DNA of 64,000 nucleotides from NCBI GenBank assembly GCA_028818225.1, contig JAPPOG010000069.1, positions 1 to 64,000 on the forward strand, read 5' to 3'. Of the stretch, positions 1-64,000 are shown in pieces. Source of the stretch: Gammaproteobacteria bacterium (GTDB taxonomy: Bacteria; Pseudomonadota; Gammaproteobacteria; Pseudomonadales; Pseudohongiellaceae). Below the pieces are notes generated by a model. It saw only the letters and a program-made list of their open reading frames with translations, made no database searches and was not told the DNA's origin. Position 1 is the stretch's first letter. Every line of letters starts with the position of its first letter. Both the position numbers and the translations under genes were made by a program.

Positions 1-1
1 T

Positions 2-100
2 GCTGCCGGACCAGAATGGCGCGCTCGTCTCGATGCCGTGGAAGGTGCCGGTGGTACTTACTATGAACCACTCGATATTGGTGAGCCGAGTAATAATTAA
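2..100 (+). CDS. C-terminal end of an unidentified protein (5' cut by window edge)
   Basis: An open frame runs from the window edge to a TAA at 98-100. Its 32 codons have protein-like composition, ending in a Gly-Gly-Thr-Tyr-Tyr stretch and an acidic Pro-Leu-Asp-Ile-Gly-Glu tail. The other two forward frames read less plausibly. The gene lies 58 bases upstream of the alpha/beta hydrolase on the same strand, so the two may be co-transcribed. No family can be named from this fragment. Confidence 0.45.
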   Translation, partial: AAGPEWRARLDAVEGAGGTYYEPLDIGEPSNN

Positions 101-158
101 AAAAAGTTAAAAACAGTATTTCGGAATAATAATTAAAGGAACAATTATAGGAAGAAAC

Positions 159-1139
159 ATGAAAATACTTCGATCATTAAATTTGTTTTTATTGACGATT
201 GCGTTTGCAGGTTCACTGTTTGCGCAATCATCACCGCCTGAAAAAGCGCCGGCGGATTGGGGGCCGGTCTCAATAAATCTCGATGAAATCGAGTATCCGT
301 TCCCGGTCAGTTACATGAATTTTAATGTCTATGGTGAAGATGTCCGTATTGCATACATGGATGTGGCACCTACGGGCCCCGCCAATGGCCGTACAGTCAT
401 CTTCCATCACGGCGGTCTCTACTACGGTTGGTACTGGGAAGACCAGCTGCGCGCATTAAGCGAAGCCGGCTACCGGGTAATTGCCAAAGATCGCCTGGGT
501 TGGGGCAAGTCATCGAAACCGATGATCCCCTACAGCATCAATCTCTGGGCTTCGAATACTGCCCGCTTAATGGATCATCTCGATATTGAGCAGGCAGCGC
601 TGGTTGGACATTCTATCGGTGGGCAGATGGTGACGCGTTTTGCCTTTCTCTATCCGGAACGGATTACCCACTTGGTCACAGTTAATCAAGTTGGATTAAC
701 CGATCGTCGCGGTGGTCGTGGTTTCCGTCCATTAACGGGAGAGGTTAATGCCAACCCAGATCCCGCAGCGACTTACGCATCGGTATTACGCTGGGCCCAT
801 GAGAATTACGTTAATTGGAATCCCAAATTCGAAAAGCACATGCGCATCCGTTACGGGCAGCGTCTTAGCGGAGGCTGGCCCCAGGCGGCAGCCGTGAGCC
901 AGCTCACTGGACACATGCGCGGGATGGACACAGTCATTAATGACTGGCAGCACATCCAGACGCCAACATTGATTCTGGGTGGCGCTGATGATTATCCGAC
1001 CTATGCGGCTGAAGCCGAACATGCCGCCAGTGTTTTTCCAAATGGTCAGGTAATAAACATTCCGGATATCGGCCACAACCCCCATGAAGAAGTACCGGAG
1101 ATTGTTAACGAAGCCTTGCTGCGTTTTTTCGAATCCTAA
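159..1139 (+). CDS. secreted alpha/beta-fold hydrolase
   Basis: 326 residues. The N-terminus (about residues 1-22, ending Phe-Ala-Gln) is a Sec signal peptide, so the enzyme should act in the periplasm or outside. The core has the marks of an alpha/beta hydrolase: an oxyanion-side His-His-Gly-Gly at 83-86, the nucleophile elbow GHSIGG with Ser152, an acidic residue at Asp277 or Asp278 in GGADD, and the catalytic His306 in DIGHNPHE. ATG is preceded by AGGAAGAAAC. The SGNH hydrolase follows 21 bases later, suggesting a two-gene unit. Family membership is clear. The substrate (ester, haloalkane, epoxide or peptide) cannot be read from sequence. Confidence 0.88.
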   Translation: MKILRSLNLFLLTIAFAGSLFAQSSPPEKAPADWGPVSINLDEIEYPFPVSYMNFNVYGEDVRIAYMDVAPTGPANGRTVIFHHGGLYYGWYWEDQLRALSEAGYRVIAKDRLGWGKSSKPMIPYSINLWASNTARLMDHLDIEQAALVGHSIGGQMVTRFAFLYPERITHLVTVNQVGLTDRRGGRGFRPLTGEVNANPDPAATYASVLRWAHENYVNWNPKFEKHMRIRYGQRLSGGWPQAAAVSQLTGHMRGMDTVINDWQHIQTPTLILGGADDYPTYAAEAEHAASVFPNGQVINIPDIGHNPHEEVPEIVNEALLRFFES

Positions 1140-1160
1140 AAAATTAAAAGAGTAACTATT

Positions 1161-2084
1161 ATGAAACTTACCACTGCTTTATCAGCCAGTTTTTTACTCT
1201 CACTGGCCTCTGCCCAGGTTTTAGCTGATACCAGTATCCTTTTCATCGGTAACAGTTTTACCTATGGCTGGGGATCCAGCACCCGACACTATCGCGCCGA
1301 TACCGTGACGGACTTAAATCATGAAGGTATTGGCGGTGTGCCAGCCCTGTTCAAATCCTTTGCCGATCAAGCTGGACTGGACTACGACGTTTATCTGCAA
1401 ACACGCGGTGGAGCCGGACTGGATTTTCACCTGGCGGAAAAATTAGGCGTGATGGGTCGTCGTCCCTGGGACCAGGTCGTTATGCATGGCTTCAGCACCC
1501 TTGATGCCAACAATCCCGGCAACCCGGCAGTGTTGATCGACACCGTAGGACAGATGTCAGAGTTTTTTCATGGGCTGAATCCCGATGTCGAGGTGTACCT
1601 TACTGCCACCTGGTCGCGAGCTGATATGGTTTACCTGGATGATCGTCCCTGGACCGGTCAGCCAATTTACCAGATGGCCAGAGATGTTCGCGCCGGTTAT
1701 GACGAGGCCGCGGCCGCCGCTCCTGCTGTAAAATCTGTTAATGCTGTTGGTGAGGCCTGGAACCGCGCCATGGAAAACGGCATTGCCGATCCCAATCCTT
1801 ACGATGGCATTGATGTGGATAAAGTAGACCTGTGGTCTTACGATCATTATCACGCCAGTAATTACGGTTACTATCTCGAAGCCCTGGTAGTTTTCGGAAA
1901 CGTTACCGGCCTGGATCCAAGGTCATTGGGCGAAAACGAATGTTCCGGTTACGAATTAGGTATGTCCCGGGAACAGGTGAGTGCTCTGCAACAGGCCGCT
2001 TATGAGCAATTAGCCAGTGAATCCAGAGTTACCGAGGCACCGTTAAAGCTCCCGCAAAGAGTAGCTTCACAGCGCTGCAATTAA
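1161..2084 (+). CDS. secreted SGNH/GDSL-like hydrolase
   Basis: 307 residues with a signal peptide (about 1-22). Block I of the SGNH fold is visible as FIGNSFTYG with the nucleophile at Ser32. Block V is visible as D228-x-x-H231 in SYDHYH. A Gly-rich segment (TRGGAGLDFH, 81-90) is a candidate oxyanion-hole region. Such enzymes hydrolyse acyl esters of lipids or carbohydrates; the substrate here is unknown. It follows the alpha/beta hydrolase closely and is ended by a strong intrinsic terminator at 2103-2140, so the two hydrolases probably form one transcript. Confidence 0.75.
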   Translation: MKLTTALSASFLLSLASAQVLADTSILFIGNSFTYGWGSSTRHYRADTVTDLNHEGIGGVPALFKSFADQAGLDYDVYLQTRGGAGLDFHLAEKLGVMGRRPWDQVVMHGFSTLDANNPGNPAVLIDTVGQMSEFFHGLNPDVEVYLTATWSRADMVYLDDRPWTGQPIYQMARDVRAGYDEAAAAAPAVKSVNAVGEAWNRAMENGIADPNPYDGIDVDKVDLWSYDHYHASNYGYYLEALVVFGNVTGLDPRSLGENECSGYELGMSREQVSALQQAAYEQLASESRVTEAPLKLPQRVASQRCN

Positions 2085-2102
2085 GAACGTAGTTAGATAG
2101 CT

Positions 2103-2140
2103 AAAGGGAAAGACTTGTATCGCAAAGTCTTTCCCTTTTT
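2103..2140 (+). terminator. intrinsic terminator after the SGNH hydrolase gene
   Basis: A perfect 14-bp stem pairs 2103-2116 with 2125-2138 around an 8-base loop and ends in a run of five T (2136-2140). It lies only 22 bases before the ATG of the metalloprotease gene. It therefore either separates two transcription units or acts as an attenuator for the downstream gene. Confidence 0.85.
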
Positions 2141-2162
2141 ATTCCCCGAAGAGAAGCAAATC

Positions 2163-4676
2163 ATGAGCAAGTTACTAAAAATATTTCTATTTATTTTTGT
2201 GTTGAGCAGTTTTTTTTCCGCGCAAATTGCCAGTGCCCAGGATGATGCGCCAGAAGAAGAAACCACTGAAGAATCGTCAGGGGATTCGTCAGCAGAGGAG
2301 TCAGGTCCGCAAGCCTATGACGAGGTAATAACAGATGAAGCGGTGTCTGATGAAGGGCTGTTTACAGTGCATCAGGTGGATGAAACTTACTACTTTGAAA
2401 TTCCCGATGAATTATTCGGCGAAGACATGTTGCTAGTTACGCGTATCGGGCGGGTACCTGCCGGCCTGGATGGCTTTATCGTTGCCGGAACCAAAGTGGC
2501 TGAGCAAGTGCTGCATTGGGAACGACGAGACGATACCGTTCTACTGCGCAAAGTTTCTTTTAATAATGTTGCTGAAGATTCATTACCGATCTTTGAATCT
2601 GTCGCAAGTAATAACTTCGCACCAATTCTCGCTGCGTTTGAAATAGAAGCTATTGGTCCCAATGAAGACACTGTGGTCATCGATGTCACTGAATTCTATG
2701 CAGAGGATACGCCGGCGCTATCCGGTCTTTCTGCTGAGCAGCGCGAAGAATATAAAGTAAGAAGCCTGGATACTGACAGAAGCTTTATTAACTACGTCCG
2801 CAGTTATCCGCTTAATGTGGATGTGCGTCATACCCTGACCTTTGTTGCCACCGAACCGCCGGCTGATTCAAACACCGGCACCATTTCCATGGAAATGCAT
2901 CAGACTATGGTGCGTCTACCGGAAGAACCCATGATGCTCCGTGAGGCAGATGATCGGGTTGGGTACTTTTCTATCACCCAGGTGAATTTCGGATTGGATG
3001 AATTAAAAGCAGCCGAACAAACATTCATTAGACGCTGGAGACTCGAACCTTCCGATCCTGAAGCCTATGCCAGAGGGGAAGTGGTCGATCCGGTACAACC
3101 CATTGTTTATTACATCGATCCGGCAACACCGGATCGCTGGCGCCCTTTTGTTCGGCAGGGAATCGAAGACTGGCAAGCCGCCTTCGAGACTGCAGGCTTC
3201 AGTAACGCCATCATTGCTATGGATCCGCCAAGCCCGCAAGAAGATCCCGAATGGACTTCTGAGGACGTGCGTTATTCTGTGGTGCGCTGGGCCGCAAGCC
3301 TGGTGCGCAACGCCATGGGACCCTCCGTTTCCGATCCCCGTACCGGTGAAATAATCGAGAGCGATATCGTTTGGTTCCACAACCACCTGCGTTCTTATCG
3401 CAATCGATTGATGCTCGAAACGGGCGCATCTAATCCCGCGGCGCGCTCACTGGATATGCCGGATGAATTAATGGGTGAAACTATTCGCCAGGTTATTGCG
3501 CACGAAGTGGGGCATGCCATTGGATTACCGCATAACATGATTGCCTCTTCTGCTTATCCCACGGAGTCACTGCGAGACCCACAGTTTGCCCGCGAGATGG
3601 GTGTGTCACCCTCGGTGATGGACTATGCACGACAAAACTATATTGCGCAGCCGGGAGATGGTCTGGAATCTACAGACTATATCCGCAAGATTGGTCCCTA
3701 CGACCACTATTCTGTTAACTGGGGTTACCGGGTGATTCCCGGCGCAAAAACTGCCGACGATGAAAAGAAAATACTGGATGCCTGGATCGCCGAACATGCC
3801 GATGATCCCATGTATCGATTCGGATCAAGCACCGGTTGGAATCCCGATGCCCAAACCGAAGACATGGGCTCCGATCCGGTTAAGTCATCCGGCTATGGTA
3901 TTGCCAACTTAAAACGGGTTGCGCCAAACCTGGTTGCGTGGACGCAAACGCCAGGAGAAAACTTTGATGATCTGGAGGAGCTTTACGGCGAACTGGTAGG
4001 ACAGTGGAACCGTTACATCGGGCATGTGATCACTCTAATCGGCGGGCGGTATCAAAACCAGAAGACCGCAGAGCAGGGCGAACCAATTTATTCATCTGTT
4101 ACTCATCAGCGCCAGGCCGAAGCGCTGGAATTTTTAATTGAAGAAGCATTGGAGTCTCCGGGCTGGCTGGCAGATAAAGCGATTTTGCGCCGCATAGAGC
4201 ATGCTGGTGCTGTCGAGCGAATTCGCGCTCGCCAGGTTTCTATTCTCAATCGCCTGCTCGATCCCGGCAGAATGCAAAGAATTATCGAATCCGAAGTTTT
4301 GGATGAAAATCCTTACCAACTGGTTAGCTTTTTAAATGAATTGCGCGTCGGTGTGTTTTCCGAGCTGGATGACGGTACCGAGATCGATACCTATCGCCGC
4401 AATCTGCAGCGGGCTTATATCGAACGCCTGGAAGAAATCATGACTGAAGAGATTAATGTCTCCCGTTCAGGCAATGCCACGCGGGTAGACGTAAGCCAGT
4501 CAGATATTCCTGCCCTGGCAAGAATGCAGTTAACGACTATTCAGCAAGCAGCAGAGCGTGCGGCATCCAATGCCAGTGACGCCATGACACAAGCGCATTT
4601 AATAGACCTTGCCCAACGCGCAGAAGGGATACTGGAGAGCGATACCCGCAGTGTGCGTTTGATAGAAGCAGATTAG
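2163..4676 (+). CDS. secreted zinc-dependent metalloprotease (DUF5117/DUF4953 type)
   Basis: 837 residues from ATG 2163. An in-frame TTG at 2115 is rejected because it lies inside a terminator hairpin, whereas 2163 has GAAGAGAAG upstream and begins a clear signal peptide (1-26, ending Ala-Ser-Ala-Gln). A short acidic Glu/Ser-rich linker follows. The zinc site is HEVGHAIGLPHN (447-458), with a metzincin-like Met-turn SVMDY around Met486. The long N-terminal beta-rich part and the length match the zinc-dependent metalloproteases carrying DUF5118, DUF5117 and DUF4953 domains. Natural substrates are not established. It converges with the quinoprotein gene, leaving 4 bases between the stop codons. 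Confidence 0.85.
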   Translation: MSKLLKIFLFIFVLSSFFSAQIASAQDDAPEEETTEESSGDSSAEESGPQAYDEVITDEAVSDEGLFTVHQVDETYYFEIPDELFGEDMLLVTRIGRVPAGLDGFIVAGTKVAEQVLHWERRDDTVLLRKVSFNNVAEDSLPIFESVASNNFAPILAAFEIEAIGPNEDTVVIDVTEFYAEDTPALSGLSAEQREEYKVRSLDTDRSFINYVRSYPLNVDVRHTLTFVATEPPADSNTGTISMEMHQTMVRLPEEPMMLREADDRVGYFSITQVNFGLDELKAAEQTFIRRWRLEPSDPEAYARGEVVDPVQPIVYYIDPATPDRWRPFVRQGIEDWQAAFETAGFSNAIIAMDPPSPQEDPEWTSEDVRYSVVRWAASLVRNAMGPSVSDPRTGEIIESDIVWFHNHLRSYRNRLMLETGASNPAARSLDMPDELMGETIRQVIAHEVGHAIGLPHNMIASSAYPTESLRDPQFAREMGVSPSVMDYARQNYIAQPGDGLESTDYIRKIGPYDHYSVNWGYRVIPGAKTADDEKKILDAWIAEHADDPMYRFGSSTGWNPDAQTEDMGSDPVKSSGYGIANLKRVAPNLVAWTQTPGENFDDLEELYGELVGQWNRYIGHVITLIGGRYQNQKTAEQGEPIYSSVTHQRQAEALEFLIEEALESPGWLADKAILRRIEHAGAVERIRARQVSILNRLLDPGRMQRIIESEVLDENPYQLVSFLNELRVGVFSELDDGTEIDTYRRNLQRAYIERLEEIMTEEINVSRSGNATRVDVSQSDIPALARMQLTTIQQAAERAASNASDAMTQAHLIDLAQRAEGILESDTRSVRLIEAD

Positions 4677-4680
4677 TTCT

Positions 4681-6693
4681 CTACTCTGCTTCTTCGGCTA
4701 ATGCAAAAACGATAAGTTCTGGTGTAGGCGTAGCGTTTACTCCCAGTGCGATGTATTGACGCCCATCGATGGCGAAACTCATGGGTGAACTTTGCGGCGC
4801 TCCCGGCAAGTCGATAGTTGCCAGTTCTTCGCCGGTTTCTTTGCTGCGCGCAACTAGCTTTGGTCCATATCCTTCATCTTTGCCATGAATCAATAAGGTT
4901 GAAGTCACCAGTACCGGATGTCTTCCACCGCCACCCAATGGTGGAAGCTCGATTCCTTCGACAGCGGGATTGTTTTCCACCCGCGCACTGCCTTGCCCAT
5001 TCGCTACTTGCCACAAAATCTCACCGACATTCATATCAAAGGCGGTAATTGTGGAGTAGGGCGGTTTGAGCAAAGGTAGTCCGCGTGGACCTGGTACGCC
5101 GCGATTCTGCAGGCGGTAGTAGCGAAAGTTGGATTCATCTTCCGGCAGCGTTCCCATAAAGGGAGTAAACGCACCGTTGGAAGAAGGAACAAACAGCACA
5201 TTGGTCTCAGGATCGAAACCGGCACCGGGCCAGTTGGCACCACCGCCGGCACTGGGTACGAAGATGGAGCCACGCTTACCGGTCTCTTCATCCGGCAGGC
5301 TGGCGGGAGTAAAAATCGGACCGTAGACATAATCATCGATGATCTCCAGAGCCTGCGCTCTTAGCTCTGGAGTGAAGTCAATTAAACTGTCTTCCGTCAA
5401 TCCCTGCATCGCAAAAGCAGGCGGTTTGGTTGGAAATGGCTGGGTCGGGGAAGTTCTTTCGCCTGGAATGAGTCCCTGGGGAACTGGTCTTTCCGGCATT
5501 GGCCAGACTGGTACGCCAGTGGCACGATCAAACACATAAGCCCATCCCTGTTTGGTAACTTGCGCCAGTGCCCTGATCTCTCTGCCATCCACATTGATAT
5601 TCATTAAATTGGGTGCAGCCGGCGTGTCGTAGTCCCACAGTCCATGATGAATCATCTGGAAGTGCCAGACTCGCTCTCCGGTGGCGGCATCAACGGCTAC
5701 TACGCTCTGGGTAAACAGATTATCGCCTGGTCGATGACCACCGTAATAATCATTGGTGGGTGCTTCCGTAGGCAGGTAGACATAACCCAGATCCAAATCA
5801 GCACTCATTTGTGTCCAGACACCACCGTTGCCAGTATAGCGCCAGGATTCTTCCTGCCAGGTATCGACACCGAACTCGCCCGCCTGGGGGATCGTGTTAA
5901 ATGTCCATACCAGTTCCCCGGAACGAATGTTATAGCCCCGAACAAAGGTCGGTGGGCGCTCTTTATAGTGAGGACGGTTCGAAGTAATTTGATTTACAAC
6001 TAAAACATCACCTACGACAATGGCTGGAGAAACGGTCCCCAGCGGCACTGCACCGGAGTAGTCACGAATGTTTCTGTCTGCTCGGGGAATGCCATCGGTC
6101 ATGTCGATTCGACCGCCGGCAAAATTCACATCGGGTTCGCCATTTTCGGCATTCAGGGAAAACAGGTAGCCATCGTTTGTTGCAAACAAAATGCGGGCTT
6201 CTCCACCTTCTTCTCCATCGCTCCAATAAGCGGCGCCTCGATGATGGTAGCCCAGAGGGCTGATGGAATAACCTGAGAGGTAGGATTGCGGGTCAAACGA
6301 CCATAATAATTCACCTGTGGCAGCGTCTATAGCTGCCGCCTGGTTTAAGGCGGTAATTATGTAGAGTACGCCGTCGATCATTAAGGGTGTTGCCTGCAAG
6401 CGACCAAAACTTATGTCTCCCGCCGCATCACCCATGATCGCTTCGAGATCAATGTCTTCATCAATGGAAGTCCAGCGCCAGGCGATTTCCAATTGTTCAA
6501 AATTACCCGCGTTAATCTGATCGAGGCTGGTGTATTTAGTGGAACCGGCATCGGCGGCATAGCTCGGCCATTCGCCATCGGCGCTGCCTTGTTGCCCCAG
6601 CACAAGACCGCTCTGAAAAACCGCTGCTCCACTCAGCAAAACGATTGGAATAAATTTAGGATTCGAGTTTAAACCTAATTTTCCAGTGTCCAT
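4681..6693 (-). CDS. PQQ-dependent dehydrogenase, glucose/quinate dehydrogenase-like, soluble form
   Basis: 670 residues. A hydrophobic stretch at about 14-32 ends Leu-Gly-Gln and probably exports the protein. An eight-bladed quinoprotein propeller follows with repeated A-x-D-x-x-T-G-E-x-x-W blades. The segment HHGLWDYDTP (349-358) and the run from KQGWAYVFDR through PVPQG and SPTQPFP (381-422) are hallmarks of the membrane glucose/quinate dehydrogenase branch. This copy lacks the five-helix membrane anchor and any cytochrome domain. ATG 6693 has CTGGAG upstream. The gene overlaps the end of the amidohydrolase gene by 19 bases, implying translational coupling. It would oxidise an alcohol or sugar in the periplasm; the substrate is unknown. 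Confidence 0.85.
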   Translation of the reverse strand: MDTGKLGLNSNPKFIPIVLLSGAAVFQSGLVLGQQGSADGEWPSYAADAGSTKYTSLDQINAGNFEQLEIAWRWTSIDEDIDLEAIMGDAAGDISFGRLQATPLMIDGVLYIITALNQAAAIDAATGELLWSFDPQSYLSGYSISPLGYHHRGAAYWSDGEEGGEARILFATNDGYLFSLNAENGEPDVNFAGGRIDMTDGIPRADRNIRDYSGAVPLGTVSPAIVVGDVLVVNQITSNRPHYKERPPTFVRGYNIRSGELVWTFNTIPQAGEFGVDTWQEESWRYTGNGGVWTQMSADLDLGYVYLPTEAPTNDYYGGHRPGDNLFTQSVVAVDAATGERVWHFQMIHHGLWDYDTPAAPNLMNINVDGREIRALAQVTKQGWAYVFDRATGVPVWPMPERPVPQGLIPGERTSPTQPFPTKPPAFAMQGLTEDSLIDFTPELRAQALEIIDDYVYGPIFTPASLPDEETGKRGSIFVPSAGGGANWPGAGFDPETNVLFVPSSNGAFTPFMGTLPEDESNFRYYRLQNRGVPGPRGLPLLKPPYSTITAFDMNVGEILWQVANGQGSARVENNPAVEGIELPPLGGGGRHPVLVTSTLLIHGKDEGYGPKLVARSKETGEELATIDLPGAPQSSPMSFAIDGRQYIALGVNATPTPELIVFALAEEAE

Positions 6694-8042
6694 CTTGTAC
6701 TCCAGGATTCTCTATCCATTGCTTCGCCACGAATGTATACAGCATCAATCTGGCGAGTATTGTTTATATCATCTAATGGATTCGCGTTTAGTATAACGAA
6801 GTCTGCCGCCTTGCCAGCCTGTAACAGGCCAACATTATTCAAGCCAAATGCCTGTGCTGCTCGGGAAGTTGCAGCGATAATCGCTTCCATGGGCGTCATT
6901 CCCATGCGTACAAACAAGGACAGTTCCACATGATCGGCATAGCCGAAGAAATCGCCCACCGCGCCAGCATCAGTTCCCAGGATAATATGGTCTTTTAGTC
7001 TAAACAGATTGTCAGCCAGCATTGCCGAGCGTTCCTGTGCAGCCTCACTGCGAGTTGTTGGTGGCGCGGTGTAATTGGTGTTTAGGGATTGCAATACTGC
7101 ATCCGGAACCTGATCGTAAAAGAATGGATCCTGAAAGGCGGGAATATAGTAAGGCTCCTGTTTAGTAATCATGCCAAGAGTTGGAACGATGTATACGTTG
7201 TTCTCTTGCACCAATTCCAAATATTCGTCATCGACAGCAGAATCATAAGGCATGTGAATAAATCGTCTATTACCGACAGCAACCAGAGCTTTGTGGTCGG
7301 CCAGGGTTGTGGCGTGGGCAATGATGCGCATGTCGTAATCTGCAGCGGTTTCCAGTACTGCGCGATAAATTTCCGGTGCCAGTTTTACTTGAGCTCCGCG
7401 TCGTTCGTCCCGCGTATCCACCCAGATTTTTGCAATACCATAGCCTTGTGTTGCCAGTTCACGGACAGTGCGGATTGCCTGTTCCGGATCGGCAATCGGG
7501 TTTACGCCCCAGTAGTCAGGATCGTCAGTGAAGCGTGGGTTAGGTCCACCACCCGGCGATCCCATCCCGGGTGACAACTCGTAGCGTGCTCCCCTAATAT
7601 TGCCCCTTAATTGTTCGAGCTTTACCCGCTGCGCAACATCTTCTTTATCACTACCGGTAGAGATAATCGTTCCCACCCCGTAATAAGCATGGCGATAGAG
7701 ATGATCAACCAGGTTTTCCTCGGTGAAGAATTGCGATCCCCAGTCGCCATAGGCTTCCCATCCCAGGTGGGCATGGGTATTTACCAGAGCCGGGATAATG
7801 GTTTTGCCATTGAGGTCATGCACTACGGCGTCTTCGGGACTCAGCAGGGATGACCCGACCGTGAGAATAATCCCATTGCGAATCTCCAGCGTGCCGCGGT
7901 CGACGATACTGCCATCACCAATAATAATCCGGGCATTGGTAAAAACTTCGATGGTATCCGCAGGTTCAGCCTGCTGAGACTGGGCAGTTCCGCAAACCAG
8001 CGCGAAAAATAAAGCTAAATAGAGTGGCGGTGAGCGCGTCAT
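6675..8042 (-). CDS. secreted amidohydrolase (imidazolonepropionase-like)
   Basis: 455 residues with a signal peptide (1-22). The metal-dependent hydrolase fold is shown by the beta-sandwich start (TNARIIIGDG), the HxH metal motif NTHAH (His90, His92), a later metal-ligand candidate in RIIAHATT, and the catalytic Asp region LGTDAG. The C-terminus ends with the usual GKAADFVILNANPL strand. It is the first gene of a two-gene leftward unit with the quinoprotein. The pair could process one compound by hydrolysis followed by oxidation, but this is inference from overlap alone. Exported amidohydrolases of this branch include peptidase-like and lactone-cleaving enzymes. Confidence 0.85.
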   Translation of the reverse strand: MTRSPPLYLALFFALVCGTAQSQQAEPADTIEVFTNARIIIGDGSIVDRGTLEIRNGIILTVGSSLLSPEDAVVHDLNGKTIIPALVNTHAHLGWEAYGDWGSQFFTEENLVDHLYRHAYYGVGTIISTGSDKEDVAQRVKLEQLRGNIRGARYELSPGMGSPGGGPNPRFTDDPDYWGVNPIADPEQAIRTVRELATQGYGIAKIWVDTRDERRGAQVKLAPEIYRAVLETAADYDMRIIAHATTLADHKALVAVGNRRFIHMPYDSAVDDEYLELVQENNVYIVPTLGMITKQEPYYIPAFQDPFFYDQVPDAVLQSLNTNYTAPPTTRSEAAQERSAMLADNLFRLKDHIILGTDAGAVGDFFGYADHVELSLFVRMGMTPMEAIIAATSRAAQAFGLNNVGLLQAGKAADFVILNANPLDDINNTRQIDAVYIRGEAMDRESWSTRWTLEN

Positions 8043-8271
8043 AGGCTTGGTTCGTATTTTGGTTAGATTCCGATTATAGCCAGCTCTTAATGACTATAGG
8101 TGCAACAAATTGAGATATCTCGGCACAGTAATAAATAATTGCGATGAAAAAGCTAACAAATCCCTGTAAGTAAGGCACAATGTTGAAGTAGCAGCACCCC
8201 TGAGCGAGGATGGTATAAGCGGGTGTCCTGTTTATTGGGTGACAAATAAATGCATTATCGAGGAGCAAGTA

Positions 8272-8769
8272 ATGAACCGTTTTCTTAAAACTTTCGGGGT
8301 TGCCCTCCTGGCAGCGTTTTCCCATGCAGCCATGGCTCAGCCTGAGTATGTAACCGTGAATCTGGAAATCGATATCGACAAGTCCGCGGCCGAAGTCTGG
8401 GAAGCGGTTGGCGATTTTTGCGCAATCACCGACTGGATGGGTCTCCCTTGTGAGCTCACCGAAGGTTCCGGTGAGATAGGTTCTGTGCGCTCGCTATTGA
8501 ACGGCAGAATTACCGAAGTATTGGTTGCCAAAACAGATCTGTCTTACGGCTATACCATGCCGCCGGTAGAAGGTCAGTACTACAATCTCTATCATGGTCA
8601 TATGGAAGCCAAACCGGTAAGCGCCACTACTTCCAAAATGCTTTACACACTGGTGTGGGATGTATCAAATCATCCTGACCAGGCTGCCAAAGATGCGGAT
8701 ATTGAGGGTCGTACCAATACTTTCACTAATGCTTTGCAAGGTATAAAAGCATTCGCAGAAGCAAATTAA
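8272..8769 (+). CDS. secreted SRPBCC (START-like) family protein
   Basis: 165 residues from ATG 8272, preceded by GAGGAGCAAGTA. A GTG 33 bases upstream is possible but lacks such a site. Signal peptide at 1-21 (ending Ala-Met-Ala-Gln). The rest reads as a Bet v1/polyketide-cyclase-like ligand-binding fold: the start pattern IDIDKSAAEVWEAVGDF, then a beta-rich middle and a C-terminal helix. Such proteins bind hydrophobic ligands or act as cyclases or dehydratases. It is the first of five rightward genes (8.3-12.3 kb), all encoding exported proteins, ending with a PQQ-dehydrogenase. Confidence 0.75.
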   Translation: MNRFLKTFGVALLAAFSHAAMAQPEYVTVNLEIDIDKSAAEVWEAVGDFCAITDWMGLPCELTEGSGEIGSVRSLLNGRITEVLVAKTDLSYGYTMPPVEGQYYNLYHGHMEAKPVSATTSKMLYTLVWDVSNHPDQAAKDADIEGRTNTFTNALQGIKAFAEAN

Positions 8770-8849
8770 GCATGCATCGTTAAGGGCGTAATTGGCTTCT
8801 GCTGTTAGTAATAACAGCTCTAATTTCTACCTGGTAAAAGAAAATAATT

Positions 8850-9344
8850 ATGAAGAAAGGAAATATTGCTGTACTAAACTACGTCATAAAAATCATTCCT
8901 GCAATGTTCTGCTCGATAGCTGTTTTTGCACAATTGCCTGGGCTGCCTGACATTGAACAGGAAGCGCCGCTGGATGAAGTGGTAACGATTTCCAGGGAAG
9001 CGCTTGAATCCGCTTTTCGCCGTATTAGTGCCGAGGATATTCCGACCACGCGCATGCTGGAGGGCGGTGAATTCAATGTCAACATTCGACACCTGGAAAA
9101 TATTACCGAGACCAACATGCGTATGCTTACCCATCCTGACACGATCGATGTGTGGTTAATTCAAGCTGGTGCCGGCATCTTGAATATTGGTGGGATTCTT
9201 GTTGATGGCGAGCTTCAGGGAGGAGAAGAACAGCAGGTAGAAGCGGGTGATTTATTGTTTATACCCGCCGGTGTGCCACATGGTATAAGAGAAGCAGAAC
9301 TAATCACCTGGTTTAATATTCGTTTTCCAGAACATAGAAATTAG
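8850..9344 (+). CDS. secreted cupin-fold protein
   Basis: 164 residues with a signal peptide (1-28). The C-terminal half is a single cupin barrel with second motif EAGDLLFIPAGVPHGI. The first metal-binding motif is poorly kept: the segment around IDVWLIQAGAG has no HxH pair, so metal binding is doubtful. It lies between the SRPBCC and NTF2-like genes with short spacers, consistent with one operon. Possible roles are isomerase, lyase or small-molecule sensor; none can be chosen from sequence. Confidence 0.7.
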   Translation: MKKGNIAVLNYVIKIIPAMFCSIAVFAQLPGLPDIEQEAPLDEVVTISREALESAFRRISAEDIPTTRMLEGGEFNVNIRHLENITETNMRMLTHPDTIDVWLIQAGAGILNIGGILVDGELQGGEEQQVEAGDLLFIPAGVPHGIREAELITWFNIRFPEHRN

Positions 9345-9377
9345 CCAGGTGTTTTTACAGATAAAAGGAGCCCAAGT

Positions 9378-9902
9378 ATGATTAAAAAAAGCAATGCAGG
9401 GAAAATATCTTTCGCAGCAATACTTATCCTCTTCGCGCTCGTAATGATAACGGCAAACACTATTGAACAGGCACAGGCTGATCATCATGGTGAGCAGATG
9501 GCTTTAAGCGGAAAAGACTATGAAGAAATTAAGTCACTGTATGCGCGCTATAACCAGGGTAGCGATTTTCGTGATACGGAATTATTTCTTTCTGCCTTTG
9601 CCGAAGATGCCATTATGACCAGGGAAGGTGGCGATATTGTTGGCTTAGAAGGCTTGCGAGCTGATCGTGCTCGCCGCTATCAGGGTGCAACCGGCGATGT
9701 TGGCAGGAGACACCTGAATGGCAGTTATTTAATTATGCCGACCTCTGAAGGAGCGGAGGCTAAAACTTATTACATTCTTATGGATGTGACAGAGAGGCCG
9801 CCCAGCGTAATTGGTTCGGGTTACTACGAAGACAAATTTATAAGAACCGAAGACGGGTGGAAAATTAAACACCGAACTTTATATAGAGACACTTTAGATT
9901 AA
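9378..9902 (+). CDS. exported NTF2-like / SnoaL-like protein
   Basis: 174 residues preceded by AAAGGAG. The N-terminus has a Lys-rich start and a hydrophobic core (about 14-35), typical of a signal peptide. The remainder resembles SnoaL-like alpha+beta barrels: an initial helix (LSGKDYEEIKSLYARYNQG), then the pattern FLSAFAEDAIMTREGG, and a C-terminal strand GWKIKHRTLYRDT. These barrels serve as cyclases, isomerases, dehydratases or binding modules. It is the third gene of the five-gene exported set. Confidence 0.7.
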   Translation: MIKKSNAGKISFAAILILFALVMITANTIEQAQADHHGEQMALSGKDYEEIKSLYARYNQGSDFRDTELFLSAFAEDAIMTREGGDIVGLEGLRADRARRYQGATGDVGRRHLNGSYLIMPTSEGAEAKTYYILMDVTERPPSVIGSGYYEDKFIRTEDGWKIKHRTLYRDTLD

Positions 9903-9971
9903 AACTTACTGTATTCAATTTGTTTGGAGCGGATAGCTGACAGTAACTAGTTCACATTTTGGGAGGTAGTT

Positions 9972-10502
9972 ATGCGAATACTCAATTCGGTTCTTCTTGC
10001 AACTGTTATCAGCAGTGGTGTTGCCGTAGTAGCGCAAGATGTATTTGAGGGGATTACAAACGAACCGCGCCCTGAGGAATACATTCACTGGAATAGTGAT
10101 TCCTATGCGGCAATAAAAAGTGACTTGCAACAAAGCTTGAGAGAGGGAAACGGTATCTTCGGCACAGACTTTGTTTATTTGAATGGGCTGCCCGCCGCAC
10201 AACATCGAACTCACAACGTGCAGTTTATTCATCGTTCAGGTTATACCCAGCCGGAGATTCATGAAAACAAATGGGATATCTATGTCATTGTCGATGGTCG
10301 CGGTACAGCACGAATTGGTGGTGAACGAGTAAATTTCATCGAAGGTAGATCCAACGAAGGTCAGTATCCCGAGTTAGAAGGAGCCCAGGAATATCAGGTT
10401 ACAGCTGGAGATATTCTGCATGTTCCAGCTAGAGTGTGGCACCAAATGATCACGGATCCTGACGAGACGATTACTTACGCTTTAATAAACATTATTCACT
10501 GA
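9972..10502 (+). CDS. secreted cupin domain protein
   Basis: 176 residues. A short signal peptide (1-20) ends Val-Val-Ala-Gln. The cupin barrel covers about 75-170: a first motif region with PEIHENKWDIYVIVDGRG and a second motif AGDILHVPARVWHQ. The His in the first motif and the His in VWHQ suggest a metal site. GGGAGGTAGTT precedes the ATG. It differs substantially from the cupin encoded at 8850-9344, so the two are not recent duplicates. It sits directly upstream of the quinoprotein gene. Confidence 0.72.
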   Translation: MRILNSVLLATVISSGVAVVAQDVFEGITNEPRPEEYIHWNSDSYAAIKSDLQQSLREGNGIFGTDFVYLNGLPAAQHRTHNVQFIHRSGYTQPEIHENKWDIYVIVDGRGTARIGGERVNFIEGRSNEGQYPELEGAQEYQVTAGDILHVPARVWHQMITDPDETITYALINIIH

Positions 10503-10535
10503 GAGAAGCAATGCCGTGAATAAGCAGGAGAGAAA

Positions 10536-12344
10536 ATGAAACAATTAAGTTGCACGCTAATTATCATAGTCACTGCAGCGTTAATTCAAACTCCAGTATT
10601 TGCGCAAGATGAAGAAGAGGCAACGGAAAATGGCGGCGGCATAATCCAACGCTATGGCCGCAATGCGGCTAATGGCATTGCTTCAGTGACCGCAGATCCA
10701 GCTTCATCGGAATTATTAAGTAATTATTCCTCGGTTTCCGACGCGCTATTACAAAATCCACCTGATGCAGACTGGCTCACCTGGCGCCGTACTTACGATA
10801 ACCGGGGTTTCTCCAATCTCGATCAAATCAATCGAGATAATGTCGCTGATCTGCAACTGGTCTGGCATCAAGAAGTCACAGTGGGCAATAACATGCCCAC
10901 ACCCCTGGTGCATGACGGTATTATGTTTCTCTACAGCGCCGGCGATGTTGTTCTTGCCCTGGATGCAACTAGCGGCGAAATGCTCTGGCGTTACAGCCAT
11001 GATGGTGATGGGGCAACCAGTCACAAGTTCGGAATAGCACTTCACGAAGATAAGGTATTGGTACCTACTTCCAACTATCACATGGTTGCATTGGATGCCC
11101 GTTCCGGCGAAGTCATCTGGGATCATGCCATCGACCTGGATACAACTCAGAATTATCAGGTCAGGTCGGCACCAACGGTAGCAGGCGGTCAGGTCATCCA
11201 GGGAATGGCGGCTTCTTTCATTCCTGGCGGTGGTTTTATTATCGCGATAGATCTGGAAACCGGTACAGAATCCTGGCGCTTTAATACGATTCCCCGTCCG
11301 GGAGAGCCTGGTGGCAACACCTGGAATAATATTCCGCTCGAAGAAAGACAGGGTGGTTCGGTATGGAATACCGGTGCCTATGACCCGGAACTGGATCTGG
11401 TTTATTACGGCGTATCGCCAACTTATAACACGCAACCTCTGCTCTATCCATTAGGTATTGAAGGCGTTACCAACGAAGCGCTTTATACCAATGCCACAAT
11501 TGCCCTGCGTCCTGCAACCGGGGAACTGGTTTGGTATTTTCAGCATGTTGCTAACGACCAGCATGACCTGGACTGGATTTTTGAAAGGTCAATTGTTGAG
11601 CTCGATATTAACGGTGAAACAAGAAAAGTAGTGGTGACTGCAGGCAAGCCAGCATTGTTCGATGCGCTGGATGCCGAAACCGGGCAGTATTTGTTTTCAG
11701 TCGACCCCGGTTTTCAAAATTTGTTTGCGGCAATTAATCCTGAGACCGGTGAGAAGATTCCCAATCCTAATGTGTTTCCCGATGCGGAAGAGATACGAAC
11801 CGTCTGTCCGTTCTGGCAAGGGGGTCGCAACTGGCATGCTTCGTCGGTAAACAACGATACAGGATTCTTATTCGTACCCATGTTCGAAGTGTGTATGGAT
11901 ACCCTGCTCGATGGCAGCGGTACTCTGCTTACATCTGGTTTGCGTGCCGACACTCGGCCTTCACCCGATAGCGATGGCAACTATGGCCGCTTACAGGCGA
12001 TCGATCTCAAAACCCGAGAACTGGCCTGGCAACATCGCGAGGAAATCGTACCGGCCTCTGCCAGTCTCGCTACCGCAGGCGGCCTGGTGTTTCTCGGTTA
12101 TCTTGATTCCAAGCTCAAGGCTTTCGATCAACGTAACGGCGAGATACTCTGGGAAACTCAGCTCGATGCGATTCCTGCCGCCTTTCCTATTACCTATAGC
12201 GTAGAAGGAAAGCAGTACGTGGCCGTGGTGGCCGGTCAACTCAATATTCACACGGGAATCTGGCTGGGCTTACAGAATCAGTTTTCCGGCTTCGTGCCTG
12301 AAGCGCCAGGACCGGCAGCATTGTGGGTGTTTGCACTGGATTAA
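10536..12344 (+). CDS. PQQ-dependent alcohol-dehydrogenase-like quinoprotein without cytochrome domain
   Basis: 602 residues, signal peptide 1-23, preceded by AGGAGAGAAA. The mature protein is one PQQ beta-propeller: WRRTYDNRGFSNLDQINRDN is the usual first-blade start of methanol/ethanol-type quinoproteins, and blades with ALDATSGEMLW, ALDARSGEVIW and AIDLETGTESWRF follow. A region near residue 345 reads QHDLDW, where family members usually have WDY, so the catalytic Asp neighbourhood is altered. There is no CxxCH, so electrons would pass to a separate cytochrome. It is the last gene of the 8.3-12.3 kb exported set; the partner proteins may bind or prepare its substrate (inference). Confidence 0.82.
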   Translation: MKQLSCTLIIIVTAALIQTPVFAQDEEEATENGGGIIQRYGRNAANGIASVTADPASSELLSNYSSVSDALLQNPPDADWLTWRRTYDNRGFSNLDQINRDNVADLQLVWHQEVTVGNNMPTPLVHDGIMFLYSAGDVVLALDATSGEMLWRYSHDGDGATSHKFGIALHEDKVLVPTSNYHMVALDARSGEVIWDHAIDLDTTQNYQVRSAPTVAGGQVIQGMAASFIPGGGFIIAIDLETGTESWRFNTIPRPGEPGGNTWNNIPLEERQGGSVWNTGAYDPELDLVYYGVSPTYNTQPLLYPLGIEGVTNEALYTNATIALRPATGELVWYFQHVANDQHDLDWIFERSIVELDINGETRKVVVTAGKPALFDALDAETGQYLFSVDPGFQNLFAAINPETGEKIPNPNVFPDAEEIRTVCPFWQGGRNWHASSVNNDTGFLFVPMFEVCMDTLLDGSGTLLTSGLRADTRPSPDSDGNYGRLQAIDLKTRELAWQHREEIVPASASLATAGGLVFLGYLDSKLKAFDQRNGEILWETQLDAIPAAFPITYSVEGKQYVAVVAGQLNIHTGIWLGLQNQFSGFVPEAPGPAALWVFALD

Positions 12345-12388
12345 GCGCGATAATAGATAGATCTAAACTGACTTAAACGATTGGCTTG

Positions 12389-12610
12389 TTATTCAGCTTC
12401 TTTCCTGAATTTCCTAACTCTGAATCTTCCCCTCCTCGGAGAGGGTTTAGAATTATCTGCATTTGATTGACCAATTGCTGTGCCGATAGCAGCGCCAATC
12501 GCGATACCGATCGCAATTCCGAAGCTGGTATTATCCATTGCTGATCCCAATGCGATACCAAACACTAATCCAAAAGCGATGCCTATACCGATGGTCTTTT
12601 CGCTATCCAA
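12389..12610 (-). CDS. small glycine-zipper membrane protein
   Basis: 73 residues. The middle (about 7-47) is built from Gly/Ala/Ile repeats spaced four apart (GIAIGIAIGAAIGTAIG), a glycine-zipper membrane segment, followed by a basic tail (PRRGRFRVRKFRK). The only usual start is TTG at 12610, 6 bases after the stop of the upstream secreted-protein gene, so it would be translated by coupling. No strong Shine-Dalgarno is visible. A 62-codon frame on the same strand (12373-12561) has no such pattern and is taken as a shadow. Function unknown. Confidence 0.5.
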   Translation of the reverse strand: MDSEKTIGIGIAFGLVFGIALGSAMDNTSFGIAIGIAIGAAIGTAIGQSNADNSKPSPRRGRFRVRKFRKEAE

Positions 12611-12616
12611 AATCGA

Positions 12617-13594
12617 TCAGTCGCTCTCTTCCATTTGTTCCTGAACTCGCGCGCCTCGCAGAATATTCACCATGCCGTAGTTGCCTTCGTGACAGGCATA
12701 TTCATAGACCTGACCGGCGACTTTGTACATGGGTATCAGGCCAACTATCTTGTCGGTAAAAGTGCTGGGGTCATTTACCGTAAATTCGTAGTTAACCTGG
12801 TCGTGAGCGACACGGGTAAACTTCTCAATTAAATGCTTATCCTTCGATGTGCCAAACATGGAAAAGCTATTGGTCAGACCGTTAAAATTTTTGGTTTCCA
12901 CTACCAGGGTATCGCCTTCCCAATAGCCGCGCGCATCACCAGCCCACATGCTGGTTTCTTCCGGGGCATACTCGCTATTGTTCATGGGAATCACGCGGGT
13001 TTCATGCACCATTTCCGTAACAATAACTACATGGTCTCTGTTTTGGACAATCTGCAAATTGTTGTTGTAGAAACTCGGTGTAACCGGCGGGCCGGCATTG
13101 AATCCCAGAATGCAGCGATCCGATAAAGGACGATCTTCCGGGCCATCGGTGCCGAAGGTTACTCCCAGAGCGGCACGCACAGGACGGTCCGGAATTTCAG
13201 TGAAGCTGGAGCGATAAGCATTTTCTTGCAGTGGCGGTATCCGACCATTTTCCGGATAGATAATGTGAGAAGTTAACTGCGCTCTTCCAAGTCCCGCGCT
13301 TTCGATCCAAAAATCATTATAGGCTTCATCCACTCCCGTTCCTGGTATGGCAGCATCGGAAGATTCATCCAGCGCACTGGATCTTGCCTGTAACTCTGCA
13401 ACCTCTTCGTCGGTTAAATATTGGCGATCACCATATTGAGCAGGACGCTGCATCGGTGTTTGGGATGAGAAATTCCATACACCTTGTAAATCCGGCAATC
13501 CCCATTCTGTGCGGGGCACTTCGTAACTCTGCGCGAAGCTAATACCGGGGAGTAACAAAAGGGTGAAGGTGATAATTTTCAATTGAGGCTTCAT
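12617..13594 (-). CDS. secreted protein of unknown function with N-terminal DLQGVW motif
   Basis: 325 residues with a signal peptide (1-21). The mature start TEWGLPDLQGVWNFSSQTP contains the Asp-Leu-x-Gly-x-Trp pattern of a secreted family that is frequent in quinoprotein-rich Gammaproteobacteria and Acidobacteria. Other features are a Trp-rich centre (SMWAGDARGYWEGDTLVVETKNF) and a C-terminal YACHEGNYGM segment. I know no experimentally assigned function. The protein encoded at 53796-54542 shares the DLxGxW start and the overall plan. The glycine-zipper ORF follows 6 bases downstream. Confidence 0.75.
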   Translation of the reverse strand: MKPQLKIITFTLLLLPGISFAQSYEVPRTEWGLPDLQGVWNFSSQTPMQRPAQYGDRQYLTDEEVAELQARSSALDESSDAAIPGTGVDEAYNDFWIESAGLGRAQLTSHIIYPENGRIPPLQENAYRSSFTEIPDRPVRAALGVTFGTDGPEDRPLSDRCILGFNAGPPVTPSFYNNNLQIVQNRDHVVIVTEMVHETRVIPMNNSEYAPEETSMWAGDARGYWEGDTLVVETKNFNGLTNSFSMFGTSKDKHLIEKFTRVAHDQVNYEFTVNDPSTFTDKIVGLIPMYKVAGQVYEYACHEGNYGMVNILRGARVQEQMEESD

Positions 13595-13642
13595 GGGCAG
13601 TCTCTTGGTGTTTTCTGTCGATGGGATTATGCACGAATTAGG

Positions 13643-14107
13643 CTAGTTGTTCTCCTGATTCATCGTGTCAAAACACAAATCAACGATTTCCTGCCAATGA
13701 GCCAGAAATCCTGGCCTGTGTCTCTCCCACCATTCCTCATAACCAGGTTTTTGCAGGTATGCACGAATAGTTGAAAGGGCATCTTCATTATCTACCTCTA
13801 TTGCACCGGCTCTAAGGTGCTCCCAGGCGACTTCAAGCGTAGTCATAATTCGAAAATAGTATTCGTCTCTGAGAATCGATTCCCAGGGCTCCAATTCTTC
13901 CTCTATTTCTAACTTAGCTATGATCTGAGCGATTTCTGGAGTAACAGACGAGGAGGTATCCATATATAGCTTGTTAATCTCCCGGTATCCCGAGACATGA
14001 AGATCTTTCTTAACCTGTTTGATCTGTGAGGCCAGATAAAGAAGGGTAATCAGCACCGCTAGTGCGCCGACTATTTCTCCTATTGCTCCGACCGCATCCC
14101 AAGTCAT
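13643..14107 (-). CDS. single-helix membrane protein, GAIGEIVGA family (paralogue B)
   Basis: 154 residues. The first 28 residues (MTWDAVGAIGEIVGALAVLI then TLLYLASQI) form one hydrophobic segment with conserved polar Glu and Gln positions. The remaining ~125 residues are predicted soluble and rich in Trp/Glu. The same N-terminus is found in the genes at 14111-14608 and 18313-18831, while the C-terminal parts diverge strongly. It starts 3 bases after the stop of the paralogue upstream, so the two are co-translated. Function unknown. Confidence 0.75.
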   Translation of the reverse strand: MTWDAVGAIGEIVGALAVLITLLYLASQIKQVKKDLHVSGYREINKLYMDTSSSVTPEIAQIIAKLEIEEELEPWESILRDEYYFRIMTTLEVAWEHLRAGAIEVDNEDALSTIRAYLQKPGYEEWWERHRPGFLAHWQEIVDLCFDTMNQENN

Positions 14108-14110
14108 AAT

Positions 14111-14608
14111 TTAAGTATCAGCCCAGCTGGCCATACGAACATAGGTATCATCCGGCTCAGCATTTTTTAACAAGTCATCAATTAAAGCTGCAAAAGTCGG
14201 ATCGACAATTCCTCGACCAACTGCGTTCCACCATTTTTTACCTAATTCCGATGAATGGTTGATAACTATTACGTGGCGATAGGCAAGCCACGTTTCCTCA
14301 TCTAGTAATCCATTTGTGTACTGAAAATATTCAAACTCACGATTACGCAAGTCGAGAGTAAACATAAAGCCCAGCTGCAGCTGTTCCTCAGCCGACAAAC
14401 ATTCATTGGTCACATATTTAGCAAAAGTTTTGGAGTGATCTATGTTGGCATTGAGAGAGGTGACATCGTTGGAGACTAGTGTCTGGCGTGACTCGGAACG
14501 CAATAGATCATTACTTTGACGGATTTGCACAGCCAGATAGGCTAGAGTGGCAACAACTGCCAGTGCGCCGATGATCTCACTTATTGCGCCAACTGCTTCC
14601 CAGTTCAT
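14111..14608 (-). CDS. single-helix membrane protein, GAIGEIVGA family (paralogue A)
   Basis: 165 residues, beginning MNWEAVGAISEIIGALAVVA then TLAYLAVQIRQSN, the same membrane start as its two relatives in this window. After the helix comes a soluble alpha-helical domain containing a Phe/Tyr-rich segment (REFEYFQYTNGLLDEETW). The gene is first in the leftward A-B pair and is divergent from the RidA-like gene. The 216-base spacer holds an inverted repeat GTTATTTT/AAAATAAC (14623-14630 and 14645-14652), a possible operator just upstream of this gene. Function unknown. Confidence 0.75.
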   Translation of the reverse strand: MNWEAVGAISEIIGALAVVATLAYLAVQIRQSNDLLRSESRQTLVSNDVTSLNANIDHSKTFAKYVTNECLSAEEQLQLGFMFTLDLRNREFEYFQYTNGLLDEETWLAYRHVIVINHSSELGKKWWNAVGRGIVDPTFAALIDDLLKNAEPDDTYVRMASWADT

Positions 14609-14824
14609 TATTCTTCTTATACGTTATTTTAAACTTGAAGCGTGAAAATAACATGAATAAAAAATGGCTTACAGTGACTATCAGTCCTTTTGATTGGAAG
14701 TTATGACTGGACTTGATTAACTCGCCCCTTTAGTCTGGTTTTTCTGAAGTTAGTACATAGTTGAAACACTGCTATGTCCTTGTTAATTCACCCGGTGAAT
14801 TTTATTCACACACAGGAGATAAGC

Positions 14825-15370
14825 ATGATGAATCCTTCTCGCGCCCTCGACTTTGCACGTAACTGGTCCGCCAGGCTACTTTATAAATTATTACTGGTTT
14901 TGGGATTCATGTCCTTTGGGGTCAGCGTCCTCTATGCGGATGTGACTCGTTACCCATTGCCGAATGGTTCTACCTTTCCTATTGCACAAGCGGTGGAAGT
15001 CACGGCAGATACGGGACTGGTCTTTCTGAGTGGTGCTACGCCACTTCCCGCCGACAGTTCAGCCGGGGTTGGCAACCCTGCTTACTATGGTGATACCCGG
15101 ATTCAAACTATCAGCGTACTGAACCGTATAAAGGAGAACCTTGAAGACAAGGATCTGGAAATGGGTGATATCATCAAGCTGACAGTATTCCTGGTGGGTG
15201 ACCCTGCCAACGACAATGTGATGGACTTCGCCGGTTTCATGGAAGGTTACACTGAGTTTTTTGGTACTGCTGAACAACCCAATCTGCCAGCACGCTCTGC
15301 GTTCCAAATTGCCAGATTAGGCCAGCCATTAATGTTTGTTGAAATAGAGGCAATCGCAGCGAGACCTTGA
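14825..15370 (+). CDS. exported RidA/YjgF-YER057c-UK114 family protein
   Basis: 181 residues from ATG 14825, chosen because CAGGAGATAAGC precedes it. The frame is open further upstream, but without a ribosome site. The N-terminus has a Arg-containing start and a hydrophobic stretch at about 20-38, so the protein is exported or anchored, unusual for RidA. The RidA core follows: VFLSGATPLP, then repeated helix (QTISVLNRIKENLEDKDLEMGD), and NLPARSAFQIARLG, whose Arg is the usual carboxylate-binding residue of imine deaminases. Cytosolic RidA hydrolyses reactive enamines; an extracytoplasmic member may act differently. Confidence 0.8.
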   Translation: MMNPSRALDFARNWSARLLYKLLLVLGFMSFGVSVLYADVTRYPLPNGSTFPIAQAVEVTADTGLVFLSGATPLPADSSAGVGNPAYYGDTRIQTISVLNRIKENLEDKDLEMGDIIKLTVFLVGDPANDNVMDFAGFMEGYTEFFGTAEQPNLPARSAFQIARLGQPLMFVEIEAIAARP

Positions 15371-15463
15371 TAGTCTGGGTTTCTATGGCAAAGATGCCAT
15401 AATGAGTTGTTTGACTTAATATTCAGTCGCGGCTCCGTTAGCGCAGTATGAGGGAAATAAACA

Positions 15464-16045
15464 TTGTCTAAATCACTAATTACTCGGCGAGATTTTCTAC
15501 GTTCGATCTCGGATAGTGCCCGGCATTCCCTGGTGGTTCTGTCACTACCTTCAATCGCGCTGGCGACACAACAGGCCAGGGCAGCTCAGAATGCTGGCCG
15601 CAATCTGGTAAACCTGAATAGCAATGAAGCTGCAGAGCTTGAAGCTATCGCCGCACGGATCATGCCTACAGATGAGACTCCCGGAGCGAGAGAAGCGGGC
15701 GTTATTTACTTCATGGACAACGTGCTTGGTGAAGAGCGATCTGAAGTATTACCAGCACTTCGTAAGGGTCTTTCAGACCTGCAAGCAGTAGCGAATGCTC
15801 GTTTCGGAAGTGACCTGCTGAACTCTTTATCCGATGCTGATTTGGATACGCTGCTGGCAGAAATCGAGGATTCCAGTTTCTTTGGCACGGTGCGCTATCT
15901 CACCATAGCTGGCATGTTCACTAATCCGGTGCACGGAGGGAATCAGGAAGAGATAGGGTGGCAGTTGATCGGATTTGAAGACAACCACGCCTGGTCTCCA
16001 CCGTTTGGCTATTACGATGCTGAATACATGGAAACGGGGGAGTAA
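15464..16045 (+). CDS. gluconate 2-dehydrogenase subunit 3-like protein, Tat signal
   Basis: 193 residues from a TTG start preceded by GAGGGAAATAAACA; a nearby ATG at 15448 is out of frame. The N-terminus carries a twin-arginine motif (TRRDFLRS, residues 7-14) followed by a hydrophobic segment ending Ala-Arg-Ala-Ala. The body matches the small third subunit of membrane gluconate or FAD-glucose dehydrogenases: AAELEAIAARIMPTDETPGAREAGVIYFMD and a C-terminal GGNQEEIGWQLIGF. In characterised complexes this subunit carries the folded flavoprotein through the Tat system. The GMC flavoprotein gene starts 2 bases after its stop, which supports the same role here. Confidence 0.85.
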   Translation: MSKSLITRRDFLRSISDSARHSLVVLSLPSIALATQQARAAQNAGRNLVNLNSNEAAELEAIAARIMPTDETPGAREAGVIYFMDNVLGEERSEVLPALRKGLSDLQAVANARFGSDLLNSLSDADLDTLLAEIEDSSFFGTVRYLTIAGMFTNPVHGGNQEEIGWQLIGFEDNHAWSPPFGYYDAEYMETGE

Positions 16046-16047
16046 AC

Positions 16048-17709
16048 ATGGCGCAGGCAGAATTTTCACCCGGTGAAGAAGTAGATTTTGTGGTGGTTGG
16101 CTCCGGTGCTGCCGGTGGCATTGTGGCCCGCGAACTCGCTATGGCCGGTCTTAAGGTGGTGGTGCTGGAACAAGGTCCTTACCTGCAACTTGCCGATTAC
16201 ACCCATGATGAATGGCTTATCAATGAAAACGAGGAATTGGCCTGGGGCCCAAAGAAGGGTCATCCTCAGACATTTCGTAAATACGAACACGAAACCGCGC
16301 AGGTGATGGATGATGATCCTCTGACCTATGCCCATAATGTCGGTGGCAGCAGTCATCATTTTTCCGGTAATTTCTGGCGCTTCCGTCCAATCGATTTCAT
16401 GGAGCGCTCGGTGCTCGGCGAAATCCCCGGCACTAATTTCGCCGATTGGCCCATTAGCTATGATGAGCTGGAGCCTTACTATACGAAAGTAGACTGGGAA
16501 ATCGGCTTGTCCGGATTACAGGGGCCATGGGATCCGCCGCGGTCGCGGGATTATCCACTGCCGCCACTGCCGGTGAAGTCGTCGGGTGTGCTACTGGAAC
16601 GGGCGGCAAAGGCATTGGGCTTGACTGCTTACCCCGAACCCCATGCAATCCTGTCGCAGCCCTTTAATGGCCGTGCCGGATGTATCCATTGCGGCTTCTG
16701 TCTTGGCTATGCCTGTGAGGTTGGCGCCAAGTCATCTACCGCCACCGCCATGATTCCTCAGGCGCTGGCATCAGGTAACTGCGAATTACGACCCATGAGT
16801 ACAGTCGCTCGAGTAGAAACCAACGACAGCGGCCGGGTAACTGAAGTGGTTTACTGGGATGAGAATGGAGTAATTCATTCGCAGAAAGCGAAAGCTGCGG
16901 TACTTTGTGCCAACGGCGCTGAGACGCCGCGCCTGTTGTTATTGTCTGAGTCCAGCCAATTTCCCGATGGGCTGGCTAACGGCAGCGGTATGGTGGGCAA
17001 GAACTTAATGTTTAATGGTGCTACGTCCACGGCTGGTATGTTTGAACACCCAATTAATGCTCATAAGAGCGTACCCACGACGCGGGTTATTCACGATTTT
17101 TACAGTATTGATCCGAGCCTTGGTTTTTACGGCGGCGGCGGTATTGACGAGCGCCACCTGGCACGAGGATTACCCATGGCTTTCGCCATGCAACGCAGCC
17201 GCTTTAGTGGCAGAAGCTGGGGCAGTGAATTCAAAAACCAATTGGCTCATGAGTTTACGCATGCCTGTTCTTTTTCCGGGCATACCACAAGCCTGCCGCT
17301 CTCTACAAATAATGTGACACTTGACCCTACGGTCAGAGATAAATGGGGGCGTCCAGCTCTACGTACTACCTACATGGACCATCCAGATGACCTCGCCACC
17401 ATGAAATTTTTCGTAGATCGTGCAGAAGAGCTCATGGAAGCCATTGGAGGAACCAACATTCACAGCAGATGGGATGAGGAAGGTCAGACCGGAGGCGCTC
17501 ACTTACTCGGCACCTGCCGTATGGGTGATGATCCGGATTCATCGGTTGTCGATCGCTACAATCGGGCCCATGATGTGCCCAACTTGTTTATGGTTGACGG
17601 AAGCAGTCTCGTCACAGGTGGTCGCGGACAACCCACTATGACCATTATGGCTCTGGCTTTCAGGGCGGCTGATCATATGATTCAGGCTGCGGGAAGGGGG
17701 GAGATTTGA
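16048..17709 (+). CDS. GMC-family FAD oxidoreductase (gluconate/glucose dehydrogenase large-subunit type)
   Basis: 553 residues without its own signal peptide, consistent with hitch-hiker Tat export by the preceding subunit. FAD-binding motif GSGAAGG at 18-24. GMC C-terminal signatures are GTCRMG and a GGRGQPTMTIMAL end motif with Gln where many members have Asn. A cysteine cluster C212-x2-C215-x2-C218-x4-C223 sits where FAD-glucose dehydrogenase has its 3Fe-4S cluster, so an iron-sulfur relay is plausible. No cytochrome c subunit is encoded next door, so the electron acceptor must be elsewhere. The substrate is a sugar, polyol or alcohol; not determinable. Confidence 0.87.
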   Translation: MAQAEFSPGEEVDFVVVGSGAAGGIVARELAMAGLKVVVLEQGPYLQLADYTHDEWLINENEELAWGPKKGHPQTFRKYEHETAQVMDDDPLTYAHNVGGSSHHFSGNFWRFRPIDFMERSVLGEIPGTNFADWPISYDELEPYYTKVDWEIGLSGLQGPWDPPRSRDYPLPPLPVKSSGVLLERAAKALGLTAYPEPHAILSQPFNGRAGCIHCGFCLGYACEVGAKSSTATAMIPQALASGNCELRPMSTVARVETNDSGRVTEVVYWDENGVIHSQKAKAAVLCANGAETPRLLLLSESSQFPDGLANGSGMVGKNLMFNGATSTAGMFEHPINAHKSVPTTRVIHDFYSIDPSLGFYGGGGIDERHLARGLPMAFAMQRSRFSGRSWGSEFKNQLAHEFTHACSFSGHTTSLPLSTNNVTLDPTVRDKWGRPALRTTYMDHPDDLATMKFFVDRAEELMEAIGGTNIHSRWDEEGQTGGAHLLGTCRMGDDPDSSVVDRYNRAHDVPNLFMVDGSSLVTGGRGQPTMTIMALAFRAADHMIQAAGRGEI

Positions 17710-17757
17710 TCAGTTCAATCGTTACGGGCTCCTTTGCTTGGGCTCGGCTGGATTAAA

Positions 17758-17794
17758 AATTAGCAAGTAGGAAATTCCTATTTGCTAATTTTTT
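17758..17794 (+). terminator. intrinsic terminator after the GMC oxidoreductase gene
   Basis: A 16-bp stem pairs 17758-17773 with 17775-17790, with one G-T pair, and runs into six T at 17789-17794. It ends the dehydrogenase transcript before the hemoglobin gene. Confidence 0.8.
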
Positions 17795-17847
17795 GGGAGC
17801 AATACAAATGAATAATAATAGTCAATTGAATAAAAAGGAGTAGTACC

Positions 17848-18207
17848 ATGTCAGATAGCTTGTATGAACGATTAGGGGGGACTGAAGGAATAACAAAAAT
17901 TGCTAGCGATCTTGTCGATATTCACATGGCAAATCCTGCCATCGCGCCAAGATATGCTGACTCCGATCCTGTTAAAGTAAAACATGGAGCGGCAACCTTT
18001 TTCATAGCGGGTACTGGTGGCCCAGATGTTTATGAAGGCGATGATATGCTGACTACGCACAAGGGAATGAACATTTCTTCACATGAGTTTATGGCCGTGC
18101 TTGATGATGCGCTTGAAGCATTGCAGAAGAACGGTATCGGTCAACGTGAACAGGAAGAAGTATTAGACATTCTCTACAGTATGCGCAGCGAGATAGTGTT
18201 AGTCTGA
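17848..18207 (+). CDS. group I truncated hemoglobin
   Basis: 119 residues, the usual length of the family, with AAAAGGAGTAGTACC before the ATG. The 2-on-2 globin start SLYERLGGTEGI is present. The proximal heme ligand is His71 in THKGMNI, and the downstream helix ALEALQKNGIG fits. No signal peptide, so it is cytosolic. Truncated hemoglobins bind O2 or NO and are linked to nitrosative stress or oxygen handling. It forms its own unit between a terminator (17758-17794) and the third paralogue of the GAIGEIVGA family. Confidence 0.9.
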   Translation: MSDSLYERLGGTEGITKIASDLVDIHMANPAIAPRYADSDPVKVKHGAATFFIAGTGGPDVYEGDDMLTTHKGMNISSHEFMAVLDDALEALQKNGIGQREQEEVLDILYSMRSEIVLV

Positions 18208-18312
18208 TATTTAAAAGGAAAAACAGCAGAAACATAATGAACAGTTTTATGGGTCGACCTTGCTGACACCGAATGTTTTCAGGCTGATAATTTGTAAGCG
18301 GAAAGCAAAATA

Positions 18313-18831
18313 ATGAATTGGGACGCGTTGGGAGCAATTGGAGAGATTGTTGGAGCAGTTGGGGTAATTGCAACACTGCTCTACCTGGCAAAACAAATTC
18401 ACGAGAGCAATTTAGCTTCCAGACAAGCAGGAACTCAAGAGATCCTTAATCAGGTCCAACAGTTCATGCACAATCTTGGTCTTAGCGCCGAACTAACTGA
18501 TTTATGGATCAGGGGTCATCTGAATAGCCCGGATCTAACCACAAATGAACTAGTTCAATTTCGGTTTTTGCTTATGCAGAACACTGTAATTTGGGAAAGA
18601 ACATTTCAACTGCAAAGTGATGGTAAATTCGATGCCCGCATTTGGGAATCCATGCTGCGGCATCGGAGAAATGTTTTGGCAAGTCCCGGATATAAGTCTT
18701 TCTATGAAGCGAGAAAAGAGCTTTTTAGTGATGAGTTTCAAACCTTCCTGGAGAAAGAGATCAACTCCATAAAGAATGAATGGAGGCCGGTAGGTGTGGA
18801 CCTGGATCAATTGGATGAGGAACGAAGCTAA
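18313..18831 (+). CDS. single-helix membrane protein, GAIGEIVGA family (paralogue C)
   Basis: 172 residues, starting MNWDALGAIGEIVGAVGVIA then TLLYLAKQI, a near copy of the N-termini at 13643-14107 and 14111-14608 but on the opposite strand, 3.7 kb away. The C-terminal domain is helical, rich in Gln, Phe and Trp, with no motif I recognise. No clear Shine-Dalgarno is seen; GGAAAGC lies 7 bases before the ATG. Function unknown. Confidence 0.75.
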   Translation: MNWDALGAIGEIVGAVGVIATLLYLAKQIHESNLASRQAGTQEILNQVQQFMHNLGLSAELTDLWIRGHLNSPDLTTNELVQFRFLLMQNTVIWERTFQLQSDGKFDARIWESMLRHRRNVLASPGYKSFYEARKELFSDEFQTFLEKEINSIKNEWRPVGVDLDQLDEERS

Positions 18832-18916
18832 CTGAAGCCCGACTCAGATTGCTCGCCGCCGGGGCCGCGATATTGCCGCAGTTTTCGACCACTTAATAAT
18901 GCGCTAAGCTAACACT

Positions 18917-19366
18917 ATGAGTTTTAGGAAAACCAAACTATTATCTGTTCTTCTGGCCGTATTTGCAGGGCTCACTATCAATTCGGCAGTAGCCCAGGTT
19001 GAAGTGTGCCAATGGCGGATTGTTAATTATTGGTCCGAGTGGTGTGCGCCATGCCGCATAGAGATTCCCATGCTAAATGCGCTAAATGCCAGATTTGCAG
19101 GTTCCAATGTGTCGGTGGTTGGTATCAATTTTGAGGAAGACCCCCGAGATCAAACTTTGGAGATAGCGGCTGAGTTGGAGATTGAATTCCCGGTGTTGAC
19201 GAAGCAGCAGGTAATCGAACTTGGATTGCGGCCCCCTGATGTACTTCCTACCACTTATATACTGTCACCTACTAATGAAGTGGTGGCTAAATTGATTGGA
19301 ATGCAAACGGAACAACAACTGCATGATCAATTGCAGATACTTGGTGTGCCTCTGACCAAACACTAG
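18917..19366 (+). CDS. periplasmic TlpA-like thioredoxin-fold protein
   Basis: 149 residues with a signal peptide (1-26). The redox motif WCAPC (Cys43, Cys46) sits in NYWSEWCAPCRIEIP, followed by VVGINFEEDP, and cis-Pro in DVLPTTYILSP, which together define the TlpA/ResA/DsbE-like thioredoxin branch. It would act as a periplasmic disulfide reductase. The next gene encodes a Cys-rich (CDCC) exported propeller protein 63 bases downstream on the same strand, an attractive redox client (inference). Confidence 0.87.
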   Translation: MSFRKTKLLSVLLAVFAGLTINSAVAQVEVCQWRIVNYWSEWCAPCRIEIPMLNALNARFAGSNVSVVGINFEEDPRDQTLEIAAELEIEFPVLTKQQVIELGLRPPDVLPTTYILSPTNEVVAKLIGMQTEQQLHDQLQILGVPLTKH

Positions 19367-19429
19367 CTATTGAATAAAAAAAGAGGCTGGCATCTGGTGG
19401 AAAATGCTTTTCTTTGGGGCTGACTTAAA

Positions 19430-20647
19430 ATGAGCAATTATGGATCGGTTATTTCGCACAATCTGCTAATAAGCCTGTGCCTTTTTTTTCCTGCCAGTTT
19501 GATGGCCGCCAGCGAAGTACATTTGCAGGAATTGCCCTCTCCAGCAATAGAAAACAGTAAGCTGTCTCGGCTTACCAGCGATGAGCAGGGAAATCTCTAT
19601 CTTTCCTGGGTAACCGAATCTGGGGATTCTGCTTCACTATTCTATTCACAACTTACGGAAAGAGGGTGGTCTGACCCTCAGGCTATTAGTAGTGGCTCGA
19701 ATTGGTTTGTAAATTGGGCAGATTTTCCTGCGCTGTCAGTTAATGAAGGAAACAAGGCTGCGCTCTGGTTAAGAATGAGCGCTGAAGGGACTTATGATTA
19801 TGATATTGACAGCCGTTTCTATGCTGCTGCCAGCAACGAGTGGAGCAATACTGCCACGCTGCATAAAGATGGCGTAAGCGCGGAACACGGATTCGTTGCC
19901 ATGCTGCCGTTATCAGGAGGCAGTACGCTAATTTCCTGGTTAGATGGTCGCAACACGAAAGTGGCCAATGGTTACGGGGAAATGACATTGCGTGCCGGGA
20001 TATTCAATTCTCGTGGTGCGACTGTCCAGGAATGGGAAGTGGATGCCCGCGTGTGTGACTGTTGTCAGACCAGCGCTGCGCTTACTGAGAAAGGACCGAT
20101 AATCGTCTACAGAGACCGATCAAGTGAAGAGATTCGTGATATCTATTCGGCGCGCTATGATAGCGGCGCCTGGACGACCCCCAAACCCGTCTACTCAGAC
20201 AATTGGCAAATCGCTGGTTGCCCGGTAAATGGACCAGCCGTAGTTGCCGATGGGAGTTTTGTAGCAGTAAGCTGGTTCACGGCCAAAGACGACCTGGCTA
20301 AAGTTCAACTGGCAGTATCCGATGACAGCGGAGATAAATTCAGTGAGCCAGTTTTGGTGGCTGCTGAAGGCACAATAGGCAGAGTAGATACTGCTATATT
20401 GAAATCCGGCGGTATTGTCGTAAGTTGGCTAGACACCAGTGAAGAACACGCAAAAATTATGCTCTCTCACTACGATCGCGACCTGCAATTACTTGATAGG
20501 ACAGAAGTCGCAACCACCAGTGCTTCCAGGCGTAGTGGATTTCCAATAATAGAAGCAATCGCTGATAGTGTTTATATAACATGGACTGATATTACTGATA
20601 CGCCCAGTGTAAAAATTGCGCGAGCGGATTATTCGATGGAGCGATGA
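19430..20647 (+). CDS. exported sialidase-like beta-propeller protein with CDCC motif
   Basis: 405 residues. Signal peptide at about 1-27. The mature protein is beta-rich with repeated blade patterns (GNLYLSWVTESG, GSTLISWLDGR, IIVYRDRSSEE, FVAVSWFTAKDD, GIVVSWLDTSEE, VYITWTDI), resembling BNR/sialidase-type propellers, but catalytic sialidase residues are not recognisable. It holds a distinctive Cys209-Asp-Cys211-Cys212 group and a further Cys264 in AGCPVNGPAV, motifs I recall from a conserved secreted family annotated only as sialidase-like. Metal binding or thiol chemistry is possible. Pairing with the TlpA-like gene supports redox handling of these cysteines. Confidence 0.65.
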   Translation: MSNYGSVISHNLLISLCLFFPASLMAASEVHLQELPSPAIENSKLSRLTSDEQGNLYLSWVTESGDSASLFYSQLTERGWSDPQAISSGSNWFVNWADFPALSVNEGNKAALWLRMSAEGTYDYDIDSRFYAAASNEWSNTATLHKDGVSAEHGFVAMLPLSGGSTLISWLDGRNTKVANGYGEMTLRAGIFNSRGATVQEWEVDARVCDCCQTSAALTEKGPIIVYRDRSSEEIRDIYSARYDSGAWTTPKPVYSDNWQIAGCPVNGPAVVADGSFVAVSWFTAKDDLAKVQLAVSDDSGDKFSEPVLVAAEGTIGRVDTAILKSGGIVVSWLDTSEEHAKIMLSHYDRDLQLLDRTEVATTSASRRSGFPIIEAIADSVYITWTDITDTPSVKIARADYSMER

Positions 20648-21250
20648 TAATAAGCTGAGTCATCCAGATACCAATAGAGTTTAGGATCCACAAGGTACAT
20701 GCAAAGGTTTCCCGGGGTGCTGCCATTTCTCGAGGACGCGATGCTGGATCAAGGAATCACATTGACGCCAAAAATCCTGTAACTAAGGCATATTGGGCGG
20801 TAATCGATGCTGGAAAATAGGTTTCAGCCAAGACATAGCAATGAAATCGATGTTGCCTACAGGGTAGATGGTTCAATACGCCATCAGGCTGCACAATACC
20901 TTTTACCGAAGGGCGTCTATTTTAATCATTGCGAGTCCCACAACACTCACCGCTACTTTTTCTTTTTGACCTTAAAGGTTCCCCTCAATTTCGTGACAAG
21001 CTACTCCGAGCATATAGCCATACATTGATATTAATCAATAAATAGACATTTAACTTTGAAATAATTTGCTCTATTAGGCCATCACAGTAAGCTTGGTTGC
21101 ACTGGCAGACTTAGCGAACTTATAGGTTTTTTCTGAGCTTGTATTTCTTTAGTCAGATCTTAACTAATAGAAAGGGTAATTAATGAGAGATTAGCACTTA
21201 AGTGGAAATGGCGCACTCGTCTGCCTTCTTCGTCAGGAGATTAGCATATT
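20648..21250 (+). other. 603-base spacer with FNR-type promoter, no convincing gene
   Basis: No convincing gene. A 73-codon open frame (20807-21028) lacks a ribosome site and family features. A 27-codon frame at 20699-20782 has a weak AAGG before its ATG. The right-hand part holds a perfect FNR palindrome (21025-21038), annotated separately, and then a ~180-base stretch leading to the SRPBCC gene, which would form a long 5' leader. Confidence 0.5.
21025..21065 (+). promoter_or_regulatory. candidate class II FNR/ANR-dependent promoter
   Basis: TTGATATTAATCAA at 21025-21038 matches the FNR consensus TTGAT-N4-ATCAA perfectly, centred at 21031.5. A -10-like hexamer AATAAT (five of six to TATAAT) lies at 21060-21065, predicting a start near 21072-21073. 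The FNR site would then be centred about -41, the spacing of class II activated promoters. No good -35 hexamer is needed or seen. It reads towards the SRPBCC gene at 21251. Confidence 0.6.
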
Positions 21251-21640
21251 ATGAAAACTCTATTCCTCGAGGAGCAATTTTCGTACTCAGCAGAAGATGT
21301 GTGGGCTGTGATTGGAGATTTGGAGCGTCACGACTGGCTCCCCTCTGTCATGGCCTCCAGGCATGAAGATGGTATTCGCTACTACCTGGTAGAAAAGCTT
21401 GGAGAGGTGCAACAGCGAATTCTTAAATTGGATTCGGAGAGTTATTATCTTGAATATATGGTGATTCATGGTCCGTCGGAGTTGGAGCAGCACCTGTCGA
21501 TCATTGAGGTCCAGCCCAACGACTGTGGCTGTGTGGTGGCTTGGACATCGGAGTTCCTGCCTGCCTCATTGGAAGATAAGTTAGAAAAGGAAAAAAGCAG
21601 CGCCCTGCAGTGCCTGCGGAGCATCCTGGCAATAAACTAG
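21251..21640 (+). CDS. cytosolic SRPBCC (START-like) family protein
   Basis: 129 residues with TCAGGAGATTAGCATATT before the ATG. No signal peptide, unlike the SRPBCC protein at 8272-8769. The SRPBCC start pattern FSYSAEDVWAVIGDLERHDWLPS is followed by a curved sheet pattern (HEDGIRYYLVEKLGEVQQRI, YLEYMVIHGPSELEQ) and a C-terminal helix. Ligand or substrate unknown. The FNR-type promoter at 21025-21065 would place it under oxygen control (inference). Confidence 0.72.
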   Translation: MKTLFLEEQFSYSAEDVWAVIGDLERHDWLPSVMASRHEDGIRYYLVEKLGEVQQRILKLDSESYYLEYMVIHGPSELEQHLSIIEVQPNDCGCVVAWTSEFLPASLEDKLEKEKSSALQCLRSILAIN

Positions 21641-22095
21641 TGGAATTCTGACCATCCTGAAGCGAGTCACATAGAGGGAGTATCAAGTTTATCTCGAGAG
21701 TTGTGCATGTCCACATCTCCGGGCTGAGCTCTACAATTAGCGCAATGCACCTTACATTCGTCCGCTTTGGTTTCCCTGTCAGTCATCCATGGGCTCGTAA
21801 GAATCAGTCCCAACGGCGCCCTTACTTGCATCAAAAACAGCCTTCTATAAGTCACAGGTAATGGGATCTAAACAACTGTCAGAGAATGACTGTGAACTTA
21901 CCCGAGTGTTGACTTTCAGTAAATCACAAAATCTGCAACCAGGCAGTTTTCAACCCTGATTAAATCAGGGATTACATCCATAATAGCGAGTAGCTCTCCT
22001 GGAAATCTTGCCAGTCCAAGAGCTGCGCGAGATCAAAGTGGGGTACGCAGTAGCGTGCAGGAAAATTACCCCTGGCTGTTATCATGCAGGATTAC
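21641..22095. other. 455-base spacer without a convincing gene
   Basis: No coding region is supported. A leftward 62-codon frame (21667-21855) has a CxxxCxxC group but no ribosome site or family features. A perfect inverted repeat CCCTGAT/ATCAGGG with a 3-base centre lies at 21954-21970; it has no T run on either side, so it looks more like a protein site than a terminator. Confidence 0.4.
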
Positions 22096-23487
22096 TTAAT
22101 TCACATCGAGCGGAATTAATCCTGAAATATTTATAGGTATTTCAATTTGCGGATAGGAGTCGATGCCAGTTTGGATAGCTGCCTTGCCCGTGATGGTGTA
22201 GGGAAAGTTTGACACGTCATTAAGTGGTATTGAAATACTTACATCCCCGCCGAAAGATCCCGTGCCTGCTGCCGCCCAGCTTCCCCGGAAAGAGACTTGG
22301 TCTGGCAATTCGAGGAAGAGTGACCCCCCAAAATCTCCAGCGAGGGATATTTGAATCGTTTCACTAGTTGTGGCAGCACCAAGGATAGTGGCTTCTGATG
22401 AGGAAACAGTTCCTGAAGCAGCGCCAGTCAGTCCATCATCGGAGGAATCCAGGGTGCCGGTGCCGTCAAGTTGCAGATCCAGGCTGACGCTGGTGTCGAT
22501 TCCCAGATTCTCGATTATTACCGGGATAGTAATTGACCTTATTTCGGTAATGTCAAAAGTTTCTGACACATTTGCACTGTTATTGTCGAGCGTGTAGGTG
22601 CTACTTGAAAAAGTACCGGTGTAACTCCCCGTATACGAGCCGTCCCCATCATGTATTGCTACGAAAGATCCCACAATATTAAACGTGACATCTTTGGTCT
22701 CATTAAGGCTGATTCTGTTATCTTCAAATGTGTGCGAGATTACTTCCGATGTCTCATAATCAACAGTGACTTGATTTGGCAATACTCCTTGACCTGTTAT
22801 GGAGGTGGAATCAGAGCTGAGGGTTCCTGAGGCACTGCCGCTGAAAACTACGCTTTCATCTATCTGCGGTATCGCGGTTGCTTCCCAGCTGCCGGCTATG
22901 TCGACGTTCAGCGTCTCATTAGTGTTTACTCCCAGCTCAGGTATGTTCAAATTTATTGGAACAGAAATGGCATGATTCAGGTTGCCAGAGTATCGCTTAT
23001 CCGCGGGAATCTCTTGGCCTTCGTAAATGCCGAGCTCGGGTACCTCAAAAGTGAATTGCAAATTATATGGCCGAGGACCATTACTCGAGGGCGCTTCTCC
23101 CTGCATTGAGACTTGCCATGTAGCGCCACCAAGGTGTTCCAGGTCTGCCGGGGTATCTGGTGCCTGACCGGGCTCATCAGAATATTGAATGCTGAAATTA
23201 CCAGTTGCTACATCGTAGTCACCGCTAAAGGTAATGTGCAGACCCAGTCCACCAGTGCAAGAGGCCGTGCCCTGGATTGTAGCCTCGATGGCACCATCCA
23301 CGAGCCGTGCGACGATGGTTCCGTCAACAGCCGCCTGCGGCGTAACATCCTCGCCTTCATCATTCTGTACTGTGCCCGAAACTGTGCCAGTAATATTTGC
23401 TACAAGTGTTGTCTGTGCCCAGACTGGATGGAAAACTACCAGCATAGAGGTACTAAGAAGAATCAATAAAAATCGAGGGAATTTCAT
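22096..23487 (-). CDS. secreted repeat-rich beta protein of unknown function
   Basis: 463 residues from ATG 23487, chosen over an upstream ATG (23568) because GGAGTTAAATAAA precedes it and a signal peptide begins there (1-25, ending Val-Trp-Ala-Gln). The mature protein is very rich in Ser, Thr, Gly and Asp. It contains loosely repeated units of the type IPxxIxxLGIxTxxxLxxxxxG followed by SGTxSSxxxxITG (for example around VNTNETLNVDIAGSW, DTSVSLDLQLDGTG and SGTVSSSEATILG). The pattern suggests a repetitive beta-sandwich or beta-solenoid surface protein. No adhesin or enzyme motif recognised. The small ORF 5 bases upstream may be its operon partner. Confidence 0.75.
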   Translation of the reverse strand: MKFPRFLLILLSTSMLVVFHPVWAQTTLVANITGTVSGTVQNDEGEDVTPQAAVDGTIVARLVDGAIEATIQGTASCTGGLGLHITFSGDYDVATGNFSIQYSDEPGQAPDTPADLEHLGGATWQVSMQGEAPSSNGPRPYNLQFTFEVPELGIYEGQEIPADKRYSGNLNHAISVPINLNIPELGVNTNETLNVDIAGSWEATAIPQIDESVVFSGSASGTLSSDSTSITGQGVLPNQVTVDYETSEVISHTFEDNRISLNETKDVTFNIVGSFVAIHDGDGSYTGSYTGTFSSSTYTLDNNSANVSETFDITEIRSITIPVIIENLGIDTSVSLDLQLDGTGTLDSSDDGLTGAASGTVSSSEATILGAATTSETIQISLAGDFGGSLFLELPDQVSFRGSWAAAGTGSFGGDVSISIPLNDVSNFPYTITGKAAIQTGIDSYPQIEIPINISGLIPLDVN

Positions 23488-23492
23488 TTTAT

Positions 23493-23789
23493 TTAACTCC
23501 AATTCGGTGCGACAAAAATGGCGCCATTGCGGAAGACGAAGATCCTCTTTAGCAAGCTGGTTTCCCAAGCATAGGAATTATTTTGGTTACCACTGAGAAT
23601 CTTATCGAAGGGTAATAGCTGGCCAAGCGCTTCTTGTTTTGGGTTGGACAGCGGAAATGAATCGTTAGTTACTTGATATTGCGCCGCAGCAAAGTCAAAA
23701 GTCCCAATGCAAATCCAAAATAATAGAAGTTGGGTTAATCGAAGATTACTTAAGGCTGGTAAGCGCTGACTGGGGACGGAGAATCGCAT
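23493..23789 (-). CDS. small putative secreted protein
   Basis: 98 residues. The N-terminal 37 residues, with basic residues and then LLLFWICIGTFDFAAAQ, look like a signal peptide, leaving a ~60-residue mature protein with no cysteine and no known motif. It ends 5 bases before the start of the repeat-rich secreted protein, in operon-like arrangement. Its own ribosome site is weak (GGTAAAATCGC), so it is less certain than its neighbour. Confidence 0.5.
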   Translation of the reverse strand: MRFSVPSQRLPALSNLRLTQLLLFWICIGTFDFAAAQYQVTNDSFPLSNPKQEALGQLLPFDKILSGNQNNSYAWETSLLKRIFVFRNGAIFVAPNWS

Positions 23790-24252
23790 GCGATTTTACC
23801 GGTCGAGTGGTAATTACCAATAAAATCATACATTTTGATTATTAATTGCCGATTAAGAAAATTAAAGATTGATTACCTAAATGTAACAAAGTGTGTCTGC
23901 GTTTAGCAGCCCGATTTTTGCTATTACTGCGGCCACCTGAAGAGCTGCTAAATTCCACCAAGAAGTCCATTAAAAGGCATAGCCGGCACCAAAAATGCTG
24001 GTTTGGCTGTACACAGACTGGTCTCTTTCAGCGAAAACACCCAGTTAGGCAGTCTTGCTTGTTTAGTAGGCGCTCTTATTTGCGAATCAAACGCATCAGG
24101 GTAACTTGATCAGGCGACTAGTTTAGAAAATCAAGCAACTCTGACCCCTTTGATTTCCAGTCTTACGCGATTCCTCTATCGCTTCCTAAGTAGCCGATAT
24201 CTATAGTATCTTCTGAGACTAGTCTGTTTATTTATATAATGAGGTATACAAG
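23790..24252. other. spacer with palindromic repeat and possible gene remnant
   Basis: No intact gene. The left end is AT-rich and should hold the promoter of the leftward secreted-protein pair. At 23970-24040 the minus strand reads a short frame ending Gly-Ala-Gly-Tyr-Ala-Phe-stop, like the C-terminus of an outer-membrane barrel, but it is interrupted by a stop just upstream. The first 71-bp palindrome lies at 24085-24155. Confidence 0.4.
24085..24155. repeat. 71-bp palindromic repeat, copy 1 (REP-like)
   Basis: Matches copy 2 (24680-24750) at 68 of 71 positions; the last 55 bases (24101-24155) are identical. Each copy is two 26-base arms around a 19-base centre. The arm contains the GGGGTCAGAGT/ACTCTGACCCC motif known from REP sequences linked to Y1-type (RAYT, TnpA-REP) transposases. 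In this copy the left arm has three changes that weaken the hairpin. Confidence 0.8.
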
Positions 24253-24609
24253 ATGGAATTAATTGCTGAATCAGTTATGGATATAACTAGCGTAATCATA
24301 AACGAAGATAGCAGCATGATCTGCTTCGAGGGTACTGTGGGTAAATATGGGCGCGTATACGCGAATCATACCTACATACCGAATGGCGTATCGAAAGATG
24401 CAGGAAAATTTTATGGAGAGGCAAGAACTATAATGGAAGATGGAACTATGGTTTCTGCAAGCTTACAGGGAGTATTTCGCAGAAATGGAGGCAAAATTAA
24501 TATCCTAAGCTTAGATGACGCTAGCAATGGAGATCAAAATTACGTCAGCATTGAAATAGATTTACTTGAGAAGAAATCAAAAGTGTCAGTATATGACGCT
24601 TGGACATAA
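24253..24609 (+). CDS. small protein of unknown function between two palindromic repeats
   Basis: 118 residues with GAGG eight bases before the ATG. It has no signal peptide or membrane segment. The sequence is beta-rich: SMICFEGTVGKYGRVYANHTY, then MVSASLQGVFRRNGGKINILSLDD, then VSIEIDLLEKKSKVSVYD. That suggests a small beta-barrel or lipocalin-like fold; I recognise no family. It is more AT-rich than its neighbours. Both flanks carry the 71-bp palindrome in direct orientation, so the gene may be cargo of a mobile unit. Confidence 0.65.
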   Translation: MELIAESVMDITSVIINEDSSMICFEGTVGKYGRVYANHTYIPNGVSKDAGKFYGEARTIMEDGTMVSASLQGVFRRNGGKINILSLDDASNGDQNYVSIEIDLLEKKSKVSVYDAWT

Positions 24610-24679
24610 TTTCCATGAAGAAATAAGGGGCTTAATCACAGATGCATCAACACTCAGGAGAACAATTTATACCAATGAA

Positions 24680-24750
24680 AATCAAACGGGTCAGAGTAAC
24701 TTGATCAGGCGACTAGTTTAGAAAATCAAGCAACTCTGACCCCTTTGATT
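24680..24750. repeat. 71-bp palindromic repeat, copy 2 (REP-like)
   Basis: The better-formed copy: left arm 24680-24705 and right arm 24725-24750 are complementary at 23 of 26 positions, around a 19-base centre. It carries GGGTCAGAGT and its complement ACTCTGACCC. It lies 595 bases from copy 1 in the same orientation and 81 bases from the 3' end of tRNA-Met. Confidence 0.85.
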
Positions 24751-24789
24751 CTCCTTTGATTTTTATTGCTTACCATGCGCTTACCCAAA

Positions 24790-24824
24790 TAAAAAAGCAC
24801 CTATGGCGCTAACCATAAGTGCTT
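24790..24824 (-). terminator. intrinsic terminator downstream of tRNA-Met
   Basis: On the minus strand a 12-bp stem (24824-24813 with 24806-24795, one mismatch) around a 6-base loop is followed by six T (24796-24791). It lies 7 bases beyond the tRNA 3' end and ends its transcript. Confidence 0.8.
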
Positions 24825-24831
24825 GATTTAG

Positions 24832-24908
24832 TGGTAGCTATGGGTGGACTTGAACCACCGACCCCAGCATTATGAATGCTGTGCTCTAACCAGCTGAGCT
24901 ACATAGCC
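24832..24908 (-). tRNA. tRNA-Met (CAU), elongator type
   Basis: 77 nucleotides including an encoded CCA. The minus strand folds as a full cloverleaf: acceptor stem starting GGCTATG, D-loop AGCTCAGCTGGTTAGAGC, anticodon stem CAGCA/TGCTG with loop TTCATAA (anticodon CAT), and a T-loop with GGTTCAAGTCC. It closely resembles the E. coli elongator tRNA-Met. The C1-A72 mismatch of initiator tRNA is absent. The position near ychF matches related genomes. Confidence 0.93.
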
Positions 24909-25179
24909 TTGGTTTCTTGCGGCTTCCGATAGCACGTCATCTGAAAATTTTATTTCCAATTTAATGCTCGACGTATGTCTGTTTACGCCTGCGCGTTAAA
25001 CCGGAAATAAAATTCCCATCTAACGCACTCTCGAAACCCTCAACATCCTGCAAAGCATAAATTGAATCTGCAGTTGTTGTTAAATATATCTTTCCTGCAT
25101 TTCCGGTGCCCATAATTAGCACCGTAGCATGCCGAAAGGCCGCGAATTTTGGCGATTTGGCGCCAAAATGTCAAGCCAG

Positions 25180-26553
25180 CTAATCGATCACCACATTACG
25201 CACAACAGCGTAGAAGTCACTAACGGCGCGGCGGAACGCTGCTTCCGGGACCTGTTCATCATTGCCGTGGACGCCAGTGTGGTCCTCATGACCGGTGATT
25301 AGCGGATTGAATCCATAACTGACAATGCCAAGGTCTCGGGTAAAGTGACTGTCGGTAAATCCGGTGCTTACTGATGGCAACACCCGGGAGCCGGGGTGGA
25401 GTTCCTGAGTAACTGACTCAATGGCGGCGAATAGTCTCGTGTTTGTTTCAGAGATCGCTGGCGTAAAGGCCATAATTGTTTCGATGGTAACGCCAGTATC
25501 ACCGATCAGATCTTCCAGCTCCGAGATAAATTGTGCGGATGGTTTGTCCGGCAATATTCGACAATCCAATTCCGCCCAGGCTTCCGGTGGAATCACATTA
25601 ATCTTGCTTGAGCCACTCATGCGGGTCATGGAACAAGTGTCTCGAATTAAAGAGTTATGACCTGGTCGAGCTGCATGCAGTCTTTCCACAAAAGCGGGGT
25701 CACTGATAGCACTGCTGATATTTGCATAGGACGGCCCCCATTCTTCATCCATGTCTACGGAAAGTTCTGAGAAATATTCAGACACCGGTCCGATAATGCG
25801 GGGAGGGAAGGGGTTCTCCAGCAGTAAGTTTAATGCCGAAACAATTCGGGTAACGGCGCTGGTTGTTCTTGGAGAGGAACCATGACCTGGTGTATCGATG
25901 GCATTTAGTCGTAACCATACGGGTACTTTCTGCGTAACTTCAACACCGAATACGATGTCGCCGTCTTCGTTGCTGCTACCGCCGCCGCCTTCATTTAACA
26001 GGATGCCGACGCCATCAAAAATTTCTGGGCGATTCTCGATTAACCAGCCGACCCCAAAGTAGCCACCGGCTTCTTCATCAGCCGTAGCCAGAAAAATAAC
26101 GTCCCGATTCAGTTCAACGCCGGAGCGATGCAGGCTGAGAAACGTAGCTAACTGGATGATGCCGAGACCTTTCATGTCGCGGGTACCGCGGCCAAGAATA
26201 ACGCCATCACGAATATCACCAGAGAGAGGATCGATGGTCCAGAATTCTTCTTCTGCCGGCACAACATCGGTATGTTGTAAGAGTATCAGTCCGGGTTCGT
26301 CACCGCCTTCCAGACGCGCCCAGATATTGCCTCGACCAGGAGCACTCTCCGCAGTCTCATATTCGATACCTTCGGCTTCAAAAATTGCCGAGTAAAAATC
26401 TACCGCACGGTATTCATTGCCAGGAGGGTTGATGGTGTCGACACGGATGAAGTCTTGCAGCCATCTTACGGCTTCATCTTCCAGCTCTTGTGCATTAACG
26501 ACTGATACCCACACGAGATTTAGTGCAATCAATCCAATTCTTATTTTTTTCAC
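25180..26553 (-). CDS. secreted M20-family metallopeptidase
   Basis: 457 residues from a GTG start with GGAGTTAAAC upstream. A signal peptide (1-21) places it outside the cytoplasm. The M20 (ArgE/DapE/CPG2/Acy1) metal and catalytic residues are visible: LLQHTDVVPA (His94, Asp96), GRGTRDMKG (Asp126), the Glu pair ATADEEAGG (160-161), and a C-terminal GHEDHTGVHGNDE. The length and the inserted dimerisation domain fit carboxypeptidase/aminoacylase-type members. The likely role is release of terminal residues from peptides or acyl amino acids. It follows ychF with a 25-base gap but is not part of the conserved ychF-pth pair. Confidence 0.88.
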   Translation of the reverse strand: MKKIRIGLIALNLVWVSVVNAQELEDEAVRWLQDFIRVDTINPPGNEYRAVDFYSAIFEAEGIEYETAESAPGRGNIWARLEGGDEPGLILLQHTDVVPAEEEFWTIDPLSGDIRDGVILGRGTRDMKGLGIIQLATFLSLHRSGVELNRDVIFLATADEEAGGYFGVGWLIENRPEIFDGVGILLNEGGGGSSNEDGDIVFGVEVTQKVPVWLRLNAIDTPGHGSSPRTTSAVTRIVSALNLLLENPFPPRIIGPVSEYFSELSVDMDEEWGPSYANISSAISDPAFVERLHAARPGHNSLIRDTCSMTRMSGSSKINVIPPEAWAELDCRILPDKPSAQFISELEDLIGDTGVTIETIMAFTPAISETNTRLFAAIESVTQELHPGSRVLPSVSTGFTDSHFTRDLGIVSYGFNPLITGHEDHTGVHGNDEQVPEAAFRRAVSDFYAVVRNVVID

Positions 26554-26578
26554 GTTTAACTCCGGTTTCTCTTCTTGC

Positions 26579-27670
26579 TCACACGTTAAAACGGAAATGA
26601 ATCACATCACCGTCCTGCACAATATAGTCTTTGCCTTCCAGACGCCACTTCCCTGCGTCTTTAGCACCCGCTTCACCCTTGTTGTTGATGTAATCGGCAT
26701 AGGAAACGACCTCAGCGCGAATAAAGCCTTTTTCGAAGTCAGTATGAATAACTCCGGCTGCAGCAGGTGCCGTTGCACCTTGTTTTACCGTCCACGCCCG
26801 GGCTTCCTTCTCCCCAGCTGTGAAGTAAGTTTGTAAACCGAGTAGTTTATAACCGGCTCGGATTACCCGATCCAGCCCAGGCTCATCCATGCCCAGATCC
26901 TGCAGGAACTCGACTTTTTCTTCATCTTCCAGTTCGGCGATTTCTGCCTCCAGCTTATTACAGATGGCGACGACTTCGGCACCTTCGCTGGCAGCAATCT
27001 CGCGCACCTTATCCAGATGTAGGTTGTTGTCAAATCCGTCTTCATCGACGTTGGCGATATACATGACTGGTTTAACTGTGAGCAAATGTAGTGCGTAAAG
27101 ATTACTTTGTTCTTCTTTGTATAGTTCCAAAGTTCGAACCGGTTTCGCTTCATCCAGGTGGGCTTTGACTTTTTCCAGAAGCTGAACCTGGCGTTGGGCA
27201 TCTTTGTCGCCACTCTTGGCGACACGAATAACCCTGTCCAGATTTCTCTCCACTGTTTCCAGATCAGCCAACGCCAATTCGGTGTTAATGGTTTCGATAT
27301 CAGCCGCAGGATTTATCTTATCGGAAACATGGGTAACGTTTTCGTCTTCAAAACAGCGAACTACATGGGCTATTGCATCAGTCTCGCGAATATTGGCCAG
27401 AAATTTGTTACCCAGGCCCTCTCCCTTGGATGCACCCTCTACCAAGCCCGCTATGTCAGTGAACTCTACTGTGGTTGGGATGACTTTCTGAGGATTCACA
27501 ATGCCGGCGATCTTGTCGAGGCGATCGTCGGGGATCGACACGATGCCCGAGTTAGGCTCAATCGTGCAGAAGGGAAAATTTTCCGCCGCTATACCTGCTT
27601 TGGTTAAGGCGTTGAATAGAGTCGACTTGCCAACGTTAGGCAATCCTACAATGCCGCATTTCACTGCCAT
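26579..27670 (-). CDS. ychF: redox-regulated ATPase YchF (OLA1 type)
   Basis: 363 residues, the family's usual length. The P-loop [15 protein letters not shown] starts at residue 8. The usual NKxD guanine motif is replaced by NVDE (in IANVDEDGF), the mark of ATP-preferring YchF. A coiled-coil middle and a C-terminal TGS domain ([28 protein letters not shown]) follow. It binds ribosomes or the degradation machinery and is linked to oxidative stress and leaderless translation in E. coli. It lies directly downstream of pth, the conserved order. Confidence 0.97.
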
Positions 27671-27693
27671 TAACTAGTTCCTTCTTATGTCGA

Positions 27694-28281
27694 TTAAGTG
27701 TGAAGCAAGCGCATGGCTTCTTCCCATTGCCCTTTTACGGCTTTGGGAACTACGCGAATAGCAGCTTCAATATCACCCATGATGAGGTCGGCTTCCGATC
27801 TGGATGGATCGCTTAGCACATAGTTGGCCACCATGGATTTATGGCCCGGGTGACCGACACCGATGCGCAAGCGGAAAAAGTCTTTCTTGCCGCCCAGCGC
27901 ATTGATGATATCCCTGATGCCATTGTGGCCGCCGTGGCCGCCACCTTCTTTAAAGCGGGTCACGCCTACTTCGAAATCGATTTCGTCATAGGCAACCAGC
28001 ATGTTTTCGGGCTCGATTTTGTAGAACTTGCAGACCGCAGCTACCGACTTACCACTGTGATTCATAAAGGTGGTTGGGAAGAGTAGTTTTATATCGTCAC
28101 CCTCGATATTTACCGAGGTAAACTCGCCAAAAAACTTTGATTCGCCACGCAACTGGCCACCATAGGCATTACATAGATGGTGGAGAAATATTACGCCCGC
28201 GTTGTGGCGATTGGAGTCGTGTTGTGGGCCTGGATTTCCCAGACCCACAATAAGTTTCAGTGGATGATCCGGCATTTTCAT
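27694..28281 (-). CDS. pth: peptidyl-tRNA hydrolase
   Basis: 195 residues from ATG 28281, with AAGGAG nine bases upstream. Upstream in-frame starts overlap rplY and are rejected; the ATG at 28275 is an alternative. The enzyme cleaves peptidyl-tRNA released from stalled ribosomes. Motifs: IVGLGNPG with Asn16, the catalytic His26 in RHNAG, AYDEIDFEVG holding the conserved Asp, and GGGHGGHNGIRD. It sits 31 bases after rplY and 23 before ychF, the standard cluster. Confidence 0.96.
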   Translation of the reverse strand: MKMPDHPLKLIVGLGNPGPQHDSNRHNAGVIFLHHLCNAYGGQLRGESKFFGEFTSVNIEGDDIKLLFPTTFMNHSGKSVAAVCKFYKIEPENMLVAYDEIDFEVGVTRFKEGGGHGGHNGIRDIINALGGKKDFFRLRIGVGHPGHKSMVANYVLSDPSRSEADLIMGDIEAAIRVVPKAVKGQWEEAMRLLHT

Positions 28282-28312
28282 ATTTCCGGACTCCTTGGCC
28301 ATGGCCAAAGGC

Positions 28313-29017
28313 TTAAGCGTCGTCGCCGTCTCCGGAAGACTCTTCGCCTCCGGAATCGCCATCACCTTCTGCTGGAGCTTCGCCCTCAGCTGCTTCACCT
28401 TCTTCTGCTGCAGCCTCTTCTTCTTCGGCGCCGCCTCGCGGTTGCTGCACGCTGGCTACATTGAGGTCACTTTCCTCGCCAACGCTAAGGGCAACACTGC
28501 GAACGCCTTCCGGGAAGGTGAGATCAGACAGGTGAACAGACACGCCGAGTTCGACATTTTCCATATCCACTTCAATAAATTCTGGAAGATCTTTCGGCAA
28601 ACAGACAATCTCGATCTCATTAAGAGTATGGCGAATACTTCCACCCTGAAGTTTTACGCCCACACACTTGTCTTCATTGATAAAGTGAATTGGGACCTTA
28701 ACCTGGATTTCCTGCTTCATGTCCACGCGCTGAAAGTCAGCATGAAGAATAAACGGCTTGGCAGGATGGCGCTGCAGCGCCTTGATTACCGCCGGTTCCT
28801 TTTTACTGTCGATATTGAGGGTAATAATGTGAGAAAAGAATGCTTCATTCTCAGTTGCCTTGGCAATATCTTTATGGGCAATAGTGAGTGAAACAGGATC
28901 TTTTTTGCCGCCATAAAGTACGGCGGGAATTGATCCGTCCAGACGACGCAGGCGGCGGCTCGCACCTTTCCCCAGGTCCTCTCGAACAGAACATTCCAAT
29001 TCGAAATCTTCTGACAT
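28313..29017 (-). CDS. rplY: 50S ribosomal protein L25, long Ctc form
   Basis: 234 residues from ATG 29017 with AAAGGAATAGAAAC upstream. The N-terminal ~95 residues are the L25 fold that binds 5S rRNA ([17 protein letters not shown]). The TL5/Ctc C-terminal domain follows ([32 protein letters not shown]). A low-complexity acidic tail of about 45 residues made of Glu, Gly, Ala and Ser closes the protein; such tails vary freely between species. It lies between prs and pth as in related genomes. Confidence 0.96.
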
Positions 29018-29111
29018 GTTTCTATTCCTTTTGAGCAACTTTCTACAAAGTTATTGAGATTCGTTGCAATTTTCTTTAGTAAGTTTGCGACCAACTTATT
29101 AAAGGATTCAT

Positions 29112-29150
29112 AAAAGAGGGCAGTTGTTCTTTTGAAACTTCTGCCCTCGC
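29112..29150 (-). terminator. probable terminator after prs
   Basis: On the minus strand GAGGGCAG (29148-29141) pairs with CTGCCCTC (29123-29116) across a 17-base loop, followed by TTTT. It lies between prs (stop at 29176) and rplY. The large loop makes it a moderate terminator, so partial read-through into rplY is possible. Confidence 0.55.
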
Positions 29151-29175
29151 GGTATCCACGTGATGTTAGAAATAA

Positions 29176-30126
29176 CTATGTATTATCAAACATCGCGCTA
29201 ATGGATTCCTCATTACTTACTCGTCGAATCGATTCGGCTAATAGTTTGGCCATCGATAATTGACGAATGTGCGAGCAGGATTTTGCTGCATCGCTTAACG
29301 GTATCGTGTCGGTTACTACTAGTGAATCCAGACTCGATCCCTCTATATTCTCTATTGCCGGACCAGAAAGTACCGGGTGAGTACAGTAAGCCACAACTTT
29401 ATTAGCTCCATACTCCTTCAGGGCATCTGCCGCTTTGCACAGTGTGCCGGCAGTGTCCACCATGTCGTCGACAATCAAACAACATCGGTCTTCTACATCA
29501 CCGATGAGGTTCATAATCTGCGCTTCATTGGCTGATGGACGTCGTTTGTCGATTATCGCCAGGTCGACGTCGAGTTGCTTGGCCACCGCTCTGGCCCGAA
29601 CCACGCCACCAACATCCGGTGATACAACTATTAAATTATCATAACGCTGACGCTCAATGTCGTCAGTCAGTACCGGTGAACCATAAACATTGTCCACCGG
29701 GATGCTGAAAAATCCCTGTATTTGTTCAGCATGTAAATCAACTGTCAGAACTCGATTAACACCAACGGCGCTAATCATGTCTGCAACGACCTTGGCACTA
29801 ATGGCTACTCGGGCCGAGCGTACACGACGATCCTGTCGGGCGTAGCCAAAGTAAGGAATCACCGCGGTGATTCGGTTCGCTGAAGCTCTGTGCAGAGCAT
29901 CTGCCATTAACAGCAATTCCATGATGCTGTCGTTGGTCGGTGCACAGGTCGGTTGAATGATGAAAACGTCTTTACCGCGAACGTTTTCATTTAACTCAAC
30001 AGATACTTCACCGTCACTAAATTTACTGATACTGGCATGTCCCAGAGGAACACCAATATTTTTGGCAATGGCGTCTGCTAATGCCGGATTAGCATTGCCC
30101 GTAAAGACCATTAAATTTGTTGCCAC
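29176..30126 (-). CDS. prs: ribose-phosphate pyrophosphokinase (PRPP synthetase)
   Basis: 316 residues from GTG 30126, chosen because AAGGAA lies six bases upstream and the product then begins [14 protein letters not shown], aligned with the E. coli start. A longer frame runs into the tRNA-Gln gene and is rejected; an ATG at 30111 lacks spacing. The enzyme makes PRPP from ribose 5-phosphate and ATP for nucleotides, His and Trp. Motifs: [26 protein letters not shown], and the PRPP-binding loop [13 protein letters not shown]. It follows tRNA-Gln and ispE in the conserved order. Confidence 0.97.
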
Positions 30127-30177
30127 ACTAAATTCCTTGGGCTTAAAACTTCTTATACTGATTGGTCTAACAAAATA

Positions 30178-30252
30178 TGGCTGGGGTGGCTGGATTCGAA
30201 CCAACGAATGCAAGGATCAAAACCTTGTGCCTTACCACTTGGCGACACCCCA
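30178..30252 (-). tRNA. tRNA-Gln (UUG)
   Basis: 75 nucleotides with encoded CCA. The minus strand gives acceptor stem TGGGGTG/CACCCCA, D-arm TCGCCAAGTGGTAAGGC, anticodon stem CAAGG/CCTTG with loop TTTTGAT (anticodon TTG) and T-arm with GGTTCGAATCC. Its place between ispE and prs is the usual one in Gammaproteobacteria. Confidence 0.95.
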
Positions 30253-30275
30253 ATATCTTTTTGACTCCTTCGAGC

Positions 30276-31112
30276 CTAAAGCGAATTAATACCCTCGGCG
30301 ATGAATCCTTTCAAACCCGATGGACACCTCGCAAATACTTCCCGGGCAGCGGCTTCACTCTCAAATTTGGCGAAGACTGCTGACCCTGTTCCTGTCATTC
30401 TAGCCTCACCGAATTGCCCTAGCCAGTTCAGGGCTTCATCCACCTCGGGATACAACAAGCGGGTCACTTTTTCGCAGTCATTTCTGGCCCTGCCCGCCAG
30501 AAAGTCGGCCATTTTGATGGCTGGAGAGTTCCGTGTCAAATTTTCCTGAGAAAATATCCGGGCCGTGGAAACCGGGCAATTCGGCGTCACTACCAGGTAC
30601 CACGCCGGGTCGATTTCCACGGGCTGGAGCCGCTCCCCAACACCCTCGGCCCAGGCGGATTTTCCATGGATAAAGACTGGCACATCGGCACCCAAATCGA
30701 GCCCCAGCGTAGCCAATTCGTCATCGCTTAGCTGGCAATCCCATAGGAGGTTCAAGGCCCGCAGAGTCGTGGCAGCATTGCTGCTGCCACCTCCCAGGCC
30801 AGAACCCATGGGAATACGCTTGTTAATGGTAATTCTGGCCCCTAATTCGTGTTTTCCTCTGAATGTTCGCAACTTTGCCGCAGCTTGCAGAATAAGATTG
30901 TCATCCATGGGCATGGTCTTGATCTCCGATTCGGCGGCAACATGCAGGGAGAGCCTGCCCGATTGAGCAGTCTCGAAAATCAGCTCATCACCATAGTTCA
31001 GTATTTGAAACAGGGACTGCAGTTCGTGGTAGCCATCATCCCTTCTGCCCAGGATATGAAGAAACAAGTTGAGTTTAGCGGGAGAGCGCAGGTTAAGAAC
31101 TTGAGGGTTCAT
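30276..31112 (-). CDS. ispE: 4-diphosphocytidyl-2-C-methyl-D-erythritol kinase
   Basis: 278 residues. GHMP kinase of the non-mevalonate isoprenoid pathway; phosphorylates CDP-methylerythritol at position 2. N-terminal [22 protein letters not shown] carries the catalytic Lys region, the ATP loop is [17 protein letters not shown], and [12 protein letters not shown] is the C-terminal GHMP motif. Its ATG overlaps the lolB stop by one base (TAATG), so the two are translationally coupled. Confidence 0.97.
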
Positions 31113-31756
31113 TAATTAAATTCAGAATCCAGGGTCCAGTTCAAGCCGAAAAAGGTTAACCGGATTTCTTCTTCAACTCGCGCGACGACCACTTCCCGGG
31201 GCAAACTGAGCTCACCGTACTGGCGCGGATCTTCAAAGCTGATTGTCCATCCACCCTGATTCATTTGAGAAAGCTGATTAAGCTCGTTAAAGGTCATATC
31301 AGCATTAGAGTCGGGAGCCGGCAATCCACGAATCCAGAATTCCAAATAGGAGACCGGTAGTTCATAACCAAGTTGTTGCAGGATAAGGTCTTCCGGACTA
31401 GCGGCCCGGAACAGTTCGCCATCATGCTCCATGGTTACCAGTCCCGGTCGGCCTTCGATCACCGTCATGCCGACATTAAAGGTGCCCCAGAGTCGAATAT
31501 TGTAAGTCGTATCTTGTTGTTGCCAGCGAATACGCGGTGTGTCATTTTCATCCTTGTAAGCAACATTCACCCGACCCCGTAATTGCCAGGCACCGAGATC
31601 TTCCAGCAGCATTCTTTGCTGATCCCAAATGACATTTTCTATGGCCCGTGGAGCCACGTTGGCACAACTGCCTAATACAAGAAAAAGGGTAAGGCAGTTA
31701 AAGGTTCTGGCTGCTTGTTGCAGGTTTCCTATATAAGGAAGAAAGAATGAGATCAT
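31112..31756 (-). CDS. lolB: outer-membrane lipoprotein LolB
   Basis: 214 residues. The N-terminus ends in lipobox LVLGSC with the lipidated Cys31. LolB receives lipoproteins from LolA and inserts them in the outer membrane. Family features: [25 protein letters not shown] (the typical first strands), [34 protein letters not shown]. It sits between the TPR lipoprotein and ispE, as in Pseudomonas. Its start overlaps the stop of the TPR gene. Confidence 0.95.
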
Positions 31757-33498
31757 TAATAGGGCTGAAAGCGTTCGATAACTTCTTTAATAAGTTCACT
31801 GTCAGGTTGGGTTTCCAGGGCTTCTTCCCATACCCGGATTGCTTCATCTTTGCGGTCCATCATCCACAGCACCTCGCCCACATGTGATGCCACTTCGTGA
31901 TCGGGAAAGACTGCGAAGGCTCGCCGCAAATTTTCCAACGCTTCTTCATAGCGTCCAACTTTGTATTGGGCCCAACCGAGGGTATCAATGATGGCAGGAT
32001 CATCCGGGGAGATGGCGATGGCACGTTCTGCCAGATCCAGGGCCTCTTCGTAGCGAGTGGTCTGGTCTGCCAGCATATAGCCTAAATGGTTCAGGGCGCG
32101 GGAATCATCCGGTTGCATGCGAATAATCTGGCGCAAGTCTCTTTCCGATCCCTCCTGGTCTCCTTGTGAATCATAATAAAGAACGCGAGCGAATAATAAT
32201 TCCCCCTCATTAGGGAAGCGATTAAGCGCGGTATCCAGCAAGTCTTTGGCTTCACTTACATAGCCTGCCTGAACCAGCAAATTGGATTCGATGGTAGTAA
32301 ACAGGATTTCCAGTCGGGGTTGGCCGCTGGATTGGCGAACCAACCAGGCATGGGCATCGTCCAGTTTGCCCAGCGCAATGGAATGCCGGGTTGCCTGTTG
32401 CTGTGCTGCCAGAAAATTATTCGTGCCAATTCTTACCTGGCGATAATGCTCGATTGAGTTCTCCAGGTCATCTCGCTGTTCATAAATAAAACCGAGATAG
32501 TATTGGGCTTCATCGAAACGCTGGTCGGCACGGATTAGTTTTTCGAGATTGACAATCGCCGAATCAAAGTTTTGTAACTCCATGTCCAGTAAGGCAACTG
32601 AATAAAGTGTCTCGTAATCCTCCGGATCCTGTTCGACAATAATTTCAAATTGTTCCTGGGCATCTTCGAAGCGATCATCCTGAATTAATAAGCGTGCATA
32701 ACTCAGGCGCAATGATTTTTCGTCCGGAAATTCCCGTACGCCATTACGCATGATTCGAATGGCACCATTGGTGTCATCCATGTTCTGCAGAATCTGCCCA
32801 TGGAGTAAAACCATGTTGGGCGTAAGGGCGACGTTCTGCAAAACTATTTGCATCTCATAAAGAGCGTCATCGAACTGGCGGTTCTGAGCCAACAATTGCA
32901 CCAGGGCAAGATGAATAGTCTCTTCCTCTTCGAACTCGCGAGCAAGTTGGCGCAAGTTATCGATCAGCGCCTGCCGCTCTCTCGGGCCGAGCCTGCCGGT
33001 TCTGGCAGCCAGCGCTGTAAAGTCCATTTGTCCACCAAGGTCTATAACCCGAGCCATGTGGGATAGCGCCTGGTTATAGTTGCCATTTTCGAGAAATTGA
33101 AAGGCCAGCGACAAATGGGGTTGAGGATTTTCCGGTTCAATTTCAGCCCAGAGCAGGCCAAGTTGCATGAGTGCGTTGAGGTCACCGTTGGCGGAGGCAA
33201 ACTGCACGGCTCGCATGATGATGCCAAGGTCGCGGGTCTCCATGGCGAGATCCAGGTAGTTTTCACCGGCATCCTCCAGATCACCTCGCTGGGCGCCCAA
33301 TTCACTGATAATAGTCTGGTACAGTTGCTCCTCGGTAAATGAGCCATACTCGATGTCCTCTGCTTGTTCCGGTTCAGCGGCTGCCACCAGATCTTCAGCT
33401 GAGGGCGGCGGTGGCGGGGGCGCGCCGGTACAGGCAGCCAGGCCGCCAAGCAGGAGCAGTAGTAGAAATTGTCTTAGTGAGTACTTCACGGTATCCAT
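31756..33498 (-). CDS. TPR-repeat lipoprotein (PA4667-like)
   Basis: 580 residues. Signal peptide with lipobox GLAAC (Cys23), then a proline run and an acidic linker. From about residue 50 onwards the protein is a helical array of tetratricopeptide repeats; the clearest are DDSRALNHLGYMLADQTTRYEEALDLAERAI, DDPAIIDTLGWAQYKVGRYEEALENLRRA and DHEVASHVGEVLWMMDRKDEAIRVWEEAL. It is anchored in the outer or inner membrane and likely scaffolds other proteins. The same gene sits between hemA and lolB in Pseudomonas. It ends on the lolB start codon. Confidence 0.9.
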   Translation of the reverse strand: MDTVKYSLRQFLLLLLLGGLAACTGAPPPPPPSAEDLVAAAEPEQAEDIEYGSFTEEQLYQTIISELGAQRGDLEDAGENYLDLAMETRDLGIIMRAVQFASANGDLNALMQLGLLWAEIEPENPQPHLSLAFQFLENGNYNQALSHMARVIDLGGQMDFTALAARTGRLGPRERQALIDNLRQLAREFEEEETIHLALVQLLAQNRQFDDALYEMQIVLQNVALTPNMVLLHGQILQNMDDTNGAIRIMRNGVREFPDEKSLRLSYARLLIQDDRFEDAQEQFEIIVEQDPEDYETLYSVALLDMELQNFDSAIVNLEKLIRADQRFDEAQYYLGFIYEQRDDLENSIEHYRQVRIGTNNFLAAQQQATRHSIALGKLDDAHAWLVRQSSGQPRLEILFTTIESNLLVQAGYVSEAKDLLDTALNRFPNEGELLFARVLYYDSQGDQEGSERDLRQIIRMQPDDSRALNHLGYMLADQTTRYEEALDLAERAIAISPDDPAIIDTLGWAQYKVGRYEEALENLRRAFAVFPDHEVASHVGEVLWMMDRKDEAIRVWEEALETQPDSELIKEVIERFQPY

Positions 33499-33799
33499 CC
33501 AAATATGCCTGCATTGTAGCAGTTTGTTGAGAATTCTGAGAATTTGGCCTCAGGCGTTCTTGCTTCCTTATATACGTTCTAATCAGGGAATTGAATCACC
33601 TTAATAATAGACCGTGAAGCGGGAGCAGTTGATTGCGCCAAGATTAAGTGCTTTTGTAGAAAATCCAACAGAATCAGTTACTAATAACCACTCTGGCCGA
33701 TATAGAATCTAGTTGCTAGCACAGCTTTGCTGCGATGAATTATAGGTTAGGTTCTAGTAATATACGGGCCTTTTTACTCGACGGCACTTCGGGATCCCA
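33499..33799. promoter_or_regulatory. divergent spacer between the TPR lipoprotein gene and hemA
   Basis: 301 bases without a gene; it must contain the promoters for both directions. One candidate for hemA is TTACTA (33678-33683), 17 bases, TATAGA (33701-33706), which would give a leader of about 90 bases. The match is moderate, and no regulatory palindrome is evident. Confidence 0.35.
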
Positions 33800-35113
33800 A
33801 TGGCTCTTGTACTGGTGGGGATAAACCACATGACGGCGAATATCGCGTTGCGCGAGAAGGTCGCGTTCCCGCCGGAAATCGTTGGCGAGGCATTAGGTCA
33901 GGTGAGCGCCATGGCCGGAGTTGACGAGGTGGTAATCGTCTCTACCTGTAATCGCACTGAACTCTACCTCAGTTATAAGTCTGAGAAGGCGAACGGGCGG
34001 TCGGAAGGAGAGGAGAATCGTCAGCTCATTGAGCGGCAACAGGCAGTTGTCGACTGGTTAGGGAATTACCATAAGTTAGACACAAACGAGCTCACAGAGA
34101 GTATTTATTTTTTTGGCGATAAAGAGGTTGTTCGTCACTTGATGAAAGTTGCCTGCGGTCTGGATTCCATGGTCTTGGGTGAGCCACAGATTCTTGGTCA
34201 GATCAAGTCGGCATTCGCGGTATCCCGTGACCTTGAAATAGTTGGCGCATCTTTGGGTAAAGCATTTCAGGCAGCGTTTTCCATTGCCAAGGAAGTGCGA
34301 ACCGATACTGCAATCGGAGAGAATCCGGTGTCAGTCGCCTATGCGGCAGTTACCCTGGCCGAGCGGATTTTTTCCAATCTTGCCAAGCTGTCGGTTTTGT
34401 TAATTGGGGCGGGGCGCACCATCGAGCTGGTAGCAAGGCATCTGGTAGAAAAAGGCGCCTCTTCAATCGTGGTGGCAAACCGAACGCTGGATAATGCCCT
34501 GGAAATAGCGGCGAAATTTGATGCCCATGGTGTATTGCTCTCAGATATTCCGGAGCAGTTAATCGCCGCGGACATCGTGGTGTCATCCACCAATAGCCAG
34601 TTACCCCTGTTGGGAAAGGGTGCAGTGGAGCGCGCGCTTAAAGAGCGCAAACACAATCCGATGTTGTTAATCGATCTGGCGGTGCCTCGCGATATTGAAG
34701 AGGAGGTAGGCGAAGTTGCCGATGCTTATCTCTACAGTGTTGACGACATCAGTGAAGTCATTGAAGACAATGTTAAGAGTCGGGCCGAAGCTGCTGTCCA
34801 GGCCGAGTCGATCATTGAGCGCGGCGTAGAGGAATATGCAAAACAGCTGCGGTCTCTAAATGCTGTTGCTACCCTGCGCGCTTTTCGCGACAAGGCCGAT
34901 GGGATAAGAGATCAGGAATTACAGCGGGCATTAAAATCCCTGGAGAAAGGTGAATCACCAGATGCAGTGCTGGAGTCCCTGGCCAGGGCCATAACTAATA
35001 AACTGACCCACGCGCCCAGTGTGCAAATGAAGAAAGCCAGTTCCGAAGGGCGGGATGAGCTATTGGAACTAACACAGGAATTGTTTGATTTAGGAGAAGG
35101 CGATCAGAATTAA
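33800..35113 (+). CDS. hemA: glutamyl-tRNA reductase
   Basis: 437 residues. First committed enzyme of the C5 tetrapyrrole pathway: reduces Glu-tRNA to glutamate-1-semialdehyde with NADPH. The catalytic Cys50 is in [27 protein letters not shown] is the family signature, [16 protein letters not shown] is the NADPH-binding Rossmann motif, and the C-terminal dimerisation helix is present. It heads the rightward hemA-prfA-prmC-moeB unit with prfA 20 bases downstream. No heme-regulatory motif near the N-terminus can be singled out. Confidence 0.97.
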
Positions 35114-35133
35114 GCTGTCGTCTGGATGTACCA

Positions 35134-36222
35134 ATGAAAGAATCAATTCGACTCAAACTTGAAAACATACAGGATCGCTTCGGCGAACTCGAAGCGCTGC
35201 TCAGCGATGCTGAGGTAATTGCGGATCAAAACCGTTTTCGTGAGTTTTCAAAAGAGTACAGTGAAATCGAAGATGTGGTGAAGAGTTTTAATCGCTTCAA
35301 TGAAGTCACCAATAACCTGAGTGAAGCGAAAGAAATGCAGAAAGACTCCGACCCTGACATCCGCGCCATGGCAGAAGAAGAGGTAGCCAACTCTGCTGAA
35401 GAGCTGGAAACTTTGGAGCTGGATCTGCAAAAACTCCTATTGCCCAAAGATTCAAAAGACAGTTGTAATGTCTTCCTGGAAATCCGCGCCGGCACCGGTG
35501 GTGATGAGGCAGCAATTTTTTCAGGTGACCTGTTTCGCATGTACAACCGTTATGCAGAAGAGCAGAAATGGAAGACGGAAGTTATGACGGAACGCCCCGG
35601 TGAGCATGGCGGCTACAAAGAAATTATCATGCGCATCGATGGCAAAAATGTCTACGAGAAGCTGAAGTTTGAATCCGGCGCACATCGAGTGCAACGGGTG
35701 CCGGAAACAGAAACTCAGGGTCGTGTTCATACATCCGCCTGCACCGTCGCAATCATGCCGGAAATTGAAGAAGTGGAAGAGATCGATATCGACAAGAACG
35801 ATTTACGGATTGATACCTTTCGAGCCAGTGGCGCTGGTGGTCAGCACGTAAACAAAACTGACAGTGCAATACGGATCTCCCATATACCTACGGGAATTGT
35901 CGTGGAGTGCCAGGACGAAAGATCACAACACAAGAACAAAGCTCGGGCTATGTCTTTGCTTCAAGCCAAATTATTAGACCAGGCCCAGAAGGAAAAAAAG
36001 GATGAAGAAACTGACGCGCGCCGTAAGTTGGTCGGCAGCGGAGACCGATCAGAAAAGATACGAACCTATAATTACCCCCAGGGCCGGGTTACCGATCATC
36101 GCATCAGTCTTACCCTCTACAATTTGCCCGAGATCATGGCTGGTAATCTCGGTTCAGTTATTCAGCCTTTGATTAACGAGTATCAGGCAGATCTTCTTGC
36201 CGGCCTTGCCGAAGAGGGGTAA
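35134..36222 (+). CDS. prfA: peptide chain release factor 1
   Basis: 362 residues. Recognises UAA and UAG. The GGQ motif lies at 235-237 ([17 protein letters not shown]) and is the substrate of PrmC encoded next. The stop-codon tripeptide is P190-E191-T192, where E. coli has PAT (PxT kept). The N-terminal coiled coil and the conserved HRVQRVP segment are intact. It follows hemA closely and precedes prmC with a 267-base gap, larger than usual. Confidence 0.97.
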
Positions 36223-36489
36223 AGGACCTGGCCAAGGTAATTGCATCGCCACTGTTTTGACTGAAAACTCGTCAATCAAGACATCAGGAGTGAAGTGCGG
36301 TGAATGCAATTATTCAACGAGTAATATGGACAAGGTTTTCAGCCCCAACCCGACGGGCCGGGCTAATTGCAATCCCGGCTATGTTCGCAGTCGCTATCGA
36401 AGGTTTGCCACTTAACGCTCCTGCGGGCCTTGCCGGGAAAATAATTTTCTGCGGCAGCGACAAAGCAAATACCCAGGTCAGGGCCTAAT

Positions 36490-37341
36490 ATGATTAAAAC
36501 AGTGCAACAAGCACTTGCTGAATCTGGATCATTAAAGCCTGTTAGTGAGAGTCATGTTTTAGAAACAGAGCTTTTACTCAGTCATGTGCTGGACAAAACC
36601 CGGGAATACCTGCGTGCGCACACCGAAGAAGAAATTTCCGATGACCACTACCAACAGTTTCAATTTATGCTGCAGCGACGGCAGCAGGGTGAACCTGTGG
36701 CCTACATTCTTGGTCATCGAGAATTCTGGGATTTCGATCTAAAAGTTAACGAGTCGGTACTGATTCCCCGTGCTGAAACGGAAGTGCTGGTGGAGAAATG
36801 CCTGGCCAGACTAGAGGGCCTGGGTTCGTCTTTACGTATTGCAGATCTGGGGACGGGAAGCGGGGCAATAGCAATCGCCATTGCGCGGACTAATCCTGGT
36901 TGGCAGGTGGATGCTGTAGACATAAGCGAGGATGCGTTATCAGTCGCCCGGGGAAACGCCACCGCACTAGGGGTGAATAACATTGAGTTTCATCTCGGAT
37001 CATGGTGTGATGGCCTGCCTGAAGCCCACTACGATTTGATTGTTGCCAATCCGCCTTATGTGGAGCCCGGTGATAAATATTTAGCAGAGGGTGATTTACC
37101 GTTTGAGCCGAGTATTGCATTAGTGGCTGATGATCATGGATTCGCAGCCTTTAATTCGATTACCGCGGCTGCGCCTGCATATTTAAAGAAAGACGCCTGG
37201 CTCCTTTATGAGCATGGTTATAATCAACAATCGCAATTGATCGATACATTGGTTGCGTCAGCCTTTGACAAAGTTGCGGGCTATCAAGATTATGCTGGAG
37301 TGGACCGTATCGTCGAAGCAATGTGGACAGGAAATTCCTGA
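36490..37341 (+). CDS. prmC: release factor glutamine methyltransferase PrmC
   Basis: 283 residues. N5-methylates the Gln of the GGQ motif in RF1 and RF2 using S-adenosylmethionine. An N-terminal helical substrate-binding domain (to about residue 80) is followed by the Rossmann methyltransferase domain with DLGTGSGAIAIA (119-130) and the catalytic NPPY at 187-190. Upstream lies a 267-base spacer; a 62-codon frame with AGGAG before a GTG (36300-36488) abuts this start but has no recognisable product. moeB begins 6 bases downstream. Confidence 0.96.
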   Translation: MIKTVQQALAESGSLKPVSESHVLETELLLSHVLDKTREYLRAHTEEEISDDHYQQFQFMLQRRQQGEPVAYILGHREFWDFDLKVNESVLIPRAETEVLVEKCLARLEGLGSSLRIADLGTGSGAIAIAIARTNPGWQVDAVDISEDALSVARGNATALGVNNIEFHLGSWCDGLPEAHYDLIVANPPYVEPGDKYLAEGDLPFEPSIALVADDHGFAAFNSITAAAPAYLKKDAWLLYEHGYNQQSQLIDTLVASAFDKVAGYQDYAGVDRIVEAMWTGNS

Positions 37342-37347
37342 GCGATA

Positions 37348-38094
37348 ATGAAGGACGAGCAATTACTTAGATTCAGTCGACAGATAATGCTGCCGGAGAT
37401 GGATGTGGCGGGGCAGCAGAAACTGGTTGATGCCACCGTGCTCATCGTCGGCATGGGTGGTTTGGGGTGTCCCGCCGCCATGTATCTGTCTGCCGCCGGC
37501 ATTGGTCATCTCATTATCGCCGATGATGATGCAGTGGAGATAACAAATCTGCAGCGGCAGATTGCTCACAGTCAGTCTAATCTCGGCGATGCCAAGGTCA
37601 GTTCAGCAGAACAGTCCCTGGTAGGGCTAAACCCCGACGTAAAGATCACCGCCATAAACGCACGCTTGCAAGGAGTCGGGCTGGATGACGCAGTGCAGCA
37701 GGCCGACGTAGTCGTGGATGCTTGTGACAATTTTACAACCCGTTTTGCCATAAACCGCAGTTGCATAGCGAATTCCAAACCGCTGGTTTCCGGGGCAGCC
37801 ATTCGCATGGAGGGTCAGGTGGCAGTTTTTGACAGTAACAACCCGGAAAGCCCCTGCTACCAATGCCTTTACCAGGAGGGTGACGATGATGATGCCAGCT
37901 GTTCCCATAACGGCGTGATGGCACCTCTTGTCGGAATAATCGGTTCAGTACAGGCAATGGAGACTATCAAGGTGATTACAGGGATTGGTCAAAGTCTTGC
38001 CGGAAGACTCCTGCTACTGGATGCATCCACCATGCAATGGCGGGAAATGCGCTTACCACGCGACCCAAGCTGTGCTGCCTGCGGCAATATCTAA
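37348..38094 (+). CDS. moeB: MoeB/ThiF-family adenylyltransferase
   Basis: 248 residues. E1-like enzyme that adenylates the C-terminal Gly of a ubiquitin-fold sulfur carrier (MoaD or ThiS). The nucleotide loop is GMGGLGCP (35-42), the Arg of NLQRQIAH is present, and the zinc site is C170-x2-C173 and C242-x2-C245. Length and the prfA-prmC neighbourhood favour MoeB; ThiF is the alternative, since no other molybdopterin or thiamin gene is in the window. Confidence 0.88.
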   Translation: MKDEQLLRFSRQIMLPEMDVAGQQKLVDATVLIVGMGGLGCPAAMYLSAAGIGHLIIADDDAVEITNLQRQIAHSQSNLGDAKVSSAEQSLVGLNPDVKITAINARLQGVGLDDAVQQADVVVDACDNFTTRFAINRSCIANSKPLVSGAAIRMEGQVAVFDSNNPESPCYQCLYQEGDDDDASCSHNGVMAPLVGIIGSVQAMETIKVITGIGQSLAGRLLLLDASTMQWREMRLPRDPSCAACGNI

Positions 38095-38178
38095 GACCAA
38101 TCAATTCTTTTAAAAAGCCCTTCATATCGCTATTATGCGAGGCCCCATGTAATCGTGGAATCATTTAGTAGTAGATAG

Positions 38179-39459
38179 ATGGGATTTATGGATAGCCCAA
38201 CAGATGAAAAACAGGAATTGTTGTCATTTGATAATTTTGAATTACAACAACCGTTACGAGAGGCGATAACTAAACTCGGATTTGAATATTGCACACCCAT
38301 TCAAGCTCAGAGTTTAGTGCACACGCTCGCCGGTCTGGATGTCACCGGAAGGGCACAAACCGGTACCGGTAAGACAGCCGCCTTCTTGATCACCATTATC
38401 AATGACTTGCTCACCAATCCTGTCGAAGAGGATCGGTACCTCGCTGAACCGCGGGCACTCATTGTTGCGCCTACCCGAGAGCTGGCTATTCAAATCGGCA
38501 GCGATGCGGAAAAGCTGACAGAGTTCTGTAATGTCCACACCGTTACCCTGGTAGGTGGTGAAGATTACGCAAAACAAAATGCTGCGCTTGATAAACAGCC
38601 AGTAGACATCGTTGTGGCAACTCCGGGTCGATTATTGGATTTTGTTAGCAACGATAATCTTTATTTAGGGCTTATCGAATTATTAGTACTGGACGAAGCA
38701 GATCGTATGCTGGATATGGGTTTCATTCCCCAGGTAAGGCAAGTAGTTTCCAGAACCCCCAAAAAAGATTGTCGTCAGACATTATTATTCAGCGCCACTT
38801 TTACTCCGGAAATAATCGAGTTAGCGGATCGCTGGGCGATGGATCCGGTTATGGTTGAAATTGAACCGGAGAAAGTTGCCGCTGATGCTGTTGACCAGCT
38901 GGTTTACCTGGTTACCACTGCCGACAAATACAATCTTCTGTTTAATATCCTGTCTGAACCGGGTGCAGAAAAAGTCATGGTGTTTAGTAATCGTCGGGAT
39001 CAGGTGAGAAAACTTGCCGACGATCTTTATCGTAATGGAATTAACTGCGGCGTTCTCTCCGGTGAGATACCCCAGAACAAACGTATTCGAACCCTTGACG
39101 CTTTCAAGTCTGGAAAACTGCGTGTGTTAGTAGCTACCGATGTAGCCGGCAGGGGATTGCATATCGAAGACGTAACTCACGTAATCAATTATACGTTGCC
39201 AGAAGAACCGGAAGATTATGTCCATCGTATCGGACGAACTGGCCGAGCTGGTGCTGTAGGTACATCTATCAGCTTCGCCTGTGAGGAAGATTCGTTCTTA
39301 CTACCGGCAATAGAAGAAAAGTTAGGTAGTGATCTTGAATGCATCCATCCATTGGAACATTTATTGGAGCAGGCGCCAGGATTTACCAGGGAATCTCGCT
39401 TCAAACCTAAATCTAAAGGTCCGGGACGTCGACCCCGCAGGCCTTCTCGACCTCGTTAA
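38179..39459 (+). CDS. rhlB: DEAD-box RNA helicase, RhlB-like
   Basis: 426 residues. Motifs in order: CTPIQAQSL (Q motif), AQTGTGKT (Walker A), PTRELAIQ, TPGRLLDF, LDEADRM (DEAD box), SATF, VATDVAGRGLH and HRIGRTGRAG. The region VGTSISFACEEDSFLLPAIEEKLG matches RhlB more than RhlE or DbpA, and the basic tail (PRRPSRPR) is typical. RhlB works with RNase E in mRNA decay in E. coli. ATG 38179 and an ATG three codons later are both possible starts. The gene ends one base before a converging gene. Confidence 0.85.
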   Translation: MGFMDSPTDEKQELLSFDNFELQQPLREAITKLGFEYCTPIQAQSLVHTLAGLDVTGRAQTGTGKTAAFLITIINDLLTNPVEEDRYLAEPRALIVAPTRELAIQIGSDAEKLTEFCNVHTVTLVGGEDYAKQNAALDKQPVDIVVATPGRLLDFVSNDNLYLGLIELLVLDEADRMLDMGFIPQVRQVVSRTPKKDCRQTLLFSATFTPEIIELADRWAMDPVMVEIEPEKVAADAVDQLVYLVTTADKYNLLFNILSEPGAEKVMVFSNRRDQVRKLADDLYRNGINCGVLSGEIPQNKRIRTLDAFKSGKLRVLVATDVAGRGLHIEDVTHVINYTLPEEPEDYVHRIGRTGRAGAVGTSISFACEEDSFLLPAIEEKLGSDLECIHPLEHLLEQAPGFTRESRFKPKSKGPGRRPRRPSRPR

Positions 39460-39460
39460 A

Positions 39461-39787
39461 TCAGAATTTTTTTCTGTTGCCGCCCACTGCTTCCAGGGCG
39501 GTGGCATATTCCGTGGATTTTCGATGCTGGGAGACCAGATCGAGAAAGGTGCTGCCATCTGGCAAGCTAACGTTTATGTCTCGGCCTTCCTCGACATAAA
39601 AGGCCAGAAACCTTTCAAATAAATCTGCTGTCATGCCCCGATAAGCTTTTAGCAGGATGTTGTAATCCTTTGGCATGCCCACTGGTGGCTCCAGTTCAAG
39701 AAAAGTTTTCAGGCGTTCGTCAGACCAGTCTTCATTGCGAGTTGCGATCTGGGTTCTCTCTGCGCCTCTCTTTTTGCCCTCTTTCAT
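39461..39787 (-). CDS. PA4642-like conserved small protein
   Basis: 108 residues with no signal or membrane segment. It matches the small Pseudomonas PA4642-type family: a basic start, then DWSDERLKTFLELEPP, a central LLKAYRGMTADLFERFLAFYVEEGRDINV and a helical end. No biochemical function is established. It lies 6 bases after gatB on the same strand and so is probably carried on the gat transcript. It converges with rhlB. Confidence 0.8.
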   Translation of the reverse strand: MKEGKKRGAERTQIATRNEDWSDERLKTFLELEPPVGMPKDYNILLKAYRGMTADLFERFLAFYVEEGRDINVSLPDGSTFLDLVSQHRKSTEYATALEAVGGNRKKF

Positions 39788-39793
39788 ATGCCC

Positions 39794-41224
39794 TTATTGT
39801 ATTTTTTCTCGAAGCAGTTGATTTACTTGCCCGGGGTTCGCTTTCCCCTGCGATAGTTTCATGGCCTGGCCAACCAGGAAGCCAAGAACCTGTTCTTTAC
39901 CATCCTTTAATTGTTGGACCTGATCCGGGTTATTGGCGATTACTTCATCCACCAGTTTTTCGATTTCGCCGGTATCCGTGACCTGCTTTAGACCTTTCTT
40001 TTCGATAATTTCATCAACGCCTGCATCATCCTCCAGCATGGTTTCGAAAACGGTCTTGGCGATCTTGCCACTGATGGTATTGTCCTTGATGCGGCTGATT
40101 AGTGTCGCCAGACGCTCAGATCGAATTGGTGACTCGGTAATCTCCATATCGTTCTTATTAAGTAGGGCCAGTAAATCGCCGGTTACCCAGTTAGCCGCGA
40201 GCTTGGCGTCGCCGCAATTTTTCGCCACTTCTTCGAAGTACTCGGCCATTTCTCTTGTGGCAGTTAACACGCCGGCATCGTAGTTACTCAATGAGAATTC
40301 TTGCATGAAACGCTCTTTCTTGGCGTCCGGCAATTCTGGCAGCTCCGCTTTGATTGCAGAAATAAATGACTCATCGATTACCACAGGGAGTAAGTCGGGC
40401 TCGGGAAAATACCTGTAGTCATTTGCCACTTCCTTGCTGCGCATGGAAGTGGTGATGTCTTTATTGGCATCGTAGCGGCGAGTTTCCTGCACTACTTCGC
40501 CTCCATCCTCGATCACTTCCTGCTGTCGAATAATCTCCGAGTTGATGGCTTTCTCAACAAAACGGAAGGAGTTGATGTTCTTGATTTCGGTTCGAGTACC
40601 CAGCTCAGTTTCACCCTTCGGGCGAATTGATACGTTTACATCACAGCGCATGGAGCCCTGAGCCATGATGGCATCGGAGATATCCAGGTAGCGCACGATG
40701 GAGTGCAGTTTCTTCAAGTAGGCCACTGCTTCTTTGGCGTTAGTAATCTCCGGCTCAGAAACAATTTCCAGCAAGGGTTCGCCGGCACGATTCAAATCGA
40801 TACCGGACTGTCCGCTGAATTCTTCATGCAAAGACTTGCCGGCATTCTCTTCGATATGAGCGCGCGTTACACCGATGACTTTTTCCGTTCCATCTTCGAG
40901 GGTAATGGTTAAGGCGCCTTTACCAACCGTTGGGAAATCCAGCTGAGTGACCTGATAGCCCTTGGGTAAGTCGGGATAAAAGTAATTTTTACGATCGAAT
41001 ACCGAACGCTCACCAATTTCGGCACCAATAGCCAGTCCAAAACGAACCGCCATCTTTAAAGCTTCTTCATTAAATACTGGCAGCGTACCTGGCAGAGCCA
41101 GGTCAAAAATATTGGCTTGGGTGTTGGGTTCAGCGCCAAACTCCGATGCGGTTCCGGAAAAGAGTTTTGATTTGGTAGAGAGTGAAACATGTACTTCCAG
41201 GCCGATGACTGTTTCCCATTCCAT
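39794..41224 (-). CDS. gatB: aspartyl/glutamyl-tRNA amidotransferase subunit B
   Basis: 476 residues, typical length. Activates misacylated Glu-tRNA-Gln or Asp-tRNA-Asn and uses ammonia supplied by GatA. The start [22 protein letters not shown], the zinc/kinase-cradle region with [11 protein letters not shown], and the C-terminal YqeY-like tail ([24 protein letters not shown]) are all present. It lies 2 bases after gatA. The presence of gatCAB alongside tRNA-Gln suggests indirect Asn or Gln tRNA charging. Confidence 0.97.
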
Positions 41225-41226
41225 GG

Positions 41227-42684
41227 TTAGCCCTCCTGTCCGAAATTCGGTTTTTGTCGGTGCCAGTCGGTTTGCTGTTGGAACTGATGAGCAACGTTCA
41301 GGAGTTTTGCTTCACCAAAATCCTTGCCGACAATATGCATACCGATCGGTAAGCCATTGGACAGGCCCGCTGGAATTGATATGCCCGGCAAACCAGCCAG
41401 GTTTACTGCGATGGTGTAAATGTCCTCCAGGTACATGGTGACCGGGTCGGTCTTGGCGCCTAACTCAAATGCCGTATGGGGTGACGTTGGACCAACGATT
41501 ACATCAACTTCCTTGAAGGCCTCCACAAAGTCATTCTTTATCAAGCGACGAATTTTTTGTGCTTTCCTGTAATAGGCATCATAGTAACCGGCTGACAGGG
41601 CATACGTGCCGACGAGGATACGGCGCTTTACTTCATCGCCGAAGCCCTCACTGCGGGTGCGCTTATACATATCGTCAAGATCCACCGGATTTTCGCAGCG
41701 ATAGCCATAACGCACGCCGTCATAGCGGGAAAGATTTGCCGATGCTTCCGCAGGTGCTACTACATAATAAGCAGAAACAGAAAGATGATTATTGGGAAGG
41801 TCCACTTCGATGAGTGTAGCACCGAGTTTTTCATATTCGCGCAATGCTTCGCGAATTCCTTTCTCAACTTCCGCCGTAAGACCTTCAGCGAAATGTTGTT
41901 TCGGAATCCCAATCTTTAAACCTTGCAGTGAATCATTCAGGGTCGCTGCGTAATCTTCTACCGGTTTATCGATACTGGTGGAATCTTTCTTGTCCAGACC
42001 GGCCATAACATTGGTCATTAGCGCGGCATCTTCGGCGCTCTTACACAATGGACCTGCCTGGTCGAGGCTTGAAGCAAAAGCAATCATTCCCCAGCGGGAG
42101 ACTCGACCATAACTCGGCTTGAATCCGGTAATACCGCAAAAGGCTGCAGGTTGACGGATAGATCCGCCAGTATCGGTTCCTGTTGCCATTGCGCATAGGT
42201 CCGCAGCCACTGCAGCGGCAGATCCTCCAGAGGAGCCACCTGGCACTCTTTTTATATCCCAGGGATTTTTCACGGGGCCGAAGAAGCTGGTTTCGTTAGA
42301 AGAACCCATGGCAAATTCGTCCATGTTGGTCTTCCCCAGCATCACCGCACCGGCAGTGTTGAACTTTTCAACCACCGTTGCATCATAAGGCGCGACAAAA
42401 TTATGCAGCATGCGGGAACCACAGGTAGTGGTTACGCCATTAGTACAGAAAATATCTTTATGCGCCAACGGAACACCGAGTAGAGGAGAACTATCACCCG
42501 CAGCTCTCTTTTCATCAGCGGTCTTGGCCTGTGATAGGGCGGTGTCTTCGCAGATTGTAATGTAGGCATTCAGCTCCGCATTGTACTTTTTGATCCGATC
42601 CAGATAGGACTGGGTAAGTTCAACACTGGAGATCACACCACTGGAGAGCGCTTGCGATAGTTCGGCAGCAGTTTTTTCAATCAT
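41227..42684 (-). CDS. gatA: aspartyl/glutamyl-tRNA amidotransferase subunit A
   Basis: 485 residues. Amidase-signature enzyme that releases ammonia from glutamine for GatB. The Lys-cisSer-Ser triad is visible: Lys76 in AHKD, Ser151 in PGGSSGGS, and nucleophile Ser175 in [10 protein letters not shown]. No truncation. It lies in gatC-gatA-gatB order, 36 bases after gatC. Confidence 0.97.
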
Positions 42685-42720
42685 TTCGATGAATTCGTTT
42701 CGTCTTATTAGGGTCGCTTA

Positions 42721-43008
42721 TCACTCGAGAACTTTCGGCACCAGATATAAACCGTCTTGCGCTTCCGGCGCCAGGGTTTGCAATTCATCGCGGTTATCGG
42801 TTTCGGTAACAGTGTCAGCTCGCAGACGTTGCACTACATCAAGAGGATGGGCCATTGGTTCAACCGATTCCGTATCAACGGACTGCATCTGGTCGATTAG
42901 CGCCAATATGTCTGTGATGCGATTGGCGACTTCCTCGGCATCGGCTTCGCTAATATGCAGCCGAGCGAGTTGCGCAATCTTTTCTACTTCAGACTTGTCT
43001 AAAGCCAT
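42721..43008 (-). CDS. gatC: aspartyl/glutamyl-tRNA amidotransferase subunit C
   Basis: 95 residues, all-helical small subunit that ties GatA to GatB: MALDKSEVEKIAQLARLHI is the conserved start and PMAHPLDVVQRLRADTVTE the conserved extended region. First gene of gatCAB, divergent from mreB. A promoter with a perfect -10 hexamer lies upstream (43185-43215). Confidence 0.95.
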   Translation of the reverse strand: MALDKSEVEKIAQLARLHISEADAEEVANRITDILALIDQMQSVDTESVEPMAHPLDVVQRLRADTVTETDNRDELQTLAPEAQDGLYLVPKVLE

Positions 43009-44419
<1,411 letters not shown>

Positions 44420-44553
44420 GCCACCTGGTAAGCCAAATTCACCCTTAATCCCCGATTTTGCAGCAAAAAACCAGAATTCTGCGGGAATTGAAGGATTTAC
44501 GGGCTTTGGGGCGGAGGAATATAATTCCGGTTTCCCAAAGGAGGTAATCCGGC

Positions 44554-45492
44554 ATCGACAAGACCTTATTTATAAAAGGCGTTGCCCTGGAATACCGGGC
44601 TCTGGCTTTTCTTCTTTTATCTGTGTGCATCATGTTTGCAGACAGCCGTTTCGGCTATCTGGATAAAGTGCGTTATGGGCTTGGCTATGCCACCACACCG
44701 ATCTACTGGGTCGCCGATATTCCTACCCGGGTTTCTTTCTGGGTTGATGATGTCTTCGTGTCCCGCACCGACCTGTTAGAAGAAAATGAAGTATTGAGAG
44801 AAGAGTTACTGGTTGCCCAGCGAGAGCTCCAGCTGCTGGAAAGCCTGGCCAGTGAAAACAGTCGCCTGCTTGCCCTGAACGAGGCCACCGGTGGAATCGA
44901 GGGCGATGTATTACCCGCAGAAATAATAAATGTGTCGCCGGATCCCTTTTCCAAACGGGTACTAATCAATAAAGGTGCCAACGATGGCGTGTTTATCGGT
45001 CAGCCATTATTGGATGCCAATGGATTAATGGGTCAGATTGATGAAGTGCTTCCTTATACCAGCTGGGCTTTGTTAATTACCGATTCCCATCACGTGACAC
45101 CGGTGGAAGTAAATCGTAACGGTGAGCGCGCCCTTGCCAGAGGAAGCCGCACTACTACCAACGAACTTGAACTGGAATTTGTCACCCAGACCCAGGATAT
45201 GCAGGCCGGCGATCGCCTGGTGAGTTCCGGCATGGGCCAGGTGTATCCAAAGAATTATCCCGTAGCAGAAATTATTTCTGTCTATTCTGATCCGGGACTG
45301 GACTTCGCTACCGTTCGCGCCCGACCGTTGGCACAAATGGCAAGTACCCGTCACGTCATGCTCGTCTTTCAAACCGAAGAAACTCAGCTGGAACCGGTTC
45401 CTGAAGCTGAACAGTTGGTAAGTGATGAGCTGACTCCCACTGAAATCGAAGGTCAGGTTTCACAAATCCAGAATGAACCAATAGAACAGTAG
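44554..45492 (+). CDS. mreC: rod shape-determining protein MreC, apparent ATC start
   Basis: 312 residues if started at ATC 44554. A strong site AAAGGAGG (44537-44544) lies nine bases upstream, and the product begins (M)DKTLFIKGVALEYRAL, the usual MreC cytoplasmic start, followed by its membrane helix (about 16-28). An in-frame stop at 44545 excludes earlier starts. The first standard start, GTG 44623, has no ribosome site and would delete most of the helix. Periplasmic coiled coil at about 70-108 (ELLVAQRELQLLES), then the beta-domain with GANDGVFIGQPLLD. A TATAAT at 44520-44525 could be the -10 of an internal promoter. MreC links MreB to the wall synthases. Confidence 0.93.
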   Translation: MDKTLFIKGVALEYRALAFLLLSVCIMFADSRFGYLDKVRYGLGYATTPIYWVADIPTRVSFWVDDVFVSRTDLLEENEVLREELLVAQRELQLLESLASENSRLLALNEATGGIEGDVLPAEIINVSPDPFSKRVLINKGANDGVFIGQPLLDANGLMGQIDEVLPYTSWALLITDSHHVTPVEVNRNGERALARGSRTTTNELELEFVTQTQDMQAGDRLVSSGMGQVYPKNYPVAEIISVYSDPGLDFATVRARPLAQMASTRHVMLVFQTEETQLEPVPEAEQLVSDELTPTEIEGQVSQIQNEPIEQ

Positions 45493-45494
45493 TC

Positions 45495-45989
45495 GTGGCA
45501 ATACAACAAAAAGCGCATGCCACCTGGGTAATCATACTTAGTTTCTTCATAGCGTATCTGCTAGCTATCGTGCCGTTTCCTGATTGGGCCATGAATTACC
45601 GCCCGGAGTGGGTGCCCATGGTACTTATCTACTGGGTGATGGCCCTCCCATATCGGATTGGTATCGGTGCGGCATGGTTTGCCGGGTTGATACTGGACAT
45701 TCTCGAAGGCTCCATACTCGGGTTAAATGCCATGGCCCTGGTTATCATTGCCTACGTCACATTAAGTTTGCATCTACGCTTGCGCATGTTTTCTTCCCTG
45801 CAGCAGGCAGGTCTGGTGCTGGCTTTGGTTGGTCTGAACCTGACGCTCAGTCACTGGCTACAAATCATTACCGGGCAAACTGTTGCCTCTAACTTGATGT
45901 TTCTCATGGCTGCGCTCACCAGTGCCGTTATCTGGCCTTCTTTGTTTCAATTACTGCGTCAAATTCGTCGTAGTTTCGACGTTCACTAG
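45495..45989 (+). CDS. mreD: rod shape-determining protein MreD
   Basis: 164 residues from GTG 45495, two bases after mreC. Almost entirely membrane-embedded, with about five helices. Family features: the N-terminal helix ending IVPFPDWAMNYRPEWVPMVLIYW, the GLILDILEGSILGLNA segment and a short basic tail. Works with MreB and MreC in the elongasome. Confidence 0.95.
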   Translation: MAIQQKAHATWVIILSFFIAYLLAIVPFPDWAMNYRPEWVPMVLIYWVMALPYRIGIGAAWFAGLILDILEGSILGLNAMALVIIAYVTLSLHLRLRMFSSLQQAGLVLALVGLNLTLSHWLQIITGQTVASNLMFLMAALTSAVIWPSLFQLLRQIRRSFDVH

Positions 45990-45998
45990 TAATCTTCA

Positions 45999-46607
45999 AT
46001 GAGTAGTTCCAAATTAATTCTGGCTTCGGCTTCACCGCGCAGGGAACAATTGCTGCGGCAATTGGGTGTGGACTTTGTAATTGCGGCGCAAAACATCGTC
46101 GAGCGAATCGGTCTCAATGAGTCACCGGAAAAATTTGCCCAGCGTATGGCAGATGAAAAAGCCAGATCAGCATTGGGTAGTCGCACGGAGAACGATATCG
46201 TGGTGTTGGCTGCGGATACAATCGTCGTGTGTGGCGATCAGGTGTTGGGCAAGCCCAAGGACAAGAGTGAAGGGTTGAAGATGCTGTTATCGCTTTCCGA
46301 TAAGAGCCATCGTGTATTGTCAGCGGTTATGGTGGCGACACCCATCCGGCAGCAGTCAGTGCTGTCCGCCACCACCGTTAAGTTTCGGGAAATCAGCGAA
46401 ATCGAGGCGGAAGTTTACTGGGATTCCGGTGAACCGGAAGGCAAGGCTGGAGCTTACGCGATCCAGGGCTTTGGTGCCGTGTTTGTGCAATCAATTAACG
46501 GCAGTTACAGTGGTGTGATGGGACTCCCACTGTTTGAAACCGCGCAACTATTGAATGAATTCGGCATTCAATGTTGGCAGCCGGATCAGGGAAAATCCAA
46601 TGAATGA
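45999..46607 (+). CDS. maf: Maf-family nucleotide pyrophosphatase
   Basis: 202 residues. Maf proteins hydrolyse dTTP/UTP or modified pyrimidine nucleotides to monophosphates. N-terminal motif LASASPRREQLLRQLG, catalytic Asp region VLAADTIVVCGDQVLGKP, and GAYAIQGFGAVFV. The mreD-maf-rng order favours the YhdE (dTTP/UTP) type. Its last 8 bases overlap the rng start. Confidence 0.93.
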   Translation: MSSSKLILASASPRREQLLRQLGVDFVIAAQNIVERIGLNESPEKFAQRMADEKARSALGSRTENDIVVLAADTIVVCGDQVLGKPKDKSEGLKMLLSLSDKSHRVLSAVMVATPIRQQSVLSATTVKFREISEIEAEVYWDSGEPEGKAGAYAIQGFGAVFVQSINGSYSGVMGLPLFETAQLLNEFGIQCWQPDQGKSNE

Positions 46608-48078
46608 AGAAATCCTTATCAACGTCACCCTGATGGAAACACGCGTCGCGCTGATCGAAAATGGCCTGCTGCAGGAAATTTTTATCGAGCGTCATAACAA
46701 GCGCGGCCATGTCGGTGATGTATTCAAGGGTAAGGTGGTGCGGGTCATGCCCGGCATGGAAGCCGCTTTCGTCGATATCGGATTGGAAAAGGCTGCCTTC
46801 ATTCATTCGTCCGATGTGGCAGAAATCGATGCCGAAGGCTTTGAGATACATAATGATGAACACAAGACAGTCCATGAATTATTAAGAGAAGGTCAGTCAC
46901 TTGTCGTCCAGGTAGCCAAGGATGCTATTAGCACCAAGGGCGCAAGGCTAACTACGCACGTAACACTTCCTTCCCGCAACCTGGTTTACCTGCCCCGCAG
47001 CAAGCACCTGGGTATTTCCCAACGGCTGGAAGACGAAAAAGAAAGGGGTCGCCTTCTTAATCAATTAAAAGAAAGTCTCGTGGATGAGGATTTTTCCGAC
47101 CAGGGCGGATTTATTATTCGTACTGCGGCAGAAGGGGCGAGCAAGGAAGAATTCAAGGAAGATATTCGTTTTCTGCAGCGTCTGTGGAAAAAAGTCGATA
47201 AGCGCATTGCGACAAATGACGGTATTCGAAATGTTTATCGCGAAGTTCCGTTATACATTCGTACTGTCAGGGATTTGATAAAGCCCCAGGTAGAAAAGAT
47301 TCGGATCGACAAAAAGGAATCCTGTGAGGAGATCAAACAATTCCTCGAAGACTTTATTCCGGAATTTGAAGCCGACGTTGAATACTATGAGGGCGATCGA
47401 CCTATCTTCGACCTTTATGGCGTGGAAGATGAAATCAATAAGGCTTTGGGTCGACAGGTCAAACTCAAATCTGGTGGTGACCTGATCATCGACCAGACTG
47501 AAGCCATGACCACTATTGATGTAAACACTGGTGCCTATGTTGGCAGCCGCAATCATTCCGAAACCGTATTGAAAACCAATTTGGAGGCGGCCTCGGCAAT
47601 CGCTCGCCAACTTCGTGTGCGCAACCTTGGTGGCATTATTATCGTTGACTTCATCGACATGCTGGATCAGGAACACCAACGCCAGGTATACCGCACTTTC
47701 ACCAAAGCCCTGGAAAAAGACCATGCCCTCACTACCATTACCAGCATTTCGCAATTGGGTCTGATCGAAATGACCCGCAAGCGCACCCGGGAAAGCCTGG
47801 GTCAGATTCTCAACAGCCACTGCCCCATTTGCGACGGTCGCGGCAGTTTGAAATCTGCCGAAACCATCTGCTATGAAATATTCCGCGAGATCCTGCGTAT
47901 CGTGCGGGCTTACGAGAACGACCTGCTGCTGGTGACTGCATCTCAACTGGTAGTAGACAGGTTGCTGGACGAAGAATCCGATACCCTCGCTGAGCTGGAG
48001 GAATTGGTCGGTAAGACAGTCAAATTCGAAGTGGAACCTATGTATACTCAGGAACAGTTCGACGTTGTTCTCTATTAG
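46600..48078 (+). CDS. rng: ribonuclease G
   Basis: 492 residues from ATG 46600, overlapping maf by 8 bases; an upstream in-frame start adds an unconserved 15-residue extension. Endoribonuclease of the RNase E/G family, processing 16S rRNA 5' ends. S1 domain at about 38-125, catalytic Asp307 (TIDVNTGA) and Asp350 (DFIDM), zinc-link Cys408 and Cys411 (CPICDGRG). It lacks the long RNase E scaffold, so RNase G is the assignment. Confidence 0.96.
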   Translation: MNEEILINVTLMETRVALIENGLLQEIFIERHNKRGHVGDVFKGKVVRVMPGMEAAFVDIGLEKAAFIHSSDVAEIDAEGFEIHNDEHKTVHELLREGQSLVVQVAKDAISTKGARLTTHVTLPSRNLVYLPRSKHLGISQRLEDEKERGRLLNQLKESLVDEDFSDQGGFIIRTAAEGASKEEFKEDIRFLQRLWKKVDKRIATNDGIRNVYREVPLYIRTVRDLIKPQVEKIRIDKKESCEEIKQFLEDFIPEFEADVEYYEGDRPIFDLYGVEDEINKALGRQVKLKSGGDLIIDQTEAMTTIDVNTGAYVGSRNHSETVLKTNLEAASAIARQLRVRNLGGIIIVDFIDMLDQEHQRQVYRTFTKALEKDHALTTITSISQLGLIEMTRKRTRESLGQILNSHCPICDGRGSLKSAETICYEIFREILRIVRAYENDLLLVTASQLVVDRLLDEESDTLAELEELVGKTVKFEVEPMYTQEQFDVVLY

Positions 48079-48203
48079 ACAACTTCAGACATGCCGCCTG
48101 TTCCCGGTTTTAAGTTCCAGTTCAGGAAACATGCGCTATACAGAATACCCGAGACCAGCAATGCAGCTCGGGCAACTCTTACGGGATACCGACATAAGAT
48201 AGT

Positions 48204-51200
48204 ATGTTTCTGAAGATTCTCAAACGGCTTTATCAGCAGCTGGTACTCCTGGTGGTTGTATCTATCGTACTGCTGGCGGCCTATGTCAGTGCCGGGCGCC
48301 AGTTCATGCCGGCGGTTTCCCGTTACGCTGATACCTTCGAAGAGCGAATCGTTGAATTCACTGGTGTGCCCGTTGCAATCGATTCACTCACCGGTTCCTT
48401 CAGCGGTTTCAATCCTCGCCTTGAGATTAACGGATTGCGCCTACTGGTTGGCCAGACTCTGGATGATCCCAATGCTTCTGCGCTGGAATTCGAGAGGGCA
48501 ACGGTGATCCTGGATGTATTGGGCAGTATCTGGGAAAGAGAGTGGGTGCTGGAAGATTTTGAAATCGAAACCCTTGACATCGATGTGGAGCAGACCCTCG
48601 ATGGCAACTGGCAGTTAGCTGGTCTCGCCAGCAGCGGCAATGGGCAATTGAATGTTGAGGACCTTTTTCAGGCCCTACGCCGGGTTGCTTTTCTGAACCT
48701 GAGAAACGTTGGCGTAAACATTCAGACCCGGGATGGGAGCCAGTTGGTTTTAACCGACGGCGACGTGGCCATCCAGAATCAGGGAGCCAGACACTTCTAT
48801 CATATTGACGGCAATCTTCAACGTAGTGACGAAGCCATAATGGTGTCATTGGAATTGGAAGGTAATCAGCTTGCGGACATTGCTGGCAAAATTCATGTCG
48901 ATTTACCGGTTGCAGATTATTCCGACTTAACCCGCGCCCAGGAAGTTGAGAATTTCAGTGTGCAGGAATTAACTGCTGGTGCAGACTTGTGGCTCACTCT
49001 TGAAAGCGGGCAGGTTTCCGGTGCCACTTCCCAGTTCGATATTCAGAGTTTCACCGTTTTTGGCGAACAGCTGACACCAGTCACCATGGAAAACATTAGC
49101 GGCGCAGCAATGGTAAACAGGGATCTGGCAAGTAATAGTTGGGAAGTCGCCCTGGCAGATATGGAAGTGAATTGGGAAAACCATTACTGGCGGCCGTTTA
49201 ACCTGTATACGAATTTTACTCCCGATGAAAATCTTACAGTGTGGGCGGATAACATCGATCTGGCTTTGATTTCCCAGTTGGCGATTTCCAGTGGGTTGCT
49301 GGATGAGTCAGCGCGCAGTCAATTGCAATTGCTTTCGCCCGAAGGCGCGCTTACCAACTTTAGCCTCTATGCGCCGCTTGGCGAAAGCACCGATGATGCG
49401 CTTATTCTTCGCTCCAATATTGTCGGTGTCGAGGTGGGCTCCGTGAGCGGCTCTCCGAATATGTGGGGATTAAACGGCTACCTGGATCTAAGCTATGACT
49501 TTTCGGAAAACCTTATTTTCGGCATGGGTGAAATGGAGTCTGACGAATTCAGTATAAACCTGCCTAATGTATTTACGTCGGTCTGGGATTACAGCTTTGT
49601 AAATGGTCGATTGAATTTCCAGGTGGACTTGAGCAATGGACAGGAAGTAAAACTGGCAAGCAGTATTGTTATCGCGGAATCGGAAGCGGTCGATGGTCAT
49701 GTGGAATTCTTTTCTCGCACCCATCGTTATCCTGACGGTGAACGAGAAGCGGTGATCGATCTCATTATTGGCGCCTCGCGCGTCAACGCCGAATACAAGT
49801 CAATCTATCTTCCTGATGGGCCAAACATCGCTGATAATTTAAGGCAGAGTATGCAGTGGCTGGATAACGCAATTATCAGTGGTGAAGTGCATGATAGTGG
49901 TGTGATCTTTCGTGGCCAGACTATTCAGGGCTCCGATCCCGTCACCAAAACCTTTCAATCTTTCTATCAAATGACTGATGGCGAAATTAATTTCGCCGAT
50001 GCATGGCCAAACATTAATTCCATGTCCGGCTATGTCTATACCGATGACAATAACATCGACGTCGAAGTGCGGAGCGGCGAAAGCCTGAACCTGGATCTGG
50101 GTGCAGTTGTAGGGGAGGTCAGGCGCAATGAAGCGGATGAAAACTGGTTAACCGTTGGTGGACAGGCGGCTGGCCTTACTGCTAGCGGATTAAATTATCT
50201 GCAGCAGGCGCCAGTGGGCGAACGGTTGAAAAATTCATTTGCCAACTGGCAGGCAGAAGGGGATGTTGTGGCAGATGTTCAGGTGCGCGTGCCACTTAAC
50301 TTGCCTGGCCGTGAACCGGAAGTGCGACTCAATATCGTTATCGCCGAAAACAACATTGAGATCCCCGATTATTCACTAAATGTAACTGAGCTTTCCGGCC
50401 CAGTTATTTTCGATAGTATTAGCGGCCTTGAACCAACCGAGCTGGGTGGGCAGTTGTTTGGCCGGCCAGTCGCTCTGGAATTATCTTCTGAGCTTAATGA
50501 TGGAGAAATAGCAACTATCTTTATTAATGCCGAGGGGTCTGGAACGCCGGAAGAACTTATTGCCTGGCCACAGCAGAGTCGATTCGTGCGGGATGTGCTG
50601 GCGGAAATGCAAGGTGACCTTGCTTATTTGGCTCAATTAAGTCTGCCGCAACAGGAAGAGAGCGAAACTGGTAGCTCACTCACTATCGATTCCGATCTTG
50701 CCGGTGTCGCACTCAGTCTTCCCAGACCCTTTGGCAAAACTTCAGAAACTACGACTGATCTGCATGTCGAATTGCAGTTTGGTAATGAGCAATCCGTAAC
50801 TGGTGTCTTCGGTGATAACGTGCAATTTGAATTAGATATGGAAGAGGGTACGGTAAACGATGGTGTGGTCTATATAGGTTCCTATGATGCGCCGCTTTCT
50901 TCCTTCTCTGGGAATGATGAACAAGGCATTATGATCATCGGGGAGCTGGATCGACTTGTATTGGAAGAATGGACTGCATTTCTTAACGGCTTGGGCAGCA
51001 CGGCGAACCCTTCAGCCGAACTCAGCAATACCATCGGCTTTATCGATGTGCAATTAGACGTTTTCGAATTATATGAACAGGAGCTGCCGGGCGTAGCCAT
51101 GCGTATCGAAGCCGATGAGTCCGCAGATTCATGGGCGATATCCTTAGACAGCGATTCTATTCAGGGCCTGGTGAATTTTCCTTTCGATCAGAAAGACTAC

Positions 51201-52223
51201 TTGCGTCTGGATCTGACTTATCTGCGTTTGCCCGGTGACGAAGAAGAGGTAGTAGTTACGGAAGCTACTGATCGCGAGGAAGAACGTATTGATGTGCTGG
51301 CGCGCATCGATCCCCGTGAACTTCCGCCTATGTATTTTGCCACCGATGATTTCAGTATTGGCAGTCGTCCCTATGGTTCTTTTGATTTCACTTTCGAGCC
51401 AGATGCAAATGGCGCCGAAGTAAGTGATCTAGTTTTCGACTTCCGCGGTCTGCGGCTGAACATGGATGGTCCTTATGTGAATGGTGGTGATATTGATGAG
51501 TATGCCGCGCGTTTTACACCCCGGTTCAGATGGAATTACGACGGTGTTGAACACAGCACAGAGCTGAGAGGTATTTTGTATGCCGACAATATGGCAGACG
51601 TGCTTACTGCCAACGGATATGCTCCCAGCCTCGAGAGCGATAACGCAATATTCTTCACCGACATTTCCTGGCCGGGATCGCCGGCGTTTTTTGCCGGATC
51701 GAATCTCAGTGGTGAAATCGATATGGATATTGAGGAGGGCAGGTTCCTACAGGGCTCCGGTGGACAGGGCGCCCTGCGCCTTATCAGCATTTTGAATTTT
51801 GATGCCATCATGCGGCGGGCGCGCTTAAGTGATGATCTGGTGCGCAGTGGCTTTGCCTACGATGAGATTATTGCCGAGCTCAATCTCGATGATGGCCTGG
51901 TGAATATTGAAGATCGCCTGGTAATTTCCGGCCCATCCAGCCTTTACCAGATTACCGGTGAGCTGGATCTGAAAGATGAAACCATTCTCGGTGAGATGTT
52001 TGTGACACTACCATTAAGTGACAATATTCCCTGGCTGGGTTTATTAACGGCTAACATTCCACTGGCGGTAGGTGCCTACCTATTCGACCAGATCTTTGGT
52101 GACCAGGTGGACAGTTTGACCAGTGCGGTCTATACCCTCGATGGGCCATGGGAGGGGCTGGAGCCGGAATTCAAGCAGGCCTTTGGTTCGCCGGAAGATT
52201 CCCAGGCACCCTCAATTAATTAG
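48204..52223 (+). CDS. yhdP: YhdP-family AsmA-like lipid-transfer protein
   Basis: 1339 residues. One N-terminal membrane helix (about 13-32) anchors a very long periplasmic beta-rich rod. The N-terminal EERIVEFTGVPVAIDSLTGSFSGFNPRLEINGL and the C-terminal FSDNIPW-like end (VTLPLSDNIPWLGLLTANIPLAVGAYLFDQIFGDQ) are diagnostic of the YhdP/TIGR02099 branch of AsmA/TamB proteins. In E. coli YhdP, with TamB and YdbH, transports phospholipids to the outer membrane. No clear Shine-Dalgarno precedes the ATG. It normally continues into a nitrilase gene; here 6.7 kb of accessory genes intervene. Confidence 0.93.
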   Translation: MFLKILKRLYQQLVLLVVVSIVLLAAYVSAGRQFMPAVSRYADTFEERIVEFTGVPVAIDSLTGSFSGFNPRLEINGLRLLVGQTLDDPNASALEFERATVILDVLGSIWEREWVLEDFEIETLDIDVEQTLDGNWQLAGLASSGNGQLNVEDLFQALRRVAFLNLRNVGVNIQTRDGSQLVLTDGDVAIQNQGARHFYHIDGNLQRSDEAIMVSLELEGNQLADIAGKIHVDLPVADYSDLTRAQEVENFSVQELTAGADLWLTLESGQVSGATSQFDIQSFTVFGEQLTPVTMENISGAAMVNRDLASNSWEVALADMEVNWENHYWRPFNLYTNFTPDENLTVWADNIDLALISQLAISSGLLDESARSQLQLLSPEGALTNFSLYAPLGESTDDALILRSNIVGVEVGSVSGSPNMWGLNGYLDLSYDFSENLIFGMGEMESDEFSINLPNVFTSVWDYSFVNGRLNFQVDLSNGQEVKLASSIVIAESEAVDGHVEFFSRTHRYPDGEREAVIDLIIGASRVNAEYKSIYLPDGPNIADNLRQSMQWLDNAIISGEVHDSGVIFRGQTIQGSDPVTKTFQSFYQMTDGEINFADAWPNINSMSGYVYTDDNNIDVEVRSGESLNLDLGAVVGEVRRNEADENWLTVGGQAAGLTASGLNYLQQAPVGERLKNSFANWQAEGDVVADVQVRVPLNLPGREPEVRLNIVIAENNIEIPDYSLNVTELSGPVIFDSISGLEPTELGGQLFGRPVALELSSELNDGEIATIFINAEGSGTPEELIAWPQQSRFVRDVLAEMQGDLAYLAQLSLPQQEESETGSSLTIDSDLAGVALSLPRPFGKTSETTTDLHVELQFGNEQSVTGVFGDNVQFELDMEEGTVNDGVVYIGSYDAPLSSFSGNDEQGIMIIGELDRLVLEEWTAFLNGLGSTANPSAELSNTIGFIDVQLDVFELYEQELPGVAMRIEADESADSWAISLDSDSIQGLVNFPFDQKDYLRLDLTYLRLPGDEEEVVVTEATDREEERIDVLARIDPRELPPMYFATDDFSIGSRPYGSFDFTFEPDANGAEVSDLVFDFRGLRLNMDGPYVNGGDIDEYAARFTPRFRWNYDGVEHSTELRGILYADNMADVLTANGYAPSLESDNAIFFTDISWPGSPAFFAGSNLSGEIDMDIEEGRFLQGSGGQGALRLISILNFDAIMRRARLSDDLVRSGFAYDEIIAELNLDDGLVNIEDRLVISGPSSLYQITGELDLKDETILGEMFVTLPLSDNIPWLGLLTANIPLAVGAYLFDQIFGDQVDSLTSAVYTLDGPWEGLEPEFKQAFGSPEDSQAPSIN

Positions 52224-52231
52224 TCATCGCT

Positions 52232-53134
52232 TTAGCGAATGTGCTCGATGCGGGAATAGGGCACGTACCAAATGTCTTTGTTACCAAATCCACCCGCTCT
52301 TTCCGAATCAAAATAAAAATACTGAAAGTCTGGTGAGAATGCCGGGCAGCGATCGTGTTGATCGGAATTTATTTCCGGGCCCAGGTTTACCAGTTCAGTC
52401 CAATCGCCATTTTCACTGCGGCTAGTTACATAGATATCTTCCATGCCGAAACCTTCATCACGCGTAGTGGTAATGTAGAGCGACCTGCCATCTTCTGAAG
52501 GCAATGAATGATGTTCACTGGCGGCAGAATTTACATTGGGTCCCAGGTTTTGGGCTTCCTGCCATACGCCGTTCACTCGTTCCGACATCCAGATGTCGTT
52601 GCCACCAAAGCCGCCGGGTCGAGTGGAAGTCCAATAGGCATATTGCCATTGGTCGCCGCTGAAGTAGAGGCAGTGATCCATGTCTGGAGAATTAAAAGGC
52701 TCGCCCAGGTTGCGGGGCTCGGTCCACTTGCCATCTACCCAATCACTCACGTAAATGTCCGTAGAGCCATATCCTCCGGGACGATTACTCATAATGTAAA
52801 GCTGTTGTGCATCGGGAGAGAGCAGCGGTTCAACTTCGAGATAATCGCGCGTACTCACTTCCCTGACGATTTCCGGATCCGACCAGCCATCGCCATCACG
52901 ATGGGTAACGCAGATATCGGAACCCACTTCATCACCGCGGTCGAAGCAGTTGAAGTACATGGTATTGCCGTCGGGGGTGAACGTCGGTTCCGCGTCCCTT
53001 GCTTCAGTATTGATGACTTCACCCATATTAATTGGTCCGCTGGTTTGCGCGAAACCATAAGAACTCAGCAATAGGCAAAACAAATTTGCAAGAACAAGGC
53101 TTGTATTTATAACCGGTTGGGTAAATAGTTTCAT
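52232..53134 (-). CDS. secreted WD40-like (PD40) beta-propeller protein
   Basis: 300 residues with a signal peptide (about 1-29). Five or six PD40 blades are visible as repeats of the pattern S/F-x-D-G-x-x-(M/L)-Y-(F/I), with R-P-G-G-(Y/F)-G-x-x-D-I-(Y/W) in LYIMSNRPGGYGSTDIYVS, WTSTRPGGFGGNDIWMS, YITTTRDEGFGMEDIYVT and YFDSERAGGFGNKDIWYV. TolB-like propellers of this type bind peptides or glycans; no catalytic residues seen. It converges with yhdP, 8 bases apart, and marks the left edge of the block inserted between yhdP and the nitrilase gene. Confidence 0.82.
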   Translation of the reverse strand: MKLFTQPVINTSLVLANLFCLLLSSYGFAQTSGPINMGEVINTEARDAEPTFTPDGNTMYFNCFDRGDEVGSDICVTHRDGDGWSDPEIVREVSTRDYLEVEPLLSPDAQQLYIMSNRPGGYGSTDIYVSDWVDGKWTEPRNLGEPFNSPDMDHCLYFSGDQWQYAYWTSTRPGGFGGNDIWMSERVNGVWQEAQNLGPNVNSAASEHHSLPSEDGRSLYITTTRDEGFGMEDIYVTSRSENGDWTELVNLGPEINSDQHDRCPAFSPDFQYFYFDSERAGGFGNKDIWYVPYSRIEHIR

Positions 53135-53279
53135 TATTAGACCTGTTGATATTCTTTTTTATGCAGTGATATCAGAGCTGTTATTGGAAGTAAATAGGGC
53201 CTGTTTTTCTGATTAAAGGGGTCATGTATAACACTATATTAAAAGCAGCCAAATCTTGCTCTAAATCAGGTATTTGCCG

Positions 53280-53308
53280 TTGACTAGAGCAGGGATAAAC
53301 CTTACTCT
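53280..53308 (+). promoter_or_regulatory. candidate promoter of the DUF6152 gene
   Basis: TTGACT (53280-53285) and TACTCT (53303-53308) are 17 bases apart, with the -35 matching five of six and the -10 three to four of six. A start near 53315 would give a leader of about 37 bases containing the AGGAGG site. Confidence 0.35.
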
Positions 53309-53351
53309 GATGGGCAATCTAATCAACCCAAAATCCCTCCAGGAGGATGGA

Positions 53352-53771
53352 ATGAAACTACGTCGAATCTATACCGCCATTGCGGCAGCGGCCACAGCAG
53401 GACTGATGATACTGGTAGTACCAGTGCTGGCCCATCACGCCACAGCTCCTTTTTATGATCCGGACAATGTGGTGGATCTGGAAGGTACCGTAACCCGCTT
53501 CGTGTTCAGAAACCCCCATGCTTTTTTGTTCGTCAATGTGCCTGATGAAAGTGGCGCTGATTCCGAGTGGCAGATCGAGTTGGGTGCGCCTGTTGGGTTG
53601 CGCAGGGTTGGCTGGACGCCGGACACGCTTCCGGTTGGAATGGAAGTGAAGCTCACTGGTCGTCGCTCGAGAGCCGAAGGTTCTCAGGGTGTTTGTTGTG
53701 TGCGCATGACTCGTGCCGATGGTAGCCCTGTGCTTGAGGGCGGTGCCGTCAGAGAACGGACCCAGAACTAG
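53352..53771 (+). CDS. secreted DUF6152-family protein
   Basis: 139 residues from ATG 53352, preceded by CCAGGAGGATGGA; earlier in-frame starts lack a site. Signal peptide 1-27, after which the mature protein begins HHATAPFYDPDNVVDLEGTVTRFVFRNPHAFLFVNV. This His-His start and the 'NPHA' strand are typical of DUF6152, a small beta-barrel family seen in copper- and quinoprotein-rich bacteria. Two Cys are adjacent (GVCCVRM). The function is not established; the His-rich start suggests metal binding (inference). Confidence 0.8.
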   Translation: MKLRRIYTAIAAAATAGLMILVVPVLAHHATAPFYDPDNVVDLEGTVTRFVFRNPHAFLFVNVPDESGADSEWQIELGAPVGLRRVGWTPDTLPVGMEVKLTGRRSRAEGSQGVCCVRMTRADGSPVLEGGAVRERTQN

Positions 53772-53795
53772 GGAGCGGAGGTGAAAAGACTTGAG

Positions 53796-54542
53796 ATGAA
53801 AACAATTATTAACAGTAGATCTACCAAACTAATTGCCGCACTTGCTGGACTGATCGCGCTTGCGTTTGGCATGGCGCTGCCCCAGCTCAATGCCCAGGGT
53901 GTGGATAGCCATATTCCAGATCTGGCTGGAATCTGGGATGGCACGCCGCGTGTGCGTCCGGTAAACGGTGAAAACGTACCCTGGGGCGAAGACAATTTTC
54001 CTGACTTGAATGCCCGTGCCCGGGCCTACCAGGAAGTATGGGAAGAAATCATGGCGCCCAAGTATGATTGCCAGCCGGCTTCTTCTCCAGCGATACAATA
54101 TGATCCTTACTTTATGCAGGTTACCCAGTGGCCGGATCGCGTGTTGTTCCGTTATGAAAAAGACGACCAGTTACGCACCATCTGGTTGGATGGACGTGAA
54201 CCCACAGCAATGGATTTCAGCCTACAGGGATTCTCCAGAGGATATTACGAAGATGGGTCGTTATACGTGACGACTACGCACTTTGTTTTTGACATCGCCG
54301 GCTTCGATGATTACAACGGTATTCCCTCTTCCTCGCAGAAAACGATAACAGAACGTTACTGGCGTGAAGGTGAAGAACTGCGTTTAACGCTTACCGTTAC
54401 CGATCCGATGTTTTTCAACGGCGACGTTTCCTATACCACGCGCTGGTTGCCGGCAGCGGACAGCTACCGACTGGCGCCATATGATTGTGACCCGGAAGCG
54501 TCACGCTTGTCGGTGCAGTTCTTTCCGTCGAAGTATGACTAG
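53796..54542 (+). CDS. secreted protein of unknown function with DLAGIW motif
   Basis: 248 residues from ATG 53796; GGAGGTGA lies 11 bases upstream. A GTG at 53781 sits within that site and is rejected. Signal peptide about 1-34. The mature start HIPDLAGIWDGTPRVRPVNG shares the Asp-Leu-x-Gly-x-Trp pattern and general plan of the protein at 12617-13594. Cys in MAPKYDCQPAS and YDCDPEAS could form a disulfide. It follows the DUF6152 gene by 24 bases; they form one unit ended by the terminator at 54562-54585. Confidence 0.75.
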   Translation: MKTIINSRSTKLIAALAGLIALAFGMALPQLNAQGVDSHIPDLAGIWDGTPRVRPVNGENVPWGEDNFPDLNARARAYQEVWEEIMAPKYDCQPASSPAIQYDPYFMQVTQWPDRVLFRYEKDDQLRTIWLDGREPTAMDFSLQGFSRGYYEDGSLYVTTTHFVFDIAGFDDYNGIPSSSQKTITERYWREGEELRLTLTVTDPMFFNGDVSYTTRWLPAADSYRLAPYDCDPEASRLSVQFFPSKYD

Positions 54543-54561
54543 TTGATTAGATTACGAAGAG

Positions 54562-54585
54562 AAGCCGCCTTATGGCGGCTTTTTT
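54562..54585 (+). terminator. intrinsic terminator after the DUF6152 unit
   Basis: An 8-bp GC-rich stem (54562-54569 with 54574-54581) has a TTAT loop and six T (54580-54585). No T run is present on the opposite strand, so it acts rightward only. Confidence 0.88.
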
Positions 54586-54706
54586 GAGCCAGTAAAAAAT
54601 TGAGATGTCTGATTAAAAATGTAGCGCTGCATTTTTAATTCGCACATTGCTTACAGGGATGTATTCATGGCGTGCTGAAGCAACAACTACCAAATTACTG
54701 TGGACA

Positions 54707-55195
54707 CTAACCTGTGCCCACGTAGGGAATTAATCTTCCCAACAGCAATACGCCTGTCCATGCTCCAAGTGATGTAAAGGCAACCAACTTGGCGACAATT
54801 GGGGATGCAAGGTTACGATCCATGGTGCGAAGTAGTGGATCAACTTTGAAGTGATAGAGGGCGGCGTTAATGCCGGCGATCAGCACCAATACCATCTTGA
54901 TCTGGAACCCGATGTTGATAGCGTAGCGCATGGGGTCGCCATAGAAAAACAAAATTCCCGTTATCAGGTTGAGTGAGAATCCAAAGATAACCGCTGGCAG
55001 TAATTTGTGAGTGGTTGCCGGATCGATGGAGCGCATGAATCCCGCCATGCGCAAATCGATCACGATCAAGCCGCCGAGCAAAAGTGTCAAGCCAATAAAA
55101 TGGGTAATCTCCATGACCGGCCACAACCAATAGGTTCCCTGGATCCACTGGGTCAGGGAGCTGTCGACGATTGATTCTGCGAAACTTACTAACAT
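54707..55195 (-). CDS. multi-helix membrane protein, DUF6644-like (second of pair)
   Basis: 162 residues from ATG 55195; a longer frame overlaps the upstream gene and is rejected. Four membrane helices are visible, starting WLWPVMEITHFIGLTLLLGGLIVIDLRMAG, a pattern shared with the gene upstream (SSLWAYPFLLSVHIVGLAIVVGLFSMRDLRLLG). His residues within the first and third helices could hold a cofactor, as in small membrane cytochromes, but this is inference. It follows its partner by 14 bases. Confidence 0.75.
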   Translation of the reverse strand: MLVSFAESIVDSSLTQWIQGTYWLWPVMEITHFIGLTLLLGGLIVIDLRMAGFMRSIDPATTHKLLPAVIFGFSLNLITGILFFYGDPMRYAINIGFQIKMVLVLIAGINAALYHFKVDPLLRTMDRNLASPIVAKLVAFTSLGAWTGVLLLGRLIPYVGTG

Positions 55196-55209
55196 CTTGT
55201 AATAAACGC

Positions 55210-55653
55210 CTAGAAAATATAGGCGATTAATCGCCCGCCAATTATTGCCGCTATCCAGCAAGCGATTGAAATAGACGCCAGAATTCTGGTACTGGAAGAA
55301 ATGTCGTCATTCAATTTTTTCTGTATCGAATGGGCAAGGATCATGCCTGCAGTTATAGCAACAATTTTGCTCAGGAAAGGAACGCTGGTAACAAAGATCG
55401 ATGCCTGGGAAGTAAACAAAAGTAATCCTGAAATGGCGTTGAGAATAAACCCTGCCAAAGCCAGTTTACCGAGGTTGCTAAAAGTGTTAACGGGTAACGT
55501 GCCAAACATTCCCAGCAGGCGTAAATCCCGCATGGAAAATAGGCCCACCACGATGGCCAATCCCACGATATGGACACTTAACAGGAAAGGATAGGCCCAC
55601 AATGAACTGCTTACCCACATCCCTACGGTGGAATTTTCCAGCCAGACGAACAT
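55210..55653 (-). CDS. multi-helix membrane protein, DUF6644-like (first of pair)
   Basis: 147 residues with four predicted membrane helices. N-terminal LENSTVGMWVSSSLWAYPFLLSVHIVGLAIVVG, then SMRDLRLLGMFGTLP, is the DUF6644 pattern. It is a divergent paralogue of the next gene, so the two may form a heterodimer. It is divergent from the cyclase-family gene. DUF6644 and DUF6152 proteins tend to occur together in such genomes, as here. Confidence 0.75.
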   Translation of the reverse strand: MFVWLENSTVGMWVSSSLWAYPFLLSVHIVGLAIVVGLFSMRDLRLLGMFGTLPVNTFSNLGKLALAGFILNAISGLLLFTSQASIFVTSVPFLSKIVAITAGMILAHSIQKKLNDDISSSTRILASISIACWIAAIIGGRLIAYIF

Positions 55654-55783
55654 CTACTGCACCATGGCAAAATGATTGCGTTTTGTATCACAGTTTAATC
55701 TTGTTACAAAATTAAGCAGGAAAACTGCATTAGACATATCCGATAGCTGGGATTATCCTGAATTTCTACTTTGGAGAATCGTC

Positions 55784-56761
55784 ATGAAAACAATAATAAA
55801 TCTCACCAAACTCGGTGTGATCACCCTCCTGTCACTCTTTACAGGACTTGCTATTGTCCATGCCCAATCTGATCGGGATGTTACTGCTGCTCAGGTAGAG
55901 CAATGGATGGAGGAGCTCTCTAACTGGGGTAGGTGGGGAGATGATGATGAATTGGGTACCCTGAATCTTATTACGCCGGATAAGCGAATTGCCGCCACCC
56001 GATTAGTGGAGGCAGGCGTGTCGGTATCGCTGGCGCACAATTACCGGGTCGATCCCAATGCCGGTGATTTGCCGCCGTTTGATTCCGATGTCACCACCAT
56101 CGAGGCTCCCGTCCATGCCGCCATGGAGCGGGTTACTTTTTCCTATCATGGATTACTGCATAGCCATCTCGATTCACTATGCCATGTTTTGAAGAACGGT
56201 CAGATGTATAACGGTTTTTCTGCCGACACCATTACCGAGAATGGATGTGAACGGCTGGATATTGCCGGAGTAAAAGAGGGCATTGTTACTCGCGGCGTGC
56301 TACTGGATATTGCTCGACTGAAAGGTGTCGACTATCTCGCTCCGGGCACACCTGTTTATGTGGAAGATCTGGAAGCGGCGGAACGGGCGGCGGGTATTCA
56401 GGTTGAGCCTGGTGATATTCTCTTTATCAGAACGGGACGTTGGGCAGTGCCTGCGGGCACTGTTGGTGGTAGCTCAGGCATTCATGCTTCTGTCGTGCCC
56501 TGGTTGCGCTCCCGTGGTGTGGCTATTCTTGGTGGTGATTATGCTAATGAAGTCAGTCCTTCTATGGTGGAAGGCAACCTGTTACCGGTGCATGAGTTAA
56601 CTATTGTTGCCTTGGGTATGCGCCTTTTTGATAACCTGGATCTGGAAGCGGTTGGTGCAGAAGCAGCACGACAGAATCGCTGGGAGTTTCTGTTAACCGC
56701 TTCACCGATTCCGGTTGAAGGCGGTGCAGGCTCACCCATGAATCCGATCGCTACTTTTTAA
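55784..56761 (+). CDS. secreted cyclase-family (kynurenine-formamidase-like) metallohydrolase
   Basis: 325 residues from ATG 55784 with TTGGAGAATCGTC upstream; longer frames have no site. Signal peptide about 1-28. The cyclase (PF04199) metal motif is present as H126-S-H128-L-D130 with His134, followed by GDILFIRTGRW and LGGDYANE. Members hydrolyse cyclic amides, formamides or lactones. It precedes the cytochrome-bearing quinoprotein by 25 bases, so the two are probably co-expressed and may act on one substrate. Confidence 0.85.
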   Translation: MKTIINLTKLGVITLLSLFTGLAIVHAQSDRDVTAAQVEQWMEELSNWGRWGDDDELGTLNLITPDKRIAATRLVEAGVSVSLAHNYRVDPNAGDLPPFDSDVTTIEAPVHAAMERVTFSYHGLLHSHLDSLCHVLKNGQMYNGFSADTITENGCERLDIAGVKEGIVTRGVLLDIARLKGVDYLAPGTPVYVEDLEAAERAAGIQVEPGDILFIRTGRWAVPAGTVGGSSGIHASVVPWLRSRGVAILGGDYANEVSPSMVEGNLLPVHELTIVALGMRLFDNLDLEAVGAEAARQNRWEFLLTASPIPVEGGAGSPMNPIATF

Positions 56762-56786
56762 GTTGCTGATGTTGGAGTGTCGCAGT

Positions 56787-58877
56787 ATGAATAAGCAAGA
56801 AAACTTTGTGATTCTGTCTTTTGCTACCTTATTTCTGAGTACTGTTGCTACGGTTACGCTTGCGCAATCCACTGTGGTAAACGATGAGGCGATTGCAAAT
56901 TCCGATCAGAGCGGTAACTGGTTAGCCTACGGACGTACTCACAGCGAGCAACGCTTTAGTCCCCTCAATCAGATCACCAGGGAGAATGTAACCAACTTAC
57001 AACCGGACTGGTATTTTCCTGTTCCTAACAGTCGCAGTTTGGTTTCAACGCCGCTGGTTGTTGATGGTGTGATTTATTTTATCGCCAGCCTGAATGTAGT
57101 CAGAGCGTTAGATGCGACTTCCGGCGAAGAAATCTGGTCTTTCAATCCCCAAGTTGGACAGGTAGCGCCGGAGCGCATGCGTGCCGGTTGGGACAATAGT
57201 CGCGGTATATCTATCTGGGAAAACAAGCTATTCGTGGCTACCTGGGATGGGCGCTTGATCAGCTTGGACCGCACCAATGGCGAGCAACTGTGGAGTACCC
57301 AGACTATCGATCCGGAACTGGCCATGTATGTCACTGGTGCGCCCAAAGCCTTTAAGGGAAAAGTGTTAGTTGGCAATGGCGGCACGGAAAACGGACCGAA
57401 CCGCGGTTACGTGACGGCTTATGATGCCAATACCGGGGAGCAAGCCTGGCGCTTCTGGATTGTGCCTGGAAATCCTGCCGATGGTTTCGAAGACGAAGCC
57501 ATGGAAATGGCTGCGGAAACCTGGACCGGTGAATGGTGGCGTCATGGCGGTGGCGGAAACTCCTGGCATGGCTGGACTTACGATGCGGAACTGAACCAGC
57601 TCTATATAGGAACTGGTAACGGTTCGCCCTGGAATAGAAAGATTCGTAGTCCTGATGGTGGCGATAATTTATTCCTGGATTCCATCGTTGCCCTGGATCC
57701 TGATTCCGGTGAATACCTCTGGCATCATCAGAATACGCCGGGCGAAACCTGGGACTACAATTCCAACATGGATATCGTGCTTGCTGATTTGGTAATCGAT
57801 GGTGAGACGATTAAAGCCTTGATGCAGGCGCCGAAAAACGGATTTTTCTATGTGATTAATCGTGAAAACGGTGAACTCTTATCGGCAGAAAAAATTACCG
57901 AAGTCACCTGGGCATCACATTACGATATTGAGACAGCACGACCAGTGGAGCTTCCCGGGGTCAGATACGAAACCGAAGCGATTCGAATCTCACCGGGACC
58001 GATTGGTGCCCATAGCTGGCATGCCATGTCATTCAACCCAAATACCGGGCTTGCCTATATACCTTCAATTCATTCCTCCACTATTTATGGAGATCAAGGT
58101 ATCGATTTAGAAGGTTTCGAACGGGAACAATGGCGCCTGAATACGGGCGTGAATTCCATGCCGGGAGGTAACACCCGTGATGATGCACCTGCCTCATTAC
58201 AGGCCTGGGATCCGATTCGTCAGGAACAGGTATGGGAAGTGTTGGCAGATTCCAACTGGAATGCTGGCACCCTGACAACTGCAACTAATTTACTTTTCCA
58301 GGGGCGAGCAGATGGCCACTTGCTTGCCTATGATGCCGAAACTGGCGAAGAGCTGTGGGATTATGACCTCGGATTGGGAATCTCCGCACCACCCATCACT
58401 TACCAGATTGATGGCAAGCAATACCTGGCATTACTGGTTGGCTGGGGTGGATCCATGGCGGCACTGGGTGGGTCTGCCGCAGCGGAGCAGGGATGGTCTT
58501 ATGGTGCACAGGAACGTCGTCTGGTTGCCTTTTCATTAGAAGGCACAGCAGTTTTGCCGCGACAGCCGCCACCATTGATCCCACAGCCGCTTCCTTCGTC
58601 TGACTTTATTGTTAATTTTGATCTGGCAGAGCAGGGCGGACAGGAGTTCAACGGTACCTGCAGTATGTGTCACGGTGGTGGAGCGATTGCAGCAGGTATT
58701 GCACCGGATTTAAGAGCTTCAGGTATCCCCCTTTCTCGGGAAGCCTTCGAAAACGTGGTGCGAAACGGTGCATTGTCTGATAATGGCATGCCCATTTATA
58801 AAGACTTGAATGATGAGCAGCTGGAATCACTGCGTCACTATATTCGCGCCCAGGCGGAAGCAGCACTGGCGCAGTAA
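56787..58877 (+). CDS. PQQ-dependent alcohol dehydrogenase with C-terminal cytochrome c
   Basis: 696 residues from ATG 56787 (TTGGAG upstream). Signal peptide about 1-28, PQQ propeller to about 600, then a cytochrome c domain with CSMCH at Cys625-Cys628-His629 and a likely Met ligand in NGMPIYKDL. First-blade start WLAYGRTHSEQRFSPLNQIT and catalytic-side TPGETWDYNSNMD are type II quinohemoprotein alcohol dehydrogenase features. The adjacent-cysteine pair (disulfide ring) of classical methanol/ethanol dehydrogenases is absent. It delivers electrons through its own heme to the periplasmic chain; the alcohol substrate is unknown. Confidence 0.88.
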   Translation: MNKQENFVILSFATLFLSTVATVTLAQSTVVNDEAIANSDQSGNWLAYGRTHSEQRFSPLNQITRENVTNLQPDWYFPVPNSRSLVSTPLVVDGVIYFIASLNVVRALDATSGEEIWSFNPQVGQVAPERMRAGWDNSRGISIWENKLFVATWDGRLISLDRTNGEQLWSTQTIDPELAMYVTGAPKAFKGKVLVGNGGTENGPNRGYVTAYDANTGEQAWRFWIVPGNPADGFEDEAMEMAAETWTGEWWRHGGGGNSWHGWTYDAELNQLYIGTGNGSPWNRKIRSPDGGDNLFLDSIVALDPDSGEYLWHHQNTPGETWDYNSNMDIVLADLVIDGETIKALMQAPKNGFFYVINRENGELLSAEKITEVTWASHYDIETARPVELPGVRYETEAIRISPGPIGAHSWHAMSFNPNTGLAYIPSIHSSTIYGDQGIDLEGFEREQWRLNTGVNSMPGGNTRDDAPASLQAWDPIRQEQVWEVLADSNWNAGTLTTATNLLFQGRADGHLLAYDAETGEELWDYDLGLGISAPPITYQIDGKQYLALLVGWGGSMAALGGSAAAEQGWSYGAQERRLVAFSLEGTAVLPRQPPPLIPQPLPSSDFIVNFDLAEQGGQEFNGTCSMCHGGGAIAAGIAPDLRASGIPLSREAFENVVRNGALSDNGMPIYKDLNDEQLESLRHYIRAQAEAALAQ

Positions 58878-58924
58878 CTCGTTTTGTCGGTTTTATAAAC
58901 AGGTTTTATGACTAGAAGCATGAC

Positions 58925-59767
58925 ATGACAGAGGTAGTAGCCGCGATTCAGATGGTAAGCACAGGGGATGTGGACGCCAATCTCGCCGCTGCAGCGCAAC
59001 TAATCACTGAAGCTGCTGGCGCCAATGCTAAATTGGTTTCTCTTCCGGAAGTGTTTGCGGTGCTCGAAGGTGGACCCATGCAGCGCTTTGGGGAAATTGA
59101 GGGATCCGGAAAAATTCAGGATTTCCTTTCCTCCCAAGCCAAGCAACATGGACTGATTCTCGTTGGTGGGACGATTCCATTATTGTCCCGACCGAACACC
59201 AGCCCTGCCGACGCCAATCATATGATCACAGACGGGCGAGTGCGGCCCGCCTGCCTGGTTTACGGTAGCGACGGTAAACAAATCGCCCGCTATGACAAAA
59301 TGCATTTATTTGATGTCAAAGTGGCAGACCAACAGGCTAATTATTCTGAATCCCGCAGTTATGAGCCTGGCGATGAAATCGTAAGCCTGCCAACTGAAAC
59401 AGGGCACCTGGGTTTGACGGTGTGCTATGACTTGCGTTTCCCGGAGTTGTATCGCGAACTATTCAAACGGGGCGCCGAAATAGTCACGGTGCCTTCGGCT
59501 TTTACAGTTGTGACTGGTAAAGCCCATTGGGAAACCTTGATAAGGGCGCGGGCCATTGAGAACCAGTGCTATATCGTCGCCGCCGCCCAGGGTGGCAAGC
59601 ACAACGAGAAACGTGAAACCTGGGGACATACAATGATCGTCGATCCATGGGGAACTGTGCTTGACAGTATAGAGAGCGGTGCGGGAGTAGCAGTGGCTAC
59701 AATAGATCTCGAAAAACTTCGAGAAATCCGCGAAAAAATGCCCATCGCAGATCAGTTTCGACTGTAG
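58925..59767 (+). CDS. carbon-nitrogen hydrolase, Nit1/Nit2-like
   Basis: 280 residues, cytosolic. The nitrilase triad is Glu42 (SLPEVF), Lys125 (YDKMHLFDV) and Cys167 (TVCYDLRFPELYR). The closest known types are deaminated-glutathione amidase and omega-amidase, metabolite-repair enzymes. In Pseudomonas the same gene follows yhdP directly (PA4475-like); here it is separated from yhdP by the inserted block, and no tldD follows. Confidence 0.9.
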   Translation: MTEVVAAIQMVSTGDVDANLAAAAQLITEAAGANAKLVSLPEVFAVLEGGPMQRFGEIEGSGKIQDFLSSQAKQHGLILVGGTIPLLSRPNTSPADANHMITDGRVRPACLVYGSDGKQIARYDKMHLFDVKVADQQANYSESRSYEPGDEIVSLPTETGHLGLTVCYDLRFPELYRELFKRGAEIVTVPSAFTVVTGKAHWETLIRARAIENQCYIVAAAQGGKHNEKRETWGHTMIVDPWGTVLDSIESGAGVAVATIDLEKLREIREKMPIADQFRL

Positions 59768-59830
59768 CTTGCGAACTACAAGAACCTTCCTTTATGATTC
59801 TGCGTTGCCAGTTTCTTCAGGAGTACCACC

Positions 59831-60571
59831 ATCAACAAGAGTCTTGTAAGCAACCTCTTTGCCGCTGTCCTGATTCTCATTGGCCTGACCATTACCGGTA
59901 CTTACCAGGTTTATATCCTGAACACAGGCCTGTTCGCCCTCTCCGGCGGAATTACCAATTGGTTAGCGGTGCACATGCTGTTCGAGCGGGTGCCGGGCCT
60001 CTATGGTTCCGGTGTGATTCCCCTGCGCTTCGAAGAATTCAAGGTGGGTATCCGCAAGCTGATCATGGATCAGTTTTTTAACAGTGCCGATCTCGAAGCG
60101 TTTTTTCATGGTGCCGGAGATACCAGCGAAAGAATTGGTGCTTCCCTAAAGCAAGCCATTGATGATCTCGATCTTGACACAGCTTTCGAGTCTTTGCTCG
60201 ATGTCATCATGACTTCATCATTCAGTGGCATGTTAAATATGGTTGGTGGTCGTGATGCGCTTAATCCATTGAAATCTCCGTTTGTGGCAAAGATGCGTGA
60301 TTACTTCGAGAATCAATTTGCCAATTCCGGTTTCCAGGACCAGATCCATGACGCTCTGAAAAATGCTTTGGACGATGAAGCCATTCGCCAAAAAGTGGCG
60401 GAATTGATCGATCAGCGACTGGACCAGATGACACCGCAAATGGTGAAGGAGATTATTCAGGAAATGATTCGCAAACACCTGGGTTGGCTAGTGGTATGGG
60501 GATGTGCTTTCGGTGGCTTAATCGGCCTGATGGTAACCATTATCTCGAATATACAGAGTTGGAGTTTGTGA
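59831..60571 (+). CDS. DUF445-family membrane protein, apparent ATC start
   Basis: 246 residues if started at ATC 59831. AGGAG (59819-59823) lies seven bases upstream, and the product starts (M)NKSLVSNLFAAVLILIGL, a normal N-terminal membrane helix. The conserved segment ALSGGITNWLAVHMLFERVPGLYGSGVIPLRFEEFK follows. An in-frame stop lies at 59795, and the first standard start (GTG 59969) falls inside that conserved segment, so translation must begin upstream. The middle is helical and probably coiled coil, and a second membrane helix lies near the C-terminus (LVVWGCAFGGLIGLMVTII). The role of DUF445 in envelope biology is not established. Confidence 0.88.
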   Translation: MNKSLVSNLFAAVLILIGLTITGTYQVYILNTGLFALSGGITNWLAVHMLFERVPGLYGSGVIPLRFEEFKVGIRKLIMDQFFNSADLEAFFHGAGDTSERIGASLKQAIDDLDLDTAFESLLDVIMTSSFSGMLNMVGGRDALNPLKSPFVAKMRDYFENQFANSGFQDQIHDALKNALDDEAIRQKVAELIDQRLDQMTPQMVKEIIQEMIRKHLGWLVVWGCAFGGLIGLMVTIISNIQSWSL

Positions 60572-60773
60572 CTTACGGATTGCCAGGATTGACCATTACT
60601 TTTATCTCCAGTTTGAAATTGATCAATTTTTAACCAGAAGCTTCCTTATACTTGACCCCCCATTCAATTTTACTGTGCTGTTTCAGCGCACTCGCATTCC
60701 TTTTCATGCTTTTGGATACAATTTTTTTGAAAAATTAATCGAATAAAAATAATTTTAAAATTTTGAGACCCGG

Positions 60774-60805
60774 TTGATGTAAATCAAAAATGGCTGTAAT
60801 ACAAT
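60774..60805 (+). promoter_or_regulatory. FNR/ANR palindrome overlapping a possible promoter
   Basis: TTGATGTAAATCAA at 60774-60787 is a perfect FNR consensus. Its left half doubles as a -35-like TTGATG; 17 bases further lies TAATAC (60797-60802), overlapping TACAAT (60800-60805). With either -10, the palindrome is centred about -28 to -32, which predicts repression rather than class II activation. Confidence 0.5.
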
Positions 60806-60832
60806 AGCGCGCTCTCAAATTCTGGACAGAAT

Positions 60833-60867
60833 GAAACGGCATGCACAAAGGCCGTTTCGTTTTTTTA
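60833..60867 (+). terminator. intrinsic terminator, possible end of a small RNA
   Basis: GAAACGGC (60833-60840) pairs with GCCGTTTC (60851-60858) across a 10-base loop and is followed by a T run (60860-60866). It ends either a ~55-base RNA started near 60810 or read-through from the DUF445 gene. Confidence 0.75.
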
Positions 60868-60913
60868 TAGCTCTCGATTTTAAATTTTTGGATAGTATTA
60901 CTGAGTAAGTGTT

Positions 60914-61501
60914 ATGGCGAGACCAGTCGAATTCGATGAAAACAAAGTATTAAATAGTGCAATGGAGCAGTTTTGGCGAGAGGGATACGAAGCGAGTTCG
61001 GTCCAAAAACTTTTAGACTGCACAGGAATTAATAGAGGCACTCTCTATAATTCTTTTGGTGATAAAGACACCTTTTTTAAATCCTGTGTCGATCAGTATC
61101 ACAAGATTATCGACAAGCAAATTGAAAGTTCGTTAAAAAATCCGGAGCTGAATGCCTGGGATTCGATTAATGCGTATTTCGACGAAGCAGTTCTGAATAT
61201 TTCTAACAAGCATCGTTCAATGGGGTGTCTGTTGGTTAATTCTCTTTGTGAAAGTATTAACTATGACAAGGATATGAAGAAGGTTGTGCGTGGGTCTCTT
61301 GCGACTATTCGCAAAGCGATTGTTGCCCGTTTAAAGGAAGCACAGAAAAAAAGTAAATTGAAGAAAGGTGTAAGCGTCGAGTTTGCTGCCGACGTATTAA
61401 TGAACACGCTACACGGAGTTCGGGTAAATTCCAGAGATGGCAAGAACAACCGCCAGCTGAAAGAGCTTATCAAGCACAGCATTAATACGTTAAAAAAATA
61501 A
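60914..61501 (+). CDS. TetR/AcrR-family transcriptional regulator
   Basis: 195 residues. N-terminal DNA-binding domain with RPVEFDENKVLNSAMEQFWREGYEASSVQKLL, recognition helix around INRGTLYNSFGDKDTFF (about 35-52), and a C-terminal ligand domain (MGCLLVNSLCES, then a basic helical end). The MGCLLVN segment is frequent in regulators of the NemR/AcuR-like branch. It is locally more AT-rich than neighbours. Its target may be itself or the ExbD gene downstream; no operator could be fixed. Confidence 0.92.
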   Translation: MARPVEFDENKVLNSAMEQFWREGYEASSVQKLLDCTGINRGTLYNSFGDKDTFFKSCVDQYHKIIDKQIESSLKNPELNAWDSINAYFDEAVLNISNKHRSMGCLLVNSLCESINYDKDMKKVVRGSLATIRKAIVARLKEAQKKSKLKKGVSVEFAADVLMNTLHGVRVNSRDGKNNRQLKELIKHSINTLKK

Positions 61502-61603
61502 CTCATCCCCACTAATATGGTGGGCAGCAATGCTTGCTTTAAAAGGGCAGCACATGGCGTCCTTTCTTATTTTTGCAGAATCTACAAAGCCTTAGCGGCG
61601 CTG

Positions 61604-61631
61604 TTGCTTCTCGCCAATTGGCTGATATACT
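61604..61631 (+). promoter_or_regulatory. candidate sigma-70 promoter of the ExbD gene
   Basis: TTGCTT (61604-61609) and TATACT (61626-61631) are 16 bases apart, predicting a start near 61638 and a leader of about 47 bases. The palindrome CCAATTGG (61614-61621) lies in the spacer, where a repressor could bind. Confidence 0.5.
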
Positions 61632-61684
61632 CTCGAATCTATTCAGTTGTAAGCCTGTAAATTCAGGCTAGACAGGACAGAGAA

Positions 61685-62107
61685 ATGAAAAAAATCGCCG
61701 GTCGCAAATCGCAAGATGATGCTAAAATTGATTTAACACCCATGCTCGATGTGGTGTTTATCCTCCTTATTTTCTTCGTTGTTACCGCTACCTTTCTTTC
61801 AGAAACTGCTATTAGCGCAGCGAGTAGTGACAACAATAATGATAATCCTCCACCGCCAGAAGATGATGCTCCCCGCAATATTCTGTTCGAAATTGGTGCG
61901 AACAACGAGATCATCCTGAACGGTAATCCACGTCCAATTATTGCTACGCAGATACGGTCTAATATCGACCAGCTAAAAGCAGAAAATCCAGCGGCTTCTG
62001 TCATCATTCAGCCGGATAATGATTCCGATGTGTCAACCCTGGTAATGATCATGGATGCGGCGCGACAGGCAGGAATGGCAAATATTTCGATTGTTGAACC
62101 CAGATAA
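61685..62107 (+). CDS. ExbD/TolR-family energy-transduction protein (orphan)
   Basis: 140 residues. Short basic cytosolic start, then a single membrane helix beginning DLTPMLDVVFILLIFFVVTATF with the proton-path Asp22. A Pro/Asn-rich linker and a periplasmic domain (EIILNGNPRPI, SVIIQPDNDSDVSTLVMIMDAARQAGM) follow. ExbD works with ExbB and TonB, but neither is adjacent; its partners must be elsewhere or the protein acts with another motor. It is a single-gene unit between a promoter and a terminator. Confidence 0.9.
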   Translation: MKKIAGRKSQDDAKIDLTPMLDVVFILLIFFVVTATFLSETAISAASSDNNNDNPPPPEDDAPRNILFEIGANNEIILNGNPRPIIATQIRSNIDQLKAENPAASVIIQPDNDSDVSTLVMIMDAARQAGMANISIVEPR

Positions 62108-62131
62108 TCTAAGCAGTACTCAAAATTAAGA

Positions 62132-62163
62132 AAAACGCATCTTCTTCGAAGATGCGTTTTTTG
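62132..62163 (+). terminator. intrinsic terminator after the ExbD gene
   Basis: A perfect 13-bp stem (62132-62144 with 62148-62160) with a 3-base loop runs into a T run (62157-62163). It is strong and T-flanked on the right; the A run on the left would also permit leftward termination. Confidence 0.88.
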
Positions 62164-62200
62164 TTTATATAGCTTTTAAATTGACAATGACTAAACGGCC

Positions 62201-64000
62201 ATGAAAAACCGCTGGGATGAAGACAGGCTAAACCAGATCGGCAACGATCCAGTCGAATTGCGCGTTCTTACTTCTAATTTACTGGGCGAAGAAGAGGATC
62301 TGGTGCTTCATGGTGGCGGTAATACTTCCGTGAAGGGTGAGTTAGAAACCATTTTCGGTGAAAAAGAAAAAGTATTATTCGTAAAAGGTTCGGGCTGGGA
62401 TCTTCGTACCATTAAGGCGGCTGGTTTTCCTCCGGTCAAACTAGAATACTTATTGCGCCTGGGTGAATTAGAAGCATTAAGCGACAGTGAAATGATGCGG
62501 CAATTACGCCTGGCATTGCTCGATCCTCAGGGGCCGACACCCTCAGTCGAAGCGATTCTCCATGCGTTAATCCCTCATCGCTTTGTAGATCATAGTCATG
62601 CTGATGCGGTCGTTGCCATTAGCAATACGCCTAATGGTGAAGAACATTTAAAACAAATTTATGGCGATGAAGTGCTGATATTGCCTTACATTATGCCCGG
62701 GTTTATCCTGGCGCGGCAGGTGGCGGAGGCGACCAGATCGCTAGACTGGTCTACTCTGAAAGGCATCATATTACTGCATCATGGAATTTTTACTTTTCAT
62801 GAAGACGCAAAAACCAGTTATGAAAATATGATCGAACTGGTGGGCCGGGCAGAAGAGTTTCTGGCCAGCAATACTGATGCCAGCACTGTGGCGAAGAGAG
62901 ACTATGCCTGTACCAATGAAGATTGTTTGCAGTTAGCGCAGTTGCGTAAAGCGGCCGGTGCGATGTTCGGCAATCCGGTATTAGTCAGAATGGATAATTC
63001 GGTTGAGGCGACTGGTTTTGCTGCACTAGCCAATGTTGCCGATCTCGCAACCCGGGGACCACTGACGCCAGATCATACTATTCACGCCAAGGCCTTTGCC
63101 GCGATCTTCGAAAATGATCCTGCAGCGGAACTTATTGATTTTGAGCAGGCTTATCGTGACTATTTTGAAGAACATGCCATGGAAGAGCATCAATGCCTGG
63201 ATACTATGCCGCGTTATGCCGTCTGGAAAAACAAAGGCATGGTTTACCTGGCCGGAAATCGCAAGCGCCTGGAAATAGTAAAAGATATCACTCAACATAC
63301 GGTGCGGGCGATTCAGCAGGGTGAGGCGCTGGGTGCCTGGCAGGCCTTGCCGAAGTCAGACCTGTTTGACGTGGAATACTGGGAACTGGAACAGGCAAAA
63401 CTGAAAAGTGGCGCAAAGCGCGCAGAATTTGAGGGCAAGGTAGCATTAGTCACCGGAGCTGCTTCGGGAATTGGCGCCGCCTGTGTCGAGGAATTGATTG
63501 GACGAGGAGCAGCGGTTATCGCCCTGGATATCGATGAGAATCTGGATAACAAGTTCGCTGATGCCAGTGTGCTGAAAATACACTGCGATGTAACCGATGG
63601 TGATTCCATAAAAACAACCTTAATGCAGGGGGTTCAGCATTTCGGTGGTATCGATATCCTGATAAGCAATGCCGGAAATTTTCCTAACAGCCAGAACATC
63701 GATGCCATGGATGATGGCAACTGGGAGAAATCCCTGGAGCTCAATTTGAGTTCCCACATGCGAGTCATGCGTGCCTGCCTGCCATTTTTAAAGGAAGGCT
63801 TCGATCCTGCGATCGTAATTGTTGCTTCAAAAAACGTGCCAGCGCCGGGTCCCGGAGCGGCCGCTTATTCCACAGCCAAAGCAGGATTAACCCAAATGGC
63901 GAGAGTTGCAGCATTGGAATTGGGTGTCGAAGGCATTCGGGTTAACGTGCTGCATCCCAATGCGGTATATGACACGGCGATCTGGACCGAGGAGGTACTG
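62201..64000 (+). CDS. bifunctional class II aldolase / short-chain dehydrogenase (3' end beyond window)
   Basis: An open frame of 600 codons runs from ATG 62201 off the right edge. The first ~400 residues are a class II (zinc) aldolase: GGGNTSVKG, metal His pair in DHSHADAV (131, 133) and a further ligand region LLHHGIFTF. A short-chain dehydrogenase follows from about residue 408: KVALVTGAASGIG (NAD loop), ISNAGNF, and the catalytic YSTAKAG. This fusion is known as rhamnulose-1-phosphate aldolase/lactaldehyde-dehydrogenase-type, usually ~680 residues, so about 80 are missing. The ribosome site is weak. It is separated from the ExbD gene by a strong terminator. Confidence 0.9.
   Translation, partial: MKNRWDEDRLNQIGNDPVELRVLTSNLLGEEEDLVLHGGGNTSVKGELETIFGEKEKVLFVKGSGWDLRTIKAAGFPPVKLEYLLRLGELEALSDSEMMRQLRLALLDPQGPTPSVEAILHALIPHRFVDHSHADAVVAISNTPNGEEHLKQIYGDEVLILPYIMPGFILARQVAEATRSLDWSTLKGIILLHHGIFTFHEDAKTSYENMIELVGRAEEFLASNTDASTVAKRDYACTNEDCLQLAQLRKAAGAMFGNPVLVRMDNSVEATGFAALANVADLATRGPLTPDHTIHAKAFAAIFENDPAAELIDFEQAYRDYFEEHAMEEHQCLDTMPRYAVWKNKGMVYLAGNRKRLEIVKDITQHTVRAIQQGEALGAWQALPKSDLFDVEYWELEQAKLKSGAKRAEFEGKVALVTGAASGIGAACVEELIGRGAAVIALDIDENLDNKFADASVLKIHCDVTDGDSIKTTLMQGVQHFGGIDILISNAGNFPNSQNIDAMDDGNWEKSLELNLSSHMRVMRACLPFLKEGFDPAIVIVASKNVPAPGPGAAAYSTAKAGLTQMARVAALELGVEGIRVNVLHPNAVYDTAIWTEEVL

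Follow-up and report, generated by a model that had tools for sequence, protein, structure and literature searches.

The mreC gene in the window (by which we mean the whole stretch of 64,000 nucleotides that was analysed) raises the question of how translation starts in a frame that has no standard initiation codon available to it. We use standard for ATG, GTG and TTG, and ATH (or AUH) for the isoleucine codons ATC, ATT and ATA. Gene finders usually allow only the three standard codons. The sequence-only reading had proposed that mreC starts with AUC, and pointed to a Shine-Dalgarno (SD) sequence, AAAGGAGG, at 44537-44544, followed by nine bases and then ATC at 44554-44556 in the mreC frame, with an in-frame stop at 44545 and no standard codon before GTG 44623. 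All of this is found on reading back the sequence, the stop being TAA and the SD being close to perfect.

The gene qualifies as mreC, as its product is above the curated cut-off for both PF04085 and TIGR00219 (169.2 bits for the latter, with a cut-off of 92.75), and it is flanked by matches to PF06723 (mreB) and PF04093 (mreD). The solved MreC chain 7eft aligns with the window MreC from query residue 3. After TAA 44545 the frame reads S-G-I-D-K-T-L-F, the I being ATC 44554, and the stop excludes an upstream start in the window. If GTG 44623 were the start, the best 19-residue hydropathy near the N-terminus would drop from 1.96 to 0.64 and most of the membrane helix would be lost, as had been claimed. 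An Rfam scan of 43000-46600 gave no match up to E 1, so there is no known RNA family in that interval. The features are given in Table 1.

Table 1. Features of the mreBCD locus and of a second gene with a proposed AUC start, in window coordinates
Feature	Position	Strand	Evidence or remark
mreB	43376..44419	+	ATG start, first in mreBCD; PF06723 E 4.9e-146
SD of mreC, AAAGGAGG	44537..44544	+	duplex -12.9 kcal/mol
In-frame stop TAA, a short way 5' of mreC start	44545..44547	+	sequence reading
Proposed mreC initiation codon ATC	44554..44556	+	ATH in relatives; onset of coding constraint
mreC, 312 aa	44554..45492	+	PF04085 E 1.1e-37, 129.6 bits (cut-off 28)
mreD, GTG start	45495..45989	+	PF04093 E 4.2e-22
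SD of second AUC-start gene, AGGAG	59819..59823	+	duplex -6.9 kcal/mol
DUF445 gene, proposed start ATC 59831	59831..60571	+	PF04286 E 1.3e-16

The mreC start within the genus

A base-call or assembly error, with ATG read as ATC, was taken in the sequence-only reading to be the main alternative, and the genome is indeed a draft in 89 contigs. However, aligning the mreC 5' ends of close relatives, as that reading had suggested, leaves it no real place. The genus search covered 84 genomes and found mreC in 78, with a readable N-terminus in 77 including the window (76 of the 83 other genomes, six being without a match and one without the N-terminus), and the homologous codon is ATH in all 77. By rule 75 were scored as ATH (69 ATC, 4 ATA and 2 ATT), and L077 and L079, in which the reference Phe is changed, were read by eye as ATC. 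With ATC, ATA or ATT in 76 other genomes of the genus, the single-contig G025, G103 and G104 included, we take a base-call error to be excluded for practical purposes and rejected it.

The third base of the start codon in the genus is mostly C (69 of 75), while 46% of internal isoleucine codons are ATC: the counts of ATC, ATT and ATA are 69, 2 and 4 at the start and 282, 218 and 108 within mreC. In the set L254-L313 the corresponding counts are 28, 25 and 7 at the start and 219, 81 and 13 internally. The third base at the start does not follow isoleucine codon use within mreC; in both cases the sequences are related and no test was applied. From the excess of ATC at the genus start over its internal share, AUC may be preferred there to AUU and AUA.

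Evidence that the ATH codon initiates comes from the 73 distinct genus sequences. Codon 1 encodes isoleucine in all of them, and pN/pS is 0.20 for codons 2-8, 0.26 for codons 9-26 and 0.26 for codons 27-70. On the 5' side, from position -21 onwards, diversity per site is mostly 0.5-0.7, with 0.27 at -11 in the SD, 0.39 at -3 and 0.37 at -1, so the bases 5' of the start vary freely except in the SD and, to a lesser degree, at -3 and -1. The coding constraint thus begins at the AUH codon. The codon is also accompanied by a strong and well-spaced SD. Depending on the group, 90-99% of the ATH loci have an SD duplex at least as strong as -5 kcal/mol, as against 20% of 1791 internal mreC isoleucine codons and 56% of 188 mreB starts. 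In mreB the homologous codon, taken at a fixed offset, is ATG in 186 of 197 loci.

It could be argued that the true start lies elsewhere in the frame, either at a downstream GTG or ATG or at an upstream standard codon. The interval from the upstream stop to the conserved Phe is without ATG, GTG or TTG in 61 of the 77 genus loci (L077 and L079 were not scored), and an upstream standard codon remains possible in the other 16, and likewise in 15 of the 80 named genomes discussed below (best 80 of 588); in one P. aeruginosa record mreC is annotated from a GTG 16 codons past the ATC that stands before Lys-Pro-Leu-Phe. However, codons 2-8 and 9-26 are constrained like the remainder of the gene, a downstream start would delete most of the helix, and there is no room for an upstream start where the stop and the site are only one to three codons apart, as in the window, L010, L156, L188 and P. 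aeruginosa L137. Both forms of the proposal were rejected on these grounds as very improbable. The sequence-only reading would have accepted as refutation a relative whose frame has a conserved standard start at a different position, and none was met in the genus and family loci that were read.

Translational coupling, or reinitiation after mreB or a short upstream frame, would be another way of reaching the AUH codon, and mreC does lie 3' of mreB, with a short ATG or GTG frame ending near the ATH codon in 90 of 270 loci. But the other 180 loci have no such frame, in the 259 loci measured the mreB stop always lies between 16 and 388 nt upstream, without any overlap, and the strong SDs suggest independent entry of ribosomes. 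Coupling to mreB was rejected as unlikely. Nothing was found in favour of a special initiator tRNA reading AUH, and this was also rejected, with hardly any weight left to it, because the genome gave a single full-length match to initiator tRNA (93% identical), and its anticodon is the ordinary CAU. The proposal that AUC 44554 is the true start of mreC is in our view strongly supported by the ATH codons of relatives, the onset of constraint and the SD.

Distribution beyond the genus

For the other genera of the family 53 genomes were searched. There was a match in 51, and 43 of these were fetched and 8 left out. All 43 have ATH at the site, 40 of them by rule, and L106, L113 and L114 have ATT at the site and a GTG two codons earlier, within the SD zone; 39 of the 43 are free of standard codons from the upstream stop to the conserved Phe. 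The other families of the order gave 21 genomes, with 20 matched and 15 fetched (5 left out), and here 11 of 15 are ATH, with three ATG (L125, L126 and L129) and one TTG (L131). L134 has ATH at the site and also TTG two codons earlier, and 8 of the 15 lack a standard codon over the same interval. Loci of the order are also present in the phylum draw, in which L321, L322, L323, L328, L329 and L342 have ATH, L327 has ATT with TTG two codons earlier, and L330 and L339, from one family, have ATG; L324 and L326 of that draw duplicate L134 and L131.

In the case of the named genomes we have the best 80 of 588 confirmed stretches, some of them identical to genomes of other sets. All 80 have ATH at the site (77 by a stricter rule), with TTG or GTG two or three codons before it as well in L261, L267 and L273, and 65 of these best 80 are free of standard codons from the upstream stop to the conserved Phe. 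Named genomes with ATH include Pseudomonas fluorescens, P. putida, P. entomophila and P. delhiensis, and also Stutzerimonas, Marinobacter, Cellvibrio, Gilvimarinus, Haliea and Kineobactrum.

The class draw comprised 276 genomes, 250 of them with a match, and the 88 loci read (L139-L226) were the best-scoring and mostly one per family, a choice that biases the sample to MreC proteins like the query. By rule 60 of the 88 are ATH, 18 standard and 8 other, and 2 are without the reference Phe. The phylum draw had 120 genomes, of which 100 matched. Its 28 best loci, which all belong to the class and in a few cases repeat earlier genomes, gave 6 ATH, 16 standard (13 ATG and 3 TTG), 2 other and 4 without the Phe. 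Among further named species, E. coli, Aeromonas caviae and Proteus mirabilis have ATG at the site and two Acinetobacter have GTG. These have the same gene and N-terminal region but a standard start, and the annotated E. coli and Acinetobacter records have the order mreB-mreC-mreD. AUH is thus not required for MreC function, given the ATG of E. coli, Aeromonas, Proteus and many phylum-draw loci.

The mreC of Legionella adelaidensis (L228) lacks both ATH and ATG at the homologous site, and is annotated from a codon further upstream, with the result that the gene overlaps the end of mreB.

Over all sets, with repeats removed, there are 292 starts, made up of 255 ATH (157 ATC, 72 ATT and 26 ATA), 31 ATG, 3 TTG and 3 GTG; this count leaves out loci with neither ATH nor a standard codon at the site or with fewer than 110 residues read. 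The AUH start is kept across species in the genus, family and order and in the best 80 of 588 named stretches. As judged from these sequences it is near-universal in the Pseudomonadales sampled and common in the class, but not universal. The AUC start noted in the window thus appears to be a trait of much of the class, and not of one gene in one genome. Our conclusion is that the site acts as a start, with AUH kept across much of the Gammaproteobacteria sampled and a strong SD; there are no expression or N-terminal data.

There are consequences for annotation, as P. aeruginosa, P. fluorescens and P. putida are among the species with an AUH mreC, and in such genomes the annotated MreC may be missing part of the cytoplasmic tail and helix. 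In P. aeruginosa CP123788.1 (L137, 207-269) the frame runs stop TAG, GAG, CGG, ATC, ATC and then Lys-Pro-Leu-Phe, and mreC is annotated from GTG 267, 16 codons beyond the second ATC. On our reading of its sequence, the start is placed too late in this, the one Pseudomonas record that we examined. In a structural study of the P. aeruginosa protein the cytoplasmic residues and membrane region are counted within the first 14 residues (PMC8137920). Fourteen residues is short for a membrane span, which fits a truncated reading of P. aeruginosa MreC, but this is inference. The CP123788.1 record has 1131 bases and is labelled as a plasmid, and contains only mreB-mreC sequence.

Possible reasons for the AUH start

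The reading that we prefer, and to which we give a probability of about three in four, is that mreC is initiated at AUC 44554 and that the AUH codon is a brake keeping MreC low, offset by the strong SD; the effect on yield is inferred. The fMet-tRNA would pair with the first two bases of AUC, the mismatch at the third base being tolerated, while the SD would hold the initiation complex at the codon. The product would begin fMet-Asp-Lys-Thr-Leu-Phe and so retain the cytoplasmic tail and membrane helix. The brake would hold synthesis of MreC low against that of MreB from the same operon, and the SD would raise initiation to the level needed. Where AUG is used, as in E. coli and Proteus, a weak SD may perhaps give a low rate instead.

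We infer that AUH is a brake because the initiator is the ordinary CAU one and because of what is reported for such codons elsewhere. In S. aureus grown in poor medium, AUU and AUA starts with extended SDs yielded about 10% as much as AUG (PMC13009471). IF3 discriminates in vitro against weaker third-base pairs and excludes them; with AUU read by CAU, increasing IF3 to 1.5 uM brought the full-length share down to 31% (PMC10158994; for IF3 kinetics see PMC8266586).

SD strength was compared with the start codon over the order, class, phylum-draw and named plasmid-collection loci. With repeats kept, the 81 ATH loci have a median of -7.2 kcal/mol and the 31 ATG loci one of -3.4 (Mann-Whitney p 5e-9), with -5.9 for GTG/TTG (n=7); with repeats removed the medians are -7.1 (n=79), -3.5 (n=30; ATH against ATG p 2e-8) and -4.7 (n=6) respectively, and the conclusion is hardly affected. 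Taken relative to mreB of the same genome, the value is -3.5 where the start is ATH (n=34) and -0.1 where it is standard (n=18; p 2e-5). Kinship is uncorrected in these comparisons, and a tree-based test had no more than 3 independent pairs with support (15 if all branches are counted), for which the sign test is not significant. The mreC SD is weak in E. coli (-3.0 kcal/mol), Aeromonas (-1.7) and Proteus (-2.2), and is -5.9 and -6.7 in the two Acinetobacter; ATG loci with a strong SD also exist (L125, L157, L169 and L330). If there are two routes to one low rate, a strong SD would be expected to go with AUH and a weak one with AUG, and this is the pattern obtained, though the independent events are few.

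A FastTree tree of 319 mreC rows, with repeats kept, requires at the fewest 69 codon changes, and at the fewest 16 changes between ATH and standard. For 214 of the rows (L002-L136 and L234-L313, nearly all of the order) there are at least 33 codon changes and 4 between ATH and standard, with 3 ATG and 1 TTG among the starts. ATA to ATG is a single transition. The simplest reading of the tree is purifying selection against AUG at the mreC start. Low MreC dosage seems to us the likeliest purpose of the AUH start, with only indirect support, from the association of SD and codon.

A different purpose, possible but in our judgement rather unlikely, is that through its AUH start mreC, along with infC and some other genes, is controlled by IF3 or initiation conditions, MreC going up when IF3 is scarce relative to ribosomes and cell-wall elongation thereby being coupled to growth. 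It would suit this that 255 of the 292 non-repeated starts are AUH and only 6 GTG or TTG, that IF3 discriminates in vitro as described above, that infC with ATT has been reported (PMC5559785), and that the AUA start of S. aureus ccpN, at about 10% of AUG in poor medium, gives up to 30% in rich medium (PMC13009471). However the response of mreC is inferred only, and infC and pcnB of the window genome are not clear AUH starts: infC (L314) has ATT immediately before ATG, and pcnB (L315) has ATT GTA TTA ATG, with ATT three codons before ATG. As ATT and ATG are both near the start, we do not use these two genes as support. Whether dosage or IF3 sensing is the reason for AUH is directly testable in easy laboratory strains.

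Other genes with AUH starts

The AUH start of infC is conserved over wide bacterial groups. Binns and Masters in 2002 reportedly found the AUU start of E. coli pcnB to be inefficient and to limit expression, and in having an inefficient AUH-type start this gene would resemble mreC, though in the window genome pcnB has ATG as well as ATT nearby. For infC, ATT is reported in Xanthomonas and, with autoregulation, in E. coli (PMC5559785), and AUA in S. aureus (PMC13009471). The starts of infC and mreC are alike in being AUH and widely conserved. However the product of infC is the very factor by which the infC start is discriminated against, whereas mreC encodes a scaffold for cell-wall elongation, and for this reason no autoregulatory loop is expected for mreC. 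Staphylococcus ccpN (AUA) and cvfC1 (AUU) are like mreC in combining a conserved AUH codon with a strong extended SD, the cvfC1 start being conserved among Staphylococci and that of ccpN as far as B. subtilis (PMC13009471). They are however Firmicutes genes, whereas AUH in mreC spans many Gammaproteobacterial families.

We found no report of an AUH start for mreC in the literature searched, and no paper combining mreC, start codon, Pseudomonas and non-AUG, but subscription papers and supplements were outside the scope and rarer mentions may have been missed. A Salmonella study has one AUU among 26 new N-terminal forms, and its main text does not contain the word mreC (PMC11005335). It seems from the sequence comparisons that mreC is a further AUH-initiated gene, unusual for its breadth and its role in cell shape. 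AUH starts have mostly been regarded as a curiosity of infC and pcnB, and mreC adds a gene for cell shape in which such a codon, together with a strong SD, persists across many families. It is conceivable, but we hold it doubtful, that AUH marks a small unannotated set of Gammaproteobacterial genes (mreC, DUF445 in the genus and probably others) whose output follows IF3 or the state of initiation and ties cell-wall elongation to translation capacity. If so, the set would be hidden by gene finders restricted to ATG, GTG and TTG.

In the DUF445 gene no standard codon occurs in the open frame before codon 58. Of 58 genomes searched 27 have the gene, that of the window among them, and all belong to the genus. 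ATH stands at the site in 23 of the 26 relatives; the exceptions are L372, L394 and L395, in which ATG or GTG is nearby. The case is less clean than that of mreC, as several of the 23 (L377, L378, L384 and L390-L393 for example) have a standard codon a few codons upstream.

A screen of the contig (151.6 kb) for such genes used the ends of BLAST matches for 33 conserved ORFs, and was discarded because the ends overran into non-coding sequence and gave many false flags. The screen that we retained covered 120 ORFs with conservation in one relative or more (87 of them in at least two), and compared synonymous with non-synonymous changes in the stretch before the first standard codon. A loose filter flagged 9 of the 120, and in seven of these the synonymous changes are about equal to or fewer than the non-synonymous. 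The two with a clear coding signal are mreC, with 91.5 synonymous and 31.5 non-synonymous changes, and the DUF445 gene, with 89 and 32.
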